Shown here piece by piece: positions 1-48,588 of a DNA stretch of 48,588 nucleotides (position 1 is its first letter; each line of letters opens with the position of its first letter). A program made the translations under genes and the position numbers. The DNA lies in the NCBI RefSeq assembly GCF_007993045.1, contig NZ_VOOR01000040.1, positions 1 through 48,588 on the forward strand, given 5' to 3'. This stretch comes from Phaeodactylibacter luteus (lineage in GTDB: Bacteria > Bacteroidota > Bacteroidia > Chitinophagales > Saprospiraceae). Under the pieces are notes generated by a model, which made no database searches, was not told the DNA's origin, and saw only the letters and a program-made list of their open reading frames with translations.

Positions 1-321
1 CGGCCAGCTGCTTTCTGCGGGCTTGCGGGGGGGCATCAACTTAGGGGCATCCTTTCCTGCTTAGGCCGCGATACGGTCTGGCACAAGCCCCAATGCCATA
101 GATTGCCAGTTATTTGATACTGGACGGCGGACTAGCGCTGCGGAGGGGTGGCAGCCCGGTAGGGCCGAGCGGATAGCGAGCCCCGCAGCATAGCGGCCCC
201 TGCTGTTAGGCAGGGGAAGGCCCCACCTCAAAAGTCTGGATTGGAGAACTATAAATGCCAACCTGTTGTGCGCCCATAGGGTAAGGCGGCGTCCGCTCAA
301 AAGGAGAAACCCGGGCAGGGG
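1..321. other. Intergenic region with a family A repeat
   Basis: No gene is supported here. The right half holds a diverged copy of dispersed element A (core from about 132, right end near 274). A 79-residue frame running through it only translates the repeat. Nothing recognisable is seen in the first 90 bases. Confidence 0.6.
132..274 (+). mobile_element. Family A MITE-like element, copy A1 (diverged)
   Basis: The family core is present (TAGCGCTGCG, then GGGCCGAGCGGA, GAGCCCCGCAGCATAGCG and the CCTGC/GCAGG hairpin). The right terminal repeat is degenerate but still ends in TGCGCC. The left terminus cannot be recognised, so this copy is old or truncated. It lies just beyond the 3' end of the RNA helicase gene. 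Confidence 0.6.
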
Positions 322-1578
322 CTAACTTTTCCCTTTTTTCTTTTTCTTCTTCCGCCTCCTTTCGTCTTCTAGCCCTTCTATCTCCTGCAGGAGGTCATTG
401 AGGGTGAGGCCAGATTCATCAGACAGCAAGCGGGTGTTTTCATAATCATCCTCGTCCAGCTTGATGACGGGTATGGGCTTGCCGATGTAGCCTTCTGCTT
501 CCCGGAGCAGCTTTTCCTCTTGGGGGCTGCAAAAGCTGATGGCCTGCCCTCTGGCTTTCCCCCGGCCTGTACGGCCGACCCGGTGTACATAGTTCTCCGC
601 TTGCTCAGGCAGGTCGTAGTTGACCACGCAGGATACCTCAGGGATATCGATGCCCCTGGCGCTGACATCCGTGGCGACCAATAATTTGACCGTGCCAGTT
701 TTGAATGCGCTCAGCACTTGGCTGCGCTCCTGTTGTTCTTTGCCGCTGTGGATCGCCAAGGCGGTAATGCCTACCCTTTCCATGGCTTTGACAAGCCGTT
801 CTGCCCGGACTTTGGTGCGCACAAAAGCGAGTATTTTATCTTCTGGGCGGCTATTGACGAGCCGCTCAAGGAAAAACCGCTTGTCGTCCATTTCCACCTC
901 TGTGACGTAATGGTCTACATTGCGGGACACTGGGTCTTTGGGCGAGATCTGTATCCGTATAGCTTTCTGGTTGATCAGGGCGTAAGCCATTTTTTTGATG
1001 CGCAGGTTGATCGTGGCGGAAAAGAACAGGGTTTGCCGGTTGGCGGGCACTTTCCGGTGCAAATCGCTGATGTCTTGTATGAACCCGAGGTCGAGCATGT
1101 GGTCGGCTTCATCCAATACCAGCGTCTGCACGCGGTCTACCCGCAAATGCCCCTGGCTGATGAGGTCGAACATCCGCCCTGGGGTGGCTACAAGCACATC
1201 GATGCCCTTGTTGAGGGCTGCAATTTGAGGGTCCTGATCAACGCCTCCGATCAGGGGGAGCACCCTGACTGTAGTGTGCTGCCCCAAAGTGGTGAAGACG
1301 TCGGCCACCTGAAGCGCCAGTTCATGTGTAGGGGTCAGGACTAGGCAGCGGACGCCGTCTTCCCGCCTGGCGCGCTGCTTGTACACTTGCAGCTGGTGCA
1401 AAATAGGTATGGCAAATGCGGCGGTCTTGCCAGTGCCGGTCTGTGCTACAGCCAGGATATCCTCGCCTTTCAGGATGTGGGGGATGGATTTGTACTGAAT
1501 ATCTGTAGGGCGTTTGAGCCCCATCTTTTCGATGCCTTTCTGTAATTCGGGGTGGAAATTGTAATCCTTAAACTTCAT
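322..1578 (-). CDS. rhlE: DEAD-box ATP-dependent RNA helicase, RhlE type
   Basis: ATP-dependent RNA unwinding enzyme, 418 aa, the usual length for bacterial RhlE/CsdA-type helicases. The motifs are in the expected order: Q-motif region, AQTGTGKT (Walker A), PTHELALQ (Ia), TPGRM (Ib), DEAD inside VLDEADHMLDLGF (II), SAT (III), ARGIDIP (V) and HRVGRTGRG (VI). The C-terminus is a short basic tail ending in a lysine run, commonly used by RhlE enzymes for non-specific RNA contact. The gene follows the N-acetyltransferase gene on the same strand after 66 bp and may share its transcript. The helicase call is certain; the subfamily is by resemblance. Confidence 0.95.
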   Translation of the reverse strand: MKFKDYNFHPELQKGIEKMGLKRPTDIQYKSIPHILKGEDILAVAQTGTGKTAAFAIPILHQLQVYKQRARREDGVRCLVLTPTHELALQVADVFTTLGQHTTVRVLPLIGGVDQDPQIAALNKGIDVLVATPGRMFDLISQGHLRVDRVQTLVLDEADHMLDLGFIQDISDLHRKVPANRQTLFFSATINLRIKKMAYALINQKAIRIQISPKDPVSRNVDHYVTEVEMDDKRFFLERLVNSRPEDKILAFVRTKVRAERLVKAMERVGITALAIHSGKEQQERSQVLSAFKTGTVKLLVATDVSARGIDIPEVSCVVNYDLPEQAENYVHRVGRTGRGKARGQAISFCSPQEEKLLREAEGYIGKPIPVIKLDEDDYENTRLLSDESGLTLNDLLQEIEGLEDERRRKKKKKKGKS

Positions 1579-1644
1579 GCTTGTTGCCTTTTCTTGCGCC
1601 AGCTGTAAAGAAAAGCTTTTTCCGGCAAACGGTGGCCGATGGCC

Positions 1645-2430
1645 TTATAAGTAGGGGAGCCGTATGCCAAAATGCTGCTGGGCCAAGCCCAAAAATTGGG
1701 CTTGGCTTTCAACGGGCAGGCGGTTCTCTTTTTGCCCCGTTATCTCTTTGTAATACTTAGCCGTTAAGGTTTTCCGCCCTTCGGTGGTGGCTAGTGCGCA
1801 GACCGGCCCTTCAGCAAAGGGGGAAGTGGGGGCTTGGTAATGGTAGTTGGCCATAGCCTCAAAGTCCTGAATACGGCAGGGCGTACGCTTAAGCCGGAAC
1901 AAGGTTCGCCAGCTGCCCTCTTGCTCCTGTTGTACAGCCCAGCAACCGGCCCCGGTATCCTCATCCAAACGGTAATGCTCCCCTTGCCAGCTGCCCTGCC
2001 CTCCAAAGGGGAGCACTGGCACGGTCCGGCTTCCAAAACCGGTATCGGCCAGCCAATCCTGCCCATCAATAGTGATGCCCAGCGCCATGTGGTCGCCCCA
2101 AGGCGGGTAGCTGCCATCAGCTTGCCGGGCAGCGGCGGAAAGGAAAATGGGCTGATAGCCCAGATAGCGGAGGGCAGCCGCGAACAGCAGGTTGAGCTCA
2201 TAGCAAATACCGCCACGCTTTTGATGAAGCACGTGCTGCACGACAGCTTGCAGGTTGAGCTTAGGCCCTTTCCCAAAGTGGAGGTGAAGGCTTTCAAAGG
2301 GGATGCTCAAGGCCTGAGCGCGGTGCAGTGTGCTGACGGTTTTCACGCCTGTTCGCCCAGGAAAAGAGCTTAGCCCCAGACGCTCCAAATAGCGTTTGGC
2401 TTCTATTGCTGAAAGTACGGCTTCAGGCAC
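1645..2430 (-). CDS. Arylamine N-acetyltransferase (NAT family)
   Basis: Acetyl-CoA-dependent N-acetyltransferase, 261 aa, the normal length for bacterial NATs. The cysteine-protease-like triad is complete: Cys76 in RGGICYELN, His114 in GDHMALG and Asp129 in LADTGFG. The family acetylates arylamines and hydrazines; the natural substrate here is unknown. The start codon overlaps the end of the upstream 90-aa gene by 8 bp, so translation is probably coupled. The soluble cytoplasmic enzyme call rests on the three motifs in correct order. Confidence 0.93.
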   Translation of the reverse strand: MPEAVLSAIEAKRYLERLGLSSFPGRTGVKTVSTLHRAQALSIPFESLHLHFGKGPKLNLQAVVQHVLHQKRGGICYELNLLFAAALRYLGYQPIFLSAAARQADGSYPPWGDHMALGITIDGQDWLADTGFGSRTVPVLPFGGQGSWQGEHYRLDEDTGAGCWAVQQEQEGSWRTLFRLKRTPCRIQDFEAMANYHYQAPTSPFAEGPVCALATTEGRKTLTAKYYKEITGQKENRLPVESQAQFLGLAQQHFGIRLPYL

Positions 2431-2695
2431 CTTTCTCCCCCTTCTGATGGGCTTCGATCTTATCGGCCACTTGCAAGGCCCACACCATTTGTTTGCTGGA
2501 AGGGTGGCTGTTGTACAGGGCTTTTTTACGGGCCTGCATCAAGACCCCCCTCTCGTCGTAAGAGAGCAGCTTTTTGTGCCCGTCCTCAAGGGTGTAATCG
2601 ATCATAGCCTGCCACTCGTCGGCAGAGTACATTTCAAAATCGGACTTCAGCACCTCGAGGTCTGTGGGGTCTGAAAGGTCATAATTTCTGGACAT
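2423..2695 (-). CDS. Conserved-looking small acidic protein of unknown function
   Basis: Ninety residues with no signal peptide or membrane segment; many acidic and charged residues, predicted mostly helical. I do not recognise a family. It is likely real because its stop overlaps the start of the NAT gene by 8 bp on the same strand, and a good promoter match lies 36-66 bp upstream. It probably heads the operon with the NAT and RNA helicase genes. No function can be assigned. Confidence 0.65.
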   Translation of the reverse strand: MSRNYDLSDPTDLEVLKSDFEMYSADEWQAMIDYTLEDGHKKLLSYDERGVLMQARKKALYNSHPSSKQMVWALQVADKIEAHQKGEKGA

Positions 2696-2730
2696 GGTGA
2701 ATGCGCTTTTGCCGAGTCAATGAATAACGC

Positions 2731-2761
2731 CAAATTAAGGGCATTTTATGGACCTTGGCAA
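2731..2761 (-). promoter_or_regulatory. Putative Bacteroidota promoter for the 90-aa/NAT/rhlE operon
   Basis: Read on the minus strand: TTG, 20 nt, then TTAATTTG, which matches TAnnTTTG at 7 of 8 positions. The -7 box ends 36 bp before the start codon at 2695. Assigned by eye. Confidence 0.4.
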
Positions 2762-2807
2762 TACCGGGCACGTTTTTATTCGCCGGATAGCGTCACCTTG
2801 CCGTTTT

Positions 2808-4472
2808 TCAGGGGGCGATCAGCAAGGGGGCGGCCTGATAGGGGCGGGGCCCGTGGACGGCCACCCAGTACTTGCCTGCCGGCAGCCCCGAAGGGAAGTT
2901 GGCTTCCAGCCTGCCCTTCAGGGCCTGCAAAGTGCCGGTCCAAACTGCCCTGCCATAGACATCCAGGAGCTTGGCTTCTACCGCTGCATTGAGCTGATTT
3001 GGCAGCTGTATGTGGAGTGTGCCTTCTGATAAGGGGTTGGGGTATAAGCGCGGTGCTGCCAGGCTGACGCTGTGGGTGTTGAGCAGCAGGCCTACGTAAA
3101 GGCTGTCAGCAGACCATTGGCAGCCTTCATCATCGGTTACCGTGAGCCCGTACCACCCTGTAAACAGGCTGTCAGCAAAAGGGCCGGTGGAGGAGAGCAG
3201 GCTGTCTGCATACCATTCGTAGGTATAGGGGGGCGTGCCGCCAGTTGGAGAAGCGGTGAGCGTGCCATATCTAAATTCCGTTTGGCTCACTGAATAAGGC
3301 ATAGATTCAATCCCTACATCTATATTGGTCTCATTGGGCACCGTGATCTGTCCGGGCGCCTCACAGCCCAGCCCATCCGTCACCACGAAAGCATAGTCTG
3401 TCCCTTGCAAGCCCATGCGCACGGTATCGGTATTGCCATCCGCCCAAGTGACAGACAGGGGGGGCACTCCTTGCATGGGCATGACAGCCGCTGAGCCATC
3501 CGCGAAGGGTAGGCAGGAGGCGGGGGTGCTGTTGGCCTCAAAGGTGATTTCGGGGCTTTCTTCTACCTCTGCTGTCCCTTCCAGCCTGCAGCCGTCCCCA
3601 TTTAGCAACAGGTAAGAATAGGTTCCTGCTTCAAGCCCGTTGCGCACAAAGCTTATACTGTTGTTTTCCCAAAGGATGACAAAAGGCGGCACGTCATTTA
3701 TTGGGACCACTGTTAGGCTGCCCCTTGATTCCCCGCAGGTATCCAGAGCTGTTTGCACCTCGGCGGCAAGCGGTTCGGGCTCGCCGACCTCGAAAGGCCC
3801 AAAAGGGTAAACCATGCCGTCTCCGTCAGTGACTGTACAACTGTAGCTTCCGGCTGCTAGATCGGCAATGACTGGCCCAGACCCGCCATTGCTCCACGAA
3901 AAAGTGAACGGTGGCGCCCCCCCATCGAGTGTTAGGGCGACTGACCCGTCATCTTCCCCATGGCAGGAGGCGTTTTCCACTTCAGCCCCTACTTCAGGCG
4001 GGCCGGTCACTTCCGTGAAATTGTAGATCACCGAAGCGTCGTCATACCCGGGCAAAGGGGCGCCGTTGTTATTGGCCCAGCCAGGGAATTCGGCCACCGC
4101 CCCGTCAACACGGTAGGCTCGGATGAGGCCATCTCCCGGGGTGAAAAGGTGAAGGGTGAAAAAATCATTGGGCATCAGCCCTTCATCTATTCCGGCTGTA
4201 GCCGGGTCGTCCCCAAATATAGGCGGGTTGGCAAAGGATTGCCCTTGGAAAATGATGACTTCGGCTGCGCCCGCACATTGCCCATCCGGGTCAAAAGCAG
4301 CAATCCAGCTGCCAGCTTCCACCGGGGCTCCTTCCAGCTGTATCTGCCCGATGAACACCGCAGACTGATTGGAGGGGGTAAAGGTGAAGGCTGCGGGCTG
4401 GCACCAGCCTTGGGTGAAACAAAGCATCAGGGCGGCGAGCAGTATCAGGTGCAGTTGAGCAGTTGTTTTCAT
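2808..4472 (-). CDS. Secreted T9SS-sorted protein with SprB-like repeats
   Basis: 554 aa. An N-terminal signal peptide ends near residue 24. Residues about 25-155 form a beta-rich domain (FIGQIQLEG, WIAAFDPDGQCAG, DEGLMPNDFFTLHLF) that also occurs near the C-terminus of the S8 peptidase upstream. About three to four SprB/HYR-like repeats follow (pattern CHGEDDGSV, PPFTFSWS, AGSYSCTVTD). The last 80 residues are a T9SS type A sorting domain (LYPNPLSEGTLHIQL, then LPAGKYWVAV). It is inferred to be exported across the outer membrane and anchored or released; the role is probably adhesive. It is the last gene of a three-gene minus-strand cluster, 85 bp after the previous stop, with a hairpin just before its start. 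Confidence 0.85.
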   Translation of the reverse strand: MKTTAQLHLILLAALMLCFTQGWCQPAAFTFTPSNQSAVFIGQIQLEGAPVEAGSWIAAFDPDGQCAGAAEVIIFQGQSFANPPIFGDDPATAGIDEGLMPNDFFTLHLFTPGDGLIRAYRVDGAVAEFPGWANNNGAPLPGYDDASVIYNFTEVTGPPEVGAEVENASCHGEDDGSVALTLDGGAPPFTFSWSNGGSGPVIADLAAGSYSCTVTDGDGMVYPFGPFEVGEPEPLAAEVQTALDTCGESRGSLTVVPINDVPPFVILWENNSISFVRNGLEAGTYSYLLLNGDGCRLEGTAEVEESPEITFEANSTPASCLPFADGSAAVMPMQGVPPLSVTWADGNTDTVRMGLQGTDYAFVVTDGLGCEAPGQITVPNETNIDVGIESMPYSVSQTEFRYGTLTASPTGGTPPYTYEWYADSLLSSTGPFADSLFTGWYGLTVTDDEGCQWSADSLYVGLLLNTHSVSLAAPRLYPNPLSEGTLHIQLPNQLNAAVEAKLLDVYGRAVWTGTLQALKGRLEANFPSGLPAGKYWVAVHGPRPYQAAPLLIAP

Positions 4473-4487
4473 GGTCTAGGATATTGA

Positions 4488-4508
4488 GGGGCGCAAAAAC
4501 TGCGCCCC
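4488..4508 (-). terminator. Perfect 8-bp hairpin between two secreted-protein genes
   Basis: GGGGCGCA and TGCGCCCC form a perfect stem around a 5-nt loop, 15 bp upstream of the start at 4472. No uridine run follows directly, so it may be a weak terminator, an RNA-stability element or an attenuator between the S8 peptidase gene and the T9SS protein gene. Confidence 0.4.
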
Positions 4509-4557
4509 TTGGTGTTTTAGTTTGGGTTTGAAACCTAGGCTCCGTAAAGCCTTGGTG

Positions 4558-7500
4558 CTACTGAAGGACGATCCGTTGCTGCAGCAGCAGTTGCCCTTCT
4601 GCCTGCAAGTAGACCGTGTAGAGCCCGGGCGGCATCCCCTTTGGTGCCCACGTATGCGAAGAGGCTCCTGCAGAGACGCCCACAGACCATACCCGCTGCC
4701 CATTGATGTTAATGATGTGTACCTGGCCGCTGCTCAGGTTTTGCGGCAGCTGCACCTCCAAAGTGACCTTTTCCCGGAAGGGGGTAGGGTAGGCCTTGAG
4801 CGCTGGCCCTTGCTCTGTAGGAGGGAAAGTCAAGTTGACTTGGCGTAGGAGCATATCTCCACGGAAGGTCAGGGTTTCCGCTGCCCGGCGGCCATTCCAC
4901 TCAAAGAACAGCAGGTCTCCGGGAGAAGGCCCTTCTTTTGCTGTGGTCAGCGGGCTGTCGCCAAAAATGTGGATGGGGCGCATCAGCCCGTTTGGGCCAG
5001 CGGTAAGCTGCCCTACTTCACTGCCCGCAGCGTCTAAGATACGGATGGTCTGCCCGGCCAGGGCAGGCGCTTTGGCCCAGATGAATTCAAAGACATTGCT
5101 GCCATAAGCTCCTTGCTCCCGTGCATCTATCCCGTTGTTGAAGCCAGGTGCTGACAACCGCATCCAGTATCCACGGCTGTTGCGCATGTCGTTCATCGTA
5201 TTGAGAAACGGCTGTTGGCTGGGGTCGTAGAAGATGGGCGTGGGGTCAAATCCAGAAGCCACTTCAAGCGTATTGTTGCTCAGCCAGGTGTCCAGATAAG
5301 CAGTTGTAGGCAGGCTGCCCTGTGGGATGAAAGCCATAAGGTTCCACCCGGCGTCCATGCTTTTGTAATAATCAGCAGGGATGGGCAGCCCTGGTATGCG
5401 CAGGGTATCTGTGCCGGTTACCCTCACCCAGTAGCCGAAACCTCTTTCCCAATGTGAGAGGGTGCTGAGGAAAGGGTTGATAGGGTCGTAAAAATTGGGG
5501 GTCACGTCAAAACCGGTCACTGTTTCGAGGTTGCCGGGCAAGAGCCCTGACATAATGCTGGCCACGCTACTGTCGGCGGGGACTACATCGGTGGAAACCA
5601 AGTTCCAGCCTGGCCGAAGAGGGATGATGTCCATTGCGGTCAGCTCAAAATTGTAAATGGCAGCCGGGTTGTTGTAGGCAGGCATCGGTGCACCGTTGTT
5701 GTCTGTCCAATCGTGGAAAAGGGTAGCAGCCCCGGTGAAGGGGTAGTCGAGCACCCGGTTGTCGGATTGGTCCCAAAGGTGCAGGGTAAAGGCTTCGCCG
5801 GGGTTGATGCCCTCATCTACGCCCGGGGTGCTGTTGTCGTCTCCATAAATGACCAAGCTGATGTAAGCGATGCCCCCATTGATGATGACTTGGTTGCTGC
5901 CTGCCAGGTTGCCTGCTTCGTCAAACGCGGCTACCCAGTCTCCTGCCCCTGCGGGCAGGCCGGCAATCTGCGCCTGGCCGAAAAATACACCAGATTTATT
6001 GGATACGGTGGGCTCGCCCCACGGCGGGCCTGCACTGCCGGGCTGCCCTTCCTGCGTGATGTTCGCTACGGCCTGAGCGCCCGCAATTTCGAAGGTGACG
6101 GTCCCAAACCGTGGTGAGGAGGAAGGGTTGTCCGAGCTGGCGGAAATGGAGAGGTTTTGGCTTCCGAAGCCATTGGGCGCGACATTAATCCAGCTTGCGG
6201 AAGGTGTGGCCGTCCACGCGGCCGCAAGGGGCATGCTCAGGTTGCCATTGGCCGCAGAGCCGGCGGTCCAGCCCAGGGTAATGGAGCTGGGCGAAAAGCT
6301 GATGCTGTTGGCCACGGGCGCTGCTTGGGAGACGTTGACCTGCCGGCTCAGCCCACAGCCGGTCAGGGTGATGACTGTGCTCCGGGAGGATGGGCCAGGG
6401 TTGGAGGAGGCCGTAAGCACGAGCTGAGCGTCTCCGCTACCGTTTTGTGGCGAAACGCTGAGCCAAGCTGGCACGGGCGGGCTCACTTGCCAGCTGTCGC
6501 AGTTGGTGCTCAAGTTGGCCGTAACGCTCCCGCCCGCTGAGGCAACCGATAAAGCAGCAGGCGAAATGTCCATCGTAATGGGGACAGGGGCTCCAGCTTG
6601 TTCCAGGTTGAGGGTCGCAACCTGCCCGCAGCCTTGAATGACAATCTGGCCATTCCGGGGCGATGAGCTGGTGTTTTCCTGGTAGGAAATAGACAAATTA
6701 GCACTGTTGCTGCCAGAAGAAGGGGCCACTGTGGCCCAGGGAGGGCTGCTGAGTACAGACCAGCTGCTGCAGTTGGTGCTCAGGAAGGCAAAAGCAGAGC
6801 TGCCGGTGAAATTGAGGCTCAAACTGCTCGGGGTAATGCTCAAAAAGCTGTTGGACGCTGCATTTTGGGTGAGGTTTAGGCTGGCCGTCTCACCACAGGC
6901 AGAAAAGGTGACCGTGCCACTGCGCGGGACGGTCATGGTGTTTTCAGCTGCTGTAAGCGAAATGGCAGCGCTGCCTTGGCCCGAGGTGGGCTGCACGCTG
7001 ACCCAGGAAGGGGCATTGATCAGTTGCCAGGCACTGTTGCAGTTGGTGGTGAGGGCGGCGCTCTGCTGCCCGCCCTGCGATTGGAAAACAAGGGAGGCGG
7101 GGGACAGCGTCAGGAAAAAGTTGGGCTGGGCAACCTGTATGGGATAGTCCTCGACTTCTCCCAGATGCGTGCCACAGGCAGGAGGGGCTTCCCCTTTACT
7201 GACCGCTATGCGCAGGCGCGTTGCCCCTGCCACTGCCGAAGCTGGGACGGTGAACAAGCCCTGGTAGGCCAAGGTGTTGACCGGGCCACTGTCGAGCATC
7301 AGTTCAGCAGGTTCGTCAAAAACCTGGTTCTGATTCCAGTCGGCCCATATCCGCCAATAGACAGGCAGGGGGTCGCTCTCCGCCCCGGCAGTCAGGTTCA
7401 GGCTGATGGATTGGCCGGGGGTGAAGTTGTAGGCTGCATCATTGCTGAAATCAGCATAGCCATAGTTGTTGCCTGATATTTTAGACTGCCCGGCCAGGGT

Positions 7501-9297
7501 GGTGTTTTGAATGTACACCTCATCCGCTAATGCGCCCCCTCCTTCGTCTGCAGTGATCAAGAGGCTGAAGGGCTGCGCTCCGCCTTGTAGGGTGCCGTTG
7601 TGGAAAACCCTGATTTCATAGGTGCCAGATTGTGTGGCGGGGAGGAACACCTGCTCTACGTTGTCTACATCATTGGGCTGATTAGACTGTGCGGGCTGCC
7701 CTGGCACGGGTACGGTATAGGGGAAAAAGTCCTGCCCATTAAAGCTTACCCGCAGCTCCAGATCGTTGACAAGGGCTTTAGAGCAATTCCAAGCGCCAGA
7801 TATGGGCGGAGCGCCACAAGGGGCCCCCTCGGGGTCGGTCCACACCAGGGTCGCCCTCAGCGGGCCGCCATTGGAGGTGATGCTTTGGCTGAAGCTGCCC
7901 CCGTTTTGCAGTACGGCCTCCTGCATTTCCTGCACAAGGGCTGGGTCGTTGCCCAAGATAAAATCAGCTGCTTTTTTGGTGTTCAGTACGCCCCAGCCAA
8001 ACTGCATATCCGGTCCTGCCGCAGGGCCGGCCTCATCCGCTGTGTGTATGGCCAGCCCTTTGAGGGTGGCCGAGCGCATGAACTCCCCGGTTTCCCGTGC
8101 GTGCAGCTCTTGCAAGAGCAACAGGCTGCCGCTTACATTGGGGGCAGACATGGAGGTGCCGCTGTAAACGATATAGTCGGTATTGCTATCCGCACCGGAG
8201 GAGAATAGGTCGTGCCCATTGCCAACGATGTCGGGCTTGATGCGCCCATCATCGGCACCTCCCCAGCTGCTGAAAGTGGTCATGGCTACGTCAGCTGCAT
8301 TGGTGTAGCCATTGGGCAGGTCACGGATAGCGCCAACAGTGAGGATGTTCTTAGCATTGCCACGGGAAGGTATGCAGTCATACCCATCAGCGCCTCCGTC
8401 ATTTTCCCGGAAAGCGGTGCTCAGGGTCCAAGCCCCATTGATCCGAACATAGTAGGAGCCCGAGGGTGCAGTATCGTTTCGGTCATTGCCCGCCGATTTG
8501 ACAATCAGGTAGTAGGGCGCATCGTAGGCAATGGCGTCCCAGTCACGGGCCTGCGTGCTGTAGTAGCCAAAATTATAGTCTTCTGTCAGGTCAGATCGCC
8601 CCCACCAGTAGGTACCTTCTTCTGGCCCCCAGTCGCCTTCAGCCCACCCGGTTAGAAAACCGTAGGAATGGTTGGAGACCAGCAGCCCGTTGTTCATGGC
8701 CTCGTCCACCATTTCTGCTGCATCAGAAGAAGAATCATAGGCTGCTAAAGCCGCCTGATTTGCCATGCCCCGGGCATTGGGGTTTACCCCGGTGGCAATC
8801 ATGGTGCCGGCTACATGGGTAGCGTGGTCATCCACAGGGGCGGTAGGGTCCATGATGGAGATCCGGTTGCCGAATTCCTGATGGGAGGCCCGCGGTACTT
8901 CTCCCGCTTCCCAAATCCCGGCTTGCATATCAGCCCCATTGAGGTTGTAATTGCCTCCCCATACGAGGTTGGTAGAGGTAGAGGCTGCCGCTGCTTGATT
9001 TTGACGGGCAGAATAGAGCAATTGCCCGTCGTCGCCGATCGCGGTAATGGCCCAGCCTTCTCCACGGGTGCGCACTCCTTGCCTTTCCAGGCTGTCCAAG
9101 ATTTTTTGCAGTTGCTGGTCTTGCTTTTGGAAAGCTGCCAGGTGCTCCTGCAGCCCTGTCTTGTTGGTAGCCGCTTTCACTTTTTCGTACGCCTGCTGAA
9201 AGCGCCCTTGGGGTTGTGCATAGCCGTTGAGCGGCAGCAGCGCAACAAGGAAAAGGATAGTGCAGACGGTGGATCTCAAATTATTTAGCATCATCAT
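4558..9297 (-). CDS. S8 (subtilisin-like) peptidase with GEVED, four BACON domains and T9SS tail
   Basis: 1579 aa. Signal peptide (ends about residue 28); peptidase domain about 110-455 with His158 (HATHVAGT), oxyanion Asn271 (SAGND) and Ser382 (SGTSMSAP). The position normally held by the catalytic Asp (WDGG in relatives) reads WEAG, giving Glu130. A jelly-roll-like region follows to about 585, a GEVED domain at about 590-722, and four BACON modules at about 726-1075. Next come the beta-rich domain shared with the downstream gene (about 1090-1230), two GWNL...GYW repeats (about 1235-1400) and a T9SS sorting domain (KAYPTPFREKVTLEV to the end). It starts 17 bp after the stop of the preceding S8 gene, so they are co-transcribed. 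Inferred to be a secreted or surface protease; activity depends on whether Glu130 can replace Asp. Confidence 0.9.
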   Translation of the reverse strand: MMMLNNLRSTVCTILFLVALLPLNGYAQPQGRFQQAYEKVKAATNKTGLQEHLAAFQKQDQQLQKILDSLERQGVRTRGEGWAITAIGDDGQLLYSARQNQAAAASTSTNLVWGGNYNLNGADMQAGIWEAGEVPRASHQEFGNRISIMDPTAPVDDHATHVAGTMIATGVNPNARGMANQAALAAYDSSSDAAEMVDEAMNNGLLVSNHSYGFLTGWAEGDWGPEEGTYWWGRSDLTEDYNFGYYSTQARDWDAIAYDAPYYLIVKSAGNDRNDTAPSGSYYVRINGAWTLSTAFRENDGGADGYDCIPSRGNAKNILTVGAIRDLPNGYTNAADVAMTTFSSWGGADDGRIKPDIVGNGHDLFSSGADSNTDYIVYSGTSMSAPNVSGSLLLLQELHARETGEFMRSATLKGLAIHTADEAGPAAGPDMQFGWGVLNTKKAADFILGNDPALVQEMQEAVLQNGGSFSQSITSNGGPLRATLVWTDPEGAPCGAPPISGAWNCSKALVNDLELRVSFNGQDFFPYTVPVPGQPAQSNQPNDVDNVEQVFLPATQSGTYEIRVFHNGTLQGGAQPFSLLITADEGGGALADEVYIQNTTLAGQSKISGNNYGYADFSNDAAYNFTPGQSISLNLTAGAESDPLPVYWRIWADWNQNQVFDEPAELMLDSGPVNTLAYQGLFTVPASAVAGATRLRIAVSKGEAPPACGTHLGEVEDYPIQVAQPNFFLTLSPASLVFQSQGGQQSAALTTNCNSAWQLINAPSWVSVQPTSGQGSAAISLTAAENTMTVPRSGTVTFSACGETASLNLTQNAASNSFLSITPSSLSLNFTGSSAFAFLSTNCSSWSVLSSPPWATVAPSSGSNSANLSISYQENTSSSPRNGQIVIQGCGQVATLNLEQAGAPVPITMDISPAALSVASAGGSVTANLSTNCDSWQVSPPVPAWLSVSPQNGSGDAQLVLTASSNPGPSSRSTVITLTGCGLSRQVNVSQAAPVANSISFSPSSITLGWTAGSAANGNLSMPLAAAWTATPSASWINVAPNGFGSQNLSISASSDNPSSSPRFGTVTFEIAGAQAVANITQEGQPGSAGPPWGEPTVSNKSGVFFGQAQIAGLPAGAGDWVAAFDEAGNLAGSNQVIINGGIAYISLVIYGDDNSTPGVDEGINPGEAFTLHLWDQSDNRVLDYPFTGAATLFHDWTDNNGAPMPAYNNPAAIYNFELTAMDIIPLRPGWNLVSTDVVPADSSVASIMSGLLPGNLETVTGFDVTPNFYDPINPFLSTLSHWERGFGYWVRVTGTDTLRIPGLPIPADYYKSMDAGWNLMAFIPQGSLPTTAYLDTWLSNNTLEVASGFDPTPIFYDPSQQPFLNTMNDMRNSRGYWMRLSAPGFNNGIDAREQGAYGSNVFEFIWAKAPALAGQTIRILDAAGSEVGQLTAGPNGLMRPIHIFGDSPLTTAKEGPSPGDLLFFEWNGRRAAETLTFRGDMLLRQVNLTFPPTEQGPALKAYPTPFREKVTLEVQLPQNLSSGQVHIININGQRVWSVGVSAGASSHTWAPKGMPPGLYTVYLQAEGQLLLQQRIVLQ

Positions 9298-9314
9298 GTT
9301 TCGGGTGTTGGGGT

Positions 9315-12300
9315 TTAGTCAATGAGACGGATGTTGCGCAGGCCATAGCTTTCGCAGTAAGGGCTACAGCCAGTGGTCTGGAAATTGAGCACGGGAGAAG
9401 CCCCATCCCCGCAATCGGTCCTGATCCGGTATTCATAGGAGGTACAGGGGCTGAAGCCTGCCAGGGATGCGAGGTTGGAAGCGGCCTCAAAGCTGGCCCA
9501 TTGGGCTGTGCCTGCAATCCGGATATCGAGGAAATAGAGGGAGGCGCCGTCCACTGCAGGCCAGGTGAAGTTGGCCCGCGTAGGCTGCAGCCCGGAATGG
9601 GCAGCTGAGCCAGGCGGATCACAGCTCGTGTTGGCTTGTTGGGTCACGGAAATAGCTACGGGGCTGGCCAGCCCATTGGGGTCGGTCAGGGCCACCGAAG
9701 TAAAGCGGGAAGTGCCCAAGGGGTTGGCGGTGTAGCTGAGGGTGACCGTAGCCGGGCCGCTGCCGCTCCCAGGAGATAGCCCGGTGATCCAGCCTACATT
9801 TTCGTTCAGCTGCCAATTGACGTTGGCACTGACTTGGAAGGTGGTGCTGCCGGCCTCAGGTGGCAATACGATATTCGTTGGGCTGGCAGAGAGCAAAGGG
9901 GTAGCCCCTTCCTGGAAAATTTGGACATTCCGGTTGATCCCGCTGCTGTTGACGACAATCGTTGCACTTCTGCCTTGGGGGGAGGGGTTGGGCTGGCAAA
10001 TGATCTGACTGCTGCTGCCTGAGCCTGTGCCCGGGGAAGCGCTCAGCCAAGATTGGCTTCCAGCAGGGATGCTGATGCTCCAACTGTTATTTGCGGTGAT
10101 GTTAATGCCCTGAGTGCCTCCTGTGGCCTGAAAAGTCAGGCTGTTTGGTGTGACGGTCAGCGTAGGGGCTGGGGCGGAAAGGTTGAGGGAATAGTCCTCT
10201 ACATCGCTCCGGCCGTTGACCTGGCAGGGGGTAGGATAGCCTTCGGTGCTCATGGCGACGCGCATCCTGACCTGCCCGGTGAGGGCGGCAGCCGGCACGG
10301 TGAAATTGGCCGTGGTGGGGGCTGTGACGCCCGATGTTTTGGAGACGATCTGCTCCCCGGCGTCGTTGAAGTCGGCATCCCCGTTGAAGTCGGCCCAAAC
10401 GCGCCAGTAAACGAGGTTGGCGGTAGCGTTGGTGGACTCGTCGGGGTCGAGGGTGATGGTGTAGGACTGGCCTTTCTGCAGGCTGGCAGACTGAGGGGTG
10501 AAGTCGGAATGCCCATATCCGTTGCCGGAAGGGTTGCTGAGGTTGGCCAGCGCGACCCTTTCGATCCAGTTGTCGAAGGAGTTGCCGTAGGCATAGCAGT
10601 GGTCGTCCCCGCAGCCGAGGGTAGGCACGGTCAGGGAGGAGCTCCAGGGGCCGGGCACGCCATCGCAGACGGACTGCACCTGCACTTCGTAGAAAGAGCA
10701 AGGGGTTTTATTGAGGGAAATGATCCCGGAGAAGTCGGTGAAGGTAGACCAGGAAGCGGTGCCCTGCTGCCGGAAGCGGACGTTGTAGCCCACCCCAGTT
10801 TCATTGTCCCAATTGACGACAAAATGGGAGTAGCCGTTGCTGGTCAGGGCAATGCCAGTGGGCGGGTTGCACGCTGGGGCGGAAAGGTTGAGGGAATAGT
10901 CCTCTACATCGCTCCGGCCGTTGACCTGGCAGGGGGTGGGGTAGCCTTCGGTGCTCATGGCGACGCGCATCCTGACCTGCCCGGTGAGGGCGGCAGCCGG
11001 CACGGTGAAATTGGCCGTGGTGGGGGCTGTGACGCCCGATGTTTTGGAGACGATCTGCTCCCCGGCGTCGTTGAAGTCGGCATCCCCGTTGAAGTCTGCC
11101 CAAACGCGCCAGTAAACGAGGTTGGCGGTAGCGTTGGTGGACTCGTCGGGGTCGAGGGTGATGGTGTAGGACTGGCCTTTCTGCAGGCTGGCCGCCTGAG
11201 GGGTGAAGTCGGAATGCCCATATCCGTTGCCGGAAGGGTTGCTGAGGTTGGCCAGCGCGACCCTTTCGATCCAGTTGTCGAAGGAGTTGCCGTAGGCATA
11301 GCAGTGGTCGTCCCCGCAGCCGAGGGTAGGCACGGTCAGGGAGGAGCTCCAGGGGCCGGGCACGCCATCGCAGACGGACTGCACCTGCACTTCGTAGAAA
11401 GAGCAAGGGGTTTTATTGAGGGAAATGATCCCGGAGAAGTCGGTGAAGGTAGACCAGGAAGCGGTGCCCTGCTGCCGGAAGCGGACGTTGTAGCCCACCC
11501 CAGTTTCATTGTCCCAATTGACGACAAAATGGGAGTAGCCGTTGCTGGTCAGGGCAATGCCAGTGGGCGGGTTGCACGCTGGGGCGGAAAGGTTGAGGGA
11601 ATAGTCCTCTACATCGCTCCGGCCGTTGACCTGGCAGGGGGTGGGGTAGCCTTCGGTGCTCATGGCGACGCGCATCCTGACCTGCCCGGTGAGGGCGGCA
11701 GCCGGCACGGTGAAATTGGCCGTGGTGGGGGCTGTGACGCCCGATGTTTTGGAGACGATCTGCTCCCCGGCGTCGTTGAAGTCGGCATCCCCGTTGAAGT
11801 CGGCCCAAACGCGCCAGTACACGAGGTTGGCGGTAGCGTTGGTGGACTCGTCGGGGTCGAGGGTGATGGTGTAGGACTGGCCTTTCTGCAGGCTGGCCGC
11901 CTGAGGGGTGAAGTCGGAATGCCCATATCCGTTGCCGGAAGGGTTGCTGAGGTTGGCCAGCGCGACCCTTTCGATCCAGTTGTCGAAGGAGTTGCCGTAG
12001 GCATAGCAGTGGTCGTCCCCGCAGCCGAGGGTGGGCACGGTCAGCGAGGAGCTCCAAGGGCCGGGCACGCCATCGCAGACGGACTGCACCTGCCATTCGT
12101 AAGTGGTACAGGGCAGTTTATTCAAAGATGTATGGCCAGAGAAGCCCTCCAAAAATATCCAATCAGTATCTCCCAGCCTGCGGTATCTGACGTTGTAGTC
12201 CACTCCGGATACATTATCCCAGTTTATCTGGAAATGGGAGTAGCCTTGAGAAGTGATTTCAATGCCGGTAGCAGGAGGGCAGAAGCCAGGAGTTGTAAAG

Positions 12301-14015
12301 GTCTCCGATTGCGACCACTCGCTCCAGGTGCTGCCGCAGCGGACCGCCACTACGTACTCATAAGTCTGGCCGGGGGCAAGGTTGCTGATGGTAGCCGAAT
12401 TGGTGGGAGTGCCATCGATGTTGACCCAAGTGCCGCCGACTGGGCGGTAGGCCCAGTCATAGAAGTCTACGTTGGGCGTAGTGCAGTTAAGCCGTGCAGA
12501 GGAGGAGGTAATGTTGCTGGCAAATATTTGGGAAAGGGTAGGGGGAGAGCAGCTCTCTCCAAGGTATCCCTCCAAGGCATTCTCCAAGTTGGGCAATGGG
12601 CCGATTTTTTGGGAAGCCGGATATTGGCCGCTTTGCTGTGGCAGGCCAGTCGAAACCAAGAGCCCCCGGAGCTGAAGGGGGTCCAATGGCCCGCCGTTTT
12701 GTTCAATTTGGATGGCCTGTACCAAAGCTGCTGCGCCTAAAACGATAGGGGAAGCGGAAGAGGTGCCGCCAAAAGAACTGGTATAATAATAATTCGGGCC
12801 TTCGTTATCGTAGGCATCTCCATCGCCAGTTGTCCAAACGTTCTCTCCAAAGCCCTGTAGGTTGACACGGCTGCCATAGTTGCTGAACCATAGACGGCTC
12901 CTTGCCGTTTGAGACCCGGTGGGTGCAGAGGCGCCGGCGCCTACAATGATCGCTCCGGAATCATTGGCATTAGAAAAGGGGTAATGGTTGTTGTTGCCAC
13001 TCTGATTAGCGTTGGCGTCAAGGTTTTGGCTCCCATTCCCAGCCGCCTCCACTACGTTTCGCCCATTGCCGACCGCCAGCACGATGGCATCATAATAGGG
13101 TTGTATGTATTCTACTGCTACGAGCCCGGTTTGACCAGATCCAGTTTGGTTTGGGCCTGCTACCTGCTGCTCAATCAGCAGAAAGTCACCAACAGAGGTG
13201 ACCTGCAGCGATTGGAGGACAGAATTGGCGATATCGTACTGCCCAGCGCTGTTGTGCGCCCCGGCGAAGTAAAGGCTGGCCTGTGGCACAATGCCCGTTA
13301 TCCCAAAGCTGTTCTCTCGCCCCCCTAGTATGCCAAGAACGGCCGTGCCATGGTCGTTGCCAAAACCATTAAAAAAGGAAGTCCCTCCCACTATGGATAC
13401 GTTGGGGAGGTCGAAGTGGTTTGCGTTAAAGCTGTATTCAATGTCCACAATCCTAAGCCCCTGCCCTTTTTCTCCAAAGTTGGCATATACCCAATCGGCG
13501 CCAATGCCATGTGCTGCTGTCAGGTAGGTCTGATTGGGCACAAAGTTGCCGGGGGGCAAAGGAGGGGCAACGGCCTCGGGGAGGCGCCCGGCATAGGTGA
13601 TGGCTGGGATTTGCCTAGACCGTTCAAGGGCTTCTTCTATGCTGAACCCCGGGCGGATCGTCAGGTAGAAATAGGTGTTGAAATCCGCAACCTTCTTAGG
13701 GGCCAGCGTTTTGGAGGCTTGCGTTTTTTGGTCCCAAAAAGATTGGGCAGTGCTTTGGTACTCCAAGAGCGTTTCCCTGTTGATCCCTTGGATGTAAGGG
13801 CTGAAATGCCCTATTTCAGCCAGCTGGTAAAAGCCTGTTGTATCCGAGGCTACCGTTAGGAATTGCAGCTGTCCGTTTTCGGCTTCTGCTACAGTGCCTT
13901 CTGCCCATTTGATGCAGATCGCCTGGCTGGGCGCATCAGCGCCCGGGGCAGGCAAGGTTTGGGCAGTTAGCCCTGAAAAGCAGTAAAGGCAAAAGAGTAG
14001 GATTGTTTTTTTCAT
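9315..14015 (-). CDS. S8 peptidase with fibronectin III / GEVED / BACON array, no T9SS tail
   Basis: 1566 aa. Signal peptide (ends about residue 19), propeptide, then a peptidase domain at about 160-475 with the full triad: Asp191 (RIVDIEYSF), His222 (NDHGTAVLG) and Ser419 (GGTSSASP); Asn327 sits in AAGNG. Residues about 490-1280 alternate fibronectin III and GEVED modules, including three nearly identical blocks of 235 aa. Two BACON modules (about 1285-1465) and a last fibronectin III module follow. The protein stops in CESYGLRNIRLID, which resembles the first strand of a GEVED domain, so the end looks truncated and there is no sorting domain. It is the first gene of the secreted cluster. 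The peptidase call is firm; export by T9SS cannot be supported. Confidence 0.9.
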   Translation of the reverse strand: MKKTILLFCLYCFSGLTAQTLPAPGADAPSQAICIKWAEGTVAEAENGQLQFLTVASDTTGFYQLAEIGHFSPYIQGINRETLLEYQSTAQSFWDQKTQASKTLAPKKVADFNTYFYLTIRPGFSIEEALERSRQIPAITYAGRLPEAVAPPLPPGNFVPNQTYLTAAHGIGADWVYANFGEKGQGLRIVDIEYSFNANHFDLPNVSIVGGTSFFNGFGNDHGTAVLGILGGRENSFGITGIVPQASLYFAGAHNSAGQYDIANSVLQSLQVTSVGDFLLIEQQVAGPNQTGSGQTGLVAVEYIQPYYDAIVLAVGNGRNVVEAAGNGSQNLDANANQSGNNNHYPFSNANDSGAIIVGAGASAPTGSQTARSRLWFSNYGSRVNLQGFGENVWTTGDGDAYDNEGPNYYYTSSFGGTSSASPIVLGAAALVQAIQIEQNGGPLDPLQLRGLLVSTGLPQQSGQYPASQKIGPLPNLENALEGYLGESCSPPTLSQIFASNITSSSARLNCTTPNVDFYDWAYRPVGGTWVNIDGTPTNSATISNLAPGQTYEYVVAVRCGSTWSEWSQSETFTTPGFCPPATGIEITSQGYSHFQINWDNVSGVDYNVRYRRLGDTDWIFLEGFSGHTSLNKLPCTTYEWQVQSVCDGVPGPWSSSLTVPTLGCGDDHCYAYGNSFDNWIERVALANLSNPSGNGYGHSDFTPQAASLQKGQSYTITLDPDESTNATANLVYWRVWADFNGDADFNDAGEQIVSKTSGVTAPTTANFTVPAAALTGQVRMRVAMSTEGYPTPCQVNGRSDVEDYSLNLSAPACNPPTGIALTSNGYSHFVVNWDNETGVGYNVRFRQQGTASWSTFTDFSGIISLNKTPCSFYEVQVQSVCDGVPGPWSSSLTVPTLGCGDDHCYAYGNSFDNWIERVALANLSNPSGNGYGHSDFTPQAASLQKGQSYTITLDPDESTNATANLVYWRVWADFNGDADFNDAGEQIVSKTSGVTAPTTANFTVPAAALTGQVRMRVAMSTEGYPTPCQVNGRSDVEDYSLNLSAPACNPPTGIALTSNGYSHFVVNWDNETGVGYNVRFRQQGTASWSTFTDFSGIISLNKTPCSFYEVQVQSVCDGVPGPWSSSLTVPTLGCGDDHCYAYGNSFDNWIERVALANLSNPSGNGYGHSDFTPQSASLQKGQSYTITLDPDESTNATANLVYWRVWADFNGDADFNDAGEQIVSKTSGVTAPTTANFTVPAAALTGQVRMRVAMSTEGYPTPCQVNGRSDVEDYSLNLSAPAPTLTVTPNSLTFQATGGTQGINITANNSWSISIPAGSQSWLSASPGTGSGSSSQIICQPNPSPQGRSATIVVNSSGINRNVQIFQEGATPLLSASPTNIVLPPEAGSTTFQVSANVNWQLNENVGWITGLSPGSGSGPATVTLSYTANPLGTSRFTSVALTDPNGLASPVAISVTQQANTSCDPPGSAAHSGLQPTRANFTWPAVDGASLYFLDIRIAGTAQWASFEAASNLASLAGFSPCTSYEYRIRTDCGDGASPVLNFQTTGCSPYCESYGLRNIRLID
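10171..12091. repeat. 705-bp in-frame tandem repeat inside the S8 peptidase gene
   Basis: Copies begin at 10171, 10876 and 11581, exactly 705 bp (235 codons) apart. The third ends near 12091, where the fibronectin III module diverges. Copies differ by only a few bases. Each unit encodes one GEVED plus one fibronectin III module. The low divergence points to recent duplication or gene conversion. Confidence 0.9.
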
Positions 14016-14429
14016 AGGGTCTAGTTTTTAGCATCCAGAGGCTGCTGTTCATTCCGTAGCGGCTTTTGCGGGCAGCCACTATGTACTCACCAAGGGTTAA
14101 GGTAAGCAAGCTGAGCAGTAGCGGCTAAGACATTTTTGGGTGTTTATAAGCGTTCATTTGAAAGTGAATGCCTTTTTTAGTAATTGGTTTACAGTATTTT
14201 AGGTCCATTTTGTTGTAATGCTGGAATTGGGCTTTCCCTTTGTTTTGCAGTCAGGGCTTGGGCAGGGGGGCAGCCTGTGCACTGTTGGGGTTTGGACTTT
14301 TAGTACAATGCAGCCCCACCCTTACCGTGCTCACAGTAAGGCTCCGCAGGCGGGCGGTGGCCCAAAGGGGGTACGTAACGCTCAGTCCACAAGCGGTGTC
14401 AGCCTGCTGAGGCTTTGGCACTCCGATGG

Positions 14430-14580
14430 CAGCGGCCTAGCGCTGCGAAGGGGTAGCAGCCCGTCAGGGCCGAGCGGACAGCGAGCCCCGCAGCATAGCG
14501 GCACCTGCCTTCAGGCAGGTGCAGGCTCCACCCCTTGGTGCAGGAGAAGCTCCAAAAAAGTGACAATTTTGTTTTGCGCC
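14430..14580 (+). mobile_element. Family A MITE-like element, copy A2
   Basis: Good core match with the hairpin CCTGCCTTCAGGCAGG and a right end GACAATTTTGTTTTGCGCC that fits the family terminal repeat. The left terminus is not recognisable; the unit may begin somewhat before 14430. Confidence 0.65.
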
Positions 14581-14794
14581 CATAAATCAGGCAAATAGGG
14601 ATTATGGGATCCGGATGGATGTACGAGGAGCAGTGCTAAGACTGGAAAAATACCGTAACGCTTGATAAATATACATTTTTTTGGCCTAAAAACAAGGGCC
14701 GGCGGGCAAAAATCCTGGAAGTGTGCCCAAACGGAATGCCAACACGATGTTCAGAATTAACCTAACTTCTCCTATGCAAATATCTTCATTTGTA

Positions 14795-14802
14795 TATATT
14801 TG
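14795..14802 (+). promoter_or_regulatory. Putative -7 promoter box
   Basis: TATATTTG is an exact match to TAnnTTTG, 48 bp before the ATG at 14850. No convincing -33 box is seen at the expected distance. Confidence 0.4.
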
Positions 14803-14849
14803 GGGCGGACGGGGCACAGCGCCCCTGCCATTTTAGTTGGCTACAGAGT

Positions 14850-15248
14850 ATGATGGATATATTGGTAATTGGGACTGATGACGCCATCCGCACGCAAATA
14901 GCAGCGGGGTATTTGGCATACTATGCACAGGAGCGCCTGAGGGTAGAAACCGCGGGCATCAGCCCGGCCCTGCCCGAGCCTGAGGTGGTAAGAGCTATGC
15001 AATCGGACTTTATTGATGTCAGCCAGAATCTGCCCCGTGCAGTCACGGATTATGCCGGGCAGCACTTTGACTATGTCCTGACGGTAGCCGAGGTCCTTCC
15101 TGCCGATTACCTTTCGGGCATTACCTACAACCATTTGGTACATTTTTCCTTTCCGGTATGGCAGACCGGAGGCAGCCCGGAGCAGCTCAGCCGGCTGCAG
15201 GAGGCCATCAAGCGTGAAGTCTTGTTGTTCCTTGGGAGCTTGCCCTAG
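14850..15248 (+). CDS. Low-molecular-weight phosphatase / ArsC-like fold protein, catalytic Cys absent
   Basis: 132 aa from the first of two adjacent ATGs (14850/14853); earlier starts would overlap the promoter box. The overall pattern matches the LMW-PTP/arsenate reductase family: beta1 and P-loop (ILVIGTDDAIRTQIAAGYL), the TAGIS-like segment, and FDYVLTVAEV where ArsC has DYVITVCD, then HFSFP. In the P-loop CX5R the nucleophile Cys is Gly8 while Arg14 is kept. The second Cys is Ala, and the Asp after SFP is Val. This is therefore very likely a pseudo-enzyme with a binding or regulatory role. The stop codon TAG is formed by the TA target plus the first base of a family C element. Confidence 0.75.
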   Translation: MMDILVIGTDDAIRTQIAAGYLAYYAQERLRVETAGISPALPEPEVVRAMQSDFIDVSQNLPRAVTDYAGQHFDYVLTVAEVLPADYLSGITYNHLVHFSFPVWQTGGSPEQLSRLQEAIKREVLLFLGSLP

Positions 15249-15410
15249 TGCCTTAAGTCATAAATCTCTGATACTTAAGTTGAAGTTGTTTTCCGGCTAA
15301 TCAAGGCGAAGGTTCGCGACTTTAGCCCGAGCTAAAGGAGCGGTTCTTTAACGAAAAGTAGGCGGAAAAGAACGAAACTTGGGGAGTCAAGGATTTATGG
15401 CTTGAGGCAC
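15248..15410 (-). mobile_element. Family C MITE, copy C1 (163 bp, TA target)
   Basis: Terminal inverted repeats GTGCCTTAAGTCATAAATC and GATTTATGGCTTGAGGCAC, flanked by TA on both sides (15246-15247 and 15411-15412). It is the reverse complement of C2 (21114-21276), about 96% identical by eye. TA duplication is typical of IS630/Tc1-mariner-type transposition. There is no coding capacity. It contains the conserved loop ending in CGCCTTGATTAG. Confidence 0.85.
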
Positions 15411-15549
15411 TAGCCGCACTTTCGTCGGGCGAGAACCATAACTCCTCTAAAGGGTTTTTATTTGTGGTTGGCGTTTTGCAAATTGCGCCTGCTTTCAAAA
15501 TGGCTGCCTTTTGTACTGGCCAGCCTTAAATCCCTTTCCAAAAAATATA
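15411..15549. other. Leader region upstream of the M16 peptidase operon
   Basis: Contains TTTATTTG, a 7-of-8 match to TAnnTTTG, at about 15458-15465, a possible promoter for the M16 genes. No other structure is obvious. Confidence 0.3.
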
Positions 15550-16887
15550 ATGAATATGACTCTAGCCAGAAAAATCGCCTTGCTGCTTGCCTTTGCTGTA
15601 GGAGTGCCTTCCTTGTTTGCTCAAGAGCGGGGGATCGAGTTCGAGACCATGAAGCTGGACAACGGCCTCGAGGTCATCTTGCATCAGGACAAAAGCACCC
15701 CCATTGTGGCCCTTGCGGTAATGTACCACGTGGGCTCGAAGAATGAGAACCCGGACCGTACAGGCTTTGCCCACTTTTTCGAGCACCTGCTTTTCGAAGG
15801 CTCAGAAAACATCGAGCGCGGGCAGTTCGACAAGTACATCCAAAACGCCGGGGGCACCCTTAATGCTTATACTTCTTCTGATGTTACCTGCTACTTTGAA
15901 ATACTGCCCTCCAATCAGCTGGAGCTCGGGCTTTGGCTGGAGTCGGAGCGCATGCTCCATGCCAAAGTGGACCAAAAAGGGGTGGAGACCCAAAGGGAGG
16001 TCGTCAAAGAAGAAATGCGGCAGCGATATGATAATCAGCCCTACGGCACCTTCCTGCTCGAAGTGCTGGACCGCGCCTACACCAAGCACCCTTATCAGTG
16101 GCCGACCATTGGCTCTATGGACCACCTCAATGCCGCTACTGAGGCCGACTACATCAACTTTTACAAAGATTTCTATGTGCCCAACAACGCGGTCTTGGTC
16201 ATTGCAGGCGATATCGAGCCCAAGCAGGCCAAAGCATGGGTGGAGCAGTATTTCAGCTCGATACCAGCTAAGCAGGGCAAGATCTACCGGCCAGAGGTAG
16301 AGGAGCCTGCCATGAAAAAGGAAGTGCGGGATACCATATTCGACCAGGTGCAGCTGCCGGCTGTCTTCCATGCTTACCGCATCCCTTCAGTGCAGGACAA
16401 AGACATCTACGCCATCAAAATGCTCAACAAGCTCCTTTCTGAAGGGGAAAGCTCCCGCATGCGCAAAGCCCTTGTGGACGAGCAGCAGAAAGCACTGACC
16501 GTATTCAATTATGCTATGGAAATGGAGGACCCCGGCCTGGCCATCACTTTCGCCATCACTAGCGCGGGGGTAGATGCCAAAGACTTGGAAGAGGCTATGG
16601 ACGCGGAGGTGGAACGGGTGCGCGACGAGCTGATCTCTGAAGCGGAGTACAGCAAGCTGCTCAACCAGGTGGAGTCCGACTTTTTTACCGACAACGCTAC
16701 CATGTTCGGTATCGCCAACAACCTGGCGACCTACCATACCCTTCAGGGCGATGCCAACCTGATCAATACAGAACTGGAGAAGTATCAGGCGGTCACCCGC
16801 GAAGACATCAAGCGCGTGGCCAACAAGTATTTTCAGCCCAGCAACCGCGTTGCCCTGTATTATCTGCCTGAGCCGGCTAAGCCATAG
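15550..16887 (+). CDS. M16 family zinc metallopeptidase (active subunit)
   Basis: 445 aa. The start at 15550 gives a clean signal peptide (MNMTLARKIALLL, cleavage after SLFAQ). The zinc motif HXXEH is intact at His75-Phe-Phe-Glu78-His79, and the third ligand region is EVVKEEMRQ. Family: pitrilysin/processing-peptidase-like proteins, here exported to the periplasm. The next gene, 53 bp downstream, encodes an M16 protein without the zinc motif, the usual arrangement of heterodimeric bacterial M16B peptidases. Inferred role: degradation of peptides or small unfolded proteins in the periplasm. Confidence 0.93.
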   Translation: MNMTLARKIALLLAFAVGVPSLFAQERGIEFETMKLDNGLEVILHQDKSTPIVALAVMYHVGSKNENPDRTGFAHFFEHLLFEGSENIERGQFDKYIQNAGGTLNAYTSSDVTCYFEILPSNQLELGLWLESERMLHAKVDQKGVETQREVVKEEMRQRYDNQPYGTFLLEVLDRAYTKHPYQWPTIGSMDHLNAATEADYINFYKDFYVPNNAVLVIAGDIEPKQAKAWVEQYFSSIPAKQGKIYRPEVEEPAMKKEVRDTIFDQVQLPAVFHAYRIPSVQDKDIYAIKMLNKLLSEGESSRMRKALVDEQQKALTVFNYAMEMEDPGLAITFAITSAGVDAKDLEEAMDAEVERVRDELISEAEYSKLLNQVESDFFTDNATMFGIANNLATYHTLQGDANLINTELEKYQAVTREDIKRVANKYFQPSNRVALYYLPEPAKP

Positions 16888-16940
16888 CCGGTACTACTAC
16901 GGGCAAAACCTGATTTAAAGACCAAATTCAACACTGAAAG

Positions 16941-19031
16941 ATGAATTTCAAACCCACTATATTTACTTTCTTTGCGCTGCTGCTCGCAACCGGCTGGGCA
17001 GCTGCCCAAAACGATGATTTCCGTAAAAACCCGCCAAAGGCTGGCCCTGCACCCCGCATACAGATGGGCGAGTACGAGCAATTCTCCTTAGATAATGGGC
17101 TGCAGGTCATCGTTGTGGAAAACCACAAGCTGCCGAAAGTGACGTTCCAGTTGCTGGTAGACGTACCGCCGGCCACGTACGGGGAAAAAGCTGGTGTGCC
17201 CGACCTTGCCGGCGACCTGCTGAGCAGGGGTACCGCCAGCCGGTCCAAAGCCGAAATCGATCAGGCCGTGGATTTTATCGGGGCGAGCTTGTACTCCACC
17301 TCGACGGGGGTCTACGCCAGCAGCCTGAGCAAGCACAAAGCAACCCTGCTCGAGCTCATGGCCGATGTCGCCCTCAACCCTGCTTTCCCGGAAGAGGAGT
17401 TCGAAAAGGTGCTGCAGCAGCAAATCTCTGGCTTGCAGTATCAGGCCTCCGACCCTGCCACCATCTCTTCCAATGTCTCTCAGGTGCTCCGCAATGGCTC
17501 AGCCCATCCTTACGGTGAGCTGACTACAGAAGAAACGCTCGGCAACATCAAGCTGGCAGATTGCAAAGCTTACTACGAGGCTAATTTTAAGCCCAATATC
17601 AGCTACCTCGCGTTTATTGGGGACATCACGGCGGAAGAGGCCCGCGAGCTGGCAGAGCAATACTTCGGCAAATGGGAGAAAGGGGCGATAGCCAAAAAGT
17701 TCTTCCCACGGCCCGACATGCCCGAGGAGGCACAAGTCGCTTTCGTGAACAAAGACGGGGCGACCCAATCTGTCCTCAACATCACCTATCCGGTCAACCT
17801 GAAGCCGGGCGCTCAGGATGCCATCGTGGCCAACGTCCTCAATACCTTGCTTGGGGGCGGTGTGCTCTCCAGCCGCCTCAACCAGAACATCCGGGAGGAT
17901 AAAGGGTATTCCTATGGGGTGCGCTCTACACTGAGCTATGACAAATTGATCGGCTATTTTGCCGCCGGCGGCAACGTCCGCAATGAGGTGACCGACAGCG
18001 CCGTCGTCGAAATGCTGAAAGAAATGGAGCTGCTGCGCAATGAGCTGGTGACCGAAAAAGAACTGCAGGGCGTGAAAAACTTTATCTTCGGCAGCTTCGC
18101 CCGGAGCACAGAGCGCCCGGAAACTGCTGCACGGTTCGCCCTCAATACCGCCCGCTACAAATTGCCAAAGGACTACTATGCCACCTATCTCGAAAAAGTG
18201 GCTGCTGTGACCCGGGAAGACCTGCGCGAAGCAGCCCGCAAATTCCTCCGCCCCGATCAGGCGTACATCGTGGTCGTCGGCAATATGGATGAAACCGCTG
18301 AAGCCTTGCAGCGCGTCGCTCCCGTGGTGTTCTACGATAAAGAGGGGCAGGAAAAGAAAGCCGCTCAGGCGGCTATCCCGGAGGGGCTTACCGGTATGGA
18401 TGTCATCAACAGCTATCTGGAAGCCCTTGGCGGTAAGGACGCTTTGGCTAAAGTTGAGGATGTCACCATTTCCATGTCAGCTACGGTACAGGGCATGCAG
18501 CTTTCGATTGAGACCAAGCAGGCTGCATCTGGCAAAATGGCCATGGCAGTGAAAATGAACGGCAACGTGATGAACGAAACCCGCTTTGATGGAGAGAAGG
18601 GCATGGTAAGCGCTATGGGGCAGAAGCAAATCCTAGAAGGGGAGGAAGCTGAGGCCATGAAGGCCCGGGCGAGTATTTTCCCAGAGCTGAACTACTCTGC
18701 CAAAGACCATAAAATTGACCTCACTGGCGTAGAAGAGATCAACGGGGAGCAAGCCTATAAACTGCAGATCACGCTGCCATCTGGCGATGTGGTCACTGAG
18801 TATTACGCCGTAGCGTCTGGGCTGAAACTTCGCCAAGTCACTAAACAGGAAGGGCCCACGGGGGAAATCTCCGTAACGAATGAGTTTGCGGATTATCAGG
18901 CCGTGGATGGGGTGATGTTCCCCTTTGAGAACAAATCGGAGGGCATGGCGCCTTTCCCCATTACCATGAAGGTAGAATCCGTAGCCGTCAACTCTGGGCT
19001 ATCGGATGATACGTTCAAGGTAGAGGAATAA
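16941..19031 (+). CDS. M16 family peptidase-like protein (inactive subunit) with C-terminal extension
   Basis: 696 aa. Signal peptide (residues 1-23, ending WAAAQ). Two M16 halves occupy about 30-465, but the HXXEH site reads DLAGD, so no zinc can be bound; the R/Y pair near KGYSYGVRS typical of the partner subunit is kept. Residues about 480-696 are an added beta-rich domain (GMDVINSYLEALGG, SGDVVTEYYA, FPFENKSEG) similar to LolA/LppX-type lipid-binding or lipoprotein-sorting folds. Inferred to pair with the active subunit from the upstream gene. Confidence 0.9.
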   Translation: MNFKPTIFTFFALLLATGWAAAQNDDFRKNPPKAGPAPRIQMGEYEQFSLDNGLQVIVVENHKLPKVTFQLLVDVPPATYGEKAGVPDLAGDLLSRGTASRSKAEIDQAVDFIGASLYSTSTGVYASSLSKHKATLLELMADVALNPAFPEEEFEKVLQQQISGLQYQASDPATISSNVSQVLRNGSAHPYGELTTEETLGNIKLADCKAYYEANFKPNISYLAFIGDITAEEARELAEQYFGKWEKGAIAKKFFPRPDMPEEAQVAFVNKDGATQSVLNITYPVNLKPGAQDAIVANVLNTLLGGGVLSSRLNQNIREDKGYSYGVRSTLSYDKLIGYFAAGGNVRNEVTDSAVVEMLKEMELLRNELVTEKELQGVKNFIFGSFARSTERPETAARFALNTARYKLPKDYYATYLEKVAAVTREDLREAARKFLRPDQAYIVVVGNMDETAEALQRVAPVVFYDKEGQEKKAAQAAIPEGLTGMDVINSYLEALGGKDALAKVEDVTISMSATVQGMQLSIETKQAASGKMAMAVKMNGNVMNETRFDGEKGMVSAMGQKQILEGEEAEAMKARASIFPELNYSAKDHKIDLTGVEEINGEQAYKLQITLPSGDVVTEYYAVASGLKLRQVTKQEGPTGEISVTNEFADYQAVDGVMFPFENKSEGMAPFPITMKVESVAVNSGLSDDTFKVEE

Positions 19032-19055
19032 GGCCAATGCCTCAGTACAGGCTGA

Positions 19056-19215
19056 ATTGGGAGGGGCCTGCCCCTGCCTAATGGCAGGTGCCGCTATGCT
19101 ACGGGGCTCGCTATCCGCTCGGCCCTGACGGGCTCTTACACCCCTTCGCAGCGCTAGGCCGTTGCCAGCCCAAAGCCCCGGAAGGCTAAGCGCCTGCGAT
19201 ATATTGGTTTCGCCC
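19056..19215 (-). mobile_element. Family A MITE-like element, copy A3 (reverse orientation)
   Basis: Reverse-complement core with GGTTTCGCCC at 19206-19215, which is the family's left terminal repeat. The other end is degenerate. It lies between the M16 stop codon and the terminator hairpin at 19224, so transcripts run through it. Confidence 0.7.
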
Positions 19216-19223
19216 ATCACAGG

Positions 19224-19266
19224 AGCGCCCCGGTACCTCTTCAATGGTGCCGGGGCGCTTTGCTTT
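19224..19266 (+). terminator. Strong intrinsic terminator after the M16 operon
   Basis: AGCGCCCCGGTACC pairs with GGTGCCGGGGCGCT (13 of 14 pairs, 8-nt loop), followed by TTTGCTTT. It probably ends the M16 transcript. Confidence 0.75.
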
Positions 19267-19324
19267 GCCATGAACCTTGCGCACCTTGCCTTGTTTCACC
19301 CCCAAACCAAAATCGACTACCGCT

Positions 19325-20872
19325 ATGGCAAAACCGGCCCACACCCTGAGGCTCATCCTGGGCGATCAGCTCAACCTCCAGCATTCTTGGTTTCAGGAAG
19401 TGGATGAGGGGGTGTGCTACGTTATGGCAGAGCTCCATTCTGAAACGGGCTACGTCCGGCATCATATCCAAAAAATCGTGGGCTTTTTCCTGGCCATGCG
19501 GCACTTCGCTGCTGAGCTGGAAAAGCAGGGGCACCGGGTCATTTATTTCAAGCTGGGTGAGAGCGGGGCGGATGATTTCACGGGGCTGATAAAGCACATG
19601 GTGGCTGAGCTGAAGCCCCAACGTTTCGAGTATTTGCTCCCCGATGAATACCGCCTCGATCAGGCATTGGCCGCTCTCGATGGGGAGTTGGGCATCCCTG
19701 TAGCGGCTGCCGATACCGAGCACTTCCTGTCTCCAAGGGATGGGGTCGCCCGTTTTTTCAAAGGCAAAAAAACGTACCTCCTGGAAAGCTTCTACCGGGA
19801 TATGCGCAAGCAATATGGCATCCTGATGGAGGAAGACGGGGTGTCCCCGCTCACCGGGCAATGGAACTACGACCAGGACAACCGCAAAAAGCTGCCCCAA
19901 AAGCAGGACATCCCCAAGCCGCTCCACTTCCGGCGAGATGTGTCGGATATCGTAAACCTGATCCGGGAAGCAGGGGTGGAGACCATCGGGCATATCGACC
20001 TGGAGTACTTTTACTGGCCCGTGACCCGCGAAGAGTGCCTGGAGCTGCTCGCGCATTTTGCCCGCATCCAGCTCCACCTGTTTGGCACCTATCAAGATGC
20101 CATGACGGACCGGGGCTACCTCTTGTTCCATTCCAAGCTTTCCTTTGCGATGAACACAAAAATCCTGCATCCCTTGGAGGTGGTCAACACTTGTGTGTCC
20201 TATTGGGAGGGGCATCAGGACAAAGTGGGCATTTCGCAGATAGAAGGTTTTGTACGGCAGATCATCGGATGGAGGGAGTATATGCGCGGCATTTATTGGG
20301 CCAAGATGCCGGAGTTTGCCGGGCTGAACTATTTTGAGCACCATGCCCCACTGCCGGATTGGTATTGGACGGGCGACACCAAAATGAAGTGCCTGAGCAC
20401 AGCCATCGGGCAATCCCTTGACCACGCTTATGCCCACCACATTCAGCGCCTGATGGTAACCGGTAATTTTGCCCTGCTTTTGGGCGTAAGCCCCGATGAA
20501 CTGGATGAATGGTACCTGGGCATCTACATGGATGCCATTGAGTGGGTGGAGATCACCAACACCAGAGGTATGAGCCAGTTTGCAGACGGGGGCATCGTCG
20601 GGACAAAGCCTTACGTTTCCAGTGCCAATTACATCCACAAAATGAGCGACCACTGCTCTAGCTGTGCTTACCACCACAAAGAGAAAACCGGGCACATGGC
20701 TTGCCCGTTCAACAGTCTGTACTGGGATTTTTACGACCGCCACGCCGGCCGCCTGGGCAAGAACCCCCGGATTGGCATGATGTACCGTGTATGGGAGAAA
20801 ATGGATGCCGGCCAGAAGGAAGACATCCTTAAGCAAGCGGCGTATTACAAGGAAAACGCCAACCAGCTGTAA
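19325..20872 (+). CDS. Iron-sulfur bacterial cryptochrome/photolyase (FeS-BCP, PhrB type)
   Basis: 515 aa from the ATG at 19325 (MAKPAHTLRLILGDQL); longer starts add unrelated residues. The sequence opens with the Rossmann-like antenna domain and continues as a helical FAD domain. Four cysteines at 356, 444, 447 and 460 (MKCLSTA; HCSSCAYHH; MACPFNS) match the 4Fe-4S ligands of FeS-BCP proteins. Characterised members repair UV-induced (6-4) photoproducts using blue light, FAD and a lumazine-type antenna. The gene stands alone between a terminator and a nested repeat block. Family assignment is strong; repair rather than signalling is inferred. Confidence 0.93.
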   Translation: MAKPAHTLRLILGDQLNLQHSWFQEVDEGVCYVMAELHSETGYVRHHIQKIVGFFLAMRHFAAELEKQGHRVIYFKLGESGADDFTGLIKHMVAELKPQRFEYLLPDEYRLDQALAALDGELGIPVAAADTEHFLSPRDGVARFFKGKKTYLLESFYRDMRKQYGILMEEDGVSPLTGQWNYDQDNRKKLPQKQDIPKPLHFRRDVSDIVNLIREAGVETIGHIDLEYFYWPVTREECLELLAHFARIQLHLFGTYQDAMTDRGYLLFHSKLSFAMNTKILHPLEVVNTCVSYWEGHQDKVGISQIEGFVRQIIGWREYMRGIYWAKMPEFAGLNYFEHHAPLPDWYWTGDTKMKCLSTAIGQSLDHAYAHHIQRLMVTGNFALLLGVSPDELDEWYLGIYMDAIEWVEITNTRGMSQFADGGIVGTKPYVSSANYIHKMSDHCSSCAYHHKEKTGHMACPFNSLYWDFYDRHAGRLGKNPRIGMMYRVWEKMDAGQKEDILKQAAYYKENANQL

Positions 20873-21051
20873 TCAAAAAACAGGGCACTTGCGGTAAGAG
20901 CGTGTTGGGATTTTGGCCTTCTAGCCGAAAACCGGAGTTTAGCCAAGCCCCGCTTTTTATGCACAAAAGCGGGAAGGATTTTCGGGGCGAAGTATAAGCG
21001 AAAAAGTGTCCCGCTGTCTAGCGGGATAGACCGATTGCTAAAGTCCCAATA

Positions 21052-21420
21052 GGGCGTGAACCAAATTGTTGCGGGCGTTTACGCTTTCCGGGCTTTAGGC
21101 TGGCATTGGCTTAGTGCCTCAAGCCATAAATCCTTGCCACCCCAAGTTTCGTTATTTTCCGCCTACTCTTCGTTAAAGAACCGCTCCTTTAGCTCGGGCT
21201 AAAGTCGCGAACCTTCGCCTTGATTAGCCGGAAAATAACTTCAACTTAAGTATCAGAGATTTATGACTTAAAGCACTAGCGCTGCGAAGGGGTGGCCGAA
21301 GGCCAGACCCGAAGCCTGCAGGGCGAGGGGCCGAGCGGACAGCGAGCCCCGCAGCATAGCGGCACCTGCCCGTTGGCAGGGGCAGGGCCCATCCAGAAAA
21401 ACGCCAATCTGGTTTGCGCC
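21052..21420 (+). mobile_element. Family A element, copy A4, interrupted by C2
   Basis: Starts GGGCGTGAACCA and ends TCTGGTTTGCGCC, imperfect inverted repeats. Inserted in B2: flanks GTCCCAATA and CTTCCAACA could be a decayed 9-bp target duplication (6 of 9 match). About 204 bp remain when C2 and its duplicated TA are removed. Confidence 0.85.
21114..21276 (+). mobile_element. Family C MITE, copy C2 (163 bp), inside A4
   Basis: Inverted termini GTGCCTCAAGCCATAAATC and GATTTATGACTTAAAGCAC, with TA on each side. Uninterrupted A copies read GGCCTAGCGCTG at this spot, so the TA inside CTAG was duplicated. An internal 15-bp stem (21151-21165 with 21225-21239, one mismatch) encloses the conserved loop. 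Confidence 0.88.
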
Positions 21421-21435
21421 CTTCCAACACGCTCT

Positions 21436-21475
21436 AAAACACCCTCCCCGGGCATTATGGGCGAAGCCCGGGGAG
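21436..21475 (-). terminator. Terminator of the GH97 operon
   Basis: A perfect 10-bp stem CTCCCCGGGC/GCCCGGGGAG with a 12-nt loop, followed on the minus strand by GGTGTTTTAG. It begins 8 bp after the GH97 stop codon. Confidence 0.65.
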
Positions 21476-21482
21476 AGCGCCT

Positions 21483-23618
21483 TTATTGCCCGTACGGGAG
21501 GATGCCCTCTGCCTCCTCTCCGGAAGCGGGGAAAAAGCTGACAGCGGCCCCTCCGCCCGGTGCAAGTTTGAGGTGGAGGGTAGTGCTGCGGTCAACAATC
21601 GCTTTAGAAATGCGGTAGGCGCCCGGGTTGTCGTCCCAGTGCGCATCCGCTCCGTCCTCATACAAATGGGCGACGTACTGTTGGCCTTCTGCCAGAAAGC
21701 TAAGGGGGGCTTCGAGTTCCCGCCCATCTTCATTGGTTATGCTGCCGAGGAACCAGCGCCCCGTACCCCTCTCCTCCCGCGCGATCGTGACATAAGCCCC
21801 GACCTCACCGTTCAGTGCCAGGCTCTGCTCCCAGTCTACCCCTACTTCTTCTATAAACTGAAAAGCGGGGTGCCCTTCGTAATGCTCCGGCAGGTCGGCC
21901 GCCATTTGTACCGGGCTATAGATGGCTACATAAAGGGCCAGCTGATGGGCGAGTGTGGTATTGACCTGGTTGTCGGGCTTGTACGGGTGCAGCTTGATAT
22001 TAAAAATGCCCGGCGTATAGTCAATAGGGCCAGCCAGCATACGGGTGAAGGCGACTGTAGGCAAATGGCCAGGCGGGTTGCCCCCGTCGCTTGCCCATGC
22101 GTTGAACTCTTGCCCCCTCAGCCCTTCCCGTGAAATGGCATTGGGGAAGGTGCGCCTGAGCCCGGTCGCCTTGATGGGCTCGTGCGCATTGATGGCCACC
22201 TCATACTCCGCGGCGGTCTCCAGCACCTTGCGGTAGTGGTTCACCATCCACTGCCCGTGGTGGTATTCCCCCTTCGGGATGATTTTGCCCACGTAGCCTG
22301 TTTTTACTGCATGCACCCCTAGCTTTTGCATGAGCGCAAAGGCGGTATCCAGCTGTTGCTCGTACGTCCGCGGCGCAGCAGAGGTTTCGTGGTGCATAAT
22401 AAGCTCCACGCCTTTTTCGCGCCCATAGCGGACGACCTCCTCCAGGTCATAGTCTTCATAGGGGGTGACGAAGTCGAAAACGCCCTCCCGGTCCTCGAAG
22501 CCGATCCAGCGTTCCCAGCCTGTGTTCCAGCCTTCTACGAGCAGTGCCCCAATGCCATGGCTAGCGGCAAAGTCAATATAGCGTTTGGCATTTTCCGTAG
22601 TCGCCCCGTGCCGTCCGCTTGCCAGGTCCCAAGAAGATTTATCGAGGTGCATCTCCCACCAGATCCCCATATACTTCGTCGGTTTGAACCAGCTGACATC
22701 ACCAAGCTGATTAGGCTCGTTGAGATTGAGGATGAGGGTAGAGCCGATGAGGCCTGCCGCATCCGGGCTGACCTGCACGGTGCGCCAAGGGGTATGGAAA
22801 GGCAGGGTGCGCTTTACTTTGTAGGGGGTGCGCTCAGAGCCGACCAAGCTGCTCTGCAAGCTCAGCCCCTTGGTGTCCACGGCCAGTGTCATACCGGCAT
22901 AATCGGTCAGATTGGCCTCGTGTATGCTGAGGTGGGTGCCAGCGGCGGTGCGCATAGTGACGGGGGTGTTCACGGCATTGGCCGGGATGTGGGTCTGCGC
23001 CAGGTTGGGGTGGCCCCTTTTGGATAGCGCATCGATGGCAGAGACCTTGCTCTCCGTGTAGAGGTGCTCGTAAATGTCCCAGTCTCCGGGTATCCACCAG
23101 CAGTCATGATCGCCGTTGAGGTTGAACTGCGTCAGCTCCTCCGCAATTTCGAAAGTGCTGATGCCTTCCTGCTCGGGGAACTCATACCGGAACCCCATCC
23201 CATCGTTGAACAGCCGGAAAACAGCCCGGAAGGCCCGATGTGGCGGGGGGGATTCCCGAAAGGAGACAGACAGCTCGTTGAATTGGTTGTCCACTGTGCG
23301 CCGTTCCCCCCAGGGCATTTCCCAGGTATCCGCTACGGAGCGCATTTGGGTGCCGGTGATGGCCAAGCCACGCTGCAGCAGTGGGCCATTGTACAAGGCG
23401 ACCCCCAATGTAGAGGTATCAAGGAGGAGCTCTTCTCCATATTTCAGGGTGTACTGCGGCGCTCCGTCAGGGCTTAGGAAAACCTGAAGCGAAAGCAGCC
23501 CATCGGGCGATTGTTGTGCAGCACTTGTCATGTCCTCATCTGCATTGTTTTGGCAGCTGTGCAGCAAAAGGAGCAGGCCCAGCGCCCCAATGAGCAATTT
23601 GGTATATCTCATAATCAT
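21483..23618 (-). CDS. GH97 family glycoside hydrolase, inverting SusB-like alpha-glucosidase lipoprotein
   Basis: 711 aa from the ATG at 23618 (MIMRYTKLL); an ATG two codons later is equally possible. A lipoprotein signal ends in LLLLHSC. GH97 features: N-terminal beta-sandwich, (beta/alpha)8 barrel with HAVKTGYVGKI, INAHEP and REGLRGQEFNAW, and a C-terminal beta domain. Retaining GH97 enzymes have an Asp nucleophile after the VK strand; here it is Gly, and the Glu residues in AHEP and RGQE are kept, as in the inverting SusB branch. Predicted to release glucose from alpha-linked oligosaccharides at the cell envelope. No SusC/SusD pair lies nearby. It follows the M24 peptidase gene by 4 bp, so they are co-transcribed. 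Confidence 0.92.
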   Translation of the reverse strand: MIMRYTKLLIGALGLLLLLHSCQNNADEDMTSAAQQSPDGLLSLQVFLSPDGAPQYTLKYGEELLLDTSTLGVALYNGPLLQRGLAITGTQMRSVADTWEMPWGERRTVDNQFNELSVSFRESPPPHRAFRAVFRLFNDGMGFRYEFPEQEGISTFEIAEELTQFNLNGDHDCWWIPGDWDIYEHLYTESKVSAIDALSKRGHPNLAQTHIPANAVNTPVTMRTAAGTHLSIHEANLTDYAGMTLAVDTKGLSLQSSLVGSERTPYKVKRTLPFHTPWRTVQVSPDAAGLIGSTLILNLNEPNQLGDVSWFKPTKYMGIWWEMHLDKSSWDLASGRHGATTENAKRYIDFAASHGIGALLVEGWNTGWERWIGFEDREGVFDFVTPYEDYDLEEVVRYGREKGVELIMHHETSAAPRTYEQQLDTAFALMQKLGVHAVKTGYVGKIIPKGEYHHGQWMVNHYRKVLETAAEYEVAINAHEPIKATGLRRTFPNAISREGLRGQEFNAWASDGGNPPGHLPTVAFTRMLAGPIDYTPGIFNIKLHPYKPDNQVNTTLAHQLALYVAIYSPVQMAADLPEHYEGHPAFQFIEEVGVDWEQSLALNGEVGAYVTIAREERGTGRWFLGSITNEDGRELEAPLSFLAEGQQYVAHLYEDGADAHWDDNPGAYRISKAIVDRSTTLHLKLAPGGGAAVSFFPASGEEAEGILPYGQ

Positions 23619-23622
23619 GGTT

Positions 23623-25005
23623 TTATGGCCGTAACGCTTCAACTTCTTCAATGCGCTTAGGGATGGCCGGCCCGAGTACCCGCTGCCCGTCTGCAGTGAC
23701 CAGTATGTTGTCCTCTATGCGGATGCCGCCGAAGCCCAGGTAAGCATTAATTTTGTCGTAGTTCAAGAAAGGGGCATGCAGCCCATCGGCCTGCCATTTT
23801 TGGATCAGCTCTGGGATGAAGTAGATGCCAGGCTCTACCGTCATCACGTGCCCGGGCTGCAGGGCCCTGCCCATGCGCAAGGATTTGAGCCCAAACTGAG
23901 CGCTGCGCTCGAGCTCTCCCGCGTAGCCGACATGTTCTTCGCCCAGCCCTTCCATATCGTGCACGTCAAGCCCGATCATGTGCCCGAGCCCATGAGGGAA
24001 AAACAAGGCGTGGGCACCGGCTGCCACGGCCTCTTCGGTATCCCCTTTCATAAGCCCCAAAGCTTTGAGCCCTTCTGTGATGATGCGGGCGGCCTGCAGG
24101 TGGAGGTCCACAAAGCGGATACCGGGCTTCATGCCTGCAATACAGCTTTCCTCTGCATCCAAGACGATCTGGTAAACCTCTTTTTGCTGTTGCGAAAAAG
24201 CCTTGCTGACCGGGAAAGTCCGGGTAATATCGCTGGCGTAGTGGGTGTGTGGGGCGCTTGCGCCAAAATCGCCGAGCACCAGTTGCCCTTCCTGCAGGGG
24301 GGTGCCATGGTAATGGTTGTGGAGGGTCTGCCCGTTCACGGTGAGGATAGGCGGGTAAGCCAGGGCGCTCTCTGCTCCAAGGGCAATGCCTTCTACCATG
24401 CCGGCCAGTGCGGCTTCCTTCATGCCGGGGCGGGCCACTTGCATGGCACGGACGTGCAGCTCCCGGCTGATGGCGAGGGCTTTCTCCATTTCTTCTATTT
24501 CCTCGCCCCCCTTCACTGCGCGCTGGGCAACGACGGCTTTGATCAGGGGCAGGGAAGGGGAAAGGCTTTCTGCCGGCTGCCCCAGCCATGCGCTAAGCTG
24601 CAGCTTGGCTTCTCCACGGTAAGGAGGGAGGAAGTGTACGGCCTGCCCGGCTTTTTGCGCCTTTTGCAGGAAAGCTCCGGCCTCCCCAATCGGCAGGGTC
24701 TGTTCTGCACCGCATTGTGCAGCCCGCTCAGCCAAGCTGGGCTGAGGCCCCATCCAAACGATATGGTCTATGGTCATTTCCGGGCCAGCCAGCCAGGCTT
24801 GCCCGCTGCCGGCATCTATAATCCCGGTGTAGCCCGGGCGGTCGATGCCGAAATAATAGAGGAAGGAGCCGTCTTGCCGGAAGTGGTAGACATTATCAGC
24901 ATAATTCATGGGGCTTTCCTCGTTGCCCGGGAAAAGCAGTAGCCCTTCGCCCATCGCTTCCATCAGTACTTTGCGGCGGGCCTGGTAAATATTCGGTCGG
25001 AACAT
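23623..25005 (-). CDS. pepP: Xaa-Pro aminopeptidase-like M24 metallopeptidase
   Basis: 460 aa, as expected for PepP-type aminopeptidase P. N-terminal creatinase-like domain (about 1-170), then the pita-bread catalytic domain with all five metal ligands: two Asp (LGDFGA and SDITRTF), His (FPHGLGHMIG) and two Glu (TVEPGIYF and GIRIEDN). It cleaves N-terminal residues preceding proline; a Mn2+-type dinuclear site is expected from the family. No signal peptide, so cytoplasmic. First gene of a pair with the GH97 gene. Confidence 0.93.
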   Translation of the reverse strand: MFRPNIYQARRKVLMEAMGEGLLLFPGNEESPMNYADNVYHFRQDGSFLYYFGIDRPGYTGIIDAGSGQAWLAGPEMTIDHIVWMGPQPSLAERAAQCGAEQTLPIGEAGAFLQKAQKAGQAVHFLPPYRGEAKLQLSAWLGQPAESLSPSLPLIKAVVAQRAVKGGEEIEEMEKALAISRELHVRAMQVARPGMKEAALAGMVEGIALGAESALAYPPILTVNGQTLHNHYHGTPLQEGQLVLGDFGASAPHTHYASDITRTFPVSKAFSQQQKEVYQIVLDAEESCIAGMKPGIRFVDLHLQAARIITEGLKALGLMKGDTEEAVAAGAHALFFPHGLGHMIGLDVHDMEGLGEEHVGYAGELERSAQFGLKSLRMGRALQPGHVMTVEPGIYFIPELIQKWQADGLHAPFLNYDKINAYLGFGGIRIEDNILVTADGQRVLGPAIPKRIEEVEALRP

Positions 25006-25078
25006 AATAGTTGTTTTGTTTCAGGCCTGGGAAGATAGGGAAGAATCAGGAGTTTGCATAGATTGCCCGCTCAGCCCG

Positions 25079-25108
25079 TTGGGTTTAACTGCGGAATGCC
25101 TATTTTAG
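25079..25108 (+). promoter_or_regulatory. Putative promoter of the kdsC-ubiA-maf operon
   Basis: TTG, 19 nt, TATTTTAG (7 of 8 matches to TAnnTTTG). The -7 box ends 24 bp before the start codon at 25133. Confidence 0.45.
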
Positions 25109-25132
25109 CCCCTGCACAAAATCCCTGAGCGC

Positions 25133-25627
25133 ATGAACCAACTCGAACAGTTCCGGGACGTCGAGACCTTTATCTTTGATGTCGATGGCGTCCTGACCAA
25201 CAATCAGCTTCTGGTAACTGAAGCGGGGGAGCTCCTCCGCTCAATGAATGTCCGCGACGGCTACGCGCTCAAAAGGGCTGTACAGGCTGGCTATCAGGTG
25301 GCCATCATCACCGGCGGGAGCTCGGCAGGGGTGGCCAAGCGCTTGCAAGGGCTCGGCATAACAGAGATCTATTCGGGCATCAGCAACAAGGTGGAGGCTT
25401 ATGAAGATTACATCGACCGGCTGGGGCTGGATGAAGGGAAAATCCTTTATATGGGCGACGATATGCCAGACCTGCCCGTTATGCGCAGGGTATGGGTGCC
25501 AACTTGCCCATCGGATGCAGCCCCAGAGCTCTTTGAGGCCGCTACTTACATCAGCCCGCAGCCCGGTGGCAGCGGATGTGCGCGCGATGTCATAGAAAAG
25601 GTGCTCAAACTCAATGGCGACTGGTGA
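25133..25627 (+). CDS. kdsC: KdsC-like HAD phosphatase (3-deoxy-D-manno-octulosonate 8-phosphate phosphatase)
   Basis: 164 aa, typical for the small cap-less C0 HAD phosphatases that form tetramers. Motif I FDVDGVLTN (Asp16, Asp18), motif II ITGGSS, motif III Lys in SNKVEAY, motif IV GDDMPDLPVM. KdsC removes the phosphate from Kdo-8-P in lipopolysaccharide inner-core synthesis. The stop overlaps the next gene's ATG by one base. HAD phosphatase is certain; the Kdo-8-P substrate is by family resemblance, and no other Kdo gene is in the window. Confidence 0.85.
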   Translation: MNQLEQFRDVETFIFDVDGVLTNNQLLVTEAGELLRSMNVRDGYALKRAVQAGYQVAIITGGSSAGVAKRLQGLGITEIYSGISNKVEAYEDYIDRLGLDEGKILYMGDDMPDLPVMRRVWVPTCPSDAAPELFEAATYISPQPGGSGCARDVIEKVLKLNGDW

Positions 25628-26571
25628 TGCGGCAAGAACATCTCCGTGCTTTTCTCCGCCTCGTCCGGTTCCCTAACCTGGTCATTGTGGCCCTGACACA
25701 GTACTTGGTCTACTTTGCTTTGTTCAAGGATGCATTCGATGAGGAAGGGATACGGATGGCGCTTCAGCCCGGGGCCATGCACCTCTTTGTGGCGGATACC
25801 CTGCTCATAACCGCAGGGGGGTACATTATCAATGACATTTTTGATTTCCGATCGGATATGGCCAACCGGCCGGGGCGCATGGCCCTAGGGCGGTACATTC
25901 ACAAACAAACGGCCTATTGGCTTTACTATTCGCTCTCCCTTATCGGTTTTTTTCTGGCCCTCATTCTGGCCTTCCAGGTAGGGCGCCCGCCCCTTGTCGC
26001 TTTATACCCCTTGGCTGTCCTCTTTCTCTTCCTGTACACGGCCTATTTTAAAAAAGCCCCTTTGGCGGGCAACCTGCTCATTGCCGCTTTTTGTGCAGGT
26101 GTGGCGGGCGTAATCTGGTTCGCAGAGCGGGAAGGCTTCTCCAGGCTGATCGTTCTTTCCCCAAAAACGGCCTTGGAGCTGAGCAACCTGCTGAACTGGT
26201 ACTTAGCCTTTGCCTTTTTGTCGACCCTCTACCGGGAGCTGGTGAAAGATTTGGAGGACATGCCCGGCGATGCCCGTGCAGGCTGCCGGACGGTGCCCCT
26301 GGCCTGGGGGGTAGGCACTGCCAAGATCATGGCGGGGCTTACGGCTGTACTGCTGCTCTTGCTGCTCCTGGCCATGGCCTTGGCTGAAAGCGAGCGCTTC
26401 GGCGCCATCAGCTATGGGTTTACCCTGGCCGGCCTCATGCTCCCGGTGGGCTATAGCTTGGCGAAGCTCAAAAATGCTTCGGGCAGTAAAGACTACCGCA
26501 CCCTTAGCCAGCTGGCAAAATTGATCATGCTGAACGGCCTGCTGCTTTTGCTGTTGCTCACTTTTCAGTAA
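25627..26571 (+). CDS. UbiA-family prenyltransferase (integral membrane)
   Basis: 314 aa, starting at the ATG that overlaps the kdsC stop (TGATG). About eight to nine hydrophobic segments. The first Asp-rich motif is NDIFDFRSDMANRP and the second is DLEDMPGDARAG, the Mg2+-diphosphate binding pairs of UbiA enzymes. In Bacteroidota, genes in this position next to maf are often annotated as geranylgeranylglycerol-phosphate geranylgeranyltransferase-like; the aromatic or lipid acceptor cannot be read from the sequence. Inner-membrane enzyme of prenyl lipid or quinone metabolism. Confidence 0.88.
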   Translation: MRQEHLRAFLRLVRFPNLVIVALTQYLVYFALFKDAFDEEGIRMALQPGAMHLFVADTLLITAGGYIINDIFDFRSDMANRPGRMALGRYIHKQTAYWLYYSLSLIGFFLALILAFQVGRPPLVALYPLAVLFLFLYTAYFKKAPLAGNLLIAAFCAGVAGVIWFAEREGFSRLIVLSPKTALELSNLLNWYLAFAFLSTLYRELVKDLEDMPGDARAGCRTVPLAWGVGTAKIMAGLTAVLLLLLLLAMALAESERFGAISYGFTLAGLMLPVGYSLAKLKNASGSKDYRTLSQLAKLIMLNGLLLLLLLTFQ

Positions 26572-26592
26572 ACCTTACTACAAGAAACACGT

Positions 26593-27174
26593 ATGGATAT
26601 CCTGAACCAAAAGCTGGTCCTCGCTTCCAAGTCGCCACGCCGCTCCCAATTGCTGCGGCAGGCAGGTTTTTCTTTCGACATACGCCCCCTCGATGTCCCC
26701 GAGGATTACCCTCCCGAAATAGACCCCCTGGAGGTGGCGCCTTTCCTGGCGAAAAAGAAAGCCGATGGGGGCAAACACCTGCTTCAGGAAGGGGAGATCC
26801 TGCTGACTGCCGATTCAGTAGTGATCCTCAATGGCAAGATTTATGAAAAACCGCAAGGCCAGGAGGATGCACACCGGATTTTGCGCCAGCTTTCTGGCAA
26901 TGTGCACACGGTAGTCACTGGGGTCTGCCTGTCTGACGGGCAGCGGGAAAAAGTCTTCGCGGGCCATTCCAAAGTGCACTTTGGCGAACTGTCGGAGGAG
27001 GAGATCGCCTACTACGTGGAGGCATGCAAGCCTTATGACAAAGCTGGCGCTTACGCCATTCAGGAGTGGATAGGGCTTTGCAAAATTCATAAGATCGAAG
27101 GCACTTATGCCAATATTATGGGCCTGCCAGTAGATTTGGTCTATGCCGAGCTGGCTGGCTTCCTCAAAGCCTAG
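26593..27174 (+). CDS. maf: Maf family nucleoside triphosphate pyrophosphatase
   Basis: 193 aa, normal length. Family signatures: ASKSPRRSQLLRQAGF at the N-terminus, the TADSVV segment holding the catalytic Asp, and KPYDKAGAYAIQEW. Maf proteins hydrolyse dTTP/UTP or modified nucleotides to monophosphates. It starts 21 bp after the UbiA gene, completing a kdsC-ubiA-maf operon. The TAG stop is made of the TA target plus the first base of a family D element, so the element replaced the native downstream sequence without changing the protein length noticeably. Confidence 0.94.
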   Translation: MDILNQKLVLASKSPRRSQLLRQAGFSFDIRPLDVPEDYPPEIDPLEVAPFLAKKKADGGKHLLQEGEILLTADSVVILNGKIYEKPQGQEDAHRILRQLSGNVHTVVTGVCLSDGQREKVFAGHSKVHFGELSEEEIAYYVEACKPYDKAGAYAIQEWIGLCKIHKIEGTYANIMGLPVDLVYAELAGFLKA

Positions 27175-27336
27175 TGGTCTGTCAAGGCTAAAACTAGGGG
27201 TTGCCTGCGGCGACTTTTGAGGCTACTCTTCGTTGGACAACCCCTTACGTAGCCCTGCTATGCGCGGGAACATCCGCCTTGATTAGCCTCAAAATCCGCT
27301 CCCACTCAACCCATAAATTAACACTTGACAGACCAC
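27174..27336 (+). mobile_element. Family D MITE (163 bp, TA target)
   Basis: Perfect 13-bp inverted ends GTGGTCTGTCAAG/CTTGACAGACCAC, extended to 15 bp by the flanking TA. Same length as family C. An internal stem of 16 positions (27210-27225 with 27284-27299, two mismatches) encloses a 58-nt loop that matches the family C loop. No coding capacity. Confidence 0.85.
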
Positions 27337-27338
27337 TA

Positions 27339-27368
27339 GTGCCTCAAGCCATAAATCCTTGACACCCC
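27339..27368 (+). mobile_element. Truncated family C left end
   Basis: GTGCCTCAAGCCATAAATCC and the next 10 bases match the left end of C2 (one mismatch over 30 bp), then the similarity stops. It shares its TA with the right edge of D. D probably inserted into the TA at the boundary of an older C element that sat on the maf stop codon. Confidence 0.7.
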
Positions 27369-27430
27369 GGCTTGACCTTTTGCCCGCTGATGAAACCTGC
27401 AAGCCTCGCCAGCTTCATCGTGGGGCCAGC

Positions 27431-29185
27431 CTATTCTTCCTCAGTGCTGGCAGCAGGCGCAGCAGTGCTCAGCTCCCCGATAAGGGCCGCCACACGCCCG
27501 GTGATGTCTTCGTTCAGCGCATGCAGTTTCTGCAGCTGTGCTTCTTCTTTTTCCAGCAGGAGGTCGAACTTGATGAAATTCTCGTCAATACGGCTGCGCA
27601 GGTTGGAGATATAAGCTTTGAGGTTGGAGGTGACCTCCTCTTCCAGCTTGTCGCCCCCATTTTGAATTTCAGACTTAAACTCCCTCATGACCTGCCGGCG
27701 CTTGGAAGCTGTGGTCGCCCCGGCAAAAATCAGGCCGACCGCGGTCAGCAGCCCGCCGGTGATGTCGAACACAGCGCCTTGTGTGACCGTTGCGAGCACG
27801 AGCCCAATGACCGCCAGCCCGCTGCTGGCAGCCAACCCGCCTGAAACAGAGCTTTTGTCGGGGAAGAGGCTGTCGTCGGTGAAGTTCTCGGTACGGCTGA
27901 CGAAGCGGGAGAATTGCTCCTGCAGCTCCCGCAGCACATTCGTCCGCTTCTCGGCAATATCACTGAACAGTTCGTGGTCGTCCCGGAGTATGGTCTGGCT
28001 GCTCCGGATTTTGAGGTCAATCATTTTGGCCATTTGCTGAATGCTGTCTGCCAAGTCCGCTACTCCATCATTGAGCTTTGCTTTCAGCTCCTTGTTGAGG
28101 TCGTCTTCGAGCCCGCTGGCGAGGCGTTCCAGCCATTCTTTCATGGAGGCATTGCGGTTGAATATGGAAGCGATAGACCTCTTGAGGAGCGGGAAAAAGC
28201 CGAGCCCTTCGCTAAGCTCTTGTTCCCGCTGCCGAGTGATGCGGCCATAGCCGGCCAGTAGGTTCTCCACCAGTACATCCACCTGTTTCAGGCTTTTGGT
28301 TTCCTGCTGCAGCAGGGTACTGCGGATGTCCTCTCGGAATGCCGTATCGGCTTCAAACTGCTTTTGCCGCAAAGCAATGCCCGCTGCAATTTTGCTGTTC
28401 AGGTTGGCAACGGTGCTCAGGTTGTTGTGCAGCTTCAGCACGGGGGCCTTGCCGCCTGTGATATGGGTACTGATGTAGGCGCGCACAGGCCCGAAGCCGC
28501 TCTCCTGCGTTTGCCCTTCCTGCTCTTGCTTGGCGGAGACCGCAAAAACTTCTGGAGCAGAAATGCCCTGCTTTTCTGCGTACTCCCTCACCCCATTCAG
28601 GTTGACCTGCAAGTCTTCATCGGGCATCAGGTCTTTTTGCTGCAGCACGAAAATGATCTTCTTGCGCCAGTCGGTATGGATATAGTCAAAGAGCTGCCAA
28701 GCAGATTGCCGGTAGGGGTTTTTGGCTTCAAAAACGAACACAATGAGGTCGGAGGCAGGGATGAAGCGCTCCGTGATCTCCTGGTGGTGCTCCACGATGG
28801 TATTGGTGCCCGGTGTGTCTACAATCGCGATCTCTTTGAGGATATCGACCGGCAGGTGGATTTTTTTCAGGTAAGGGTTGATGGGCACATAGCTTTCCTC
28901 TTCCCCGTACAAGATCTGTTGTATGGTGTCTGTCATGGGCTGAGGGGCCACCTTGGTCACCTCCTTTCCGGTGGCCAGCAGGGCATTGATAAAGCTGCTT
29001 TTGCCCGCTTTTACCTCGCCCACGATCACGAACATAAAGGGCTCGTGTATGCGGTTGCGCAGGTCGCTAACGGTTTCAGCCAGGTCCTCGCTGGCCGTGC
29101 GTATAGCGAGCTCGTGCAGGTCCTTCACGATTTCATCCACTTGTGCGCGGTAGGCCTGTAGTCGTTTGTTGATGAGTGGGGTCAC
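27431..29185 (-). CDS. Dynamin-like GTPase
   Basis: 584 aa using a GTG start at 29185, which overlaps the WbqC-gene stop in GTGA; an ATG 63 bp further upstream lies inside that gene and is less likely. GTPase motifs: G1 GEVKAGKSS, G3 VDTPGTN, G4 QQKD. The large C-terminal part is helical with coiled-coil character and a hydrophobic hairpin (about residues 455-515) likely to insert into membrane. Bacterial dynamin-like proteins remodel or protect membranes; the function here is unknown. The gene converges on maf with elements D and C between them. Confidence 0.88.
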   Translation of the reverse strand: MTPLINKRLQAYRAQVDEIVKDLHELAIRTASEDLAETVSDLRNRIHEPFMFVIVGEVKAGKSSFINALLATGKEVTKVAPQPMTDTIQQILYGEEESYVPINPYLKKIHLPVDILKEIAIVDTPGTNTIVEHHQEITERFIPASDLIVFVFEAKNPYRQSAWQLFDYIHTDWRKKIIFVLQQKDLMPDEDLQVNLNGVREYAEKQGISAPEVFAVSAKQEQEGQTQESGFGPVRAYISTHITGGKAPVLKLHNNLSTVANLNSKIAAGIALRQKQFEADTAFREDIRSTLLQQETKSLKQVDVLVENLLAGYGRITRQREQELSEGLGFFPLLKRSIASIFNRNASMKEWLERLASGLEDDLNKELKAKLNDGVADLADSIQQMAKMIDLKIRSSQTILRDDHELFSDIAEKRTNVLRELQEQFSRFVSRTENFTDDSLFPDKSSVSGGLAASSGLAVIGLVLATVTQGAVFDITGGLLTAVGLIFAGATTASKRRQVMREFKSEIQNGGDKLEEEVTSNLKAYISNLRSRIDENFIKFDLLLEKEEAQLQKLHALNEDITGRVAALIGELSTAAPAASTEEE

Positions 29186-29826
29186 GCGGGTAAGGGGTTT
29201 TGTGCAGCCATGCGCTGCAGGTAAACCGGCGCTTCCGGGCCGGTGCAAAATATAAGGTCTAAAATACTCAAATTGGGCAAAAAACCGTGGCGGTCTTCAA
29301 AAACCTGAGGGTAGGGCACAGGGTTGAACGCCCATTTGGGCTGTATTGGGTGGATGTGCCCGTGCAGGTTGTGAGCGGGCTCACTGGCCAGGCCGAAAGC
29401 ATCTGTTTCCCGAATCTGTGCGCCGAGCTGCAGGGCGCGCAGGGCAAACCGGAGCAGCTCAAGGTTCAATAGGTAGAGCAGGGGGTGCTTTGCCCTGAGG
29501 ATGGCTTCTACCTCTGGTGCATAGAAATCAAAAAATGGGGATTTCCCATAAGCGGTCCGTATGCTGTGCCAATGTTCTCCGAACCACGGCTTGCGGTAGG
29601 CGATGGCTGCCGAGGTGACCGGCAGCTGCTCGTTCTTCCCTTTCAGCAGCGGGACCGAGAGCAGGATGGGGCCGTTCGGGCCAGCCAAGTGGGCGCGGTT
29701 GCGGTAGCTCCGCTTCTGGTAGTGCTCATGGGCTTCCAGGTAAACGGTGCCCGCCTGTGACAAGGCAACAAAATATTGCACCGGCGGCAGGTATTGTGAT
29801 TCGATTAAGATAGCAGGTTGGCCCAT
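29182..29826 (-). CDS. WbqC family protein
   Basis: 214 aa from the ATG at 29826 (MGQPAILIESQYLPP); upstream in-frame codons run into the divergent promoter region. It resembles WbqC-like proteins (IESQYLPPVQYF, YQKRSYRNRAHLAGPNGPILLSVPL), often found in O-antigen or surface-sugar loci; biochemical role poorly defined. Forms an operon with the dynamin-like GTPase through a 4-bp overlap. Confidence 0.85.
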   Translation of the reverse strand: MGQPAILIESQYLPPVQYFVALSQAGTVYLEAHEHYQKRSYRNRAHLAGPNGPILLSVPLLKGKNEQLPVTSAAIAYRKPWFGEHWHSIRTAYGKSPFFDFYAPEVEAILRAKHPLLYLLNLELLRFALRALQLGAQIRETDAFGLASEPAHNLHGHIHPIQPKWAFNPVPYPQVFEDRHGFLPNLSILDLIFCTGPEAPVYLQRMAAQNPLPA

Positions 29827-29991
29827 GGTTCTGTTTTGAGACGGGGGGATTGGCTTTGGCCACAAAGAAAGGGATTTTCTGATTTTTTTGCCCCCTGCTC
29901 TGCTCTGAACCACTCCTCAGCGCTGTTGTTTGGGGTAGGATTGTTTACTTTGCGGGCACCGGAGCGAACCTACGAATTGAATACCTTCAGT

Positions 29992-31443
29992 ATGGGCAAT
30001 AAAGAAACCTACATTTTCACATCAGCATTCCTGTTGTTGGCGGCCAACCTGTTGATCGGCAACAATTTCACTTCTCTTTGGAGCGGGGCAGAAGCTTTCC
30101 TGGCCTGGCGGGCGGCGCAGGGGCAGGCCGGGGCTCATCTGGCCGAGCAGGTGCTGGCACTGACACAAACAGGGGCGGGGCTCGACCTCATTGCCTGGCG
30201 AATGCCCGGGGCCATACTGGCCCTGCTGTCTGGCGTGGCGTATTACATCTTCTCCCGCCGGCTGGTTGGCCAGAAGGTGGTGCTGTACACCCTCGCGCTT
30301 TGCGCTTCCTCCCTATTGCTCCCCAACCTGGCCAAACTGGGGACAGCCGACATTTGGGGCATGCTGCTGCCCTGGCTGGCTTATGCGGCCTTGATCCGCT
30401 ACCTGAAGCAGCCGGAATGGAGCTGGCAGCTGGGTTTTTATATTGTATTTGCCCTCGCAATTGGCGCAGCCCCATTGTCCTCCCTGGTTTTCATCGGCGG
30501 CGCGGCGGCTTGGCTGTATTTCCTCCACCCCGATGGGCAACGCCTTTGGCGGCTCAATCCTTGGGCAGCGGGGCTGGCCATAGCAGGCATCGCTCATCTT
30601 GCACAATGGCTGGCCTGGGACAGCTACGCCTTTTACTTCTCTGGCAGTTGGGGCCGCTATCTGCTGTTCAACTTCCTAGGGGTGCTGCCATTCCTGGGCT
30701 TTGTTGCCTCCGGCGTGTGGGAGCACTTCCAACGCTTGCGCGGAAAAGAAGAATTTGCGGTTTTATACGCCGGTGGGCTGCTTTTTGCGCTCTTGGGGCA
30801 GAGCCTGGCGCTGCAGCCCATCCTGGCCATGATCGCCGCCCGGCAGATGCAGAATTATTTTGACGAACGCTTCCCCTACCGGGGGATGGTAAAGGGGGGC
30901 GGGGTGCTCCACCTCGTTGCTGCCGCATGCGGCTTGATCCTGATTTTGATCGGTGGCTTCTTTCTTTATGGGGGCGCGGGCTTCCGTGCCGGCCTGGCAG
31001 CAAGCGGGCTGTACTGGGCCCTCAGCTTCGTGGCGGTCATCGGCCTGGTGGGGCTCAACCGGGTCTACGTACTGTTGGGCACCTTCTTTAGCGGGATATT
31101 GCTCACCACTTTTTTTTGGCTGCAGTTCAGCCCCCTGATGGAGGGGGAGCGGAAGTGGGTGCAGGACATCACGGAAGGGGCGGCAGGGTACGATGCCGTC
31201 TGGGTAGGGCAGGAGGGCGGCTTCCCCGCTACCGCAGTTTATGCGCTACAGCAGAACAGCAAAACGGCTGTGGCCGAAACCCCGGAGCGGGCGCAGGAAG
31301 TGCTCGAAGCGGGGCCGGACAACACCCTATTGCTCTTGCCCTTGGAGTGGATGGGGCAGGCAGACACCTCCGGCCTGGAGCTGTCCGCCGGGCTGCTCAA
31401 CCCCTTTCATCCTGCGATATGGGTACGCGTGCCTCTAGAATAA
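29992..31443 (+). CDS. Polytopic membrane protein, glycosyltransferase 39/ArnT-like
   Basis: 483 aa from the ATG at 29992; upstream in-frame sequence is not hydrophobic and probably untranslated. About ten to twelve membrane segments, with a large soluble C-terminal part after about residue 375. The topology resembles lipid-linked-sugar GT-C transferases (PMT/ArnT), and the early segment LIAWRMPGAILALLSGVAYY is typical of them, but the acidic catalytic Asp pair is not clear. It could be a non-enzymatic relative. A TTACTTTG box (29945-29952) may be its promoter. Confidence 0.6.
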   Translation: MGNKETYIFTSAFLLLAANLLIGNNFTSLWSGAEAFLAWRAAQGQAGAHLAEQVLALTQTGAGLDLIAWRMPGAILALLSGVAYYIFSRRLVGQKVVLYTLALCASSLLLPNLAKLGTADIWGMLLPWLAYAALIRYLKQPEWSWQLGFYIVFALAIGAAPLSSLVFIGGAAAWLYFLHPDGQRLWRLNPWAAGLAIAGIAHLAQWLAWDSYAFYFSGSWGRYLLFNFLGVLPFLGFVASGVWEHFQRLRGKEEFAVLYAGGLLFALLGQSLALQPILAMIAARQMQNYFDERFPYRGMVKGGGVLHLVAAACGLILILIGGFFLYGGAGFRAGLAASGLYWALSFVAVIGLVGLNRVYVLLGTFFSGILLTTFFWLQFSPLMEGERKWVQDITEGAAGYDAVWVGQEGGFPATAVYALQQNSKTAVAETPERAQEVLEAGPDNTLLLLPLEWMGQADTSGLELSAGLLNPFHPAIWVRVPLE

Positions 31444-31465
31444 CTTTCGCCTGGCGCCTGCTCGT

Positions 31466-31600
31466 TTAGGATGAGAACTGGAAGACGAGGTACATGAGCA
31501 GGAGAAGGACGGCTGTAGCAATCAGGAATATGTTCAAGATACGCTTCCCTTCTTGCTGCTGCCGTGCTTCGATCCTTTGTTGTTTTCTTGATTTTGCCAT
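31466..31600 (-). CDS. Small single-pass membrane protein
   Basis: 44 aa from the ATG at 31600: a basic, Gln-rich N-terminus (MAKSRKQQRIEARQQQ) and one strong transmembrane helix (LNIFLIATAVLLLLMYLVF). A longer start 72 bp upstream is possible but less hydrophobic and less likely. Family and function unknown. Convergent with the membrane glycosyltransferase-like gene and divergent from glmM. Confidence 0.6.
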   Translation of the reverse strand: MAKSRKQQRIEARQQQEGKRILNIFLIATAVLLLLMYLVFQFSS

Positions 31601-31738
31601 AGTTGATCTGGTTTTGTGGTACGGTTTGGCACAAATGTTCGTTAAAATACGGTATTGCGGGTGATTGTGCAATAGGGTGCAAGGTACTGCCTAAATGCGG
31701 CTTTGCCGGGCCAAGGTGTCAGATCAGTACATTTTTAT

Positions 31739-31746
31739 TAATTTTG
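31739..31746 (+). promoter_or_regulatory. Putative -7 promoter box of glmM
   Basis: TAATTTTG is an exact TAnnTTTG match, 33 bp before the proposed TTG start. The -33 box is not clear. Confidence 0.4.
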
Positions 31747-31779
31747 GAGGCCATTGAGAACCTTCAAAACCAACCAACT

Positions 31780-33159
31780 TTGACCCTAATCAAATCGATT
31801 TCAGGCATACGCGGCACCATCGGCGGGCGAGCCGGTGACAACCTCACCCCACAAGATATCGTAGAGGCCACTGCCGCTTTCGGATATTGGCTGCTGCAGC
31901 AAGGCGCAGCCCCTAAAGTGGTTATTGGGCGTGACGGCCGCATTTCAGGCGCCATCGTCAATGAGCTGGCCAGTGCTACCCTCCGCGGGCTGGGCATAGA
32001 TGTGGTGGACTTGGGCTTGTCTACCACCCCGACGGTCGAAATGGCGGTAACTATGGAAAAGGCAGGGGCTGGCATCGTCATCACAGCCAGCCACAACCCC
32101 AAAGAATGGAATGCGCTGAAATTCCTCAACAGCAAGGGCGAGTTCATCTCCCAAGCCGACGGGGAAGCCCTTTTGGATATTATCGCCAATGGCCAGATCG
32201 AGTATGCGATGGTGGGCGATTTGGGCAAAGTGATCTATGATGACCGCTACATCGCCCGCCATATAGAAGCCATTCTGCAATTGCCGTTTGTGGACGCCAA
32301 AGCCGTACAGGACGCCAAGCTGCGGGTCGTGGCCGATTGCATCAACAGCTCTGGCGCGGTAGCCCTGCCACCGCTGTTCAAAGCCTTGGGCTGCGAGTTC
32401 GAGCTGCTCAACAAAAAGCCCAACGGGCGTTTTGCCCACAACCCTGAGCCGCTGCCCGCCCACCTTAAAGCGCTCTGCCAGGAGACCGTCTCAGCGCGGG
32501 CTCATCTGGGCATAGCCGTTGACCCCGATGTGGACCGCCTCGCCTTCGTCTGCGAAGATGGCTCCCTGTTCGGGGAAGAATATACCCTGGTCGCTATTGC
32601 TGACTATATCCTGCAGCAAACGCCCGGCAATACGGTTTCTAACCTCTCTTCTACCCGCGCCCTGCGCGATGTGACGGAAGGGCACGGCGGTCAGTATTTT
32701 GCCAGCGCGGTGGGCGAAGTCAATGTGGTAGCCAAAATGAAAGAAGCCAATGCTGTGATCGGGGGCGAAGGCAACGGCGGGGTGATCGTGCCCGGCCTGC
32801 ACTATGGCCGCGATGCCCTGGCTGGCATCGCCATATTCCTGACCTTTATGGCCAAGTCTGGTGAAAAAGCCACGCAAATAAAAGCCCGTTACCCCGAGTA
32901 CCATATGGTCAAAGACCGCATACAGCTGACGCCAGCTATCGATGTCGATCAGCTGCTCAAGGGGCTGGAAAGCCATTTCAAAGAAGAGGATTATTCCACT
33001 ATAGACGGGCTGAAGATCGACTTTGAAAAAGGCTGGGCCCACCTCCGAAAGTCCAATACCGAGCCCATCATCCGGGTTTATGCCGAAGGCGAGACTCCGG
33101 AAGCTGCCCAGGCTTTTGCTGACCAAATGAAAAACGCAGCGGCAGCATTGCTCGCCTGA
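31780..33159 (+). CDS. glmM: Phosphoglucosamine mutase
   Basis: 459 aa with a TTG start at 31780, chosen because relatives begin (M)TLIKSISGIRGTIGG; no ATG occurs between the upstream stop and this point at a sensible place. Phosphoserine loop TASHNP (Ser104), metal loop DPDVDR, sugar loop GEGNGGV and phosphate loop RKSNTEPIIR. Converts glucosamine-6-phosphate to glucosamine-1-phosphate for UDP-GlcNAc synthesis; phosphomannomutase activity cannot be excluded. Cytoplasmic. Confidence 0.88.
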   Translation: MTLIKSISGIRGTIGGRAGDNLTPQDIVEATAAFGYWLLQQGAAPKVVIGRDGRISGAIVNELASATLRGLGIDVVDLGLSTTPTVEMAVTMEKAGAGIVITASHNPKEWNALKFLNSKGEFISQADGEALLDIIANGQIEYAMVGDLGKVIYDDRYIARHIEAILQLPFVDAKAVQDAKLRVVADCINSSGAVALPPLFKALGCEFELLNKKPNGRFAHNPEPLPAHLKALCQETVSARAHLGIAVDPDVDRLAFVCEDGSLFGEEYTLVAIADYILQQTPGNTVSNLSSTRALRDVTEGHGGQYFASAVGEVNVVAKMKEANAVIGGEGNGGVIVPGLHYGRDALAGIAIFLTFMAKSGEKATQIKARYPEYHMVKDRIQLTPAIDVDQLLKGLESHFKEEDYSTIDGLKIDFEKGWAHLRKSNTEPIIRVYAEGETPEAAQAFADQMKNAAAALLA

Positions 33160-33204
33160 TCGGGCAGCCCCGCTTTCCCTTTCTCAACCAATAAAACCGT
33201 GCCT

Positions 33205-34698
33205 ATGCAAGCCACTGCCATTACCTTGGAACAATACTTCGCCCCGTACCGCAAGCAGGTCGTTGGGCACGACGCTACCTTCCAGACCCCTTTTGGCGTA
33301 AAGCCTATCGTCTATGCCGATTGGACGGCCTCGGGGCGGCTGTACCAGCCCATCGAAACGGTCATGGCCAGGGAGATCGCCCCTTTTGTGGGCAATACGC
33401 ACACAGAGACTTCCGTGACAGGGACTTCCATGACGATGGCCTACCATCATGCCAAAGGGCTCATCAAAAAGCACGTGGGCGCCAGGCCTAAGGACATCCT
33501 GATCTCCTCCAATTCTGGCATGACTGGCGTGGTGAACAAGTTCCAGCGGATCCTGGGGCTTAAAGTGCACGAGAAATACCGCGGCCAGGTCGTCTTGCCC
33601 GAAGCTGACCGCCCCATCATTTTCTGTACCCACATGGAGCACCACTCCAATCAGACTTCGTGGCTGGAGACCCTGGCCGATGTTGCGGTCATCCGCCCTA
33701 CGGCGGAGGGGCTGGTGGATTTGAGCCATCTTGATGAGCTGCTGGAGCAGTACAAAGGGCGGAAAACCAAGATCGCGGCCATTACCTCCTGCTCCAACGT
33801 GACAGGGATCAAAACGCCTTACCACGAGATTGCTGGCATCATGCACCGGGCAGGGGGGCTCTGCTTTGTCGATTTTGCTTGTTCAGCGCCTTATATTGAC
33901 ATCAATATGAGGCCGGAGGGCGATGAGCTGCAGCACCTCGACGCCATCTATTTCTCGCCCCATAAATTCCTTGGCGGCCCGGGCTCTACCGGCATCCTGA
34001 TCTTCGACCCTAAGCTTTACACCAACCGCATTCCCGACAACCCCGGCGGCGGTACGGTAGACTGGACCAACCCCTGGGGGGGGCACAAGTACATTGATGA
34101 GATAGAAGCCCGGGAAGACGGGGGCACGCCGGCTTTCCTGCAGACCATCCGGGTCGCGATGTGTGTCCGCCTCAAAGAAGAAATGGGCGTGGAGCGCATG
34201 CTGGCCCGCGAAGAAGAACTGCTGCAAAAAGTCTGGGCCCGCTTCGACCGCCTGCCCAAGCTGCATGTCCTGGCCGACCACCTCCGCCAACGCCTTGGGG
34301 TCATCTCGTTTTATATCGAAGGCTTGCACTACAACTTGGGCGTTAAACTGCTCAATGACCACTTCGGCGTTCAGACAAGGGGGGGGTGCTCTTGTGCGGG
34401 CACCTACGGCCACTATCTGCTCAATGTCTCAGAACAGTACAGCCGCTCCATTACGGATGAGATCAGTACTGGCGACCTCACCCACAAGCCCGGATGGATA
34501 CGGATGTCTATACACCCCGTTATGTCAGACGCAGAGCTGGGCCTCATCCTCGATGCGATAGAAGCCGTGTACCACAACCACGAGGAATGGGCCAAAAGTT
34601 ATGCTTATGACAACCGCACCAATGAGTTCAGGCACAAAGACGGGCAAGAGGGCGAAGCCAGCTTGGTAGAAAAGTGGTTCGCCTGCAAACTATCTTAA
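33205..34698 (+). CDS. Class V aminotransferase / cysteine-desulfurase-like PLP enzyme
   Basis: 497 aa from the ATG at 33205 (a GTG two codons earlier is possible). Fold type I PLP enzyme: the Schiff-base Lys is about residue 254 in SPHKFLGGPG, with the cofactor Asp in VDFACSAPY. Near the C-terminus RGGCSCAGTYG resembles the mobile Cys loop of NifS/SufS-type enzymes, and HMEHHSNQ matches the PLP-stacking His motif. It is longer than SufS (about 400). The substrate is unknown; selenocysteine lyase/cysteine desulfurase activity is the closest guess. It precedes a genuine cysteine desulfurase gene by 35 bp. Confidence 0.8.
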   Translation: MQATAITLEQYFAPYRKQVVGHDATFQTPFGVKPIVYADWTASGRLYQPIETVMAREIAPFVGNTHTETSVTGTSMTMAYHHAKGLIKKHVGARPKDILISSNSGMTGVVNKFQRILGLKVHEKYRGQVVLPEADRPIIFCTHMEHHSNQTSWLETLADVAVIRPTAEGLVDLSHLDELLEQYKGRKTKIAAITSCSNVTGIKTPYHEIAGIMHRAGGLCFVDFACSAPYIDINMRPEGDELQHLDAIYFSPHKFLGGPGSTGILIFDPKLYTNRIPDNPGGGTVDWTNPWGGHKYIDEIEAREDGGTPAFLQTIRVAMCVRLKEEMGVERMLAREEELLQKVWARFDRLPKLHVLADHLRQRLGVISFYIEGLHYNLGVKLLNDHFGVQTRGGCSCAGTYGHYLLNVSEQYSRSITDEISTGDLTHKPGWIRMSIHPVMSDAELGLILDAIEAVYHNHEEWAKSYAYDNRTNEFRHKDGQEGEASLVEKWFACKLS

Positions 34699-34733
34699 GC
34701 CTGCTCCCGTTTCCCTCATCAAACCGCCCTCAG

Positions 34734-35882
34734 ATGCAACGTATTTATTTTGACAATGCTGCTACAACCCCACTGGACCCGCGCGTTGCCGAAGTGATGA
34801 TGGAGTCGATGCGCTCCCTCTACGGCAACCCCTCTTCTATCCACAACGAAGGGCGAACGGCCCGTGCTGCGGTGGAGCACGCCCGCAAACAAGCCGCTGA
34901 ACTGCTCGGGGCATCGATCGGGGAGATCTTTTTCACTTCAGGCGGCACGGAGTCCAATAATATGGTCCTCAAATGTGCGGTGCGTGACCTTGGCGTAACC
35001 CGCATCATCAGCTCTCCTTTGGAGCACCATTGTGTACTGCACGCGGCCGATACCCTGCAGCGCACGGGCCTGGCCGAGCGGGTGTTGGTGAGGGTAGATG
35101 CCAAAGGGCAGCCGGATATGGGCCACATCCAATCGCTGCTGAAGGAAGAGCGGGCCGGGCGCACCCTGGTCTCCCTTATGCTGGCCAATAACGAAATCGG
35201 GACACTGATCGATTTAGCGGAAGTGGGCAGCCTTTGCAAGGAGCATGGCGCTTTGTTCCATTCTGATACCGTACAGGCTATTGGCTATTACCCCTTCAAC
35301 CTGGAGGAGCTGCCAGTCGATTTTATCACCGGCTCCGCCCACAAGTTCCACGGCCCTAAGGGGGTCGGTTTTGTTTACATCAATAGCGAGCACACCCTCA
35401 AGCCTTTTATGGACGGAGGGGCGCAGGAGCGCAATATGCGGGGCGGCACGGAGAACATCGCCGGCATTCAGGGCATGGCAGCAGCCTTACGCCTTGCACA
35501 TGAGGAAATGGACAGCCGCAGGGCTGCCATTCAGGGCATACGGGATTATTTCAAAAGCAAGCTGGAACAGCATTTCGACGGGCTAGAGTTCAACGGAGAC
35601 CCCGCTAACGGGCATTACAAGCTCCTCAGCGTAGGCTTCCCGCCTTCTCCAAAAGCGGAGCTGTTGCTGCTCAACCTGGACATTGCCGGCATCAGTGTGT
35701 CTGGGGGCAGCGCTTGCAGCTCCGGGGCGGATGCAGGCTCCCACGTCATACATGCACTCAAAGGGGACGACCCCCGCAAAACCATCCGGTTTTCCTTTTC
35801 CCACCATAATACCCGGGAAGAAGTGGACAAGGCCATCAGCCAGCTGATTAAGATCATCCCGGCGGGGCAGCCGGCAGGGTAG
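34734..35882 (+). CDS. Cysteine desulfurase, IscS/NifS type
   Basis: 382 aa from the ATG at 34734 (MQRIYFDNAATTP). PLP Lys204 in TGSAHKFHGPKG, His in SPLEHHCV, and catalytic Cys328 in SGGSACSSGA, the extended-loop pattern of group I enzymes. Removes sulfur from cysteine as a protein-bound persulfide for Fe-S clusters and thio-modified tRNA. No scaffold genes lie nearby. Probably co-transcribed with the upstream class V enzyme. Confidence 0.94.
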   Translation: MQRIYFDNAATTPLDPRVAEVMMESMRSLYGNPSSIHNEGRTARAAVEHARKQAAELLGASIGEIFFTSGGTESNNMVLKCAVRDLGVTRIISSPLEHHCVLHAADTLQRTGLAERVLVRVDAKGQPDMGHIQSLLKEERAGRTLVSLMLANNEIGTLIDLAEVGSLCKEHGALFHSDTVQAIGYYPFNLEELPVDFITGSAHKFHGPKGVGFVYINSEHTLKPFMDGGAQERNMRGGTENIAGIQGMAAALRLAHEEMDSRRAAIQGIRDYFKSKLEQHFDGLEFNGDPANGHYKLLSVGFPPSPKAELLLLNLDIAGISVSGGSACSSGADAGSHVIHALKGDDPRKTIRFSFSHHNTREEVDKAISQLIKIIPAGQPAG

Positions 35883-36202
35883 GGGCGCACCATCAGACGT
35901 GGTGCGGCAGGGATCATTGTAGGGTTAGCATGGTACCTCCCTTCCTACGCATTGCCTTTTTCCAGCCGCTTACCTGAGGCTAGCTTCTGAAGGAGTGCAG
36001 CCCAAAATATTGTTGGCGTTTGTGCTACAGCCTGGCATTGGCCTAGCGCTGCGCAGGGGTGTAAGCCCGCAGGGCCGAGCGGGCAGCGAGCCCCGGAGCA
36101 TAGCGGCACCTGCCTGCTGGCAGGGGCAGGCCCCCTCCTGAAAAAGCCGGCCCGTGGTTAAAAACAGCGCATCTCCCACGGCACAGCCCTGATGCATCGG
36201 GC
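35883..36202. other. Convergent intergenic region with hairpin and family A copy
   Basis: 320 bp. A 7-bp stem CGCACCA/TGGTGCG at 35886-35906 lies just after the cysteine desulfurase stop (no T run; weak terminator at best), then a family A element. No gene is seen. Confidence 0.55.
35996..36171 (+). mobile_element. Family A MITE-like element, copy A5
   Basis: Good core (GCCTGGCATTGGCCTAGCGC, GGGCCGAGCGGGCAGCGAGC, hairpin CCTGCCTGCTGGCAGG). Both terminal repeats are degenerate (left CCCAAAATATTG region, right GTGGTTAAAAACAGCGC). Confidence 0.65.
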
Positions 36203-37042
36203 CTATTGTTCCAGCGGTATCCAAATGTCCAGCTCTTGTTGCGGGATGATGCCCTTTTGCATGGCCATGTCAAACAGGAAGGCGACGGCCTGCCTTCCGG
36301 TATCCCCCAAATCACGGGTGAATTCATTGACGTAAAGGTTGATGTGCTTGTACATGACCTCCTCTTCCATTTCCTGCGCATGCTCCCGCACAAAGGCTTT
36401 GGGCGCTTCGGGATAGCTAAGGGCAAAAGCTACGCTTCGGGCAAGCACCCGGTTGATCCGCTGTTGGGCTGGCAGCGGTAAGCTCCGCTTAGCCACAATG
36501 CCGCCGAGCGGGATGGGCATGCCGGTGGTGCGCTCCCAAAAATCGCCCAGGTCTGCCAGCTTAACGAGCCCCTTATCTGCGTACGTGAAGCGGTTCTCGT
36601 GTATGATGAGGCCTGCATCGAAGCGCCCCTCGAGCACTGCGCCTTCTATCTCGGAGAAGAGCAGCTCTGTTTTTTGGGCAGCCTCCGGATAAGCCAGGGC
36701 AAGAAGGAAATTGGCCGTAGTATATTTTCCGGGGATCGCAATGCGGGCTTGTGTGATGGCTTGAGGGGAAAGCTCGGACTTGGCAATCAGAAGCGGGCCG
36801 ACCTTATTGCCCAGTGCGCTGCCAGCGTGCAGCAGCGCATATTCGGGGAGAAGATGAGCGAAAGCGTGGTAGCTGAGCTTAGTCACATCGAGCGCCCCGC
36901 GGAAGGCCATTTGGTTCAGCTCTTCCACATCGGCAATGACCGGCTCGAAGATGAGCCCTTCGGTATCCACTTTGTTGTGGAGCAGGGCATCAAAAATAAA
37001 AGTATCATTGGGGCAGGGGGAAAAACCTAGCGTCACTTTCAT
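36203..37042 (-). CDS. mqnD: 1,4-dihydroxy-6-naphthoate synthase (menaquinone, futalosine pathway)
   Basis: 279 aa, normal length. The periplasmic-binding-protein-like fold opens with the family signature LGFSPCPNDTFIFDALLH, followed by DVEELN, KLSYHAFAHLL and GLIIHENRFTYADKGL. It converts cyclic dehypoxanthine futalosine to 1,4-dihydroxy-6-naphthoate. Other mqn genes are not in the window. Cytoplasmic; a single-gene unit converging on the cysteine desulfurase gene. Confidence 0.94.
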   Translation of the reverse strand: MKVTLGFSPCPNDTFIFDALLHNKVDTEGLIFEPVIADVEELNQMAFRGALDVTKLSYHAFAHLLPEYALLHAGSALGNKVGPLLIAKSELSPQAITQARIAIPGKYTTANFLLALAYPEAAQKTELLFSEIEGAVLEGRFDAGLIIHENRFTYADKGLVKLADLGDFWERTTGMPIPLGGIVAKRSLPLPAQQRINRVLARSVAFALSYPEAPKAFVREHAQEMEEEVMYKHINLYVNEFTRDLGDTGRQAVAFLFDMAMQKGIIPQQELDIWIPLEQ

Positions 37043-37525
37043 GCAGCGGTTGCTTTTTTCTTTGGAGCAACGGCAGCCCCCCCCGCTTGGTTGAATGGTT
37101 TACCGGAAAGCCCGGGATTTTTTTCCTACAGCAATAACAGCGAGCGTCAGAACGAGCATAGTGGTAATCGGCATGATAGCAGTTTTTTGAATGGTGCTGC
37201 GGCACCTTGTTTGGCCCCTGATCTCGGGCGTTGTTTTGTATCGATAGGTTAAGACAGGGGCTTGGTTTGGAATGGTTGGGCGAAAATGAGAAAAAATTGC
37301 CAAAAAATGGACTGCCCCTTCATCCTGCCTGCCAGGCACGTACGGCCATCTGCCATTTCGAGCACCGCCGGCCACCGCAAGGTGACAATATGGCTTGAGC
37401 GCCCTGCTGATTGTGCCATAATGGCTGGCTTTCCGGGCTGGAACACGGTTTGCTAGTCTTTTTAGCGTATGCTGCCCCGATTTCGAAAAGGCAGCGGACC
37501 ATTAAACGACAAAATAACGTAAGCT
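37043..37525. other. Divergent intergenic region between mqnD and clpB
   Basis: About 480 bp. Contains a possible 24-codon minus-strand peptide (37100-37174, MPITTMLVLTLAVIAV then a basic end) that looks like one membrane helix. I see no clear heat-shock operator or promoter for clpB. Confidence 0.4.
37100..37174 (-). CDS. Possible 24-aa single-helix membrane peptide
   Basis: Begins MPITTMLVLTLAVIAVGKK and ends SRAFR. One hydrophobic helix plus a basic tail is plausible for a microprotein, but codon evidence is minimal at this length. Its frame continues upstream without clear coding character. Confidence 0.2.
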   Translation of the reverse strand: MPITTMLVLTLAVIAVGKKSRAFR

Positions 37526-40144
37526 ATGAACCTGAATAATTTCACCATAAAAGCGCAAGAAGCGGTGCAGTATGCACAGCAGCTGGCCCTGCAAGAGCAG
37601 CATCAGGCCATTGAGCCGGCCCACCTTTTCCGTGGGGTATTGCAGGTAGACGAAAACGTGACGCCTTTTGTCTTGAAAAAACTGGGGGTCAATTTCGATG
37701 CGGTCCGGCAGGCCACCGACAGCATGGTAAAGTCGTTGCCGTCGGTAAGCGGGGGCAGCCAATATCTCTCCAGGGCTGCTACCGAAGTACTCCAAAAAGC
37801 AGGCCTGCAAGCCAAAAACATGGGCGACGAATTTGTCGCGCTTGAACATTTGCTCCTGGCCTTGATGCAGGTCAAAGACAGCACGTCTCAGATGCTGAAA
37901 GACGCCGGAGTGGCAGAGCAGCCGCTGAAAGCCGCAATAGAGGAGCTCCGCAAAGGGCAAAAAGTGACCACCCACAGCGCTGAGAACAGCTATAACGCCT
38001 TGGGCAAATACGCCATCAACCTCAACGAAAGGGCCCGCAGCGGCAAGCTCGATCCCGTCATTGGGCGGGAGGACGAAATCCGCAGGGTGCTGCACATCCT
38101 CGCCCGCCGGACCAAAAACAACCCCATCCTCATTGGTGAGCCGGGGGTGGGCAAAACCGCCATCATCGAAGGCCTGGCCCACCGTATTGTCGACGGGGAC
38201 GTGCCCGAAGACCTGCGCGATAAGGAGATCTTCTCGCTTGATATGGGGGCCTTGATCGCCGGTGCCAAATACCAGGGCGAGTTCGAAGAGCGCCTGAAGT
38301 CGGTCATCAATGAGGTCACTACGGCTGAGGGGCAGATTTTCCTCTTCATTGACGAGATCCACACCCTGGTGGGGGCCGGCAAGGGGCAGGGCGCAATGGA
38401 TGCCGCCAATATCCTAAAGCCCGCTCTGGCCAGAGGGGAACTGAGGGCCATAGGCGCCACTACCCTCAATGAATACCAAAAGTACTTCGAAAACGATAAA
38501 GCCCTGGAGCGCCGCTTCCAGACCGTAACCGTTGGGGAGCCCGGTGTTGAAGATGCCATTTCTATCCTCCGGGGGCTGAAAGACCGCTACGAAACCCACC
38601 ACAAAATCAACATCAAAGACGATGCGGTGGTCGCGGCCGTGCAACTGTCTCACCGCTACATCACAGACCGGCAGCTGCCGGATAAAGCCATCGACCTGGT
38701 TGACGAGGCTGCAGCCAAGCTCCGCTTGGAAATGAACTCCATGCCCGAAGAGCTCGATGAAGTGGAGCGCCGCATCCGTCAGCTCGAAATTGAGCGGGAG
38801 GCCATGCGCCGCGAACAGGACGAGTTTAAAATCGGACAGCTCAATGAAGAACTCGCCAACCTGGAAGAATCCCGCAATGCGCTCCGTGCACAATGGGAAA
38901 GCGAACGGGAGGTCGTGCTCGGCGTGCAAAAAGCAAAGGAAGCGATCGAACAGCTCAAGGTTGAAGGCGGGCGCGCAGAACGAGAGGGCAATTATACCGA
39001 AGCTGCCGAAATCCGCTATGGCCGCATACCGGAAGTAGAGCAGCAATTGGAGCATTTTATGCAGCAGCTGCAGCAGATGCAGGCCGACAACAAAATGCTC
39101 GTCAAAGAAGAGGTGGATGCAGAGGATATCGCCGAGATCGTCAGCCGGTGGACCGGCGTGCCCGTCACCCGTATGCTGCAGAGCGAGCGGGAAAAACTCT
39201 TGCACCTGGAAGAAGACCTCCACAAAAGAGTGGTGGGCCAGGACGAGGCCGTAGAGGCTGTGGCGGATGCCATCCGCCGGAGCCGCACCGGGCTGAGCAA
39301 TGAGCGCAGGCCTATTGGCTCCTTCCTCTTCCTCGGTACTACTGGGGTGGGCAAAACGGAGCTGGCCAAAGCCTTGGCAGAATACCTTTTTGATGATGAA
39401 GACCTCCTTACCCGCATCGATATGAGCGAGTACCAGGAACGCCACGCGGTCTCCCGCCTCGTGGGCGCGCCTCCGGGCTATGTAGGCTACGATGAGGGCG
39501 GACAACTGACGGAGGCTGTCCGCAGAAAGCCCTACAGTGTGGTCTTGTTGGACGAAATCGAAAAAGCCCATCCGGATACCTTCAATATCCTCCTGCAAGT
39601 CCTTGAGGACGGAAGGCTGACCGATAGCAAGGGGCGGGTGGCTGATTTTAAAAATACCATCATCATCATGACCTCCAACTTGGGCTCAGAGCTCATCCGC
39701 CAGAACTTGTCGGATATGCTGCCGGGCACAGAGGACGAAGTGCTGGCCCAAACCCAGGCACAGGTGTTCGACCTGCTCAAAAAGTCGGTCCGCCCTGAGT
39801 TCCTGAACCGGATAGACGAGACCATCATGTTCCGCCCGCTTTCCAGGGCGGATATCGGCAGCATCGTCAACTTGCAGTTGGATGGGCTGCGCGCCAGCCT
39901 GGCCAAACAGCGGATTCAGCTCTCGGTTGCTGATGAAGCCCGGGAATGGCTGTCAGACCAAGGCTACCACCCTGAATTTGGCGCCCGCCCGCTCAAGCGG
40001 GTCATCCAAAAAAAGGTGCTCAACGCCTTGTCCAAACAGATGCTCCTGCAAAAAGTCGTGCCGGACAGCAGCGTGGTGCTCGATGTTTTCGACGGCCAGA
40101 TCGTCTTCCGGCAGCCGATAAAAGAGGAGGAACTGACCGCTTGA
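37526..40144 (+). CDS. clpB: ClpB disaggregase (Hsp100)
   Basis: 872 aa, standard ClpB length. N-terminal Clp-N domain (1-145), AAA1 with Walker A GEPGVGKT and Walker [10 protein letters not shown], the long coiled-coil M domain (about 405-525) that distinguishes ClpB from ClpA/C, AAA2 with GTTGVGKT and [12 protein letters not shown], and a C-terminal D2-small domain ([14 protein letters not shown]). Works with DnaK to pull proteins out of aggregates. Monocistronic, with a strong terminator 30 bp after the stop. Confidence 0.98.
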
Positions 40145-40173
40145 TCAAGTAGATAAAAAGCCTTTAACGATTG

Positions 40174-40202
40174 CCCCGGAGCACAGCCTCCGGGGTTTTT
40201 TT
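40174..40202 (+). terminator. Intrinsic terminator of clpB
   Basis: CCCCGGAG/CTCCGGGG, a perfect 8-bp stem with a 6-nt loop, followed by seven T. Confidence 0.9.
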
Positions 40203-40272
40203 ATGGAAATGCCCACTCCGTGCAACGGTTGGCAATTGATGGTGTCATTCCGGTATGTTGCAACTAAATTAT

Positions 40273-40305
40273 TTTCAGAACGTCCTTGTTGTGAAATTAG
40301 GTTTG
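40273..40305 (+). promoter_or_regulatory. Putative promoter of the PDZ/T9SS gene
   Basis: TTTC, 21 nt, TAGGTTTG (exact TAnnTTTG). The -7 box ends 59 bp before the ATG at 40365. Confidence 0.45.
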
Positions 40306-40364
40306 GCAGAGCAGGCCTCTGCCCTTACTTTTTGATCATCCTAAAATTTTTAAAACCGACTGTT

Positions 40365-41654
40365 ATGAAGAAGGAATTTACCCAAATCCTCCTCGGCATA
40401 GCCTTTCTAGGCTCCGCTCTGGCCCTACACGCACAAGAGCAAACCAAAGTGACCGTTGTCCAAGAGATTCAACAAGAGGACGGCACCGTCATCACCCTTA
40501 AAAAGCAGCTGAGCACACAGGAGGCCCTTGATCAGTACCTGGAACTGATCGGGCCGGGCCAAGAGAGCAAGGTGATCGTGAGCGCGCCCGAAAATGCAGA
40601 GGAAGGGGAGCAGGAAGCCATCTTTTTCTTCCGCCGCTCCGCTCAGGACATGGAAGGCATGCAGCGCATGACCATCTTCGCGGACGAGGTGGAGGTGGCG
40701 TTTAACGATGATAACCCGCCCCGCACCTACAAGGAGGAAGCCGTGAAAGCTTTTCTTGGCATTTATCCGGCCAGTGCTCCCGGCAACAAAGGGGTGAGGG
40801 TGTCCAACACCGTCAAAGGCAAGCCCGCCGCCGCCGCCGGCCTGCTCGCCAATGACATCATCCTCGATGTCGGGGGGCATGCCTCCAACGGCACCTACGG
40901 CCTGCGCAGCGCCCTCAGCAAACTCAGCCCCGGCCAGATCGTGCCGGTCAGCATCCTCCGAAATGGAGCGCCCATGACGCTCAACGTCACCCTCGGCGAG
41001 CGTACCTATGCACGCACTATGTTCAACCCGGATGCCAAGCCCTGCGAGGTGTTCATCGGCGTCATGCTCAAAGACAACAGCCTCATCGGCGAAGGGGTAT
41101 TGGTCACCGATATCATCGGGCAGACCCCCGCAGAAGAATACGGGGTAGAAGCCGGCGACCATATCCTTGCCCTCGATGGCGTCCCTGTCAATAGCAGCAG
41201 CGAACTGCACATAGAGCGCAATAAGCACGAGCCCGGCGAAGCCTTTACCCTGAAAGTAGCGCGCGGTGGGCAGGTGCAGGACATCAACGCCCGTTTCTAC
41301 GCTTGTGAAACCGATGCCCCAACCGAGGAGCCGGCCGAAGCGCCCCTGCCCGGCAAGGGAGAAGGGCAGCTGAATGCCCCCTACAATGAGCTGCAACTGC
41401 AAGGCTTCAATGCGTTCCCAAACCCAAGCTTTGGGCAGGTACGGGTACAATTTGAAGGGGAGGCGGTCCCGACCACGATCCAAATTACCGATGCAACCGG
41501 GCGCGTAGTCTACAGCAATGAGCAAAACGCTTTCAATGGCCGCTTCGATGAGGAAGTCTCCCTCCGCGATGCTGCGCCGGGCACCCTCATCCTGACCGTA
41601 CGGCAGGGCGATGAAGTGTTCTCCAAAGCCCTGCTGTTGGTCAACCGCGTTTGA
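40365..41654 (+). CDS. Secreted protein with two PDZ domains and T9SS sorting tail
   Basis: 429 aa from the ATG at 40365, which gives a signal peptide (MKKEFTQILLGIAFLG, cleavage after LHAQ). Two PDZ-like domains: about 125-210 (GVRVSNTVKGKPAAAAGL, NDIILDVGG) and about 225-315 (VLVTDIIGQTPAEEYGVEAG, DHILALDG). No protease domain. The last 75 residues are a T9SS type A sorting domain (FNAFPNPSFGQVRVQF). Possibly a surface scaffold or binding protein; no partner is evident nearby. Confidence 0.85.
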   Translation: MKKEFTQILLGIAFLGSALALHAQEQTKVTVVQEIQQEDGTVITLKKQLSTQEALDQYLELIGPGQESKVIVSAPENAEEGEQEAIFFFRRSAQDMEGMQRMTIFADEVEVAFNDDNPPRTYKEEAVKAFLGIYPASAPGNKGVRVSNTVKGKPAAAAGLLANDIILDVGGHASNGTYGLRSALSKLSPGQIVPVSILRNGAPMTLNVTLGERTYARTMFNPDAKPCEVFIGVMLKDNSLIGEGVLVTDIIGQTPAEEYGVEAGDHILALDGVPVNSSSELHIERNKHEPGEAFTLKVARGGQVQDINARFYACETDAPTEEPAEAPLPGKGEGQLNAPYNELQLQGFNAFPNPSFGQVRVQFEGEAVPTTIQITDATGRVVYSNEQNAFNGRFDEEVSLRDAAPGTLILTVRQGDEVFSKALLLVNRV

Positions 41655-42083
41655 TAGGAGTGATGAAGTTAAGATAGATCCTTTTGCCCCGGGCCGCTGC
41701 ATGCCGCCTGGGGCTTTTCCTTGCGTGGGCCCCACTACATCGGACTGCTATTTTTGGGGGCTCCCCCTGCCCGGTGGCAGGGGGCGCTATGCTGCGGGGC
41801 TCGCTATCCGCTCGGCCCTGTCGGGCTTCCCACCCCTCCGCAGCGCTAGCCCGTTGCAAAGCGGTCAGCCCGGGGTTTCTTGTTTGAGCCCCGCGGGCTT
41901 TGCCAGGCCAGGTAGCAGCCCCGCTGTATGCGCGGGAGGGCAAAGCGCGCGTGGGGTGGTCCTGCATCAGGAAAAGAGCTGCCAGTCGAGTGCCTAAGGA
42001 GTTGCAGCCAATTAGGAAAATGAAAATCCAGAACGGTAAGCAAATACAATTCTGGATTTTTAGGAAGAAATTTAAAACGCGGG
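41655..42083. other. Convergent intergenic region with family A copy
   Basis: About 430 bp. Contains element A6 and, near 41910-41940, a segment GCTGTATGCGCGGGA resembling the hairpin arm of family D (GCTATGCGCGGGA). Composition shifts to A+T-rich at about 42000. No gene is supported; a 128-codon frame is repeat translation. Confidence 0.5.
41735..41890 (-). mobile_element. Family A MITE-like element, copy A6 (reverse orientation)
   Basis: Reverse-complement core (CGCTATGCTGCGGGGCTCGC, CCGCTCGGCCC, CCGCAGCGCTAG) with the hairpin CCCTGCCCGGTGGCAGGGG. Termini are degenerate. Confidence 0.65.
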
Positions 42084-42971
42084 CTAAAACCCAAACATTC
42101 CGTTATCGTGTGCCAATCCTTCTGTTGGTATTTCTTGAATCACATCCCAATGTTCCACGATTTTCCCGCCTTTCATTCTGAACAAGTCGTAAAATACGTG
42201 TTGCTTGCCACCATTCCATTCCCCTTCGCTCACCGTTAGCACGAAGTTGCCTTCGCCCAGCACTTTATGGATTTTGGTGTATTTGAACATATTGTTTTGG
42301 GAAGTGAGGTACGCTACTGCTTCCACTATGCCCGTCAGCCCGTCTTTAATTTGTGGGTTGTGCTGATGGTACGCTTCAGCACTGATGTAATCGCCAATTT
42401 TACTTGGGTTTTTACCCATTAAAACGTCTTCGATAAGGGAAACTGCCAAGGCTTTGTTCGCTTCGGTTTTATCTAAGTCTTCAACGGTGGCCGGCCCATC
42501 GGTTTGTGTCCTTCCGCTTGCCGTTTCATTAACCAAAACGGTCATGGCATCCCAATGCTCGGCCACTTTTCCGTTTTCATCCACACGGATGATGTCAAAA
42601 GCTACCATTTCATCTGCACCAAACGGTTTGGCGTTCCTCCAGATGTTATGCATAAACACATAGTTGCCATCTTGAAACATCCGCACGTTTTCGGCATAAG
42701 TCCCGTGCTCTTTTAAAAGGGGCAATAGGCCGATAAAAGGTTCCAAGCCAGTCGGCACAAATGGATTGTGCTGAATGTAATCCGCGTTGGCAACTTCCCG
42801 CATAGTTGCAGTGTCTTGCTTCATCACAGCACCTAAGAAAGTGCCTACGATCTCCTTGTTGTCCATCTTTTTTGATTCTTTAGCATTGAGCTCGCTTGTT
42901 GGTCTTGTCTGCGCATGGCCACAGGAAGCGAGCAGCCCTGATAGTGCCAATACGGTTAATACTTTTTGCAT
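42084..42971 (-). CDS. Lipoprotein with two SnoaL-like (NTF2-fold) domains
   Basis: 295 aa. Lipoprotein signal MQKVLTVLALSGLLASC, anchor Cys17. Two SnoaL-like polyketide-cyclase/NTF2 folds in tandem: about 35-155 (FLGAVMKQDTATMREVANAD, YIQHNPF, EHWDAM) and about 165-285 (SLIEDVLMGKNP, YHQHNPQIKDG, EHWDVIQEIP). The paired H-N-P and EHWD motifs show an internal duplication. Substrate unknown; such proteins often sit near HxlR regulators and detoxification genes. Divergent from hxlR with a probable shared operator. Markedly A+T-richer than the surrounding genes, suggesting acquisition. Confidence 0.85.
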   Translation of the reverse strand: MQKVLTVLALSGLLASCGHAQTRPTSELNAKESKKMDNKEIVGTFLGAVMKQDTATMREVANADYIQHNPFVPTGLEPFIGLLPLLKEHGTYAENVRMFQDGNYVFMHNIWRNAKPFGADEMVAFDIIRVDENGKVAEHWDAMTVLVNETASGRTQTDGPATVEDLDKTEANKALAVSLIEDVLMGKNPSKIGDYISAEAYHQHNPQIKDGLTGIVEAVAYLTSQNNMFKYTKIHKVLGEGNFVLTVSEGEWNGGKQHVFYDLFRMKGGKIVEHWDVIQEIPTEGLAHDNGMFGF

Positions 42972-43009
42972 TGATTTTGTCTTTTGATAAACGGTTATTA
43001 CTTTTGTTT

Positions 43010-43079
43010 CGCAAGCAAAAATAGCAAATTGCTTTCAATGCGCAAGTGATTTTGTAAATTAATTTCATTTTGCAAGTAA
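43010..43079. promoter_or_regulatory. Three phased direct repeats, probable HxlR operator
   Basis: CGCAAGCAA (43010), CGCAAGTGA (43041) and TGCAAGTAA (43071) fit YGCAAGYRA at spacings of 31 and 30 bp, about three helical turns, on the same DNA face. They lie between the two divergent starts. Confidence 0.5.
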
Positions 43080-43100
43080 TCCTTAATGTTAACTTAACAG

Positions 43101-43541
43101 ATGCGACAAGACTTCAGATGCGATTGCCCGTTCACCTCAGCCTTAGACGTTCTGGGGGACAAGTGGATTTTGGTTATCGTAAAGCAAATGCTCATTGAAG
43201 GCAAGGAGACCTTCAAGGACTTCACAGAAAGCGAAGAGGCCATAGCGACTAATATCCTTTCTGCCAAACTCAAAATCTTGGAAGAAGTGGGCATTGTCGT
43301 CAAAACAAAACGGCCGAACAACAAAAAGACCAACCTCTACCTCTTGACAGAAAAGGGCTTGGCGTTGGCCCCCATTCTTGTGGGGCTTGCGGCTTGGAGC
43401 GATAAGCATCTTAGAGACATTCATCCCACTATCGTAGATGGGGAAGAAATGGTTTTTTTGAGAAACGATCAGGCCGCTTTTGGCAATGTATTGGTGGCGG
43501 AATACAGGAAAAAATTGGCTAAGACCGTGTTGGGAGTTTAA
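43101..43541 (+). CDS. HxlR family winged-helix transcriptional regulator
   Basis: 146 aa. Typical HxlR pattern: Cys near the N-terminus (RCDCPFTSALDVLGDKWILVIVKQML), recognition helix region EAIATNILSAKLKILEEVGIV and wing TKRPNNKKTNLYLLTEKG. HxlR proteins bind DNA as dimers, often with Cys-based redox or aldehyde sensing; here two Cys occur in RCDC. It probably controls its own gene and the divergent SnoaL-like lipoprotein gene. A+T-rich like its partner. Confidence 0.9.
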   Translation: MRQDFRCDCPFTSALDVLGDKWILVIVKQMLIEGKETFKDFTESEEAIATNILSAKLKILEEVGIVVKTKRPNNKKTNLYLLTEKGLALAPILVGLAAWSDKHLRDIHPTIVDGEEMVFLRNDQAAFGNVLVAEYRKKLAKTVLGV

Positions 43542-43560
43542 AATTTGGTCTGCACTTGCC

Positions 43561-43642
43561 GAATTTTGTGCTGCTCAGCGTTAAAAATACTCGCCGATGC
43601 TGCCGGCATCGACTCCGTTTTTCGCCTTGATTAGCATATTCC
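43561..43642 (+). repeat. Module E: conserved loop shared with families C and D
   Basis: Loop 43573-43632 shares GCGTTAAA near its 5' side and TCGCCTTGAT at its 3' side with C and D. It contains its own hairpin CGATGC/GCATCG. The enclosing stem is short and different (TGCT/AGCA, then GAAT/ATTC). No terminal repeats were found around it. Confidence 0.55.
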
Positions 43643-43807
43643 TTTGAGTGGGCAGTAGCTGATCTGCTGAGAAACAATAGGCTAGAACAGTTGCTGTTGA
43701 TTCATAAGATAGAAAGCACTATTTTGACCCCTGAGTTCAGGTCAATTGTCATGGAAGTTCTTGAAATGCAAGATGCCCTTCGAAAATTGTCCAGCGCTAT
43801 CAAGTGA
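43631..43807 (+). pseudogene. Possible 3' remnant of a decayed gene
   Basis: An open frame of about 57 codons without a usable start ends in LTPEFRSIVMEVLEMQDALR plus seven more residues and a TGA at 43805-43807. The end is helical and charged, as in many protein C-termini. Its 5' part runs into module E. Family not recognised; it may be chance. Confidence 0.25.
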
Positions 43808-43813
43808 TTTAGA

Positions 43814-43972
43814 GAGCGTGTTGGGATTTTGGTCTTCTAGTCGAGAGCCGGAGTTTACCCAAGTCCCGCTTTTGATGCACAAAAGCGGGAAGGATTTTCG
43901 GGGCGAAGCATAAGCGAAAAAGTGTCCTGCTGTCTAGCGGGATAGACCGATTACTAAAGTCCCAGCACGCCC
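43814..43972 (+). mobile_element. Family B element, copy B1 (159 bp)
   Basis: Inverted termini GAGCGTGTTGGGATTTTGG and CTAAAGTCCCAGCACGCCC. Flanked by TTAGA on both sides (43809-43813 and 43973-43977), a likely 5-bp target duplication. Internal perfect hairpin TCCCGCTTTT/AAAAGCGGGA and a smaller GC hairpin. No coding capacity. Confidence 0.82.
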
Positions 43973-44024
43973 TTAGATATTCTGGCCGGATTCAATCGGG
44001 GAATTGGCATTAGGTTCATTGATC

Positions 44025-44205
44025 GGGCGTGAACCAAAATGTCATAGGCGTTTATGCTTTTGGGGCTCTAGCCTGGCATTGGCCTAGCGCTGCGAAGGGG
44101 CAGCAGGCCTGATAAGGCCGAGCGAAGAGCGAGCCCCGTAGCATAGCGGCACCTGCCCTCACGGCAGGGGCAGGCCCCCAAAAAAACGACAATCTGGTTT
44201 GCGCC
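44025..44205 (+). mobile_element. Family A element, copy A7, complete with target duplication
   Basis: 181 bp beginning GGGCGTGAACCAAAATGTC and ending GACAATCTGGTTTGCGCC, imperfect inverted repeats of about 19 bp. Perfect 9-bp flanking duplication TCATTGATC at 44016-44024 and 44206-44214. This is the reference copy of the family. Confidence 0.9.
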
Positions 44206-44281
44206 TCATTGATCTGACTGATGAATCAGAAGGGCTGTTGAAAATAAAAATTAACCGGATTTCCAGAAATCGAATAGCGTA

Positions 44282-45166
44282 ATGAGTAATTTGACTGATA
44301 GGTACATCAACCCATTGACCGATTTTGGGTTCAAGAAACTTTTTGGGACTGAGCCCAACAAAGACTTGTTGATTGACTTTTTGAATCAGATCCTGCCGGA
44401 ACGTCATCAGATCAAGGATTTGAACTACGCCAAAAACGAACAGTTGGGGCAGGCCGAATTAGACAGGAAAGCAGTATTCGACCTGTACTGTATTGGCAAG
44501 TCAGGAGAGCGGTTCATAGTGGAGGTGCAGAAAGCAAAGCAGAATTATTTCAAGGACAGGAGCATTTACTACGCTTCCTTCCCGATTCAGGAGCAAGCTA
44601 AGAAAGGGGATTGGGATTTTAGGCAAGACCCGGTATACACTGTAGGGGTACTCGACTTTATCTTTGACGATCATAAAAATGAGGAGGGGCTGCTTCACCT
44701 GATTGAGCTCAAAAACGAAAGGTGCGAGGTTTTTTACGATAAGCTAAAATTTATCTATATCGAACTTCCGAAATTCAAAAAAACACAGGAAGAGCTAGAA
44801 AGCCACTTTGATAAGTGGTTATATGTATTTCGTCATTTATCAGAACTGCAAGACCGGCCCCAACAATTGCAAGACCGGATATTTCAAAAATTATTCGATG
44901 CTGCGGAAATCGCGAAGTTCTCGCAAGTAGAAAGAGCAGCCTACGAGGAGAGTTTGAAATATTACCGGGACATTAAGAATGTTATCGATACCTCACGAGA
45001 AGAAGGGCTTGAAGAAGGGATTGAAGAAGGAAGGAAAGAAGGAAGGAAAGAAGGAAGGAAAGAAAGGACCTTAGAAATAGCACGAGCACTCCGAGATAAT
45101 GCTATACCAATTGATATGATCATGAAATCAACGGGATTGAGCAAAGAAGAAATAGAAAGGCTATAA
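44282..45166 (+). CDS. Rpn family recombination-promoting nuclease / PD-(D/E)XK transposase-like
   Basis: 294 aa. Begins MSNLTDRYINPLTDFGFKKLF, the family signature. The PD-(D/E)XK core is Asp67 (AVFDLYC) and Glu81-Val-Gln83 (FIVEVQ). Members such as E. coli RpnA are DNA endonucleases that raise RecA-independent recombination, and many are found as mobile accessory genes. The C-terminal tail contains a GRKE repeat coded by a 12-bp microsatellite, then a small helical module (STGLSKEEIERL). A+T-rich, standing between repeat elements, so probably acquired. Confidence 0.9.
   Translation: MSNLTDRYINPLTDFGFKKLFGTEPNKDLLIDFLNQILPERHQIKDLNYAKNEQLGQAELDRKAVFDLYCIGKSGERFIVEVQKAKQNYFKDRSIYYASFPIQEQAKKGDWDFRQDPVYTVGVLDFIFDDHKNEEGLLHLIELKNERCEVFYDKLKFIYIELPKFKKTQEELESHFDKWLYVFRHLSELQDRPQQLQDRIFQKLFDAAEIAKFSQVERAAYEESLKYYRDIKNVIDTSREEGLEEGIEEGRKEGRKEGRKERTLEIARALRDNAIPIDMIMKSTGLSKEEIERL
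45029..45064 (+). repeat. 12-bp microsatellite in the Rpn gene
   Basis: Three exact GGAAGGAAAGAA units encoding GRKE repeats. Gain or loss of a unit keeps the frame and changes linker length by four residues. Confidence 0.9.
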
Positions 45167-45247
45167 GAGCGCTAAAGAGGCTTCCAGAGGGCAGCCCCGG
45201 TTTCCGGTTCAGCTTCTGAGCATGTCAGTCTCCCCCGAGAGCGTGTA

Positions 45248-45282
45248 CCTTGGGGGCAATACGGAGCGCGGTGCCCCCAGGG
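45248..45282 (-). terminator. Hairpin after recQ
   Basis: CCTTGGGGGCA/TGCCCCCAGG, about 10 pairs with one bulge, immediately after the recQ stop codon, in the convergent gap with the Rpn gene. No T run follows, so termination is uncertain. Confidence 0.35.
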
Positions 45283-47421
45283 TCAGGGCGTGCCCGCCTT
45301 GCGTTTTTGATAAGCCAGGGCCAAGCGTATTTTATGGTAAGGCACCGCCTCATTCAGGTACTCGAAGATGTCTTTGAGCTTGTAGGGCTCCTGCAGGTAC
45401 CTCAGGCTTTGGGCCACCTGTTCCACCTCAGCTGCAGATACCAGGTCGAAGAGGTTGATGTCCTGCCCTTTCTCGAACAGTACGGCGAGGTGGGAGAAGA
45501 TAGTGCCCTCGTTCAGCTTCCGTTTGGCGGCGATCTCCCCAACGCTGAGCCCCCGTTGGTACATATCGAAAGTCACCTGATAAGTGGAGGCCTGCCCTCT
45601 GCCTGACGAAGGCCCGAGGTGTTCGATAATGGCATCAATGAAGTAGCTGCCGTAGAGGTAGAGCTTGCGCTCGCCCACGCCTGAGACCCTGACCATATCG
45701 GCGTCCGTCATCGGCTTGACCGCTGCCATTTCTTCCAGTGTTTTGTCATTGAAAATGAGGTAAGGCGGCACGCCGCGCTCTTGTGCGAGCTGCTTGCGCA
45801 GTTGCCGGAGCTTTTCGAACAGCTCGTCCCTGACCCCCTGAGGGGAAGCTTTGGCCGCTTTGGCTGCGGCTTTTTCAGCCGCCTGCCGCTCTTTAAGGGT
45901 GGCGAAGCGCACAAGGGGCACTTGCTCCCCTTCGAACAAGACCCGCTTGCTGGCCGGCGTGAGCCTCAGGTTGTGGTGCTCTTCGTGGGCAATTTCGATG
46001 AAGCCATAGTTGAGCAGCTGCAGGAGGTAGTGCTGCCATTCCAGATAAGGGATATCGCGCCCGGCCCCATAGGTCTTGATGTGCTGATACCCTTTTTCAA
46101 AAACTTCCTTTTTGCCGCTGCCCCTCAGCACATCTATGACCATGTTCAGGCCTGCTTTTTGGCGCATCCGGTAGATCGCAGAAAGGGCTTTTTGCGCAAT
46201 CTCTGTGCCATCGATGGTTTGTGGCGGGTTGCGGCAGATGTCGCAGTTGCCGCAGTCTTCGGTCGACTCTTCGCTGAAATAGCTCAGGAGGATGCGCCGC
46301 CGGCAGCCTACCGCTTCCGCAAATTGCCGCATGCGGTCGAGCTTGGCCAGTTTGATATCGAGCTGATCGCTGTCGTTCTGCCGCAGGATGTCCTCCATCA
46401 GGGAAACATCACTGTAGCTATAGAACAGGAGGGTGTCCGCTTGGGCCCCGTCCCGGCCTGCCCGGCCGATCTCCTGGTAGTAGCTCTCAATATTTTTAGG
46501 CAGGTTGTAGTGAATGACCCACCGCACATTGGATTTGTCGATGCCCATGCCGAAGGCGACCGTAGCGCAGACCACCATAAGGTTGTCGTTGATGAAATCC
46601 TCTTGTACGCGGTCGCGTTCCTCGGGGCTCAGCCCGGCGTGGTAGTGCCCGGCTTGTATGCCCGCTTCGTTCAGTTTTTCCGCCAGGGTTTCGGTGCCTT
46701 TTCGGCTCATGCAGTAGATGATGCCGGGCTGATTGGGCCGTTTGCCAATAAAGCGGATGATCTGTTCGCGCCGTTTTTGCCCGGGGCGGACTTCCAGGCT
46801 GAGGTTGGGGCGGTCGAAGGAGGCGATAAAGATCTCCGGGGCAGCGAGGTTGAGCTGGGAAACGATGTCCTTCCGCGTCAGCCGGTCGGCGGTAGCGGTA
46901 AGGGCAATGATCGGGATGTTCTTGAACGCCGTGCGCAAAAACTTCATGCGGGTGTACTCAGGCCGGAAATCGTGCCCCCAGGAAGAGATGCAGTGGGCTT
47001 CGTCTATGGCAAAGAGGTTGACCGGTGCTTTTTGCAGCAGGGGCTGAAAGGTTTGGGACACCAGCTTTTCAGGGGAGACGTAAAGCAGGTCGAGCGCCCC
47101 GTTGAAGAAATCGTCCTCTACCGCCCGCTGATCGGCTTCGCCCAGGGAGCTGTTCAGGAAGGCGGCCCTGGCCCCCGCGGCCCGCAGGGCTTCCACCTGG
47201 TCTTTCATCAGGGAGATCAATGGGGAGACCACCACAGCTGTGCCCGGCAGCACAAGGGCTGGTATCTGGTAGCAGATGGATTTGCCGCCGCCGGTGGGCA
47301 TGAGCACTAAGGCATCTTTCTTGTCGAAGACCGCCTGTATGATCTCTGCCTGTAAGGGCCGGAAAGCATCGTATCCAAAATATTTTTTCAGCGCATCGAG
47401 CGCGGCGGGCATCTGCGTCAT
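45283..47421 (-). CDS. recQ: RecQ ATP-dependent DNA helicase
   Basis: 712 aa from the ATG at 47421 (MTQMPAALDALKKYFGY); the extra 25 codons upstream do not look like protein. Motif 0 FRPLQ, Walker A TGGGKS, DEAH box IDEAHCISSWGHDFRP, SAT-like TATADRLT, motif VI QEIGRAGRDG. The RQC zinc site has four Cys (CRRR and CGNCDIC), followed by a winged helix, an HRDC domain (about 520-595) and an extra C-terminal helix-turn-helix domain common in Bacteroidota RecQ (about 605-700). A 3'-5' helicase for recombination and fork repair. Upstream, on the same strand, lies a candidate leader or small RNA. Confidence 0.96.
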   Translation of the reverse strand: MTQMPAALDALKKYFGYDAFRPLQAEIIQAVFDKKDALVLMPTGGGKSICYQIPALVLPGTAVVVSPLISLMKDQVEALRAAGARAAFLNSSLGEADQRAVEDDFFNGALDLLYVSPEKLVSQTFQPLLQKAPVNLFAIDEAHCISSWGHDFRPEYTRMKFLRTAFKNIPIIALTATADRLTRKDIVSQLNLAAPEIFIASFDRPNLSLEVRPGQKRREQIIRFIGKRPNQPGIIYCMSRKGTETLAEKLNEAGIQAGHYHAGLSPEERDRVQEDFINDNLMVVCATVAFGMGIDKSNVRWVIHYNLPKNIESYYQEIGRAGRDGAQADTLLFYSYSDVSLMEDILRQNDSDQLDIKLAKLDRMRQFAEAVGCRRRILLSYFSEESTEDCGNCDICRNPPQTIDGTEIAQKALSAIYRMRQKAGLNMVIDVLRGSGKKEVFEKGYQHIKTYGAGRDIPYLEWQHYLLQLLNYGFIEIAHEEHHNLRLTPASKRVLFEGEQVPLVRFATLKERQAAEKAAAKAAKASPQGVRDELFEKLRQLRKQLAQERGVPPYLIFNDKTLEEMAAVKPMTDADMVRVSGVGERKLYLYGSYFIDAIIEHLGPSSGRGQASTYQVTFDMYQRGLSVGEIAAKRKLNEGTIFSHLAVLFEKGQDINLFDLVSAAEVEQVAQSLRYLQEPYKLKDIFEYLNEAVPYHKIRLALAYQKRKAGTP

Positions 47422-47572
47422 TGCTGTACGGTTTTTTGGTTCGCGCGGGGCGCGTTCGGTGTGCGGGCGGGCGGCCCGATGGCCGAAATTAAGCATAACA
47501 GGCAGTAGGACAAAGCGGATGGGGCAAAATGAGGATTCCGGCAGGGCCGGGTTGACGGGAAAAACAAGGGGG

Positions 47573-47603
47573 CAAACAAAAGCCCAGAGGCAACCTCCGG
47601 GCT
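47573..47603 (-). terminator. Strong intrinsic terminator on the recQ strand
   Basis: AGCCCGGAGG/CCTCTGGGCT (10 pairs including one G-U, 3-nt loop), followed by TTTTGTTTG on the minus strand. No protein gene precedes it on this strand, so it ends the candidate RNA. Confidence 0.75.
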
Positions 47604-47811
47604 AATTGGCTTGAAAGGGCTTGGGCAGCGCCTTTCTGTTTTGCTCAGCAAAAAGGGCTGATGCTGCTCAATACAGTGCCAGCCGCTGAGGTTTAGTTGC
47701 TTCCTTTTGAGGGAAGTGTTTAGGCTCCCGCAGAACGGGAACCTATTCAAACACGCTTCTTGTGATCAAAGAAAGGAAGTGATAACCGGGGTTTAGTTTT
47801 TATCCTTACTA
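47573..47811 (-). ncRNA. Candidate structured non-coding RNA (about 240 nt)
   Basis: On the minus strand: a promoter (47818-47848), then a 5' hairpin (GGTTAGT/ACTAAACC), a long stem-loop GTGTTT..AAACAC closing AGG-TCCCG/CGGGA-CCT, CTTCC/GGAAG, a two-part stem TTG-AG-CAGCA/TGCTG-AG-CAA, AAAGG/CCTTT and finally a strong terminator. No open frame of note. The long central stem recalls 6S-type RNAs, but I cannot confirm it. It could equally be the leader or attenuator of recQ, which begins about 150 bp beyond the terminator. Confidence 0.5.
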
Positions 47812-47817
47812 ACCCTT

Positions 47818-47848
47818 CAAAGGTAGGCATAGCTTAGTTGGCCGGAAA
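47818..47848 (-). promoter_or_regulatory. Near-consensus promoter of the candidate RNA
   Basis: Minus strand TTTC, exactly 19 nt, TACCTTTG (exact TAnnTTTG). The best promoter match in the window. Confidence 0.6.
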
Positions 47849-47865
47849 CCCCATATTCATGGGGT
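47848..47865. promoter_or_regulatory. Short palindrome next to the RNA promoter
   Basis: ACCCCAT attc ATGGGGT, a perfect 7-bp inverted repeat directly upstream of the -33 box and 40 bp before the DUF6122 gene start. Possible operator for both directions; could be chance. Confidence 0.3.
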
Positions 47866-47904
47866 AGGGGTAGCCGGGGAATGCTTACCTTCCGGGGAAA
47901 AAAG

Positions 47905-48225
47905 ATGGAACACCTCTCTTGGCTACAGCCGGTGGTGCACTACAGCCTGCACCTCCTGGCCCCGGGCTTGCTGGGCTTCTTGTTTTTCCGCAGTCAATGG
48001 AAGCGGGCGTGGGGCATTATGCTGCTGACTATGCTCGTGGACCTGGACCACCTGCTTGCTACCCCCGTGTTCGACCCGGGCCGTTGCAGCATCGGCTTCC
48101 ACCCTTTGCACTCCTTTCCGGCTATTGGGCTATATGTGCTGTTGCTGTTCTGGCCCAGGGCCCGGATAGCTGCGGTGGGGCTGTTGTTCCACATGCTCAC
48201 CGATTTCCAAGACTGTTTGTGGTAG
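47905..48225 (+). CDS. DUF6122-like small integral membrane protein
   Basis: 106 aa from the ATG at 47905 (MEHLSWLQPVVHYSLHLLAPG). Three to four hydrophobic segments. Conserved-looking polar residues lie in or near the helices: HYSLH, DLDHLLATPVFDP, RCSIGFHPLHS and FHMLTDFQDC. The His/Asp pattern suggests a membrane-embedded metal-dependent hydrolase-like site, but function is unknown. Upstream in-frame codons (47881-47904) overlap the leader and are less likely. Confidence 0.75.
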   Translation: MEHLSWLQPVVHYSLHLLAPGLLGFLFFRSQWKRAWGIMLLTMLVDLDHLLATPVFDPGRCSIGFHPLHSFPAIGLYVLLLFWPRARIAAVGLLFHMLTDFQDCLW

Positions 48226-48588
48226 CTGGCATTGCTCTTTGCCCTCCCTGTCTCTGTGACGAAAACAGGCACAGAGGCACTGAGTACACAAAGCAGCACA
48301 GAGATAAAACGCTCCGTGTACCTCCGTGCGCTCCCTGTCTCCGTGACGAAAACAGGCACAGAGGCACTGTGACACTGAGGCCCACAGAGATAAAACGCTC
48401 CGTGTACCTCCGTGCGCTCTCTGTCTCTGTGACGAAAACAGGCACTGATGCACTGTGACACTGATGCTCACAGAGATAAAACGCTCCGTGTACCTCCGTG
48501 CGCTCTCTGTCTCCGTGACGAAAACAGGCACTGATGCACTGAGTACACAAAGCAGCACAGAGATAAAACGCTCCGTGTACCTCCGTGC
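48226..48588. other. Repeat-only region at the window end
   Basis: Apart from the 86-bp tandem array nothing is seen. Frames of 115-180 codons across it on both strands are translations of the repeat. Confidence 0.7.
48250..48588. repeat. 86-bp tandem repeat array
   Basis: Units begin at 48250, 48337, 48423 and 48509 (GTCTCYGTGACGAAAACAGG), 86-87 bp each; the last is cut by the window edge. All units share AGATAAAACGCTCCGTGTAC and differ mainly in the middle. Within a unit GCACAGAGGCAC can pair with GTACCTCCGTGC. Not CRISPR-like (no unique spacers). Confidence 0.9.

Follow-up and report, generated by a model that had tools for sequence, protein, structure and literature searches.

The window analysed here, a stretch of 48,588 nt from Phaeodactylibacter luteus, contains short repeats in which similar loop sequences are carried by stems of differing sequence. 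This raises the question of whether a structured module is conserved within these repeats, how it spreads, and whether it is selected as a folded RNA or as single-stranded DNA.

Elements of the window and the fold of their core

Element C is present in two orientations. C2 is a MITE of 167 nt at 21112..21278 on the + strand (TA-GTGCCTCAAGCCAT ... ATGACTTAAAGCAC-TA; locus L003), and its structured core at 21159..21231 (+) is supported by folding, by alignment and by a match to the covariance model R3 described below (E 1.6e-4). C1 (15242..15412, - strand) is an inverted copy of C2, 96% complementary to it over 171 nt, a few bases beyond the element ends; its core at 15293..15365 (-) was recognised as a covariance-model match (R3 E 0.002). 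Element D occupies 27172..27338 (+) and also measures 167 nt (TA-GTGGTCTGTCAAG ... CTTGACAGACCAC-TA). Its core at 27219..27290 (+) rests on alignment and a model match; R3 misses it at E<=1, calling only E, C2 and C1 in the window. According to the repeat comparison of the window, D is abutted by a left-end fragment of a C-family MITE at 27337..27368 (+). C and D are full-length MITEs with complete inverted ends. For E, only the left arm and the core (CGTGTTGGGAG...) are recognisable in the window, at 43526..43638 (+), with no recognisable right end; a complete copy is found at locus L014. The core of E at 43567..43638 (+) is based on pattern and alignment (R3 E 9.8e-5). In the whole genome, the inner hairpin of C has 102 matches, and E was seen twice among the matches listed for the core pattern, namely in the window and at L014.

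Two strands of 9 nt each, CTCnnCGTT and CGCCTTGAT, are common to C, D and E and are opposed across an internal loop. In C2, CTCTTCGTT at 21166-21174 faces CGCCTTGAT at 21216-21224 on the + strand; direct reading places the start of the left strand and the end of CGCCTTGAT at 27226 and 27283 in D and at 43574 and 43631 in E. The sequences between and around these strands differ among C2, D and E, yet they mostly pair. Because the shared strands face each other, the conserved unit is a 9 by 9 nt internal loop and not a 60-nt conserved loop, as an earlier note on this DNA had described it; most of the remainder differs. The positions given there for the three loops are exact for C2 and D, and for E they are one base too wide on each side. 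From outside to inside, the core consists of the outer stem P1, loop I (left strand ending in CGTT, right strand GCCTTG), P2, which begins with R...Y beside the loop, a short and poorly kept P3, loop II and the hairpin P4. Examples of loop II are CTC-A opposite CTC-CG and TACTCG opposite CTGCG. That the enclosing stems differ between C, D and E and still pair is seen in the alignment. The outer stem of C, given as CCGCCTA/TAGCCGG, does pair but contains one C.C mismatch, and the inner hairpin of D is formed by CGTAGC/GCTATG instead of the proposed CCC-GC/GC-GGG.

On either strand, none of 200 dinucleotide shuffles folded as well as C or D (z -4.2 to -6.9). The fold of E is weaker, with z -2.3 on the + strand (8 of 200 shuffles as good) and z -1.1 on the - strand (33 of 200). 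A genome-wide search with the pattern CGTT-N30-60-CGCCTTGATTA gives 79+60 occurrences, compared with 0+0 for the reversed control. No Rfam family reached its gathering score in the window, in 20 loci or in 7 ERIC loci, and in 12 further loci only rRNA, tRNA and StyR-44 did so, all in L365 and none for the core. Weak Rfam matches near C2 were at chance level and off the core. A reading as integron attC was rejected due to the wrong order of AAC and GTT, and one as a known ribozyme because no known core was recognised by eye.

Two other repeat families border the elements. A 152-nt repeat (93%) lies at 20897-21048, just upstream of C2, and at 43813-43964, downstream of E. Close to its start it contains the terminal sequence of MITE E, GCGTGTTGGGATTTTGG, and R3 calls no core in either copy. 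A GC-rich family of ~100 nt (GGGCCGAGCGGACAGCGAGCCCCGCAGCATAGCGGC...) is found in both orientations at 127-227, 14432-14532, 19059-19142, 21293-21393, 36037-36137, 41755-41838 and 44107-44161, one copy being located directly 3' of C2.

Mobile carriers, hosts and the probable link to ERIC

The suggestion that the module travels inside MITEs was confirmed by a rule for terminal inverted repeats (TIRs) that is independent of the covariance model: 153 of the 180 copies with enough flank have TIRs, compared with 9 of 862 random positions of the same loci. The elements have a median length of 163, with 131 of 154 falling within 156-172, and are dispersed in many copies without room for a transposase gene, which meets the definition of a MITE. 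At 78% identity over core and arms, 198 copies fall into 75 families, between which the terminal repeats vary. Since several loci with D-type ends were absent from the match list of the model, 16 further ones were fetched. Of these, 15 carry an entire D element and every one of the 15 has the core; at the remaining locus only one end is visible. The elements C, D and E are non-autonomous MITEs of ~160-170 bp with a conserved structured module in the middle, and the same core is found in MITEs of several phyla with differing TIRs.

Many ends are flanked by TA, TWA or CTAG on both sides. By eye, TTA/TTA, TAA/TAA or CTAG/CTAG occur at many of them; no statistic or empty-site comparison stands behind this, and palindromic targets blur the limit. 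The target and the style of the TIRs resemble IS5-type insertion, and these MITEs may be of IS5 type. The movers of the core are probably IS5-like, judged by the TA or TWA targets and without a transposase search. No pair of MITE ends at insertion-sequence distance was present among the matches listed for three draft genomes (G432, G000 and G023). Two unusual forms were observed: a D-type MITE of ~232 bp at L066 (G002), in which a further palindrome is inserted beside loop I, and a double-core element with two cores on opposite strands 34 nt apart (G735 loci L405-L410, L382 and L396).

A covariance model built from 7 sequences of this genome (R1) gave at least 150 matches in the genome itself and matched 19 of 39 close-kin genomes, its own included, with up to 100 copies in one relative. 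A second model from 27 diverse copies (R2) matched 49 of 395 genomes of the class, again including its own (E<=0.001, stricter filters). In the phylum of an Ottowia genome it matched 84 of 299 genomes, that genome included, and in one family of this phylum, whose gene content suggests Gammaproteobacteria, 18 of 34. At least 120 stretches were found by a pattern scan of named species genomes. The matches listed include Saprospiraceae, Chitinophagales, Aquimarina, Draconibacterium and Cerina as well as several Bacillota, two MAGs of Planctomycetota and Ottowia thiooxydans DSM 14619. As the pattern scan favours one type of loop II, it is no census. Many of the matching genomes are MAGs for which misbinning is possible; named strains among the matches listed are Pseudoflavonifractor sp. 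An44, Cerina litoralis F89 and the Ottowia. BLAST of single copies against plasmids gave one Cupriavidus fragment, and two further such queries gave no match. In viral contigs, searched with the type-E pattern only, there was no occurrence.

ERIC elements have been known from enterobacteria since about 1990. We fetched ERIC copies through the ERIC primer stretch, which yielded nine loci, with L421-L423 counted as one because they are three records of the same place. The majority of the aligned copies have the sequence GCGTTGGC ... CCCCAGTCA-hairpin-CTCCTGGGG ... GCCGCCTTCC. They contain a CGTT/GCCTT strand pair and a TCA/CTCC strand pair, and thereby resemble the core in the loop strands GCGTTGGC...GCCGCCTT and in the TCA-hairpin-CTCC arrangement. 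The elements of the window are not ERIC proper: R2 does not recognise ERIC, its best score being 7.2 bits in the wrong register, because an extra loop in ERIC cannot be bridged. A third model, R3, was built from three long-type elements of the Ottowia phylum, with no ERIC and no window sequence. Its top three matches in 10.4 kb fall on ERIC copies and are correctly in register (E 3.9e-5, 6e-4 and 0.009). A further two ERIC loci matched at E 0.37 and 1.9, so that 5 of 9 were found at the right place, and the best non-ERIC match had E 0.021. The remaining four loci (L421, L424, L428 and L430) gave no convincing R3 match at the ERIC core. R3 rests on three sequences only and its E-values are rough. 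This comparison of sequences is good but not final evidence that ERIC and the window elements share the core.

Like the MITEs described here, ERIC (IRU, RU-1) is an imperfect palindrome without coding capacity that has short TIRs and ends in TA, and it is described with a target duplication (PMC2229807); here, TA (or TWA) termini occur in many families. ERIC differs in its length of 127 bp versus ~163 bp here and in its extra asymmetric loop between the two conserved loops. ERIC is described from enterobacteria and Vibrio and not from other phyla (PMC10969869, PMC2267715, both available in part); a survey of stem-loop families lists it for E. coli, V. cholerae and Y. pestis (PMC2267715). Within the accessible portions, the term Bacteroid- is absent from the main text of this survey and from the 2024 MITE review (PMC10969869). 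Outside ERIC, no description of this core was found in the literature searched, by topic or by sequence string. The module can therefore still be called undescribed, within that literature, for its members in Bacteroidota, Bacillota and Planctomycetota. The kind of element is not new, since the known ERIC/IRU of enterobacteria appears to carry the same core. What is new beyond ERIC, again as far as the literature was searched, are the hosts, the ends, the length and strong covariation for an ERIC-like core. If the link to ERIC is true, a local repeat becomes a widespread element that offers many natural variants for ERIC research, and the question of a factor reading both loops becomes directly testable.

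Other known repeats are less similar. REP/BIME elements and REPINs are also short hairpins with conserved unpaired bases, often near genes, and are thought to affect mRNA stability among others. The elements described here have TIRs, TA/TWA targets and no GTAG or CGTC tag. REPs measure 20-40 bp and bear a tag, either GTAG or CGTC; RAYT transposases accompany those with GTAG (PMC3733652). A REP reading was ruled out by length and tag. Correia/NEMIS elements are likewise MITEs; their transcripts form folds that RNase III cleaves (PMC2229807, PMC10969869). The core is present in Ottowia (see above), a member of the Comamonadaceae. The Betaproteobacterial repeat element BRE is ~90 bp long, transcribed and found in Bordetella and Comamonadaceae; unlike our elements, BREs occur in tandem (PMC3110155, as far as accessible). 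BRE may be another branch of the core, although no BRE sequence was compared.

Covariation of the stems and position relative to genes

In an alignment of 27 copies (A7), 89.3% of the cells were paired. The covariation score of 0.792 compares with 0.216 +- 0.017 in shuffled alignments, none of 500 reaching it, and with 0.15 or less for slid partners. Double changes were present in 21 of 23 pairs, a number matched by 98 of 500 shuffles. A second alignment (A10, 25 distinct rows) from the Ottowia phylum, a phylum other than that of the training set of the model, scored 0.639 versus 0.156 +- 0.016. Because related sequences inflate covariation scores, substitutions were also simulated along a FastTree tree (77 distinct rows, 60 null alignments). 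In this tree-aware test, E<0.05 was reached by 15 of 23 helix pairs; elsewhere among the 2346 column pairs it was reached once, by 33-60, a pair stacked on P4. The pairs below this level were 12-79, 16-76, 19-73, 21-71, three P3 pairs and 39-54, some of which hardly vary. The alignment was fitted to the model and leans towards structure; we judge this bias to be small because the nearly constant loop strands anchor the alignment. Covariance model and covariation statistics thus agree in giving many copies, significant covariation and pairing stems, and the interpretation in the earlier note that a folded form is under selection is supported.

Gene calls for the orientation tests followed a simple longest-ORF rule. 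Among intergenic MITE copies, the upstream gene was on the same strand in 80 of 144 cases (p 0.21), which is no significant orientation bias. Of 157 MITE copies examined for a nearby stop codon, 42 were sense, 31 antisense, 11 both and 73 neither (sense versus antisense 42/73, p 0.24). The elements were closer to 3' than to 5' gene ends (87 vs 57, p 0.015). A strand test based on wobble pairs was mixed, with 67 A.C vs 13 G.T in P1 and 28 G.T vs 7 A.C in P4; in TIR-less copies the counts were too sparse.

The TIR-less copies were taken from a set of 57 loci of the Ottowia phylum (A12), most of them from one family, with 67 matches, of which 16 have and 51 lack a TIR. Within 45 nt upstream of the 51 TIR-less cores, 12 had a stop codon on the same strand, counted for ORFs of >=100 aa, one had it on the opposite strand and 38 had neither. 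With two speD copies counted once, the ratio is 11 to 1 (p 0.006). The 45-nt limit was chosen after looking, and the ORF of L382, one of the 12 sense cases, is only 114 aa long. The distance from stop codon to core is 14-29 nt, except for 42 nt at L369. By NCBIfam, the upstream genes are speD, guaB, nqrF, a prpC-like citrate synthase, nadM-like, dnaK, groEL and mreB. The NCBIfam scan for dnaK was made in one of two genomes, and the gene upstream of L369 remained without a name. A further same-strand case, at 24 nt, is tuf (L374, identified by eye and cut by the contig end). Four genomes have the core in an rRNA spacer, on the strand of the rRNA and behind a tRNA. In three of them this is tRNA-Ile, which ends no more than 10 nt before the core (ARAGORN); in L365 the core lies between two tRNAs. 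Over all hosts, at a looser distance and without recognised TIR (n=78), 20 cores were sense, 14 antisense, 4 both and 40 neither. On this count, the sense bias is restricted to short distances and, for the most part, to a single host group.

The cores of L394 (G760) and L400 (G753) both lie behind dnaK in one family, and their stems differ yet pair; they may be inherited or have arrived separately. The same core is found behind speD and before a terminator-like hairpin in L339/L358 (G494) and in L360 (G578), and the speD copy of these two genomes is probably one fixed, inherited copy.

Four of the nine ERIC loci are also behind a same-strand stop codon, namely L421 (behind cusC), L427, L430 and L431 (behind groL); the last of these parallels the core of L397 behind groEL. 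L425 has an opposite-strand stop codon, L426, L428 and L429 are elsewhere, and L424 is unannotated. The window fits this arrangement in part. The first TAG of D is the stop codon of a Maf-family ORF on the same strand (26593-27174), and the ORF before E (43101-43541) terminates within the left arm of E. The right-hand neighbour of C2 is on the opposite strand and the left-hand one is ambiguous.

Form in which the core is selected

We lean towards an ERIC-like structured module on MITEs that is selected mainly as a folded transcript, and hold this reading with moderate confidence. Observed are the pairing stems, the near-constant loop I and the differing TIRs; selection as a transcript is inferred. 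ERIC is co-transcribed and destabilises the upstream message in an orientation-dependent manner through an RNase E site, according to the parts of the literature available (PMC2229807, PMC10969869). A transcript-level role of the + strand is favoured because the TIR-less cores show an arrangement similar to that published for ERIC. Where the core is intergenic or part of a 3' untranslated region, the + strand would fold immediately behind the ribosome as it terminates. The loops might then be read by a factor of RNA processing or decay, which would determine how stable the upstream message is, in line with the published effect of ERIC. For the MITE, the gain would be that its insertion is tolerated or even useful, and certain hosts may have retained copies in rRNA spacers and downstream of strongly expressed genes. 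By swapping or drift of the terminal repeats, transposases of different insertion sequences, probably IS5-like, could move the same core. RNA as the selected form rather than single-stranded DNA remains a preference, as no transcript was seen and no factor is known.

The main rival is that the core folds as single-stranded DNA or as a cruciform and thereby aids the movement of the MITE: one strand would fold at replication, the ends would meet, and a transposase or a conserved host protein would read the loops, comparable to REP or attC hairpins. We consider this rather unlikely. In its favour, gene orientation is irrelevant among MITE copies, the wobble test favours neither RNA strand, and elements of different families and phyla keep to a length of about 163 bp. 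A fourth argument comes from loop II of element C, which in the 100 listed of 102 copies reads TCC/GTC (85), TCC/GCC (9), TCC/GGA (3), GAC/GTC (2) or CCC/GGA (1). In six of these copies several bases have changed so that the loop is closed or almost closed, in either direction; the two-base changes GAC and GGA give a perfectly complementary loop II from either side. We infer template switching in a quasi-palindrome as the origin of these changes. Selection is then not required to restore pairing, and a DNA strand probably folds in the cell. However, the TIR-less copies, which are presumably immobile, keep loop I and the internal loop II and sit on the same strand behind stop codons. Moreover, transposases that recognise terminal repeats need no conserved centre.

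The same apparent corrections in six of 100 listed C copies are what a reading without any selection on the fold would expect. According to it, an old MITE lineage kept its arms complementary by hairpin-templated repair, and the loop strands stem from common ancestry or recent horizontal transfer. The argument that pairing-preserving changes suggest selection is consequently supported by the covariation but not proven by such changes alone. Such repair would, however, erase mismatched loops. Of the 75 family representatives, 70 retain CGTT, 72 retain GCCT and 69 retain both; an inner arm with uninterrupted pairing occurs in none of the 69. Among all copies, such an arm was found in L149 and the truncated L194:150, and also in L053, which is without CGTT. 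Nor would recent transfer leave the stems strongly diverged and the loop strands not. Since the loops persist across families though correction erases them, while the stems change, the simplest reading is that they are held by selection. Selection on the fold is thus well supported, and its absence improbable. MITEs are usually viewed as short-lived leftovers of insertion sequences whose interior is not worth keeping. That 69 of 75 families retain the loop strands despite the turnover of stems and ends means that something inside the MITE is needed.

A transcription signal, be it a terminator, an antiterminator or a site on duplex DNA at which a protein binds direct repeats (for example CTGCGTT), can largely be set aside. 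In its favour, type-E copies have CTGCGTT on both arms, several copies lie (by eye) between a stop codon and a terminator-like hairpin, and some are in rRNA operons, the setting of antitermination. Against it, the core has T runs before it and A runs after it in C, D and many Bacteroidota copies, the reverse of an intrinsic terminator, and A before and T after in the L226, L327 and L341 families, so that no consistent terminator layout exists. The second CTGCG is missing from C, D and the G023 family, and duplex recognition leaves the covarying stems unexplained.

Returning to the folded transcript, we speculate, tentatively and with the odds rather against it, on a wider picture. A single module, older than today's families or repeatedly transferred, would be carried by small transposons in at least four phyla, be kept behind dnaK, groEL and tuf and in rRNA spacers in some hosts, and be read by a factor common to bacteria. 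ERIC would then be its enterobacterial branch. CORE-SINEs have a conserved centre and exchangeable ends; the MITEs could be their bacterial counterpart, hitch-hiking on different transposases.

Two further repeats of the window were observed. Three 300-nt repeats of 99% identity and 705-nt spacing are located at 10168-11877, within an ORF of 1566 aa (9315-14015, - strand). As they recur every 705 nt in this ORF, the protein probably has near-identical repeats of 235 residues. At the right end of the contig, an array of an 86-nt repeat extends over 48199-48588.
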